Positions 1 to 32,916 of a stretch of DNA of 32,916 nucleotides are shown here, one piece after another. The notes under the pieces are model-generated. The model was not told the origin of the DNA. It worked only from the letters and a program-made list of their open reading frames with translations, and did no database searches. The position numbers and the translations under genes were made by a program. Origin of the DNA: a virus; the IMG/VR virus record IMGVR_UViG_3300031758_000310, positions 1 through 32,916 of that record. One strand, written 5' to 3'. Each line of letters begins with the position of its first letter. Position 1 is the stretch's first letter.

Positions 1-63
1 GCAATAAACATTAATTTAGAAGATGGTTCATACACTGAAATAAAGGAAGAAAAGCAGGAATAA
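1..63 (+). CDS. C-terminal end of an upstream phage gene (partial)
   Basis: The first 60 bases are open in frame 1 and give a 20-residue, acidic and lysine-rich tail ending in KEEKQE, followed by TAA at 61-63. The next gene begins with an ATG that shares the last A of this stop (TAATG). This is the same kind of junction used twice more in the next kilobase, which is why I read this as the end of a real gene and not as chance. The product cannot be named from 20 residues. Confidence 0.55.
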   Translation, partial: AININLEDGSYTEIKEEKQE

Positions 64-287
64 TGAAAGTTGTTATTAGAAAAATTAGTATAGGTACTGA
101 TTATAAAAATGAAGCAATGCATTATTCAGTTGGACAACAGGTATACGGGGGTCATGAGATCGCCTGTATACTTGAGAACAACGACAGTTCCTGTATGATT
201 TATATAAAAAAATCTGATGAGGTAATGCCGTGGAAAAAGTTTAATTCTAATATGGCAATTGCTCTTGAATATGATTTAGAATATTAA
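63..287 (+). CDS. Small conserved-looking phage protein, unknown function
   Basis: This gene encodes 74 residues and is joined to its neighbours by TAATG overlaps at both ends (61-65 and 285-289), so it is almost certainly translated with them. The protein is a compact single domain with no signal peptide or membrane segment. It has a basic beginning (MKVVIRKISIG), a GHEI segment near the middle and a YIKKSDEV segment followed by a Trp-Lys pair. The pattern of short beta-type segments suggests a small all-beta or alpha/beta fold. It sits just before the GroES-like and terminase genes, a position that fits a morphogenesis or late-transcription accessory. I do not recognise a family with a known function. 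Confidence 0.75.
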   Translation: MKVVIRKISIGTDYKNEAMHYSVGQQVYGGHEIACILENNDSSCMIYIKKSDEVMPWKKFNSNMAIALEYDLEY

Positions 288-907
288 TGAGAAGTGTATT
301 TGATTTTATTGTAAAACCTGTTGGAGCAAGATACGAAAACAAAGTAAATATTGATGGTAAAGAATTAATTATAAATACCAAAATAGAAAGTTTTAAATCT
401 GTAAATAATCTAGCAGAAGTTGTTGAGGTGCCATTGGCATATAACACTATAATTGAAAAAGGTGATTTAATTATAATACATCATAATGTATTTAGAAGAT
501 TCTATGATATAAGAGGCAACCAAAAAAATAGTAGATCGTATTTTCAAGATGATCTGTATTTTGTAGGAGTTGATCAAATCTACTTATACAAAAAAGGTAA
601 AGATGAATGGAAATCTTTTGGAGATAGATGTTTTATAAAACCGTTAAAAAATACATCGCATTTAAGCCACGAAAAAGAACGCAAGCTTATTGGAGTATTA
701 AAATACGGTAACGACTCTTTAAACGCGCTTAGAATAAACGAGGGGGACCTTGTTGGTTATACCCCTAATGGAGAATTTGAGTTTATTGTTGACGGGCAAA
801 GACTCTATTGTATGAAATCTAATGATATTGTAATTAAATATGAATATAAAGGAGACGAAGCAGAACATAATCCACGCTGGGCACAAAGCAGTGTTGGAAT
901 TAATTAA
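287..907 (+). CDS. Putative co-chaperonin with two tandem GroES-like domains
   Basis: The 206-residue product reads as two GroES-type halves. The first (about 5-102) has the N-terminal strand FIVKP, then AEVVEVP, then EKGDLIIIHHNVFR at 57-70, and ends in the strand VDQIYLYK. The second (about 109-188) repeats this order: GDRCFIKPL at 112-120, KLIGVLKYG, INEGDLVGYTPNGEFEF, a VDGQRLY turn at 168-174 and the closing strand SNDIVIKYEY. GroES has the same arrangement (VKP strand, GD turn, VDGEE turn, final DILA strand). Family knowledge: phage co-chaperonins such as T4 gp31 help the host GroEL fold the capsid protein, which fits the position just before the terminase and capsid genes. The mobile loops are not typical in sequence, so the chaperonin role is inferred. 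The start is fixed by the TAATG overlap with the previous stop. Confidence 0.6.
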   Translation: MRSVFDFIVKPVGARYENKVNIDGKELIINTKIESFKSVNNLAEVVEVPLAYNTIIEKGDLIIIHHNVFRRFYDIRGNQKNSRSYFQDDLYFVGVDQIYLYKKGKDEWKSFGDRCFIKPLKNTSHLSHEKERKLIGVLKYGNDSLNALRINEGDLVGYTPNGEFEFIVDGQRLYCMKSNDIVIKYEYKGDEAEHNPRWAQSSVGIN

Positions 908-1115
908 AGTTGCTGAAGAAGCGATTTTAGATAATGGCGAAGATGATTTAGCTGCAGATAAATTAAAAAATGCAGCTGCTACAAAAAAGCTAGCAATATT
1001 TGATGCTTTTGAAATATTAAGTAGAATACAAGAAGAAGAAAGAATATTACTAGAAGATAGTAAAGAGGTTGAAGTTAAAGTGTTTAAAGGATTTGCAGAA
1101 GGGAGATCTAAGTAA
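840..1115 (+). CDS. Putative small terminase subunit (TerS-like)
   Basis: This 91-residue, mostly helical and charged protein lies immediately before the large terminase and shares a TAATG junction with it (1113-1117). Small size, helical content and position are typical of TerS, which binds phage DNA and hands it to the ATPase motor. The central stretch DDLAADKLKNAAATKKLAIF and the following DAFEIL/EEERIL helix could form the oligomerising core; no clear helix-turn-helix was recognised. The chosen ATG lies 68 bases inside the end of the previous gene. A GTG or TTG start about 50 bases downstream is possible and would nearly remove the overlap, but the upstream residues (AGHKAVLELIKVAEEAI) look like part of the fold. 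Assignment rests mainly on context. Confidence 0.55.
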   Translation: MNIKETKQNIIHAGHKAVLELIKVAEEAILDNGEDDLAADKLKNAAATKKLAIFDAFEILSRIQEEERILLEDSKEVEVKVFKGFAEGRSK

Positions 1116-3337
1116 TGTACGAACAAACACTTTACAAAGTAATACCGGATTATGTTAAATCTAGTGTTATAAAACAAAACAACCGACTTAATAAATGGAA
1201 GTATGGATATAATAAAGACCATGATATGGTTGTTATTAGTAAGACTGGAAAGATTGGTGAAATATATGAAATCCAAAATCTAAAAATAGCATTACCATTA
1301 ATAGAGTCAACTTATTCTAGATCAAAGAATAAAGAAGAACAATACTGGGAACAAATGGAATTCCCAAAAGAATTAAGCAAAATTAAAAGTACCTTTGATT
1401 GGGCAAAACAAACAGAGGCGTTTAAAGATCGTTGGTACGATTATATAGACAACGAATTTAAATATAGAGAAGAAGGTTTCTCATTTTACAATAATGGAAA
1501 ACCAACTTACATAACAGGTACACACTATATGTACTTGCAATGGAGCAAGATAGATGTTGGAGCGCCTGATTTTAGAGAATCAAATAGATTGTTTTTTATA
1601 TTTTGGGAAGCTTGTAAAGCAGATCCAAGATGTTACGGAATGTGTTATTTAAAGAACAGACGTTCCGGGTTTTCATTTATGTCTTCTGCTGAATTGGTTA
1701 ATCAAGCAACTATATCTAGTGATTCTAGATTTGGTATATTATCAAAATCTGGAGCTGATGCCAAAACAATGTTTACCGACAAGGTCGTACCAATCTCCAT
1801 TAATTATCCTTTCTTCTTTAAACCAATACAAGACGGTATGGATCGTCCTAAAACAGAATTGGCGTATAGAGTTCCTGCTTCTAAATTTACAAGAAGAAAA
1901 TTAGATGCAAATGAAAATGTTCAAGAGTTAGATGGATTAGATACTACAATTGACTGGAAAAATACAGGAGACAATAGTTATGACGGAGAGAAACTAAAGC
2001 TTCTTGTACATGATGAAAGCGGTAAATGGTTAAAACCTGATAATATATTAAACAACTGGAGGGTTACAAAAACCTGTTTACGTTTGGGTAGTAGAATTAT
2101 TGGTAAGTGTATGATGGGATCAACATCAAACGCTTTAGACAAAGGGGGAGACAACTTTAAAAAATTATATTATGATTCAGACGTCACGAAAAGAAACCGC
2201 AATGGACAGACTAGCTCAGGATTATATAGTTTGTTCATACCTATGGAATGGTCGTACGAAGGATTCATTGATACTCATGGCCTACCTGTATTCGACACTC
2301 CAAAAAAAGCCGTAGCAGGAATAGACGGAAATGAAATAGATTACGGGGTTATTGAGCATTGGCAAAATGAAGTTGATGGTTTAAAGAACGATTCTGACGC
2401 ATTAAATGAATATTACCGTCAATTTCCTAGAACAGAACAACATGCCTTTAGAGACGAAACAAAACAATCTTTATTTAATCTTACAAAAATCTACGAACAG
2501 ATTGATTACAACGAAGATTTAAGAAACACGGCAGTATTAACCCAAGGAAGTTTTCAATGGGAAAATGGAATACCAGATACACGTGTAATATTCTATCCAA
2601 ATAAGGATGGAAGATTTTTAGTTTCTTGGATTCCACCTATACATTTGCAAAACCGCGTAATAATAAAGAATGGGACGAAATACCCTGGCAATGAAGATTG
2701 CGGCGCTTTTGGCTGTGACCCTTATGATATATCGGGTACTGTGGATGGTAAAGGATCTAATGGAGCATTGAGTGGACTAACTAAATTTTCTATGGAAGAT
2801 GTTCCGCCAAATACATTCTTTTTAGAATATATCGCAAGACCTCAAACAGCTGAGATATTTTTTGAAGATGTTCTTATGGCTTGCGTGTTTTATGGAATGC
2901 CGATATTAGCTGAGAATAATAAACCTAGATTACTATTCCATTTTAAAAGAAGAGGTTATAGAGGATTCTCAATGAATCGTCCTGATAAAGTTTGGAATAA
3001 ATTATCTATAACAGAAAAAGAAATTGGCGGAATACCAAACTCAAGTGAAGATATAAAACAAGCTCATGCCGCGGCCATAGAATCATATATAGAAGACCAT
3101 ATAGGTATTTCAGAAAATGGTTATGGAAATATGTACTTTAATAGAACATTAAACGACTGGGCTAGATTCAATATAAATGACAGAACAAAATATGACGCTG
3201 CTATTAGTTCAGGGTTAGCAATAATGGCTTGTAACCGAAATAGATACGTCCCAACAAATCCAATAATTAGACAAAACTATAATTTAGGTATTAAGAAATA
3301 CGATAATACAGGTTCTTTATCAAAAATACACAAATAG
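1115..3337 (+). CDS. terL: Terminase large subunit, DNA-packaging ATPase and nuclease
   Basis: This 740-residue protein has the two-part layout of phage TerL. In the ATPase part, the P-loop position is filled by KNRRSGFS (180-187), which lacks the usual GK[ST] ending, and the Walker B is LLVHDE at 296-301, with E301 as the likely catalytic base. In the RNase H-like nuclease part, FGCDPYD (D535, D538) gives the first metal ligand, AENNKPRLL the middle segment, and D646 in NSSEDIKQAH is a candidate for the last acidic ligand. The enzyme would dock on the portal, pump DNA into the prohead and cut it. It starts in a TAATG overlap with the TerS-like gene and abuts the portal gene with no gap. Length is above the common 450-600, as seen in some Bacteroidota-phage terminases. 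The stop is TAG. Confidence 0.9.
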   Translation: MYEQTLYKVIPDYVKSSVIKQNNRLNKWKYGYNKDHDMVVISKTGKIGEIYEIQNLKIALPLIESTYSRSKNKEEQYWEQMEFPKELSKIKSTFDWAKQTEAFKDRWYDYIDNEFKYREEGFSFYNNGKPTYITGTHYMYLQWSKIDVGAPDFRESNRLFFIFWEACKADPRCYGMCYLKNRRSGFSFMSSAELVNQATISSDSRFGILSKSGADAKTMFTDKVVPISINYPFFFKPIQDGMDRPKTELAYRVPASKFTRRKLDANENVQELDGLDTTIDWKNTGDNSYDGEKLKLLVHDESGKWLKPDNILNNWRVTKTCLRLGSRIIGKCMMGSTSNALDKGGDNFKKLYYDSDVTKRNRNGQTSSGLYSLFIPMEWSYEGFIDTHGLPVFDTPKKAVAGIDGNEIDYGVIEHWQNEVDGLKNDSDALNEYYRQFPRTEQHAFRDETKQSLFNLTKIYEQIDYNEDLRNTAVLTQGSFQWENGIPDTRVIFYPNKDGRFLVSWIPPIHLQNRVIIKNGTKYPGNEDCGAFGCDPYDISGTVDGKGSNGALSGLTKFSMEDVPPNTFFLEYIARPQTAEIFFEDVLMACVFYGMPILAENNKPRLLFHFKRRGYRGFSMNRPDKVWNKLSITEKEIGGIPNSSEDIKQAHAAAIESYIEDHIGISENGYGNMYFNRTLNDWARFNINDRTKYDAAISSGLAIMACNRNRYVPTNPIIRQNYNLGIKKYDNTGSLSKIHK

Positions 3338-5743
3338 ATGAATATATACACAAATACAAATAGTGCATTTCCAAGCCAGGTAGTACCTGATTCGGTAAAA
3401 GCATCTGAAGAATACGGACTACAAGTATCACGTGCTATTGAACAAGAATGGTTTGATCAAGGGAGAACAACTCAGAATAGGTATTTAACTAATTGGAATA
3501 ACTTTCATCAGTTAAGATTATATGCAAGAGGAGAACAATCTGTACAAAAATATAAAGACGAGTTAGCAACAAATGGGGATGTTTCTTATTTAAATTTAGA
3601 TTGGAAACCAGTTCCTGTAATATCAAAATTTGTTGATATTGTTGTTAATGGAATGTCACAAAAAGGGTATGACATTAAAGCTTATGCGCAAGATCCTGAA
3701 TCAATAAAACAAAAAACAAATTACGCTCAAGCAATTTTGCGTGATATGTATTCTCAAGATCTTATTAATAAAGCAAATGCTTTAACTGGAGCTGACTTTG
3801 CTAATTCGCCATTAGGTAAAGAAGATTTGCCTGAAACAAAAGAAGAATTAGAATTGCACATGCAACTTAACTATAAGCAATCAGTTGAGATTGCGGAAGA
3901 AGAAGCAATTAGTAATGTACTTGCTCAAAACAAATGGGATTTAGTAAGAAGAAGACTTAATTATGATTTAACTGTATTAGGTATTGCTTGTGTTAAAACA
4001 AACTTTAATGTAAGTGAAGGAATTAAAACAGAATACGTAGATCCTGCTTATTTAGTTTATTCCTATACAGAAGATCCTAACTTTGAAGACATATATTATG
4101 TTGGAGAAGTAAAAGCAGTAACTATCCCTGAATTAAAAATGCAATTTCCTGATATATCAGAAGAAGAATTGTATAGAATTCAACAAATGCCAGGTAATAG
4201 ACAATATATTACTGGATGGGGTAATTACGATGAAAACACAGTTCAGGTTTTATATTTTGAATATAAGACTTATATGAATCAAGTGTACAAAATAAAATAC
4301 AACGAAAATGGAATGGAAAAAGTTATCGAGAAAACAGATGACTTTAACCCACCAATGAATGATAAATTTGATCGTGTAGCCAGAACAATAGAGGTATTAT
4401 ATACCGGAGCTAAAGTTCTTGGAACGAACACAATGTTAGAGTGGAAGTTATCTGAAAACATGTCTCGTCCATATTCTAATATGACAAAAGTTGAAATGAA
4501 TTATGTCATTACAGCACCTAGAATGTATAAAGGTAGAATTGATTCTATCGTTAATAGAATTACAGGTTTTGCAGATATGATTCAATTGACGCATTTGAAA
4601 TTGCAACAAGTGATGTCAAAAATGATACCGGATGGAGTATTTGTTGATGTTGATGGGTTAGCAGAAGTTGATCTTGGTAATGGTACAAACTATAATCCGG
4701 CGGAAGCATTAAATATGTATTTCCAAACCGGTAGTATTGTTGGTAGATCTATGTCACAAGATGGTGGATTTAACCAAGGTAAAATACCTATTCAAGAATT
4801 AACAAGTTCATCAGGCCAAGCAAAAATTGCATCATTAATACAAACTTATCAATATTATTTGCAATTAATACGTGATGTTACGGGACTTAATGAAGCGCGT
4901 GATGGAAGTATGCCGGAAAGAGACACATTAGTTGGATTACAAAAAATGGCAGCTAATGCTTCAAATACAGCGACAAAGCATATATTGCAAGCAAGTATGT
5001 TCTTAACATTAAGAACTTGTGAAAATATATCTCTTAGAATTGCAGATGTTTTGGATTTCCCGCTATTAGCAAAAACATTGGAAGAAAGTATTACAGTTTA
5101 CAATACTGAAACGTTAAGAGAAATTAAATATCTTAATCTTTATGACTTTGGTATTTATTTAGAACTTGAGCCAGACGAAGAAGAAAAAGCAATGCTTGAA
5201 CAAAATATTCAGGTTGCACTACAAAGTGGAAGTATTGATTTAGATGACGCTATTGATATTCGCCAAATAAAAAACTTAAAGTTAGCAAATCAAACTTTAA
5301 AGTTTAGGAAAAAGAAAAAAGCAAGAGCCGCTCAAGCAGCACAAATGGCTAATATTCAGGCGCAAGCGCAAGCAAATCAGGAGACAGCGGAAAAAGCAGC
5401 ATTGTTTGAAGTACAAAAACAACAAGCATTAACTCAAGAAACCGTAAACGTAGAGCAAGCAAAATCTCAGTTTGAAATTCAAAGAATGCAAATGGATGCT
5501 GAAATTAAAAAGCAATTATTACAAATGAAGTTTCAATTTGATATGCAATTAGCTCAATTGAAAGAACAAGTTGTTAATAAAAACCTACAAGAAGCGGAAG
5601 ACAGGAAAGACAATAGAACAAAAATACAAGCTAGTCAACAATCAGAATTAATAGATCAACGTAAAAATAATACAATGCCTAAAGATTTTGAAACCTCAGA
5701 CCAGGATATGATGTCTGATTTTAATGCAATGCTAGGGGAATAA
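3338..5743 (+). CDS. Portal protein
   Basis: This 801-residue protein directly follows TerL (the ATG touches the TAG stop), and precedes the scaffold- and capsid-type genes: the standard portal position. It should form the dodecameric ring at the capsid vertex through which DNA passes and on which the terminase docks. The N-terminal part contains WKPVPVISKFVDIVVNGMSQ (about 88-107) and the middle contains RDVTGLNEARDGSMPERDTL, both of the kind seen in large phage portals. The last ~150 residues (about 645-770) are a Gln/Ala/Lys-rich, almost certainly coiled-coil extension starting with the basic run FRKKKKARAAQ. This C-terminal barrel or crown may project into the capsid and touch DNA or internal proteins. 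No transmembrane segments. Confidence is high from context plus sequence character. Confidence 0.88.
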   Translation: MNIYTNTNSAFPSQVVPDSVKASEEYGLQVSRAIEQEWFDQGRTTQNRYLTNWNNFHQLRLYARGEQSVQKYKDELATNGDVSYLNLDWKPVPVISKFVDIVVNGMSQKGYDIKAYAQDPESIKQKTNYAQAILRDMYSQDLINKANALTGADFANSPLGKEDLPETKEELELHMQLNYKQSVEIAEEEAISNVLAQNKWDLVRRRLNYDLTVLGIACVKTNFNVSEGIKTEYVDPAYLVYSYTEDPNFEDIYYVGEVKAVTIPELKMQFPDISEEELYRIQQMPGNRQYITGWGNYDENTVQVLYFEYKTYMNQVYKIKYNENGMEKVIEKTDDFNPPMNDKFDRVARTIEVLYTGAKVLGTNTMLEWKLSENMSRPYSNMTKVEMNYVITAPRMYKGRIDSIVNRITGFADMIQLTHLKLQQVMSKMIPDGVFVDVDGLAEVDLGNGTNYNPAEALNMYFQTGSIVGRSMSQDGGFNQGKIPIQELTSSSGQAKIASLIQTYQYYLQLIRDVTGLNEARDGSMPERDTLVGLQKMAANASNTATKHILQASMFLTLRTCENISLRIADVLDFPLLAKTLEESITVYNTETLREIKYLNLYDFGIYLELEPDEEEKAMLEQNIQVALQSGSIDLDDAIDIRQIKNLKLANQTLKFRKKKKARAAQAAQMANIQAQAQANQETAEKAALFEVQKQQALTQETVNVEQAKSQFEIQRMQMDAEIKKQLLQMKFQFDMQLAQLKEQVVNKNLQEAEDRKDNRTKIQASQQSELIDQRKNNTMPKDFETSDQDMMSDFNAMLGE

Positions 5744-5775
5744 AAATACAATAACCAATTTTATATTATTATATC

Positions 5776-6954
5776 ATGTCAGAAACAATTAAACAAGAAG
5801 GGGATTTTAAAATCTCTAAAGGTAAAAAGCCAAAAAGCTTAAATACCCCGGCACAAGTCACAAAAGTAGACTTGACCGAAAAAAAAGAATTTGAAGAACC
5901 GATTAAAGTAGTAATTCCTAAACAAGAAGAAAATGCCATTCAAGAGCAAAGCGCAGAGAGCAGCGTGTTACGCACAGAACAATCCGAAATGGGATTGCAA
6001 GAAGTGGGACAAGGAAACGAAGGGTCCTTTGAAAATGTTATTCAAGAAATTACAGAACAAGAAATAGTTCAAGAAATAAAAGAAACCACTGAAGAATTAA
6101 AAGAGCATATTCAAGAAAATGTTAATACCGGTAAACCATTACCAGAGAACATTGAAAAATTAGTTGCTTTTATGGAAGAAACTGGTGGATCTGTAGAGGA
6201 TTATGTTAGACTTAACACGGATTATTCTACAATAAATAATGAAGCATTATTAAAAGAATATTATAAAAAGTCAAGGCCACATTTGGATGCCGAAGAAATA
6301 GAATTTCTTATGGAAGATGAATTTAGTTACGACGAAGACGAAGATGATGAGCGAGACATTAAAAAGAAAAAACTCGCATTTAAAGAAGAGGTTGCTAAAG
6401 CCAAAAAGTTCCTTGAAGATCTTAAAGGACAATATTACGACGAAATCAAGTTGAGACCGGGCGTATCCAAAGAACAACAAGAAGCTTACGACTTTTTCAA
6501 TCGCTACAAGAAGAACGAAGAGCAAACCAAATTGCAACACGAACGCTTTAAACAAAATACTAAAAATTTATTTAACCAAGATTTCAAAGGTTTTGAATAT
6601 AATGTTGGGGATAAAAGATTTAGATATGGAGTTCAAGGTAATGACCAGCTTGCAGAAAAACAATCTGATATTAGTAATTTCATAGGGAAGTTCCTAGACA
6701 AAGAAGGTAATATCGCGGATATGAATGGTTATCATAAAGCTCTATATACCGCTATGAACTCTGATAGAATTGCACAACACTTTTACGAACAAGGTAAAGC
6801 TGATGCAGTTAAAGAGGTAATCACAAATTCTAAAAATCCTGGAATGAATCAACCAAGACAAGCACCAGGAGATGTTTTTATAAATGGATTAAAGGTTAAA
6901 TCAGTTAGTGGGTACGATTCTTCTAAATTAAGAATACAAACTAAAAAATTTTAA
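5776..6954 (+). CDS. Capsid assembly scaffolding-like protein
   Basis: This 392-residue protein lies between the portal and major capsid genes, the usual scaffold slot. The sequence is low in complexity and very charged: a Glu/Gln-rich N-terminal half predicted to be disordered or helical (residues 1-125), a strongly acidic block around 168-193 (MEDEFSYDEDEDDERD) followed at once by a Lys-rich helix, and an alpha-helical segment to about 340. The C-terminal ~40 residues end in the basic SKLRIQTKKF, similar in idea to the basic C-terminal hook by which many scaffolds bind capsid protein. No protease catalytic motif was recognised, so maturation by a prohead protease is not shown by the sequence. 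The role is inferred from position and composition. Confidence 0.7.
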   Translation: MSETIKQEGDFKISKGKKPKSLNTPAQVTKVDLTEKKEFEEPIKVVIPKQEENAIQEQSAESSVLRTEQSEMGLQEVGQGNEGSFENVIQEITEQEIVQEIKETTEELKEHIQENVNTGKPLPENIEKLVAFMEETGGSVEDYVRLNTDYSTINNEALLKEYYKKSRPHLDAEEIEFLMEDEFSYDEDEDDERDIKKKKLAFKEEVAKAKKFLEDLKGQYYDEIKLRPGVSKEQQEAYDFFNRYKKNEEQTKLQHERFKQNTKNLFNQDFKGFEYNVGDKRFRYGVQGNDQLAEKQSDISNFIGKFLDKEGNIADMNGYHKALYTAMNSDRIAQHFYEQGKADAVKEVITNSKNPGMNQPRQAPGDVFINGLKVKSVSGYDSSKLRIQTKKF

Positions 6955-6973
6955 CAATTAAAAAACCAAAATT

Positions 6974-8452
6974 ATGTCAAACATGATTAATGCCCTTACG
7001 GGTACAAACTATGGGACAATTAAACCGTCTCAAAGACAGCAAGCGTTAGAAACTAACTATTTAAATTTTACTAACGGAACTAATGACTTTGCTCAACAAT
7101 ACTTACCAGAAATCTACGAAGCTGAAGTAGAGCGTTATGGAAACAGAACTTTATCTGGATTCTTACGTATGGTTGGTGCTGAAATGCCAATGTCTTCTGA
7201 CCAAGTTATCTGGTCTGAACAAAACAGATTACATATTGCTTATACAGGTGTTACTTGTGCTTCTGCTACAACTTTAACATTCCCTGTATCTGCTACTGCA
7301 AGTGTTAGTGGATCTTATGTAAGCAACGTAATTTCTGTAGGTCAAACTTTAGTAGTTATGAGCCCTTCTACAGGAAAAGAATTAAAAGTATATGTTACTG
7401 GATCTACAACTACTGCTACAAGTGGTTCATCTGGTACTGCTACTATTACTTGTAAACCATATACTCAATTAGATTTAACTACTGGTGCTGGTAACGTTGT
7501 TAACTTTGCAAGTGCTACAGACCTTAAAATCTTTGTTTATGGTTCTGAGTTTAAAAAAGGAACCACAGATGCTTCTATTAACTCTGTAACTCCATCTTTT
7601 ACTCAATATAACAATTCACCAATTATCATTAAAGAAAAATATCAAATCTCTGGATCTGATACTGCTCAAATTGGTTGGGTTGAAATTGCTACAGAAGATG
7701 GTGCTTCAGGATACTTATGGTATTTGAAAGCTGAATCTGAAACAAGATTACGTTTTGAGGATTACTTAGAAATGTCAGTTGTTGAGGGTGAATTAGTTTC
7801 TGGTGGATCTACATTAACTTCTGTTGATGGTATGAAAGGTACAGAAGGTCTTTTTGCTGCTGTTAAAAGTAGAGGTAATATCGTAAATAACTTTACTGCA
7901 GCTTCAGGATTAAGTGACTTTGACTCTATCTTGAAAGGATTAGACACTCAAGGGGCTATTGAAGAAAACATGTTCTTCTTAAATAGAGCTACTTCATTAG
8001 ATTTTGATGATATGTTAGCTTCTTTATCTTCAGGTGCTGCAGGTGGTGTTGCTTACGGATTGTTTGAAAACTCTGAGCAAATGGCACTTAACTTAGGTTT
8101 CTCTGGATTCAGAAGAGGATCTTATGATTTCTACAAAACTGACTGGAAATACTTAAATGATGCTTCTACTCGTGGTGGTATGGCTAATACATCTATTGAT
8201 GGTATCCTTATCCCTGCTGGAACTAGCACGGTTTACGACCAACAATTAGGAACTAACATCCGTCGTCCATTCTTACATGTTCGTTATAGAGCTAATCAAG
8301 CTGATGACAGACGTATGAAAAACTGGATCACTGGATCTGTTGGAGGAGCTTACACATCTGATTTAGATGCAATGCAAGTTCACTTCTTATCAGAAAGATG
8401 TTTAGTGACTCAAGGAGCTAATAACTTCGTATTATTTACAGCTTCTGTATAA
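6974..8452 (+). CDS. Major capsid protein
   Basis: This 492-residue protein follows the scaffold gene and is followed by a strong hairpin terminator. The N-terminal arm is followed by an insertion from about 85 to 190 that is rich in Ser, Thr, Gly and Val and reads like an Ig-like or other beta-sandwich insertion domain. The rest (about 190-492) is the likely HK97-type core, with a conserved-looking C-terminal part (DRRMKNWITGSVGGAY, then HFLSERCLV). Codon choice is visibly different from the neighbours: GCT for Ala, TCT for Ser and ACT for Thr dominate here, whereas portal and scaffold prefer GCA, TCA and ACA. That bias is what is expected of the most highly expressed virion gene. Confidence 0.88.
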   Translation: MSNMINALTGTNYGTIKPSQRQQALETNYLNFTNGTNDFAQQYLPEIYEAEVERYGNRTLSGFLRMVGAEMPMSSDQVIWSEQNRLHIAYTGVTCASATTLTFPVSATASVSGSYVSNVISVGQTLVVMSPSTGKELKVYVTGSTTTATSGSSGTATITCKPYTQLDLTTGAGNVVNFASATDLKIFVYGSEFKKGTTDASINSVTPSFTQYNNSPIIIKEKYQISGSDTAQIGWVEIATEDGASGYLWYLKAESETRLRFEDYLEMSVVEGELVSGGSTLTSVDGMKGTEGLFAAVKSRGNIVNNFTAASGLSDFDSILKGLDTQGAIEENMFFLNRATSLDFDDMLASLSSGAAGGVAYGLFENSEQMALNLGFSGFRRGSYDFYKTDWKYLNDASTRGGMANTSIDGILIPAGTSTVYDQQLGTNIRRPFLHVRYRANQADDRRMKNWITGSVGGAYTSDLDAMQVHFLSERCLVTQGANNFVLFTASV

Positions 8453-8461
8453 TAACTAGTA

Positions 8462-8505
8462 GTAATTACCCTCGCTGGACTGGTGGGGGTAGTTATTACC
8501 TTTTT
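8462..8505 (+). terminator. Hairpin terminator after the major capsid gene
   Basis: The arm GTAATTACCCTC (8462-8473) pairs with 8485-8499 (12 pairs, one G-U, a 3-base bulge on the 3' side), loop about 8474-8484, followed by five T at 8501-8505. It lies ten bases after the capsid stop. Such a site would let the capsid mRNA be more abundant or more stable than downstream genes, with partial read-through. Confidence 0.7.
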
Positions 8506-8531
8506 AAAAATTTATTAAATTATATCATATT

Positions 8532-9386
8532 ATGGCAACAAGACAAACAGCGAAAGCAAAAGAAATTTTAGTTGACGAAGAAATCGCAACACAAGAATAT
8601 ACCGAAGTGGTTGAAAAGGCAGCGCCGGTAAAAAAAGAACCACAAAAACCACAATGGGAAATTAAAGATAGAACTTATATTTTAAGTGAAAGTCATTCCC
8701 CATTAACCTATACGCTGCAAAGCAAACATACATTAAGATACCCTTTACTTTGGTTTGATAAAGAAAAAGGAGAGCAAGAAGAATTAAGATATGCAACTAA
8801 TCAAAATTCCCCATTGGTAAGCCAACAGAAAGGGCAGGTTACATTAGGACATATTATATTTGAGAATGGTGTTTTAAATGTACCAAAAGAAAAACAAAAC
8901 CTACAAAAACTATTATCGCTTTATCATCCAGGTTTAAATATTAAATATACAGAGTTTGACCCAACAGGGGAAGCTGAGGATGATTTAGATTACTTAGAAG
9001 TAGAAGTGGAAGCGTTAAATGCCGCATTTGACATGGACATTGATATGGCCGAAGCAATAGTTAGAGTAGAAGTAGGCTCTAGAGTGAATAAGATGAGTTC
9101 TAAGGAGATAAAAAGAGATTTATTATTATTTGCTAAGAAGAATCCTTATTTGTTCTTAGAATTAGCTAATGACGATAATGTGCATTTGCGTAATATTGCA
9201 ATTAGAGCTACTGAACAACACATTATAAAATTATCCCATGATAATAGAACATTTATGTGGGGTGAGAATGATAGAAAATTAATGACCGTTCCTTTTGATG
9301 AAAATCCATATTCAGCAATGGCTGCGTTTTTCAAAACAGATGAAGGTATTGCGATTTTAAGATCTATAGAGAAAAAACTTAATTAA
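8532..9386 (+). CDS. Putative virion-associated protein, unknown function
   Basis: This 284-residue protein lies between two hairpins, right after the capsid gene. Residues 1-45 are a Lys/Glu/Ala/Pro-rich flexible segment. The core begins at about 46 and contains SPLTYTLQSKHTLRYPLLWFD and RYATNQNSPLV, then a helical acidic region around 143-175 (EDDLDYLEVEVEALNAAF), and a C-terminal helical part with SSKEIKRDLLLFAKKNPYLFLELANDD at about 196-222 and PFDENPYSAMAAFFKTDEG near the end. I associate this kind of protein with the structural gene block of marine and freshwater Bacteroidota phages, where it is a conserved protein without a known function. Position fits a head completion, minor capsid or decoration role. 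No signal peptide, membrane segment or catalytic motif was seen. Confidence 0.78.
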   Translation: MATRQTAKAKEILVDEEIATQEYTEVVEKAAPVKKEPQKPQWEIKDRTYILSESHSPLTYTLQSKHTLRYPLLWFDKEKGEQEELRYATNQNSPLVSQQKGQVTLGHIIFENGVLNVPKEKQNLQKLLSLYHPGLNIKYTEFDPTGEAEDDLDYLEVEVEALNAAFDMDIDMAEAIVRVEVGSRVNKMSSKEIKRDLLLFAKKNPYLFLELANDDNVHLRNIAIRATEQHIIKLSHDNRTFMWGENDRKLMTVPFDENPYSAMAAFFKTDEGIAILRSIEKKLN

Positions 9387-9402
9387 TACGTAATAATAAT
9401 GC

Positions 9403-9442
9403 TAAGGCGGTTATTGTACTTAAAACTGCAATAACCGCTTTA
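9403..9442. terminator. Long perfect hairpin between structural genes, possible terminator
   Basis: A 14-bp stem (9403-9416 with 9429-9442, one G-U pair) closes a 12-base loop. It is GC-rich at its centre (GGCGGTTATTG / CAATAACCGCT) in an otherwise AT-rich gap of 77 bases. The stem is followed by ATATTATAATAAAT and not a clean T run, so it may be a weak terminator, an mRNA 3'-end stabiliser or an RNA-processing site. Confidence 0.55.
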
Positions 9443-9463
9443 ATATTATAATAAATATAACAA

Positions 9464-10192
9464 ATGGCAGTAAGTGTAGATACAGTTTATAAAACCGTTT
9501 TATTAATTCTTAATAAAGAACAAAGAGGTTACTTAACTCCTGATGAATTTAATAAAACAGCAACTCAAGTTCAACTTGAAATTTTCAATGAATACTTTGA
9601 AGATTTAAATCAACAAATTAGAGTACCCGGTAATGACAGTGAATATAGCGATCGTATAAAAAATTTAGAAGAAAAAATAGCTATATTTCAGGAAGAGGCG
9701 GATTGCATTTATGTAACTGATCATTTTGAGGTAGATATACCTTTTACCACGCCTAGACCTGAACTTTATAAGTTAGGTACTGTTATTTATGATGAGGTAA
9801 AAGAAGTTCAATATGTTCAGCCAAATGAACTATTGGAAATTAATTTATCGCCACTTACAAAACCTACCCTATATTGGCCAATATATACATATAAAAACTT
9901 CAAAATAAAAGTATATCCTACAGATATTACTGATAAAATAAGCTGTACTTATGTTAGAAAACCATATAATCCTATATGGAACTTTACTGTAACACCTCCA
10001 AATTTTCAATATGTATACAGTCCTACTAATAATCCTACAAATCCCAGCGTTGATTTTGAGTTACATCCAACAGAACAAACTAATATAATAATTAGAATAC
10101 TATTATATTCTGGAGTTATTATAAAAGATCCACAAATTATTCAAGCTGCTTCACAGCAAATACAAGCTGAAAATATTAATTCAAAAAGCTAA
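9464..10192 (+). CDS. Head-tail connector-like structural protein
   Basis: This 242-residue protein begins with a helical domain (residues 5-75) that includes LNKEQRGYLTPDEFN and VQLEIFNEYFEDL, a pattern I recognise from connector or adaptor-type genes placed after the capsid gene in Bacteroidota and marine phages. Residues 85-190 are beta-rich with many Pro, Tyr and Thr (FTTPRPELYKLG, CTYVRKPYNPIWNF). The C-terminal part is again helical (EQTNIIIRILLYSGVIIKDPQ). It would be expected to sit on the portal ring as part of the neck. The start is the only ATG consistent with the spacing after the hairpin, and a gap of six bases leads to the next structural gene. Exact neck position is not shown by sequence. 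Confidence 0.7.
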   Translation: MAVSVDTVYKTVLLILNKEQRGYLTPDEFNKTATQVQLEIFNEYFEDLNQQIRVPGNDSEYSDRIKNLEEKIAIFQEEADCIYVTDHFEVDIPFTTPRPELYKLGTVIYDEVKEVQYVQPNELLEINLSPLTKPTLYWPIYTYKNFKIKVYPTDITDKISCTYVRKPYNPIWNFTVTPPNFQYVYSPTNNPTNPSVDFELHPTEQTNIIIRILLYSGVIIKDPQIIQAASQQIQAENINSKS

Positions 10193-10198
10193 TAGAAT

Positions 10199-11431
10199 AT
10201 GGCGACACCTAACGACGGTTTAATAACCGAAACAAATAGACAATATTACGAGGGGGCCCAGGGGTTTATAGCCAGTGGAGGCGATTTTTACCCTACATCG
10301 TTTAACACGGATTTAGTATATTTTAGCTATAATCCTGCAGATCCAAACTATGCTTTAAATAACTTTAAAGTGTTCACGAGTAGCCCTAGTAACGCAGGTG
10401 CACCTGGAACTTTTAATGAATATTTTGGGGCATATGATAATACTTCGGGGCCAAATATAAATACTTTATATATACCTAGTTTAGCTAATGGCACTCATGT
10501 AGTTGTGCAATTAAAAACATTAGACGGTGGTAATTATGGATTACAGAATGCTTATGGAAATACTGTAGAAAATAATTATGGTAGTTATGCTTACATATCT
10601 TTAAAAGATGTTATAAATAACTTTATGGTTGCCTATGTTGGTACAGGGAAGCTAATCGGCAATGTTAAAAGGACTGATGTAATATTCCATGCAAAACGTA
10701 GTTTACAAGAATTTAGTTATGATACTTTAAGAAGTATAAAATCCCAGGAATTAAGTATACCACCAAGTTTAAGCATTGTTTTGCCGCAAGACTATGTTAA
10801 TTATGTAAGACTATCTTGGATTGACGGGCAAGGGATAAAACATATTATATATCCTACAAATAATTTAACAATATCACCTTACGAAAATTTAATACAAGAT
10901 AGCTATGGTATACCTATTCAGGATAATTTTGGTGATAATATAAGTGCTGAATCATTAACCGAAAGAAGATGGAAGAATAATAACTATATAGAAGTAAATG
11001 AAGAAATGCAGAACTACTATATTGGTTATGACTATTATAATGGATATTACCAAAATACTTATTATGGTAGACAATATGGTTTAGATCCACAATATGCTAA
11101 TATAAATGGATATTTCACAATGAACGACCGTGAAGGTAAAATATCTTTTAGCAGTAACTTGATAGGTAAGTTAATTGTATTCGAATATATATCAGATGGT
11201 CTTGCTTATGATTTAGACTCTAAAGTACCTAAATTAGCTGAAGAAGCTATATATGCATATATATTACATGCTATTATATCAACTCGAATAAACCAACCAG
11301 AATATCTTGTTGCTAGACTGAAACAAGAAAAGAATGCTAAATTAAGAAATGCCAAAATTAGATTATCAAATATAAAACTAGAAGAGTTTACTCAAGTATT
11401 AAGAGGTCAATCTAAGTGGATTAAACATTAA
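10199..11431 (+). CDS. Connector or tail-ring structural protein
   Basis: This 410-residue protein starts with an acidic, Asn/Gly/Tyr-rich beta region (about 1-125). The core begins near 133 with SLKDVINNFMVAYVGTGKLIG, followed by KRTDVIFHAKRSLQEFSYD and the segment LPQDYVNYVRLSWIDGQG, which I recognise as typical of neck or adaptor proteins in this group of phages. Residues 272-294 form a remarkable patch with ten Tyr in 23 positions. The C-terminal third is helical (AEEAIYAYILHAIISTRIN, then a Lys/Arg-rich helix). It lies six bases after the previous connector-like gene and six before the large structural protein, so these three are likely co-translated parts of the neck and tail. The specific ring or adaptor label is an inference. 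Confidence 0.7.
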   Translation: MATPNDGLITETNRQYYEGAQGFIASGGDFYPTSFNTDLVYFSYNPADPNYALNNFKVFTSSPSNAGAPGTFNEYFGAYDNTSGPNINTLYIPSLANGTHVVVQLKTLDGGNYGLQNAYGNTVENNYGSYAYISLKDVINNFMVAYVGTGKLIGNVKRTDVIFHAKRSLQEFSYDTLRSIKSQELSIPPSLSIVLPQDYVNYVRLSWIDGQGIKHIIYPTNNLTISPYENLIQDSYGIPIQDNFGDNISAESLTERRWKNNNYIEVNEEMQNYYIGYDYYNGYYQNTYYGRQYGLDPQYANINGYFTMNDREGKISFSSNLIGKLIVFEYISDGLAYDLDSKVPKLAEEAIYAYILHAIISTRINQPEYLVARLKQEKNAKLRNAKIRLSNIKLEEFTQVLRGQSKWIKH

Positions 11432-11436
11432 TAAAA

Positions 11437-14400
11437 ATGGCGGAAATAAAAAATAGTTTTCTATCGTCTAAAATGAATCAAGATTTAGACGATAGACTTA
11501 TACCTAATGGTCAGTATCGAACAGCGCTTAATATCTCTATTGGTAAATCAGAAAATAGTGATATTGGTACTTTACAAAACATACTTGGAAATACGCTTAT
11601 TGGGGCGGAAAACGTTATAATCGGATTAGAATGTATTGGATATTATATGGATAATACTAATAATAGAATATTCCAATTTTTAACTAATGAAGGCGATAAC
11701 GATCCTGACCCAATATATCATCAAATAACAGTTTATGATTTTTCAGACAATACCTACACTGTTTTAGTCGAAGGCGAATTCTTAAACTTCTCAAAATCAT
11801 ATCCAATAACGGGAATTACCCTTATAGAAAACTTATTATATTGGACAGATTATAACAATCAACCTAGAAAAATAAATGTTAGTTCAGCGTTTAATGCTCC
11901 GGCATCTAGCGCTGCACCTTATTATACAAATGAAGATCATATATCGGTTGCAAAATATGCTCCGGTAGAATCAATGTCATTATACAAAAAGGTTGTAACC
12001 ACAAATACAGCTACCGTAACTGCTTCAACTACAATACCTGTTGCCAGCGCTACAGGATTGGTAGTAGGCATGACATTATTAGCTGATGCAACGCCTACGC
12101 CTTATACAAGCAATGAATTTGTATTTATAGTAGGTATAACAGGAACAAATATTACCGTTTCAACGCCTGTTACATTATCCGCTAATACAGAATTAGTATT
12201 CTTAATATCTACCATGACCGACCAAAGCAATAATGAGTATTGGCCTGGTGATCCTGCATATTTAAAAGAAAGATATGTAAGATTTAGTTATAGATTTAGA
12301 TTGGATGATGGAGAATATACATTAATGGCTCCATTTACACAAATAGCATTTATACCAAATCAAAAAGGATATTTTATTAGTGGAGATGAAAATGAAGCAT
12401 ATACAAGTACAGTTTTAAATTGGTTTGAAAACAATGTAAACAATATACAATTACTTGTTCCATTTCCAGACTTAACTTCTAATGTAGCGCAATCATACAA
12501 AATACAATCATTAGATATATTATACAAAGAATCAGACGCGCAAATAGTTAAGGTATTAGACACAATTCCTGCTGCTCAATTTGCTCAAAATACATTGAGC
12601 AATAGTAATATATATGTTTACGATTATCAATCAAGAAAACCATATAAAACACTCCCGCCAGATCAAATTACAAGAGTATATGACATAGTTCCTGTAAAAG
12701 CAAAAGCACAAGAAACATCTAGCAATAGAATAATATATGGTAATTTTGTTAGCGGTTATACAGCGCCGCAATCACTTAATTATCAAGTTTCTGTTGGAGC
12801 AAAACGAGATAATTCATACAGTTTTATAGAGTACCCAAACCATACAGTAAAACAAAATAGAACATATCAAGTAGGGTTTGTTTTAGCGGATAAGTATGGA
12901 AGACAGTCTTCTGTTATTTTATCTTCATTAGATACTGCGGCAACTTTAACGGCAAATGGAACTTTTGGAGGCTCAACAGTATATTCGCCTTACTACTCAG
13001 AAGCAGATATACCATCTATAAAAGATTGGTATGGAGATGCAATATCTGTATTAGTAAATAGTCCAATAGTATCAAATTACAATGCTGCTACCGGTGAACC
13101 CGGATTATATGCGGAATCAACATCAACGACTGGATTTACACTTACTGGTACCACTACAATAACTGATACAACTTATAATTTTGAAGTTAGTGCTGGTACT
13201 CCGCCTAATCAATATGAGTATTTAAGGGGAGCTTACACAGATTACGTTAGGATTGAATCTATAACAGAAATCTCAGCGGGAGTATACAATTCTACAACCT
13301 CTGGAAGAGTTAGTGATTTATATGCAAGAAATACCGATAATAATCCAAATGATATTAAATACGTATATACTATTAATCCTTTAGGCTGGTATTCATACAA
13401 AATCGTAGTAAGACAGCAAGAACAAGATTATTATAATGTTTATCTTCCTGGATTTTTGGACGGTTACCCAAAAGGGCAAACCTATGGATCTCAAGTAGTT
13501 TATGATTCTGCGGGCGTGCCATCAACTGATAATGGTATTAATACAACAGTATTTCCAACTGCTGAATCTGGTACAGTTGCTCATACAGTATTAATAAATG
13601 ATAATATAAATAAAATCCCAAGAGACTTAGTTGAGGTTGGCCCAGACCAAAAATTATATAGAAGTAGTGTGCAATTATTTGGTAGAGTTGAAAACACTAT
13701 TGACGCAGGGGTTGCTTCTAACACACAATACTATCCATCTAAAAAAGCAGACACAGCAATTGCGATTGCAACAGCTTCAGAATTAAGCTTTTTACCTGCA
13801 ACGGTTGAAAACACATTGGGATCTGCAACTTATAATTTTTATCAATTAGAGAGCAATCCATTAGTCGCTCGTATAGCCACTACAAATAATATTGGAGTTA
13901 CAGCCGTGCAGAATGTAAGTTCGGGTGGTCCAAATCCTACATTTTCATCAGCCCCAAATAATATGCAGCCTTATTTAACTGTATATGAAACTAAACCTGA
14001 TTATTCCTTATTAGATATATTTTGGGAAACATCAACTAGCGGACTAATATCCGATTTAAACACGGATACGCTTACTGGTTATGATGGTGCAAATGGGATA
14101 TCAGAAATTAATTGGAGTAGTTTTACAGAGGATTTAGATCCTAATGACTCAATAGACAAATTTATAACTGGATATTTTTATCCAATATCAAATACTGGTC
14201 AACCTGTAGGATCAACTGATGCCGCTATATCTGTTGTAAACGGTTATGGTAATCCTATAACAGGTGTTTTTGCATTAGAAAGTACATATGTGCCTGGAAT
14301 TGATCCATATTGGAAATATAGAATTTATATGCAGCCTAACCAATACCAAACATTTAGAAACGATGTAAATTTAAGCAAATATACTTTTATATTTTCATTT

Positions 14401-15609
14401 ATTCAGGACGGGCAAACTTCTACCACGTCTTATAATCTAAATGCGCAATTAAGAAATATTGCCCCTACAATAACTGATACTGCTTTAAACCCTTTACCTG
14501 GGCCTGTTAATGTATTTTTAAATAGCCCTATTACAACTGGAACACCAGTATACTCTTTATGGGGTAAAAATGGAACAAACTCAGGAGCCGGTCAAAGCTT
14601 TACAGACTTACGTTGGAGAATAAACAATTCAGGCTCAACGCCAGGTTGGCAGAATTATTTTAATATAACAACTAATCCTCCTTTAAATACAAGCGGTATA
14701 TTTCAAATTAATCCGTTGAATGACAATCAGACAGTCACCTTAAGGGTTGAATTACAAGACGCAATGAGCTCTTCTGGAATTCCAGCAAATGGAACAGGCT
14801 TTTACGGAACTTTAACTGACAGCGTAATAGTAAATATTCAATTAGCTTCTGTATTAATAAACGGAAGAAGGTGGACAAGTCGTAATTATGATGGAGATAG
14901 ATACCAAGATGGCACTATAATACCACAGGCTACAACAGCTTCTCAATGGGCAAATGCAACCACTGGAATGTGGTGCTGGCCTAATTTTGACCCTGCTTTA
15001 GGTGCAATATATGGAAAATTATATAATGTATATGCTATTAGAGGTATATGGAATGCAAGTCAACCAGGAGATAGAAAACAATTTGCTCCAACAGGGTTTA
15101 GAATACCTTTTTATAATGAACGTTGTATATTAAGTGGCGTTTCAGGTAAAGAAATGAAATCAGTACAGTATACCTATCCAGCAGTGGGAGGTTGGATCCC
15201 TAACTCAAATTTAGGTACAAATACAACTGGTTTTTCAGCATTACCTGCCGGGTATATGGATCAAACTGGGACATGGGTTGAAACAGGGGCTAATGGTCAA
15301 ATTGCAATATTCCATATGCATGCTCCTACTTACCCCGCCGGAGTTCCACCTTGTTTTATGGTATTATATGGCAATAGCAGTAGTGTTCTATCTGATTCAG
15401 AAGGCCAAATGAGATGGGGATTATCTGTTAGGTTTGTTGATAATTTTTCTACAACTAGAACAGTTACAGCTACTTCGGGATCATGCGTTGTTCTTTATAA
15501 TGATATGAATTTTGGTAATCCACACGTTGATATATTACAGCCAGGTCAATCAGAGGTTATTGTAGCATGCGCTACTTGTACAATAAGTGGAAGTTGTACA
15601 ATTACATAA
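11437..15609 (+). CDS. Large tail/neck structural protein with C-terminal Fibrobacter-type paralogous domain
   Basis: This 1390-residue protein opens with NSFLSSKMNQDLDDRLIPNG (6-25), a signature I know from large neck/stabilisation-type structural proteins of Bacteroidota and marine phages. Most of the chain (60-1020) is beta-rich with Thr/Ser/Asn/Gly repeats and suits an extended beta-propeller or beta-sandwich array; residues ~185-255 look like a separate inserted beta domain. Residues ~1027-1137 read as an Ig-like unit (NIAPTITDTALNPLPG onward). Residues ~1139-1336 match the Fibrobacter succinogenes major paralogous domain pattern: GRRWTSRNYDGDRYQDGTII, then YGKLYNVYAI, APTGFRIP, GFSALPAGYMDQTG and GLSVRFVDN. 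The last ~45 residues hold four Cys. The end domain may act in host-surface binding. Function of the whole is inferred. Confidence 0.78.
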   Translation: MAEIKNSFLSSKMNQDLDDRLIPNGQYRTALNISIGKSENSDIGTLQNILGNTLIGAENVIIGLECIGYYMDNTNNRIFQFLTNEGDNDPDPIYHQITVYDFSDNTYTVLVEGEFLNFSKSYPITGITLIENLLYWTDYNNQPRKINVSSAFNAPASSAAPYYTNEDHISVAKYAPVESMSLYKKVVTTNTATVTASTTIPVASATGLVVGMTLLADATPTPYTSNEFVFIVGITGTNITVSTPVTLSANTELVFLISTMTDQSNNEYWPGDPAYLKERYVRFSYRFRLDDGEYTLMAPFTQIAFIPNQKGYFISGDENEAYTSTVLNWFENNVNNIQLLVPFPDLTSNVAQSYKIQSLDILYKESDAQIVKVLDTIPAAQFAQNTLSNSNIYVYDYQSRKPYKTLPPDQITRVYDIVPVKAKAQETSSNRIIYGNFVSGYTAPQSLNYQVSVGAKRDNSYSFIEYPNHTVKQNRTYQVGFVLADKYGRQSSVILSSLDTAATLTANGTFGGSTVYSPYYSEADIPSIKDWYGDAISVLVNSPIVSNYNAATGEPGLYAESTSTTGFTLTGTTTITDTTYNFEVSAGTPPNQYEYLRGAYTDYVRIESITEISAGVYNSTTSGRVSDLYARNTDNNPNDIKYVYTINPLGWYSYKIVVRQQEQDYYNVYLPGFLDGYPKGQTYGSQVVYDSAGVPSTDNGINTTVFPTAESGTVAHTVLINDNINKIPRDLVEVGPDQKLYRSSVQLFGRVENTIDAGVASNTQYYPSKKADTAIAIATASELSFLPATVENTLGSATYNFYQLESNPLVARIATTNNIGVTAVQNVSSGGPNPTFSSAPNNMQPYLTVYETKPDYSLLDIFWETSTSGLISDLNTDTLTGYDGANGISEINWSSFTEDLDPNDSIDKFITGYFYPISNTGQPVGSTDAAISVVNGYGNPITGVFALESTYVPGIDPYWKYRIYMQPNQYQTFRNDVNLSKYTFIFSFIQDGQTSTTSYNLNAQLRNIAPTITDTALNPLPGPVNVFLNSPITTGTPVYSLWGKNGTNSGAGQSFTDLRWRINNSGSTPGWQNYFNITTNPPLNTSGIFQINPLNDNQTVTLRVELQDAMSSSGIPANGTGFYGTLTDSVIVNIQLASVLINGRRWTSRNYDGDRYQDGTIIPQATTASQWANATTGMWCWPNFDPALGAIYGKLYNVYAIRGIWNASQPGDRKQFAPTGFRIPFYNERCILSGVSGKEMKSVQYTYPAVGGWIPNSNLGTNTTGFSALPAGYMDQTGTWVETGANGQIAIFHMHAPTYPAGVPPCFMVLYGNSSSVLSDSEGQMRWGLSVRFVDNFSTTRTVTATSGSCVVLYNDMNFGNPHVDILQPGQSEVIVACATCTISGSCTIT

Positions 15610-15638
15610 AAAAACAGAAAAACAAGTAATTATAATAT

Positions 15639-17216
15639 ATGAGTGCAACAATAGAATTAAAATATTTCAATTCTTTTTGGCTTAAAAAAATGAAGTCAAT
15701 TACAGACGTTAAACCTAGTGACCCGGAGGATAATCAACCTTTAATAGCGGTTCCATTAGGTGGAACTTCTATAACGCTAGCTACTGCGCAGCCAAATATA
15801 GGTCCTGGACAAGCTATATATTATACGGTGGCTGGGAATACTTATACATCTGTAATAAAAAGTTATTCTGGAGCTGTTATACAATTAATGGAACCAACAT
15901 TAACAGCGATTGCAACCACAATAAAACTTACTTTTGGAGAGATTATTGATTTTACATATGTGCCAAGCTCTAGCGATTACTCTTATGATAAAGAAACAGA
16001 TTGGTATATAGAAGAAGCAAGAATTAGAGGAGGTTATAATAATACAACAGTTGACTTTGGCGTTAAAGCATATACTGTATTAGAGACTAATGCTCAACAA
16101 AATAGACCAAATTCACTTATATATTCTGGTATATTTAATTCTAGAACAGGCGTTAATAATACAAATCAGTTTTCTGTAGCCGATGATATAAGCCGCACTT
16201 TGGACCCTTTAAATGGATCAATACAAAAATTATATTCAGAAGACACTAACCTTATTATATTCCAAGAATTTAAGGTCAGCCGAGCATTGATTGACAAAGA
16301 TGCAGTATATTCAGCTGATGGTCAACCTATGACAACATCCGGGGCTGTGGTAATTGGCCAAATACAATCATACGCAGGTAACTATGGTATTGGGACCAAT
16401 CCAGAAAGCTTTGCGGTTTATGGGTATAGAAAATATTTTGTTGATAGAAATAGAAATGCCGTATTAAGGTTATCTCAAGATGGTATAACAGAAATATCAT
16501 CATATGGAATGTTAGATTTCTTTAGAGAACAACTTGGTATTATTAGTACTACAGGTAAAGTTATTGGCGGATGGGATATACATAATAAACAATATGTTTT
16601 ATCTTTACAACCAAATGCATTTTTAACAGGCTCTAGAGGACAACAGGCACCATCATATACATTAGCTTTTGATGAAGACTCTTTAGGTTGGACTAGTTTC
16701 TTTAGTTATATACCTAATTATATGGACGGTCTGCGTAATAATTATTATAGTTTAAAAGACGGTAATATATGGAGACATTATGATCCTGCCGTTAGCAGAG
16801 GCAGTTTTTATGGAGTGACATATACATCGTATGTAACATTCATATTTAATGCCAATCCATCGTTAATTAAAAACTTTAATACAATAAACTACGAAGGAAC
16901 CCAAGGTTGGATAATGAATAGTTTATATACTGACACCGATACTGCAATTCCAATAAATGCAGCTTTCACCGCGCAAAGTTTGGCGCAATTAGAAGCAAAT
17001 TTGTTTACAAATAATTTTAAACAAAAAGAAAACAAATATTTTGGTAATATATTTAATAATACTGTAGTATCAAGCGGGGATGTAATCTATGGGCAATCAA
17101 TGTCCGGTATAAAAGGGTTATATGCTGTTGCTACCATGACATTAAATAATTCTTTATATCCAACCCAGGCAGAGCTTTATGCATGTTCTGCTGAATATGT
17201 GGAATCATCATATTAA
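15639..17216 (+). CDS. Tail/nozzle-like structural protein
   Basis: This 525-residue protein is beta-rich throughout. Key stretches are YIEEARIRGGYNNTTVDFGVKAY at about 127-149, SGIFNSRTGVNNTNQFS at about 167-183, LNGSIQKLYSEDTNLIIFQEFKVSRALIDKDAVYS (about 197-231) and KVIGGWDIHNKQYVLSLQP (about 308-326). Repeated aromatic-hydrophobic strands with Asp/Asn turns suggest a beta-propeller or jelly-roll type of fold, as in nozzle or tail-tube-end proteins of short-tailed phages. I recognise this arrangement from the same structural gene blocks as the preceding gene, where the protein has no assigned biochemical role. It is followed by a GNAT-type gene after 15 bases. Position at the end of the tail genes and before the internal proteins fits the distal tail. 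Confidence 0.68.
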   Translation: MSATIELKYFNSFWLKKMKSITDVKPSDPEDNQPLIAVPLGGTSITLATAQPNIGPGQAIYYTVAGNTYTSVIKSYSGAVIQLMEPTLTAIATTIKLTFGEIIDFTYVPSSSDYSYDKETDWYIEEARIRGGYNNTTVDFGVKAYTVLETNAQQNRPNSLIYSGIFNSRTGVNNTNQFSVADDISRTLDPLNGSIQKLYSEDTNLIIFQEFKVSRALIDKDAVYSADGQPMTTSGAVVIGQIQSYAGNYGIGTNPESFAVYGYRKYFVDRNRNAVLRLSQDGITEISSYGMLDFFREQLGIISTTGKVIGGWDIHNKQYVLSLQPNAFLTGSRGQQAPSYTLAFDEDSLGWTSFFSYIPNYMDGLRNNYYSLKDGNIWRHYDPAVSRGSFYGVTYTSYVTFIFNANPSLIKNFNTINYEGTQGWIMNSLYTDTDTAIPINAAFTAQSLAQLEANLFTNNFKQKENKYFGNIFNNTVVSSGDVIYGQSMSGIKGLYAVATMTLNNSLYPTQAELYACSAEYVESSY

Positions 17217-17231
17217 AATAAATTAAATTAA

Positions 17232-17639
17232 ATGGAATTACAAATAAGAGCACTGCAAGAATCAGATTGGGAAGATCTGCAATCTTGGTGGAAATGGTGG
17301 CGTTGGCCAGAAGTATCGAAAGAAACATTACCGCTTAATGGATTAGGCGGTTTAATGGTATATAAAGGAGACATACCAATTGCGGCTGGGTTCTTATATC
17401 TTTCAAATTCTAAAGTAGCGTGGTTAGATTGGATTGTATCTAACCCGCAGTATAAAGAAAAAGATAGGAAACAATCATTAGAACTACTTATAAACTCATT
17501 AGAAGAAGTTGCAAAGCAACAGGATTATAATATTATAATTAGCATTACAAGAAGCAAACCTTTAATGGATATACATAAAAAATTAGGGTACATGGTGGAT
17601 TCCAATCCATCATATGAAATTTCAAAAAAAATAAAATAA
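17232..17639 (+). CDS. GNAT-family N-acetyltransferase
   Basis: This 135-residue protein is the usual length of a single GNAT domain. The core strand pair is VYKGDIPIAAGFLYLSNSKVAWLDWIVSN (43-71), where the beta4 strand (WLDWIVSN) and following helix (YKEKDRKQSLELLINSLEEVA) correspond to GNAT motif A, though the usual Q/R-x-x-G-x-G/A loop is replaced by a Lys/Asp/Arg-rich turn. Motif B is LMDIHKKLGY (111-120). Before the core comes a Trp cluster (WWKWWRWPE, 19-27). The enzyme would transfer acetyl from acetyl-CoA to an amine; the substrate is unknown. It lies inside the structural operon, one base before the next gene, so it is made late and might modify a virion or host protein. Catalysis is predicted, not proven. 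Confidence 0.8.
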   Translation: MELQIRALQESDWEDLQSWWKWWRWPEVSKETLPLNGLGGLMVYKGDIPIAAGFLYLSNSKVAWLDWIVSNPQYKEKDRKQSLELLINSLEEVAKQQDYNIIISITRSKPLMDIHKKLGYMVDSNPSYEISKKIK

Positions 17640-17640
17640 T

Positions 17641-18321
17641 ATGGCAGTAATAACAGCAGCGACAGTAGCCGTTGGAGCAACGGTAGTTGGGGGATTAGTT
17701 AATGCTAATCAAGCAAAACAAGCCGCAAGGGGCTTTGCTAATGAAGCAGAAAGAAAACAATGGGAAATTGACCAAATAGAGGCCAATCGACAAAAAATCC
17801 CAAATCCTTATGCAGATGTTAAAAGCGTTGCAAGCACATTTAAAAACCCTTATGCTAATGTAGGTGTTGCTACTCAAGCTGCAGAGATGCAAGCTGAAGA
17901 AGCAGATATATCATTAGCAAATACATTAGATTTATTAAGATCAACTGGAGCCAGCGCAGGAGGGGCTACAGCTTTAGCTCAAGCGGCATTAAATAGTAAA
18001 AAAGGTGTTTCGGCTAGCATTGAAGCTCAAGAGGCTAAAAATGAACAATTAAAAGCGCAAGGACAACAGGAGCTTAATCAAATGGTATTACAAGACGAAG
18101 CTAGAGTGCAGCAAGCACAAGCAGAGGGTATTAAATTTCAGTATGGAGAACAAGAGTCTCGTGATATTGCAAAACTTAATAGGCTTTCAGGTATGCAAGC
18201 TCAAGCGCAAGCAAACCAAGCGTCTGCTAAAGCAGCGCAAGGCGCGGCTTATGGGTCTATATTTAGTGGAGTTGGTAATATTGCCAGTGGAGTTATGAGT
18301 GCTGGTATAGGTAAAAAATAA
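17641..18321 (+). CDS. Internal virion protein-like, Ala/Gln-rich with membrane-prone ends
   Basis: This 226-residue protein has two small-residue, membrane-prone ends: an Ala/Val/Thr/Gly-rich stretch at 2-20 (AVITAATVAVGATVVGG) and a Gly/Ser-rich C-terminus (GSIFSGVGNIASGVMSAG). Between them is a long helix rich in Gln, Ala, Glu and Lys (about 25-200). The first of three successive genes of increasing size, it resembles in size and composition the small internal protein of T7-type ejection sets (gp14), which inserts into the host outer membrane. Homology is not demonstrable from sequence alone. A QAQAQANQ segment near 184-191 recurs in the portal's C-terminal coiled coil. Starts one base after the GNAT stop. 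Confidence 0.62.
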   Translation: MAVITAATVAVGATVVGGLVNANQAKQAARGFANEAERKQWEIDQIEANRQKIPNPYADVKSVASTFKNPYANVGVATQAAEMQAEEADISLANTLDLLRSTGASAGGATALAQAALNSKKGVSASIEAQEAKNEQLKAQGQQELNQMVLQDEARVQQAQAEGIKFQYGEQESRDIAKLNRLSGMQAQAQANQASAKAAQGAAYGSIFSGVGNIASGVMSAGIGKK

Positions 18322-18342
18322 TATAAATAAAATATACAAAAT

Positions 18343-19791
18343 ATGGGATACTATGAAAATCCTCCTATAATAAACTTCACAGAAGGATATAATAAAGTTA
18401 CGGAGGGCATTATCAGTGCTTCACGATCTATATCAGAAGCTTTAATCCGTAGAGGCGAAAGAGAAAGATTAACAATAGAAAAATTGCAACAGCAAAAGAA
18501 TGAGGTTGATCTAGCTTATAATTCAAAACTATCAGAATGGGATGCAAAAACACCAATTGGAAATGATGAGCTTAATTCAAAAATACATGGGTTACTTCAA
18601 CAAAAAATCCAACTTGCTGCCGATTCTAGAATTGCTTTATTATCCGAAACAGACAATGCAAAAAGAGCCGAATACTTAAAACATATTCGTAATGCAGATG
18701 TGTTTATGTCTAATGCTTCCACATTTGCAAAGAATATTGCAATGGATACTGCTACATGGAGAGAAAATGCTGCAGCTATAACTGTGGGAGCTCAAAATGG
18801 TTGGGTAGTAAATGGTAAAGACGCTAAAGAAATTGAAGCTAGAACAGGTGCAGTTGAAATATTAGGTGGATTAAATCAATTATATGATGATCATAGTATT
18901 GATATTGAAGACACAGGTGATAGTTTTAAATTAAAAATTAAAGGTAAAAGAAAAGGATCAGAAGAAGGATTTGAATTACCAATTGATGCAAGATCATATA
19001 TAAGTTCTGACGAAGGTGGTGCAGGTGGATTTTTACAAAAAGTAGAAAATTTAGATGAATTTACTAAGATGTCTAAGAAAAATCTTGTCGATGATAAAGG
19101 CAATTTAAAAGAAAACTTTTTAAGTCAAAATATTGAAACTGCGAAAATAAATAATCAATACCAAATTGTATACGGGCAAAGACTAGATACTGAAGGCATT
19201 AGAAAAGAAATACAAAAACAAGCTTCTATTAAGGCTTCTGGTTATTTAAGAGCAGATAAAGAGGCTAGTTTAAGATCTTTATTAAATTATACTTTAAAAC
19301 AAGGGCCTGAATTTTATGATACAACATTTAAAGTATTAGAAACTGTTGAACAAAAGCAAGCAATGTTAACTGAATTATTAACTAATCAATCTTTTAATTC
19401 TATAACTTCTGATTTACATAGAACAAAAGAAGGAGATAATACTGTTTATTGGGGTCCAAGTTCACAAATTGATTTGATAGAGCCAACAAAACCAAATAAA
19501 AATGACAAAAACCCTGCTGGTCCCACATCAAGCTCAAATGCAGGTACTACTATAGATCCACAAAATTATGATTTAGCATTAAAAGCTTATGATAATGCTG
19601 CAGGAGGAAGTGGTGATAAATTTGACGTTATTTTAACCGGGCCTAAAGGAGGATCAATATTAAAAACATTTGAAGTACTTGAAGATAAAGACGGCAAAAA
19701 TAGAATATTTTATAACAATGTATCTTATACCCGAGAAGACTTCAGAAAATTTTTAAATTCATATAGAAGACCAGCATTAACAGCAAAATAA
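18343..19791 (+). CDS. Putative internal virion protein, unknown function
   Basis: This 482-residue protein is predicted largely helical in its first 130 residues (a long Lys/Glu/Gln-rich coiled-coil-type region: GERERLTIEKLQQQKNEVDL), with a mixed acidic middle (EGFELPIDARSYISSDEGG) and a Ser/Pro/Asn-rich linker near 388-408 before a C-terminal beta unit (FDVILTGPKGGSILKTFEVL, about 427-446). No signal peptide or catalytic motif was recognised. It lies between the membrane-prone 226-residue protein and the 2904-residue giant. That order and size gradient match the middle member (gp15 position) of a T7-like internal ejection complex, but this is a positional analogy, not a sequence match. Confidence 0.6.
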   Translation: MGYYENPPIINFTEGYNKVTEGIISASRSISEALIRRGERERLTIEKLQQQKNEVDLAYNSKLSEWDAKTPIGNDELNSKIHGLLQQKIQLAADSRIALLSETDNAKRAEYLKHIRNADVFMSNASTFAKNIAMDTATWRENAAAITVGAQNGWVVNGKDAKEIEARTGAVEILGGLNQLYDDHSIDIEDTGDSFKLKIKGKRKGSEEGFELPIDARSYISSDEGGAGGFLQKVENLDEFTKMSKKNLVDDKGNLKENFLSQNIETAKINNQYQIVYGQRLDTEGIRKEIQKQASIKASGYLRADKEASLRSLLNYTLKQGPEFYDTTFKVLETVEQKQAMLTELLTNQSFNSITSDLHRTKEGDNTVYWGPSSQIDLIEPTKPNKNDKNPAGPTSSSNAGTTIDPQNYDLALKAYDNAAGGSGDKFDVILTGPKGGSILKTFEVLEDKDGKNRIFYNNVSYTREDFRKFLNSYRRPALTAK

Positions 19792-19805
19792 TTAAATAAA
19801 TATAT

Positions 19806-22800
19806 ATGTTAGAATACGTAAATAAAGACGGATACACTTACACAGAAGATGAAATAAATCAATTTGCAAAAGATAATAACACTTCTTTTGATGACATATT
19901 ACAAAAAAATGGGTTGACACCTAAAAAGCAAAAACAAACTTCTTTGCCGGGAAAGGAAAAGACCGTTACAAAAAAGGATGCAAATGTAGCGGCTACAAAT
20001 ATGGCATCCAAATCGGCAAAGCCTTCATCGGTATCTCGTACTAAGTTATGGGATGCCAATGCTGAATTTGATACAACCCTTGTTTCTAAAGCATTAGGAA
20101 TTCAAAAATTAACTTCTACTAATCCCATATCAAAAGAAGCTAAACAAAAAAAGAAAAAATTTGTTGAGGAAGCTGTATTTGAACAGCCCTCTGAAATTTT
20201 TAGATCCCCTTTTGTGACTGAAGAGATGCAAGAGTCTGTAGATATAGAAAATGAAAAAAGAAGGTTACAAGAAGCTAAAGCAAGACGTCCTCTTACAGAA
20301 GAAGAAAAGCAACAAAAATATTTAGACCTTAAAGAGGCTACTGAATTAGAAGATAAATATATATTAGAAAACCCAGAATATGCAGAAGCTGATGCTATAA
20401 TAAATAGAGCTGGTGTTTTAGATGAAAATTTCTTGAATGAGTTAAATGAGGATATTGCTAAACAAAAATCAAGAAATGGGAAAATAGAAACAAACTATCA
20501 GCCAATTGGTATAGGTAGTACTATGGGAACTACGTCGCCTATAAGCTCTACAGTTAAAGAAAAGTTTGTAGCGTTTCCAAAACAAAGAGAACAATTAATT
20601 GCTCAATTTAAAAAAGCAAAAAAATCTTATACAGAAAATGATTTACTTGAGGCTTCTGCTAATTTATATGCAGAGCAAAAGAAAGCTGCTCAAATATACA
20701 ATCAAAAATATGATGCTTTTGAGGATCTTGATGATTACGATCCTAAAGTACAGGATTTTATAAAAACACATAATCTTAATAAAAAGAAAATAGCCGACTA
20801 TGATTTAGCTAAACTGGGCACTCAAAAAACCTATGTGCAAAATATATTAGAAAAGCAGCAAAATTCAAGAAAAGATTTAATTAGTCAATTAAAACCTCAG
20901 GATTATACATATACTACACAAGAAGAGTTAGATAAGCAAAATAATTTAATAGCAAAAATAAACTCACTTGGTACTAAAATGAATGATAATGCCAAATATC
21001 TAACTGAACTGCATAAAAAAAGTGGGGAATTAGAAGGCACATCAACTTCGTTAGCTAAAGATATAGAACTTGCCGGAAAAGAATGGGGATGGTGGGCAAG
21101 AACTGGTAGAAAAATAATGAACTCTGTGGTCGATATGGGTTTGTCTGTTGCGGGTGGTATTGCTTATATAGACGACATGCTTATGGAAGCTGCAACATCC
21201 GGAAAATGGAAAGAAGGGTTTGGTAAAGAAATTAGCGCAGCAAAAGAATTATATAGAAGAGAATTTGAGGAAGATTTACCTGAAGCAAGAGAAACAACAT
21301 ATAGTTTAGAATCTTTTGGGGAAAACGCTGCAAATGCGATAATATCACAATTGCCGCAAATTTTAACTATAGCTTTAGCTCCTGAAGCATATGCCCCTGA
21401 ACTTGTAGGTTTTATATCTGGAGCCGCTACTGGAACAGGTTCAAAATACCTTGAAATGATAGGTGAGCAAGAAAGAGGCGTTATGAATGAATTAGGCGAA
21501 ATAGAAAAGCAAAATTATTCAACAGCACAATTATTCGCAGTGCCTGCTTTATTTGGTTTATTCGAAGGAGGAACTGAATATGTAGGTGGTAGAGCTATTG
21601 GTAGAATGCAAAAAATGTTTGGCAAAGCTACTAAAGCTGAAATGGAAACATTAACCGGAGCTGTCAATAAAACCATTGGTGAAAAAGCTAAAGAAATTTC
21701 AAAAGGTTTATTACAAAACTATGGTGAAGAGGTACCAAGTGAGGTATTTAATACTGTACTTGGTAATTTTACAGACAAAACATTACTTGATAAAAAAGAT
21801 AAGGACTTATTAGAAGGCGTACCTGAAACAATATTTGATACCGCGGTTGTTTCAACTTTATTTGCTACTGCTCCACATGTTGCTGGGGCGGTATATAGAC
21901 AATTTATTCCTGCAACATATGCAAAACAACTTGTTGAAAATAATAATAAAATAGCTGAAATATTAAAAGGTGTTGATTATGAAAAATTATCTCCTGAAGA
22001 AAAAACTATAATTGACAATAAAATAAAAGGGATAAAAGATAGTTCAACAATTATAATAAATAATATAGCTGAAACGATAGGTGCAACTGATGCGGTGACT
22101 TTACTTGGCGTAGATAAATTAAGTAAAGATATAATTGAAATTAGAAAAGAAGCTAATATAATAAATAATAGTCAAAATCTTACTCAAGAACAAAAAGACG
22201 GGTTATTATCAGATATGGCTAAAGAGCATTTAAATACCACTACTGAATACAATAGAGTTTTAGGTAATGTGTATCGTGCTGAACAAATGAATAAAAAAGC
22301 TGCATCATGGTTAAATAAAGCTAAATTAAATAGAGAAAATCTTAGAGGTGAAAAGTACCTAACAACCGTAATGGCTACTGGTAAAGATGTTAAATATAAA
22401 AATGCATCAAATAAGGAGCTAATAGATATGGCATTATTAGATCCGGAATATTCAGAAATTATTAATGATACCTATAAAGCTTTTGAAGCAGAATCTAATG
22501 AGACTTATTCGGCAGAACAAAAAACTTTAATAATGAGATCTTTAGCGGGTCAAATAGTTAAAGACAATGGTATGTATGATAGCAAAACAAACACTATATA
22601 TATAAATAGAGACACCGCTCTTAGAAATAAAGCTTTTACCACAGCCAGACATGAGGTATTTCACAAGGTTATAGAAAACTTTTCAAATAACATGGGTAAT
22701 ATTGGTAAATCTTTATATTCTTTTGTGGAAGAACAGCACATTGGAGATAAAGCATTTAAGGATACTAAATTTGCAAAAAGAATGCAAAGAGAGTTTGATG

Positions 22801-25800
22801 ATTTGGCTAAAGAAATTGATATATTAGATTCTCAAAAAGAGGCGGGAAAAATAAACGCTAAAGAATATAATGATCTTGTTAAGCAAAAAGAAAATATTGC
22901 TAATGAGGAAGTTTCCACGATATTAGTAGAGTCTTTAATTGAAGGCGATATTAAAATAGACAAATCAAACGCAGAGAACCTAAAGTTTGATGCTGATGGC
23001 AATGTAATAATCAACAATGCTAAGGACATGTTTAATTTTATCGCTGCTTATAATGAATCCTATACTAAAACTAGAAAGTCTGATATTATTGAAGCTGCTT
23101 CTAAAGGAAAGGTTGCTGGGGAATTAATAACTGAAAAGCCGGTAAGATCAACCGAACCAACTCAAAAGAAATCAAAATCTAATGTTGATTTATTAAAAGC
23201 TCAATTAGAAGAACTTAAGGACAACGAAAGTGATTATGATCCATACGATTTTGATCAACAAGTTGCTAACTTACAATCTAAGATAAAAAAGGCAATTGAA
23301 AAAGAAAAGACAGAAGTAAAACCTGTAGTTAAAAAAGAATTATCCGATGAGGATGAAGTTAATGAAATTGTTAAATCCGAAAAAGGATCTATTGCTTCTG
23401 ACAAAGTTCAAAAGTTATATGAGGACAAAGGAATGAATGCCGCTCAAGACATTATTAATTTATTCAAACCAATTACGAAAAGAATAGTTGACAAACGTAG
23501 AGATGCACCAGGTTTTGACAGAGAATTGCTTACTGATGAAATTGAAACTGGATCTGGAGGAATATTAGATCTTATTAAAAGTTATTCTTCTGAAAAAGGA
23601 GTTCCTTTAGCCGCGTATATAAATAAACAATTACCGTTAAGAGCGATTGCTGCTTCTAGAAGAGTATTAGAAGGAGACTTTAAAAAAGATGTTACAGAAG
23701 AAAAAGGCTTAATGGCTGAAGAAACCGTTTCTGAGACAAAAGAAAAGCCAAAATATAAAAACGCATTGGAGTCAAAAGTTTTTGAGCCAGAGGTCTTAAA
23801 AACAATGTCCGATAAGATCATAACCCAACTTCGTACATTAAAGTCTCGTATTGACGAACCTATTTCATTAAATCGTACTGTTACTCCGTTAATTGCTGAA
23901 ATTAGGGATGCTATTGGTAAGCAGTTAGACATTGACGTTAAAAAAGCAATGGGTGGTAAAAAAGATAATGAGCTTGTAAATTGGTTATTGAAAAATAAAC
24001 GTTATATGCTTGAAAATATGACCACAACTTGGCTAATGGGGGCTAATGGACAAGGCGGTATTCCGCAAGCGGTACAAAAAAGAATTGATGGCAAATGGGT
24101 AAGCTATCCGGATTGGGTTGATCAAAAAATAGATAGAGAATCTGTTTCAACTGATAATGCTGGAAGAACTTCTGGTGCCGAATTGGTTAGAAGATTACCT
24201 AATGTATTTAATAATGTATCCGATGAAGATTATTTAGGTCAATTTGTTGGTCCTGATGGTAATCCTATTAGAGGTAGAAAAGAATCTGGGGCTAAAGCTG
24301 TCGCAGAGGAAACTGCATTTGATATTATCAATAAAGATCTTGCTGAAGAAGGTGAAATTTATAATGCTTTGAGCACTAATCAACAACGTCAGGGTTATGA
24401 AGTATTAAATAATTTTGCTGCAGAGTTTAGTAGACAATCAGAAAGAGGTAATGTAAAATATAGTAAGGTAGTTAGAGAAGCAATAGACGATATTCAAAGT
24501 TTACCTATTAATGTAAAAAATGAATTAATTGGTCCTGATGGAAATAGATTTATAGAATTTGCTAAATCCGTTCGAGGATCTGGAGAGGTAGAAAAACAAT
24601 TTAATATAAAGTATAAAAATACAGATATACCTCAAGAATATAAAAATAAAATATTAAAATCCATAAAAACACTTTATAGATATTTTGAAAAAAATAAGTT
24701 AAATACAAAACTTATGGTTTTTAAAATCAAGGAAGGGGAAAAATTTGAAAAATACGCTAATAGAATAGTCTTTAATGCTTTGTCAAAAGAGCAATCGGTT
24801 GCATTAACATTAGGTATAAATGTAAATGATTTAAGATGGAGAGATGATTTAGATAGACTAAATGCTCAATCCCATATTAATGATTTTATTGAAAATGCTA
24901 AAGAATTTTTAACTTCCGGTGAAAATAAAATAAGCGAAGATCAGGCTTTAGTAAAATTAACTCAATTATTTAGTAGATCTTTTGCTTATGGGGACAAGCA
25001 AAGTTTATATGGTAAACAATCCGACTTCTTTAATCAATTTCTAAATAACAACAAAAAATTTGCATTAAAAGATTTAGGAGGCAATAAGTTTACTATAATA
25101 TACAATGGAAATAAAGTTAATAGAGAGATATTACCTCAGGATACTTCAGCTACTGATATTAGCAAATATATAAAAGATGGAAATTCTAATGCAATAAAGT
25201 TAGAAGATAGATCAAAAGCCACAGAGATTGCAAGAAAAGATCTTAGGCAAATGATGGATCTTTTGCATGATATGTATAAAAACAATAACTTGACAGACAC
25301 GCAACTTGGGCTAATATTCAAATCATTAGGCGGATCAATGAATTCCGTTTTAAAGCTATCGTCTGAACTAAGATATGCTGCTAATAGAGAAGGCTATAGC
25401 AATAATCCAAAAGAATGGGTTTATGAGCATACCCCGCCATCCTCGTATTTATCTAGAATTGCTATTGGAATAATAACAGGCAAAAATAATATGTCAATTG
25501 ACGATTTCATGGAAAAACTTGTTGCAAACTCTTATGTTGCAATAATACCAAAAAGTGTAGATAATGACATAAATTCGTTGTATAAATCAACAATGCCATT
25601 TAATTATTCTCCTGGTGATAATCCATTAATTAGATATTATGATGCCGGCTTTAATGGATTTGCAATACCTGCTTTATCTGATTTAAAAACTGGGGAATTA
25701 ATTAATAGAGAAATTGTTAGAAATGAATTTAATTCTCCAAATGTTTTTGAAACACAGGAGGCTGTATTAAGCTCATTGGACATTGGAAAAAAATCAAAAG

Positions 25801-28520
25801 GAATTTCAGTTTTTGACTTTGATGACACTGTTGGACTCACAAAAAGTAATGTGCTATACACAATGCCTGATGGATCAAAAGGAAAACTTAATGGTGCAGA
25901 GTTTGCTAAGAATGGGGCAAGATTGTTAGAAGAAGGAGCAGTGTTTGATTTCTCTGAGTTTAGTAAAGTTGTTGAAGGTAGACCTGGTCCAATGGTTGAA
26001 AAAATGAAGAAAATGATTGGTAAGTTTGGTCCTGAAAATTTCTTTATTCTTACGGCAAGACCAGCCGATTCAGCAGTACCTATCCATGAATTTTTATCAA
26101 CGATAGGCATAGACATACCATTAGAAAATATTACTGGATTAGGTAATAGTTCTGCCCAAGCAAAAGCAGATTGGATAGTGGAAAAAGCTAATGAAGGTTA
26201 TGATGACTTTTATTTTGCGGATGATCACTTGCCAAACGTTACTGCGGTTAAAAACGCATTAGATGTACTTGATGTTAAATCAAAAATACAGCAAGCACGA
26301 GCTAAGTTTAGTAAATCTATGAATTATGAGTTTAATAGAATTATAGAGGAAAATACCGGCACTGAAAGATATAAGGTATTCTCTGACATTGTTGCTAGAA
26401 GAAGAGGGGCTAAGAAAAATAGATTTGATATTTATGTTCCACCTTCCGCTGCGGATTTTGAATTGTTACTATATAACTTTTTAGGCAAAGGTAAACGCGG
26501 AGATTATCATAAAGAATTTTTTACAAATGCTTTCTTAAAACCATATACAAATGGTAATGATTTAATGGATGCCGCAAGGCAATCTATTAAAAAGAACTAT
26601 AAAGCATTGTTAGATTCATTCCCAGATATTAGTAAAAAGTTAGAAAGTTTAACGCCTGATGGTGACTTTACATATGATCAAGCTATTCGTGTTGCAATAT
26701 GGAATGAGTCAGACGTTGAAATACCTGGCATATCAAAAAGAGATATTGCAAAATTAACAAATTTAGTTAACAATGATCCACAATTAGAAGCATTTAAACA
26801 AGGATTAATTGTTACAGGTAGACAAGGAAAAGGGTGGGTTACTCCTGAAGAACATTGGGATGCCAATACTATTATATCTGATTTACATAATTTAACAGAA
26901 GGAGCAGGAAGAAAAAAATTCTTAGGTGAATTTATAGGTAATGTTGAAGAAGTATTTGGTAAATGGGATAATGGTAAGTTAACTGGCCCTAATATGAACA
27001 AGGTAGAAGCTGTTTATGGAACTAATGTTAGAGAAGCTTTAGAAGACATTCTTTATAGAATGACAACCGGTAAAAACAAAGGTTTTAATAATGATAAAGA
27101 ATCCTCTAGATGGGCAAGGTGGGTGAATGGATCTACCGGAACTATTATGTTCTTGAATACAAGATCCGCTGTATTACAATTACTTGGAGCAGTTAACTTC
27201 TTAAATTTTAGAGACAATAATCCTTATGCTGCAGCAAAAGCATTTGCTAATCAACCGCAATATTGGAAAGACTTTGCTCGTATTTGGAATTCTGACAAAA
27301 TGAAAGAAAGACGTGGTGGTTTAAAAGAAGATGTTGCTGCTGCTGAAATTGCTAATGCTGCTGCTGGCAGTAAAAACAAAGTCAATGCTGTTGTATCATA
27401 CTTATTAAAAATTGGATATACTCCAACGCAACTTGCAGATAGTTTTGCTATTGCTTCTGGAGGCGCGCCATTTTATAGAAATAGAATTAACTCTTATTTA
27501 AAAGAGGGTAAAACATTAGAGGAAGCAGAGAAATTAGCATGGCAAGACTTTACAAAAGTGTCTGATGAAACGCAACAATCTGGTGATCCAAAAGATATAT
27601 CAAAACAACAAGCAAGTCCAGCGGGTAGATTATTATTAACATTCCAAAATACCGCAATGCAGCAATCTCGTATTGTTAAAAAGGCTATCTTAGATTTAAA
27701 GAACAGAAGAGGCGATGATAAAACTAATATATCAAAAATAGTTTATTACCTTACAATACAAAACTTAATGTTCTCAGCTTTACAGCAAGGTTTATTTACG
27801 GTTGCATTTGGTGGCGATGATGAAGATGATGAAAAGATTAGAGCTGCTGCAGAAAAAACAAGAAACGAAAAGTTAGTGTCTGTAGCTGGTGGCGTATTAG
27901 ATTCTATATTGCGTGGAACAGGATTTATAGGTGGTATTACAGCTACAATAAAAAATATGATCTTAAAATATATAGAAGAATCAGAAAAGAAACAAGCTGA
28001 CTATGCCAAAGTAGTTTTTGAAGGTGCAAATATTTCGCCTCCTATTGGATCTAAACTTAAAAAATTATATAGCGGATTAAATCAAACTAAATACGACAAA
28101 GACCTTATAAAAGAAAGAGGTTGGGGAATAATGCAAGATGGAAGAGTTCACTTAGGACCAATGTATTCTATTGGAGGGAAAGTTGTTGAATCAACAACTA
28201 ATTTACCAATGGATCGTTTGCAAAACAAAATTGAGAATGTATCTCAAGCAATGAATTCTCAAAATCAAGCATGGCAAAGAGTAATGATCGGTATGGGTTG
28301 GAGTCCTTATAGTGTTGGAGTTGAAGGAACACCTGGTGATGCTAAAATAGAAGCTGCAGGTAAAACGCAAAGAAAAGAAGAAGGTAAAATTAAAGCTGAA
28401 GAAACAAGACAGCGTAAAAAAGATTCAATAAAAAACTTACCATTTGAAGAACGCATAAAATTAAAAATGGAAAGCCGTAGAAAAAGAAGAGAGAATAAAA
28501 GAAAAAGAAGAATGGGTTGA
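19806..28520 (+). CDS. Giant polyvalent internal virion protein (HExxH, sigma-like, HAD-like)
   Basis: At 2904 residues this is by far the largest product. It begins with a small DGYTYTEDEINQFAKDN segment of the kind seen at the start of giant phage virion proteins. Residues ~438-700 hold several hydrophobic membrane-like stretches. Residues 949-953 are HEVFH, a zinc-metalloprotease HExxH motif, with E1034/E1035 as possible third ligand. Residues 1216-1288 resemble sigma-70 region 2. Residues ~1995-2160 are HAD-like: DFDDT (2004-2008), LTARP with T2083, and ADDH with D2139/D2140. Residues ~2450-2680 look like a large polyvalent-protein associated domain. The C-terminus (2889-2904) is almost all Arg and Lys. 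Such proteins are carried in the capsid and delivered with DNA. Stop is TGA. Confidence 0.75.
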   Translation: MLEYVNKDGYTYTEDEINQFAKDNNTSFDDILQKNGLTPKKQKQTSLPGKEKTVTKKDANVAATNMASKSAKPSSVSRTKLWDANAEFDTTLVSKALGIQKLTSTNPISKEAKQKKKKFVEEAVFEQPSEIFRSPFVTEEMQESVDIENEKRRLQEAKARRPLTEEEKQQKYLDLKEATELEDKYILENPEYAEADAIINRAGVLDENFLNELNEDIAKQKSRNGKIETNYQPIGIGSTMGTTSPISSTVKEKFVAFPKQREQLIAQFKKAKKSYTENDLLEASANLYAEQKKAAQIYNQKYDAFEDLDDYDPKVQDFIKTHNLNKKKIADYDLAKLGTQKTYVQNILEKQQNSRKDLISQLKPQDYTYTTQEELDKQNNLIAKINSLGTKMNDNAKYLTELHKKSGELEGTSTSLAKDIELAGKEWGWWARTGRKIMNSVVDMGLSVAGGIAYIDDMLMEAATSGKWKEGFGKEISAAKELYRREFEEDLPEARETTYSLESFGENAANAIISQLPQILTIALAPEAYAPELVGFISGAATGTGSKYLEMIGEQERGVMNELGEIEKQNYSTAQLFAVPALFGLFEGGTEYVGGRAIGRMQKMFGKATKAEMETLTGAVNKTIGEKAKEISKGLLQNYGEEVPSEVFNTVLGNFTDKTLLDKKDKDLLEGVPETIFDTAVVSTLFATAPHVAGAVYRQFIPATYAKQLVENNNKIAEILKGVDYEKLSPEEKTIIDNKIKGIKDSSTIIINNIAETIGATDAVTLLGVDKLSKDIIEIRKEANIINNSQNLTQEQKDGLLSDMAKEHLNTTTEYNRVLGNVYRAEQMNKKAASWLNKAKLNRENLRGEKYLTTVMATGKDVKYKNASNKELIDMALLDPEYSEIINDTYKAFEAESNETYSAEQKTLIMRSLAGQIVKDNGMYDSKTNTIYINRDTALRNKAFTTARHEVFHKVIENFSNNMGNIGKSLYSFVEEQHIGDKAFKDTKFAKRMQREFDDLAKEIDILDSQKEAGKINAKEYNDLVKQKENIANEEVSTILVESLIEGDIKIDKSNAENLKFDADGNVIINNAKDMFNFIAAYNESYTKTRKSDIIEAASKGKVAGELITEKPVRSTEPTQKKSKSNVDLLKAQLEELKDNESDYDPYDFDQQVANLQSKIKKAIEKEKTEVKPVVKKELSDEDEVNEIVKSEKGSIASDKVQKLYEDKGMNAAQDIINLFKPITKRIVDKRRDAPGFDRELLTDEIETGSGGILDLIKSYSSEKGVPLAAYINKQLPLRAIAASRRVLEGDFKKDVTEEKGLMAEETVSETKEKPKYKNALESKVFEPEVLKTMSDKIITQLRTLKSRIDEPISLNRTVTPLIAEIRDAIGKQLDIDVKKAMGGKKDNELVNWLLKNKRYMLENMTTTWLMGANGQGGIPQAVQKRIDGKWVSYPDWVDQKIDRESVSTDNAGRTSGAELVRRLPNVFNNVSDEDYLGQFVGPDGNPIRGRKESGAKAVAEETAFDIINKDLAEEGEIYNALSTNQQRQGYEVLNNFAAEFSRQSERGNVKYSKVVREAIDDIQSLPINVKNELIGPDGNRFIEFAKSVRGSGEVEKQFNIKYKNTDIPQEYKNKILKSIKTLYRYFEKNKLNTKLMVFKIKEGEKFEKYANRIVFNALSKEQSVALTLGINVNDLRWRDDLDRLNAQSHINDFIENAKEFLTSGENKISEDQALVKLTQLFSRSFAYGDKQSLYGKQSDFFNQFLNNNKKFALKDLGGNKFTIIYNGNKVNREILPQDTSATDISKYIKDGNSNAIKLEDRSKATEIARKDLRQMMDLLHDMYKNNNLTDTQLGLIFKSLGGSMNSVLKLSSELRYAANREGYSNNPKEWVYEHTPPSSYLSRIAIGIITGKNNMSIDDFMEKLVANSYVAIIPKSVDNDINSLYKSTMPFNYSPGDNPLIRYYDAGFNGFAIPALSDLKTGELINREIVRNEFNSPNVFETQEAVLSSLDIGKKSKGISVFDFDDTVGLTKSNVLYTMPDGSKGKLNGAEFAKNGARLLEEGAVFDFSEFSKVVEGRPGPMVEKMKKMIGKFGPENFFILTARPADSAVPIHEFLSTIGIDIPLENITGLGNSSAQAKADWIVEKANEGYDDFYFADDHLPNVTAVKNALDVLDVKSKIQQARAKFSKSMNYEFNRIIEENTGTERYKVFSDIVARRRGAKKNRFDIYVPPSAADFELLLYNFLGKGKRGDYHKEFFTNAFLKPYTNGNDLMDAARQSIKKNYKALLDSFPDISKKLESLTPDGDFTYDQAIRVAIWNESDVEIPGISKRDIAKLTNLVNNDPQLEAFKQGLIVTGRQGKGWVTPEEHWDANTIISDLHNLTEGAGRKKFLGEFIGNVEEVFGKWDNGKLTGPNMNKVEAVYGTNVREALEDILYRMTTGKNKGFNNDKESSRWARWVNGSTGTIMFLNTRSAVLQLLGAVNFLNFRDNNPYAAAKAFANQPQYWKDFARIWNSDKMKERRGGLKEDVAAAEIANAAAGSKNKVNAVVSYLLKIGYTPTQLADSFAIASGGAPFYRNRINSYLKEGKTLEEAEKLAWQDFTKVSDETQQSGDPKDISKQQASPAGRLLLTFQNTAMQQSRIVKKAILDLKNRRGDDKTNISKIVYYLTIQNLMFSALQQGLFTVAFGGDDEDDEKIRAAAEKTRNEKLVSVAGGVLDSILRGTGFIGGITATIKNMILKYIEESEKKQADYAKVVFEGANISPPIGSKLKKLYSGLNQTKYDKDLIKERGWGIMQDGRVHLGPMYSIGGKVVESTTNLPMDRLQNKIENVSQAMNSQNQAWQRVMIGMGWSPYSVGVEGTPGDAKIEAAGKTQRKEEGKIKAEETRQRKKDSIKNLPFEERIKLKMESRRKRRENKRKRRMG

Positions 28521-28554
28521 TAATAATAGGCAACATACCTAAGTACCCATAAAT

Positions 28555-28588
28555 AAAAAGGGAAGCTGTAATTAGCCTCCCTTTTTTT
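28555..28588. terminator. Bidirectional terminator between convergent operons
   Basis: A 13-bp stem pairs AAAAAGGGAAGCT (28555-28567) with AGCCTCCCTTTTT (28574-28586) around the loop GTAATT. The one A-C mismatch becomes a G-U wobble in the minus-strand transcript. T runs lie on both outer sides (seven T at 28582-28588 on the plus strand; AAAAA at 28555-28559 gives U on the minus strand). It sits between the giant gene's stop and the convergent minus-strand operon, so it should end both. Confidence 0.88.
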
Positions 28589-28594
28589 ATTTAA

Positions 28595-28807
28595 TTAAAT
28601 TTCTAGTTTAGGGTCATCGCTGACCTTTTCTTTTGCTTTTTCTGTTAACGTTTTAATTGCTTCATCATATCCCGGCATTAACTTAACGGCTTCTAATGTT
28701 CCAGCCGCTAGTGTAGTTATATGTTGTTGCTCATTCATTATTTGTTGAAGCACTCTGATTACCGCTTCAAGCTTGTTTTTCATTTCAATTAAACTTTGTT
28801 CTTTCAT
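28595..28807 (-). CDS. Small coiled-coil phage protein, unknown function
   Basis: This 70-residue protein is the last gene of the minus-strand operon. Its start overlaps the stop of the oxygenase-like gene in an ATGA, which supports it as real. The first ~45 residues form an amphipathic helix with regular hydrophobic spacing (IEMKNKLEAVIRVLQQIMNEQQ), so it probably makes a coiled coil or dimer; a short LMPGYDEAIKTL segment follows, and the C-terminus is acidic. No known domain or motif was found. Its end is eight bases from the bidirectional terminator. Confidence 0.72.
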   Translation of the reverse strand: MKEQSLIEMKNKLEAVIRVLQQIMNEQQHITTLAAGTLEAVKLMPGYDEAIKTLTEKAKEKVSDDPKLEI

Positions 28808-29367
28808 TTATTTATTTTATAAAATATTACAAATACTTTTCTACTTTTTACAAATTCATTAGGATATTTACTATGGAAATAATTACACGGATAAGATATT
28901 AACCTATTCTTTTTATGGCCAATTATAGATTTTAAAGTCCACTTGTCAAGATCATTTGAATCTTCATTTATTAATTTATCAAACTTTTCCGGCGAAATAT
29001 CTTTAAATGTATCACCATAAAGTTTATGTTCCCAAAAAGCAGTGCCATTTATTCCATCATGATTACTCTCTGAAATATATAATACTGCGGCTCGATCGGG
29101 TTGTTGCCCTTCTATAATGGAATCATTATGTATTCTCCAATCATCATCTTGACCTTGCTTTGCTTCTCTAAAGAAACCTAATATAGGTATTATTCCGGCT
29201 CCTTCTATTTCAGATATACGACCACATATCCAAACAATAAAATCCGTAGAAGCGTGTTTCACCCAGAATGATTTTCCAGGTGTCACAACTTCTTCATAAT
29301 TAGATTTATCTTCATCAATGCGATCTAATAACTCTTTTGGTAAAAAATCGTCTTTTATATATATCAT
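28804..29367 (-). CDS. 2-oxoglutarate/Fe(II)-dependent oxygenase-like protein
   Basis: This 187-residue protein has the size and motif order of a single double-stranded beta-helix oxygenase domain. The metal triad is H80-x-D82 (WRIHND) and a distal H165 (NYFHSKYP), and R176, eleven residues further on, is placed to bind 2-oxoglutarate (SRKVFVIFYK). The N-terminal part begins IKDDFLPKELLDRI, typical of phage and prolyl-4-hydroxylase-like members. Fe(II), O2 and 2-oxoglutarate would be used to hydroxylate an unknown substrate (protein residue, base or small metabolite). It begins two bases after the ribonucleotide reductase stop and so is co-transcribed, which gives a weak hint towards nucleotide or nucleic-acid chemistry. 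The fold call is good, the substrate is open. Confidence 0.75.
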   Translation of the reverse strand: MIYIKDDFLPKELLDRIDEDKSNYEEVVTPGKSFWVKHASTDFIVWICGRISEIEGAGIIPILGFFREAKQGQDDDWRIHNDSIIEGQQPDRAAVLYISESNHDGINGTAFWEHKLYGDTFKDISPEKFDKLINEDSNDLDKWTLKSIIGHKKNRLISYPCNYFHSKYPNEFVKSRKVFVIFYKINK

Positions 29368-29369
29368 AA

Positions 29370-31238
29370 TTATGTTATTTCACAATTACCCCCGCCACAA
29401 GCGGCAGCATCCACAAAGTTAGTATTATCTTGAATCTCTACAACTTTTGATAAATCAACATTTTTTAATGTAGACATCATTTGTTCGTAAACTTCTTTTG
29501 TACAATCTTCAAATGGCGTTTGCTTATATGTACCGCCGTGATAAGGCAATACTGATAAACCATTATAGTATTCTTTATTTGCCCACATCCATTCACCAAT
29601 AATTTTCCACTCATCATCACGAACAGAAACTGTACATGAAACATTATGTGTATTGTTGCCTTTTAAATGCCCTTGTTTAACCCAATCTTTAGAAATTAAT
29701 TTAACTCTTTCTAATAGATCTAATGTAGATTCATGGCGCGTTATGGCTCCATCCGGGGCTTTCTGAGGTACAGAAATCACTGACTGTAATGTTGGATTAA
29801 AATATTCATCTTCTAATAATTCTGGATGATTTATTGCAAGATATGAATAGATTGCTTCATTCTTGCCTAAGCGCATGCGACGAATATAATAGTCGTTGTG
29901 CCAAGCATGAATACCGCTACTAGTACCAAGTACCAAAGAAGTTGTTCCAGCTGGTTTAACTGCTGTCGTCCTCGCCGCTCTGTTGATATTGAGAGCTGCT
30001 GCAATAACATTATTTGTTTCTTTAACAATTTGTGCTGCTTCTTCATAGTTTAAATTTAAATTAGATTCTGACGCAATACCGGTCATTGATACTCCAAGTA
30101 ATGCATCTTTTTCTGTATTCTTTTTCCATATATCTCGTAGATAATGGAAGTCTGAATACGATGCTTGTAATGTTCCTAAGAATGACGCGGCGGATGCTCT
30201 TGCGTTAAAGTCTTCTTGGCTTTCAATATCAGCCATATTGATTTCAGTTAAATTACAAAACTGATATGGTCTCAATGCAATTTCACAACAAGGATTAGTT
30301 CCCCAGTCTTTATCATTAGTCAAGTAAATACCAGGTTCACCAGATCCAGATGCTTCAATACGTTCCCATACTTTATCAAACGTTTTCTTATCAATCTTAT
30401 GGCGTAATAAAACTACAGAGTTATTAGCTCTGCCTCTTTGAGGATTGTTCTCCCACCAATTACCAGCTTTACAATTTAGCATTGCTTCTGAATCAAGATC
30501 AAACAAACTGATCATTGCAGCACGTCTAATTCCGCCAGCTAAAACTGCATCAGCAATATGACATTGAATATCATGACATTCAATATCTGTTAATTTAGAT
30601 CTGTCTTCTTTTTCCCGCAAGATAGCTTCAATCTTTACTAATGCTAATCTTAATGGCTCTGGTCCTGGAGCTTTACCTCCAGCTGTTACAAGCAATGCAC
30701 CTTTCTGTCTAATATCCGATAAATCAAATTGAACATGCGAAGTTAATTCTCCCGTGTATGATTTGAATAACGTTTTGATTGCGTCTGCCCATCCGATAAT
30801 ACTGTCTTGCACGACATACCTTTTCTTACGATCGTAATTAGGTTTTCTAATCTCAGGTAGTTTTTCAATTTGATGTTGTTGGACCGAATAGCCAACTCCA
30901 GTACCTCCAAGCAATAGAAACATAGTCTCAGAAAAACTGTGGATACTATCAACAGGTAGAAAAGCACAGTTATAAATGCGAGCGTTATTAAGCTCAATAG
31001 CTTTACCACCAAACTGTAAGCTTCGCATCGAAGGTAAAACCTTTTTATTAAAAACAAAATTTTGGTAAATCTGTTCAATTGATTCTTTCATTTTTGGGAA
31101 TTTGGCCGTATGCATATCCATATTCCTAGTTACTAATTCTTCCCAAGTCTCACGCCTTTCTTTATTAGGCATGTACTTTGCATACTTTGTGTATACTGTT
31201 ATGTCACTTAATATTTGTTTGTCTAAGCTTAAACTCAT
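29370..31238 (-). CDS. nrdJ: Ribonucleotide reductase, class II (adenosylcobalamin-dependent), monomeric type
   Basis: This 622-residue enzyme would convert ribonucleotides to deoxyribonucleotides for phage DNA synthesis, using adenosylcobalamin to make the thiyl radical. C91 (YNCAFLP) and C328 (QFCNLTEIN) are the redox pair; NPCCEI at 315-320 gives N315, thiyl C317 and E319 (the C-x-E active-site motif). The C-terminal CGGGNC (C614, C619) matches the five-residue spacing of the shuttle cysteines of the Lactobacillus-type monomeric reductase. LLLGGTGVGYSVQ and SGIHAWHNDYYIRR are further class signatures. There is no partner small subunit or activase nearby, supporting class II. At 622 it is shorter than the ~740 of the bacterial enzyme. 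The enzyme needs B12 and a thioredoxin-type reductant from the host. Confidence 0.92.
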   Translation of the reverse strand: MSLSLDKQILSDITVYTKYAKYMPNKERRETWEELVTRNMDMHTAKFPKMKESIEQIYQNFVFNKKVLPSMRSLQFGGKAIELNNARIYNCAFLPVDSIHSFSETMFLLLGGTGVGYSVQQHQIEKLPEIRKPNYDRKKRYVVQDSIIGWADAIKTLFKSYTGELTSHVQFDLSDIRQKGALLVTAGGKAPGPEPLRLALVKIEAILREKEDRSKLTDIECHDIQCHIADAVLAGGIRRAAMISLFDLDSEAMLNCKAGNWWENNPQRGRANNSVVLLRHKIDKKTFDKVWERIEASGSGEPGIYLTNDKDWGTNPCCEIALRPYQFCNLTEINMADIESQEDFNARASAASFLGTLQASYSDFHYLRDIWKKNTEKDALLGVSMTGIASESNLNLNYEEAAQIVKETNNVIAAALNINRAARTTAVKPAGTTSLVLGTSSGIHAWHNDYYIRRMRLGKNEAIYSYLAINHPELLEDEYFNPTLQSVISVPQKAPDGAITRHESTLDLLERVKLISKDWVKQGHLKGNNTHNVSCTVSVRDDEWKIIGEWMWANKEYYNGLSVLPYHGGTYKQTPFEDCTKEVYEQMMSTLKNVDLSKVVEIQDNTNFVDAAACGGGNCEIT

Positions 31239-31256
31239 TATTTGTTTTTAAAATTA

Positions 31257-31403
31257 TTAATGTTCTATTTCTAATGCAAAATCAACAAATGGTAAATAAA
31301 TAACATATGTTGTAAAATCTTCTTCTTGGTATGCCCTATAACCAAATAGTATACCAGGGTATAACCCTACTGTAATTGTCCAATACCTTCCTTGTTCACT
31401 CAT
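31257..31403 (-). CDS. 48-residue conserved-looking phage protein, unknown function
   Basis: A small gene fills the gap between the reductase and the endonuclease. Its ATG overlaps the endonuclease stop by eight bases (ATGAGTGA, 31396-31403), and its TAA at 31257-31259 is followed by another TAA and the A-rich leader of the reductase. The product begins MSEQGRYWTITVGLYPGILF and continues with FGYRAY, DFTTYVIYLPFVDFALEIE. It is rich in aromatics and aliphatics, with two short hydrophobic segments (about 9-20 and 32-45), so it could be a small beta sheet or membrane-associated peptide. I have seen proteins of this type (YPGILFG and YLPFVD) in phage nucleotide-metabolism clusters, without a function. 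Confidence 0.68.
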   Translation of the reverse strand: MSEQGRYWTITVGLYPGILFGYRAYQEEDFTTYVIYLPFVDFALEIEH

Positions 31404-31845
31404 TTGCGTTTTGTTTTAAAATTAATTCTACTGTTTTATCGCACTCTTTTTGATTTTGTGGTTTATATAGTGTTCTATTGTCACCATTATCAACCATCCA
31501 TTTCTTAAACATCTTCCATCTTAATGGAAAAGAATCATTAGCTCTACCTTTTGTTTCAATAATAAAGTTTTCACCAACAAAATCAGGAGTGTATTTTAGG
31601 TTTAATACTTTTTTATTGCCGCGATTTATATAATCTCCCTTGCTATTTGATTGTCTTTCTATACAATCATTTTCAAATAAGAATGCTGGCATTAATTCAA
31701 AAGTATGTTTTTCATATTCACAAGGTATTCCAGCTTCTTTTAAAGCTTTGTACATGTACTTTTCCAGTCCCGAAGCAAAGGTAATACCTTCATATGATAC
31801 AACCTTTGCTGTAACTGGTCCTTTTTTTGTTGATCTTCTTTTCAT
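31396..31845 (-). CDS. PD-(D/E)XK endonuclease, phage endonuclease I-like
   Basis: This 149-residue protein carries the nuclease signature in order: E28 (SGLEKYMYKAL), D88 (KYTPDFV) and E97-x-K99 (IIETKG), closely matching the pattern of T7 endonuclease I-type Holliday-junction resolvases and related DUF1064-like phage proteins. The N-terminus is very basic (MKRRSTKKG) and fits DNA binding. The likely job is to cut branched phage DNA before packaging or to degrade host DNA. The middle (residues 50-80) is a spacer between E28 and D88 that is longer than usual. Its start overlaps the previous gene's stop in an ATGA, and its own stop overlaps the small 48-residue gene by eight bases, so translation is coupled. 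Substrate is inferred. Confidence 0.78.
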   Translation of the reverse strand: MKRRSTKKGPVTAKVVSYEGITFASGLEKYMYKALKEAGIPCEYEKHTFELMPAFLFENDCIERQSNSKGDYINRGNKKVLNLKYTPDFVGENFIIETKGRANDSFPLRWKMFKKWMVDNGDNRTLYKPQNQKECDKTVELILKQNANE

Positions 31846-32270
31846 TTGCTGAATGTTGTATGAAATCCTTCAAATGGATTTTTATCACTTGCAAAATGCA
31901 TAAAGCGGTCCTGTAATACTTCCATGTCATCTTCATCAAGAGTCCAATTACGCCCATGACCATTCTTCCTTTTCTTTATTGATTTTTTTTTAGGTATTAC
32001 TTCAAAAGCATCTATAACATCTATATCATTCATAGAATTTAATAATGCTTTTTCTTCACGTAAAGTTGATATTTCTTCTTTTAAACGTTGTAGATATAAT
32101 GTAGCATCCATCAACTCTTCTTGTAAATGATTAAGCCAAACAAATACGTCAGATTGATCATCACGCATGGTTGTTTTATATTTAGCAAAGCCTACATCAG
32201 ATCGATCTACAAATTTATTTACAACGCATTGTACAACTGGATCTCTAAATTTAATTGTTTGTTCTGTCAT
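31842..32270 (-). CDS. Predicted all-alpha NTP pyrophosphatase-like protein with basic C-terminal part
   Basis: This 142-residue protein has two parts. Residues 12-70 read VVNKFVDRSDVGFAKYKTT, then DVFVWLNHLQEELMDATLYL; the EELMDATLYL helix with preceding WL.H is the pattern of MazG/dUTPase-like all-alpha nucleotide pyrophosphohydrolases and the DUF550-type domain of phages, which hydrolyse (d)NTPs to monophosphates. The second part (about 92-142) is a basic run (PKKKSIKKRKNGHGR) and an acidic-aromatic segment (NWTLDEDDMEVL), unlike the usual domain. It lies one base after the MazG gene's stop and overlaps the endonuclease start by four bases. Two such enzymes side by side suggest work on different nucleotides. 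Catalysis is uncertain because only one acidic motif is clear. Confidence 0.6.
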   Translation of the reverse strand: MTEQTIKFRDPVVQCVVNKFVDRSDVGFAKYKTTMRDDQSDVFVWLNHLQEELMDATLYLQRLKEEISTLREEKALLNSMNDIDVIDAFEVIPKKKSIKKRKNGHGRNWTLDEDDMEVLQDRFMHFASDKNPFEGFHTTFSK

Positions 32271-32271
32271 A

Positions 32272-32916
32272 TTATAGTGTTTGTTTTACAAATGTTCCGT
32301 TAATCATTTTACCTTGTCTTGACTTAATTACTTCATAAGCTGATGTAACACAATCTTCTATTTTTAATCCTTCTAATGCAGCCAGATTAGTCAATACAAC
32401 GACCATATCGCCAATAGCATCAATTAATTCTGTTTTATTTTCTTTTAGTATTGCTCTTGCTAATTCACCGGCTTCTTCACATAATTTTGCGTATTGTGTT
32501 TTAGTATCGCCATTTCTGTATATACCTCGCTCGTCTGCCCATTGCCTAATAAGATCATATACATTAGGAACTTCTTGTGCTTTAGTTACAGGAACTCCTC
32601 TTTGACAAAATTCATGCAGTGCTTTATTATATACATAAGATCTTGCGGGGTTGAACATTGAAGTATTAGCATTATTGACTATCCAATCAATTAATTCATC
32701 ATTAACAAGATATTTGCCAAATTGAGTTTCGATTGTTAATCCTTTATTATCCATTAGATTACCTTTAAGTTTATTTAAAGGACATGGAAAAGTAGTTGTT
32801 TGTTCTGTTACATTTAATACCATAGGTTTTCTTTTTTTGTTTTTGTTAACTAATTGTTTGTAAGATTGACGATCTATCTTATATCCGTAGATAGATTGAA
32901 GTTCTAATTCTCTAGC
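32272..32916 (-). CDS. MazG-type nucleotide pyrophosphohydrolase (5' end beyond the window)
   Basis: The MazG domain lies in the last ~90 residues: YAKLCEEAGELARAI gives the E-x-x-E metal site (E117, E120 counted from the ATG at 32823) and TELIDAIGDMVVVL the E-x-x-D site (E132, D135). The ending KSRQGKMINGTFVK is also typical of this family. It should hydrolyse nucleoside triphosphates to monophosphates, tuning pools or (p)ppGpp. The N-terminal region (about 30-90: ETQFGKYLVNDELIDWIVNN) is unassigned. The frame stays open upstream of ATG 32823 for 31 more codons to the window edge, so that ATG may be internal and the gene may be a fusion. The ATG follows an A-rich leader that would suit Bacteroidota, so both readings are possible. 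Confidence 0.8.
   Translation of the reverse strand, partial: ARELELQSIYGYKIDRQSYKQLVNKNKKRKPMVLNVTEQTTTFPCPLNKLKGNLMDNKGLTIETQFGKYLVNDELIDWIVNNANTSMFNPARSYVYNKALHEFCQRGVPVTKAQEVPNVYDLIRQWADERGIYRNGDTKTQYAKLCEEAGELARAILKENKTELIDAIGDMVVVLTNLAALEGLKIEDCVTSAYEVIKSRQGKMINGTFVKQTL

Follow-up and report, generated by a model that had tools for sequence, protein, structure and literature searches.

A Fib_succ_major domain at the chain break of a two-chain crAss-like muzzle, a candidate host-contact module in an uncultivated phage of Bacteroidota

The window analysed here, which is the whole stretch of 32,916 nucleotides of IMG/VR virus record IMGVR_UViG_3300031758_000310, derives from an uncultivated crAss-like phage of Bacteroidota whose muzzle, the protein predicted by homology to form the tail tip, is divided into two chains. 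A Fib_succ_major (FISUMP) domain is located at the C-terminus of the first chain (chain A), at the point where the muzzle is divided. The domain, its site at the chain break, the muzzle homology of both ORFs, the conserved split, the fast divergence of the domain and the separate insertions in other lineages are supported directly. As the best explanation, and one that we hold to be reasonably probable, we propose a two-chain crAss-like muzzle with host-surface-binding FISUMP modules at its tip. The place of the domain, at the end left free where a tail-tip protein is divided, is more interesting than an earlier, sequence-only reading of this DNA had assumed.

Results

A muzzle encoded by two genes

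Profiles of the crAss muzzle were found on both ORFs (Table 1). PF25731 (crAss_MUZ) matches residues 13-181 of chain A (E 6.5e-15) and PF25729 (crAss_MUZ_C) residues 387-473 of chain B (E 2e-10), while the virion structural family phrog_14478 covers the start of chain A (residues 4-186) and, with its positions 925-1263, chain B. In hhalign comparisons, residues 1-507 of chain A were aligned with residues 1-406 of phi38:1 gp97, and residues 125-471 of chain B with residues 877-1199 of the same protein, both at 100%. The gene order of the window (terminase, portal, MCP, two ring-like genes and muzzle) is that of Cellulophaga phage phi38:1 and the Flavobacterium elemo phages. Since both ORFs carry muzzle profiles, and since phi38:1 and elemo encode their muzzle as one ORF, the muzzle of the window is encoded as two chains. 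A single polypeptide is typical of the crAss muzzle without strictly defining it (the phi19:3 muzzle is also split), and the two ORFs of the window occupy different frames and are separated by stops. A joining of the chains by readthrough or frameshift was rejected for the window, because the frames differ and the spacer contains stops in both of them. The sequence-only reading had spoken of a phage tail or neck structural protein; a virion tail-tip protein is upheld by the homology, but it is a muzzle and not a neck protein. With PhicrAss001 gp44, hhalign reached 94-96% probability over parts only, the distal region being too divergent, and any placement of the domain on the structure of PhicrAss001 is based on weak sequence similarity.

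Table 1. Features of the muzzle locus, with positions in the window.
Feature	Position	Strand	Basis and remarks
Chain A of the muzzle (1390 aa) with N-terminal muzzle part, distal body, Fib_succ_major and C-terminal tail	11437..15609	+	PF25731, phrog_14478, hhalign
crAss muzzle signature, start of ring-joining/propeller region	11473..11979	+	PF25731, 54.8 bits (cut-off 27)
Conserved chain-A body, residues 1-1135, common to ~79 loci	11437..14841	+	Homology fades beyond ~residue 1100
Fib_succ_major (FISUMP) domain, residues 1136-1337, candidate surface-binding module	14842..15447	+	PF09603, TIGR02145, model, dN
C-terminal 53-residue beta-rich tail, variable	15448..15606	+	Model strands, alignment
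Element AAGTRATWA	15624..15632	+	Precedes the ATG of chain B by 15-18 nt
Muzzle chain B, 525 aa: C-terminal (propeller) part, own gene	15639..17216	+	PF25729, phrog_14478, hhalign

Based on the flanking motifs, and partly by eye, the break of the window maps to a loop of ~22 residues at positions ~841-862 of phi38:1 gp97; this loop lies in the distal part of the muzzle. A scan of IMG/VR yielded ~79 related loci, 67 of them with a complete chain A, and a two-chain muzzle, with a separate chain B after a short spacer, was present in every locus whose contig was long enough. The element AAGTRATWA was found exactly in 24 of 27 loci (the window and 26 others) and is nearly unique in each of them; it is often preceded by an A-rich run, and is conserved throughout the split-muzzle group. 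In Maribacter phage Panino (L254:3182-7095), muzzle homology crosses the end of a CDS (6022) into the next CDS (start 6133), possibly due to a frameshift or an annotation break.

Identity and predicted structure of the domain

The Fibrobacter-type paralogous domain recognized by the sequence-only reading is real. With the complete 1390-aa ORF, Pfam family PF09603 matches residues 1139-1297 (14851-15327) with 60.2 bits and an E-value of 4.1e-16; the isolated 269-aa C-terminal piece gave 63.7 bits (E 3.4e-17), and the scores of the domain, between 60.2 and 64.3 bits, all pass the gathering score of 33.9 bits. TIGR02145 matches residues 1174-1334 (14956-15438) as well, but its 28.5-32.1 bits (E 2e-6 to 2e-7) fall short of the NCBIfam cut-off of 41.65 bits, and the domain is placed in the Pfam family PF09603 alone. 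The core positions N15, Y61, N62, A65, P83 and W118 are invariant in 96 phage sequences including that of the window. A tblastn search with the domain against 50,697 phage records gave zero matches at 1e-5. A profile search of the whole 32.9-kb record found a single copy. Elsewhere, tandem arrays of three to five Fib_succ_major domains were encountered in phage proteins (L113:6195-9239, L145:8918-11908 and L094:7950-9782).

The domain ends at about residue 1337. It is near the C-terminus of the ORF, as had been read from the sequence, but the protein is closed by a further tail (residues 1338-1390), whose strands correspond to residues 204-242 of the structural model and which shows 67% identity with the tail of related record L007.

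An AlphaFold2 model of the domain, built from 96 phage relatives, displays a mean pLDDT of 92.7 and a pTM of 0.89 (an earlier fold from 8 sequences, with a pLDDT of 48, was discarded). With E 2.1e-14 and a TM of 0.60 on the query, its best viral structure match in BFVD is a phage protein that bears the annotation "Fibrobacter succinogenes major paralogous domain", and the modelled fold agrees with this family member. Foldseek against the PDB gave nothing significant at E<=0.001 and no match to a solved C-type lectin-like structure; a C-type-lectin fold was therefore not adopted for the domain, its kinship with such lectins comes from the literature, and no ligand can be inferred from the fold. 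Sequence searches of the PDB with the domain, the body and chain B returned nothing relevant, a luciferase match being taken as chance.

Acquisition and divergence

Residues 1 to ~1100 of chain A are common to the relatives, and the tails beyond them fall into unrelated groups that differ by subclade. Fib_succ_major was found in all eight members of the window's own group, and above cut-off in all nine records of that group, while it was present in none of the 51 other chain-A tails and none of 12 other records. The eight bearers of the domain form one clade with a support of 100/100 in a tree of chain-A residues 1-750, and the tree of the domains likewise gathers theirs in one group (SH-aLRT 88). 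The combination of a body clade with a single domain group fits one acquisition in the clade of the window followed by vertical inheritance, and no domain swapping was seen inside this clade. Many of the records L014-L053 carry an extra insertion of ~100-200 residues in the chain-A body, at window residues 755-760.

The domain had been singled out from the sequence as a segment to compare among related phages, and at dN it indeed diverges three to four times faster than other parts of the muzzle (0.26-0.29, versus 0.06-0.09 in body residues 1-755 and chain B). Between the window and L007, identity is 99% for the MCP, 94% for the ring-like proteins, 86-88% for the muzzle body, 89% for chain B and 68% for FISUMP, which, judged from these alignments, is the fastest-diverging part of the muzzle. 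With a dN/dS of ~0.2-0.25, at a dS near saturation, the domain evolves faster yet is still constrained. The substitutions are distributed across the whole domain and not concentrated in one short stretch. Two downstream ORFs, of 482 aa and 2904 aa, are variable too, so that the domain is not the sole variable stretch. The first 600 residues of the 2904-aa ORF (window 19806-28520) are 88% identical to L002, and only 40% identical (over 30% of the length) to L007, otherwise the nearest relative, a contrast that suggests mosaic exchange. At the end of the window (29370-32916, minus strand), ribonucleotide reductase-like (PF02867), DUF1064/endonuclease-like and MazG-like ORFs are located.

At least 565 relatives of the domain turned up in GTDB genomes, and the best of them belong mostly to Bacteroidota proteins whose starts resemble signal peptides or those of lipoproteins. 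In the tree, phage copies are interspersed among bacterial ones, and supported branches force at least four label changes, which indicates at the level of phylogeny that the domain has been transferred between bacteria and phages. The proposed capture from the host is upheld in part, in that secreted proteins of Bacteroidota are rich in the domain; a recent capture was rejected, since the closest bacterial domains are at most ~43% identical to that of the window and no donor branch is supported, the copies of the clade being one old group that has descended vertically since its single gain.

Recurrence in other crAss-like muzzles

In record L154 the muzzle is broken at a second site, a propeller hairpin. 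Fn3-like and Fib_succ_major domains (124 bits) close its first ORF, which is followed by a 740-aa ORF that has Fn3-like repeats and a near-threshold Lcl_C (DUF1566) match at its end, and then by the remaining propeller. The muzzles of phi19:3 and MW202828 are split at the same second site, both halves in phi19:3 being annotated as structural by similarity to phi8:3. A related pair, L128 and L104, carries Fib_succ_major near the N-terminus of one-chain muzzles. In the domain tree the domains of L154, L128 and L104 occupy three places away from the group of the window, indicating that Fib_succ_major was inserted into muzzles of other crAss-like lineages separately from its gain in the window's clade; that these three domains share a single origin among themselves would still be conceivable. 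A direct kinship between the domain of the window and Lcl_C was not retained, as hhalign gave no significant alignment between the domain profile and the Lcl_C match of L154. Small ORFs located between the muzzle halves (L154:8607-10826 and L255:7686-8234) have an N-terminal segment of ~55 residues in common (40% identity), which is perhaps tip-anchoring; one of them ends in an Lcl_C match and the other is annotated as a putative glycosidase.

We entertain, tentatively and with some doubt, the broader idea that surface loops of crass-type muzzles have been opened by a cut on two or more occasions, and that the free C-terminus serves as a port for adhesin-like domains (Fib_succ_major, Lcl_C, cadherin/Ig), so that the tail-tip gatekeeper would itself be a modular receptor-binding protein, with the conserved element setting the expression of the second chain. 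Such recurrent loop splitting of a conserved gatekeeper would be an unusual route to a modular structural protein.

Discussion

Proposed function and alternatives

The detail of host recognition and opening by crassviruses is poorly known, and the muzzle has been proposed as a cell-surface sensor; the literature cited here names no recognition module on it. The muzzle is a hexamer at the tail end, whose distal IG2 insertions probably contact the cell and account for its length variation (Bayfield et al., PMC10172136); in PhicrAss001 these insertions build up the "crass" domain, a presumed site of cell contact (PMC10172136). In the reading that we prefer, chains A and B would co-fold into one muzzle subunit, six such subunits would close the tail, and the free C-termini at the tip would carry six Fib_succ_major domains, which could bind a host surface structure, either a glycan or an outer-membrane protein, contact with which would trigger the opening of the gate. 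Its place at the cut end of the tail-tip protein makes the domain a good candidate for first contact with the host. Counting against this, specific recognition may fall to the fibres and spikes rather than to a muzzle domain, as considered for crassviruses in a review (PMC10136315); tail fibres or spikes were not identified within the 33-kb fragment.

The main rival, which we regard as unlikely but worth retaining, is that the domain forms a structural cap or spacer, which protects or stabilizes the tip or aids chain assembly without recognizing the host, its fast divergence reflecting relaxed constraint. A dN/dS of ~0.2 leaves positive selection unsupported, and relaxed constraint would give an equal picture; vertical inheritance after one gain also suits a cap, as does a possible role of Lcl's DUF1566 in the forming of trimers (PMC11162425). 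A generic role in assembly is nevertheless countered by the unrelated modules that occupy the equivalent point in other subclades and by the one-chain muzzles of phi38:1 and elemo, which lack the domain, and the insertion of Fib_succ_major at other muzzle sites in other lineages likewise speaks against a cap.

Binding to a target other than a receptor, such as capsule, mucus or environmental particles, during a reversible first attachment seems to us less probable again. It would agree with the occurrence of bacterial relatives in secreted proteins and lipoproteins, with the Ig-like/Fn3 spacers found alongside such domains in phages, and with the binding of sulphated glycosaminoglycans by the C-terminal domain of Lcl, whose family is reported to resemble Fib_succ_major (PMC11162425, PMC4159848), but the position at the tip favours contact near the membrane over long-range capture.

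We consider it very improbable that a diversity-generating retroelement (DGR) uses the domain as its variable protein, even though DGRs are known to target both Fib_succ_major and DUF1566 domains (PMC4159848, PMC8143477) and crAss-like phages have DGRs on tail fibres (PMC7290462, PMC12386605): an RVT_1 search of 17 records (the window and 16 related ones, all of them possibly genome fragments) gave no reverse transcriptase, no convincing direct repeat of the 3' end of the domain was found within the 32.9-kb window, and the differences are spread over the domain. Finally, the notion that the pair of ORFs is a one-piece muzzle decayed into a pseudogene or misassembled, as the single ORFs of the domain-free muzzles of phi38:1 and elemo might suggest, is refuted by the recurrence of the split and its short spacer in dozens of contigs at 40-83% identity, with both parts and the element before the chain-B start conserved, and can practically be set aside.

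For the preferred two-chain muzzle with binding modules, the compact and confidently modelled domain at a tail-tip chain end is a piece fit for expression, binding assay and deletion.

Comparison with known systems

The muzzle of the window resembles PhicrAss001 gp44 (PMC10172136), phi38:1 gp97 and elemo gp22 in its N- and C-terminal muzzle profiles, in its position after the ring protein genes and in its expected role as tail-tip gatekeeper. In contrast to these proteins, each of which is one polypeptide, it consists of two chains, and its chain A possesses ~500 extra residues, including Fib_succ_major at the break. Cellulophaga phage phi19:3 (gp120 and gp121) and MW202828 share with the window a two-ORF muzzle whose first chain is extended C-terminally; their break is located elsewhere, at the propeller hairpin, and the extension is not Fib_succ_major (it contains Big_9/cadherin domains in phi19:3 and has no Pfam match in MW202828).

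With the Fib_succ_major proteins (PF09603/TIGR02145) of Bacteroidota and Fibrobacterota, the domain of the window has the family and the conserved core motifs in common. The cellular proteins are mostly secreted proteins or lipoproteins with signal-peptide-like starts, whereas the copy of the window resides on a virion protein and does not reach the TIGR02145 cut-off. Like or related domains are also found in DGR variable proteins, e.g. those of Bacuni phages (PMC8143477), which are phage proteins implicated in tropism; unlike these, the carrier in the window is a muzzle, and neither a reverse transcriptase (17 records) nor a template repeat (the window) was found. A terminal adhesin domain is likewise displayed by Legionella Lcl, whose C-terminal DUF1566 domain is C-type-lectin-like and which binds glycosaminoglycans (PMC11162425). 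This ligand and this fold belong to Lcl, to which the domain of the window is likened by the literature only, DUF1566 and Fib_succ_major being alike by HHsearch and both DGR targets (PMC4159848). The muzzle of L154 carries both kinds of domain at one break.
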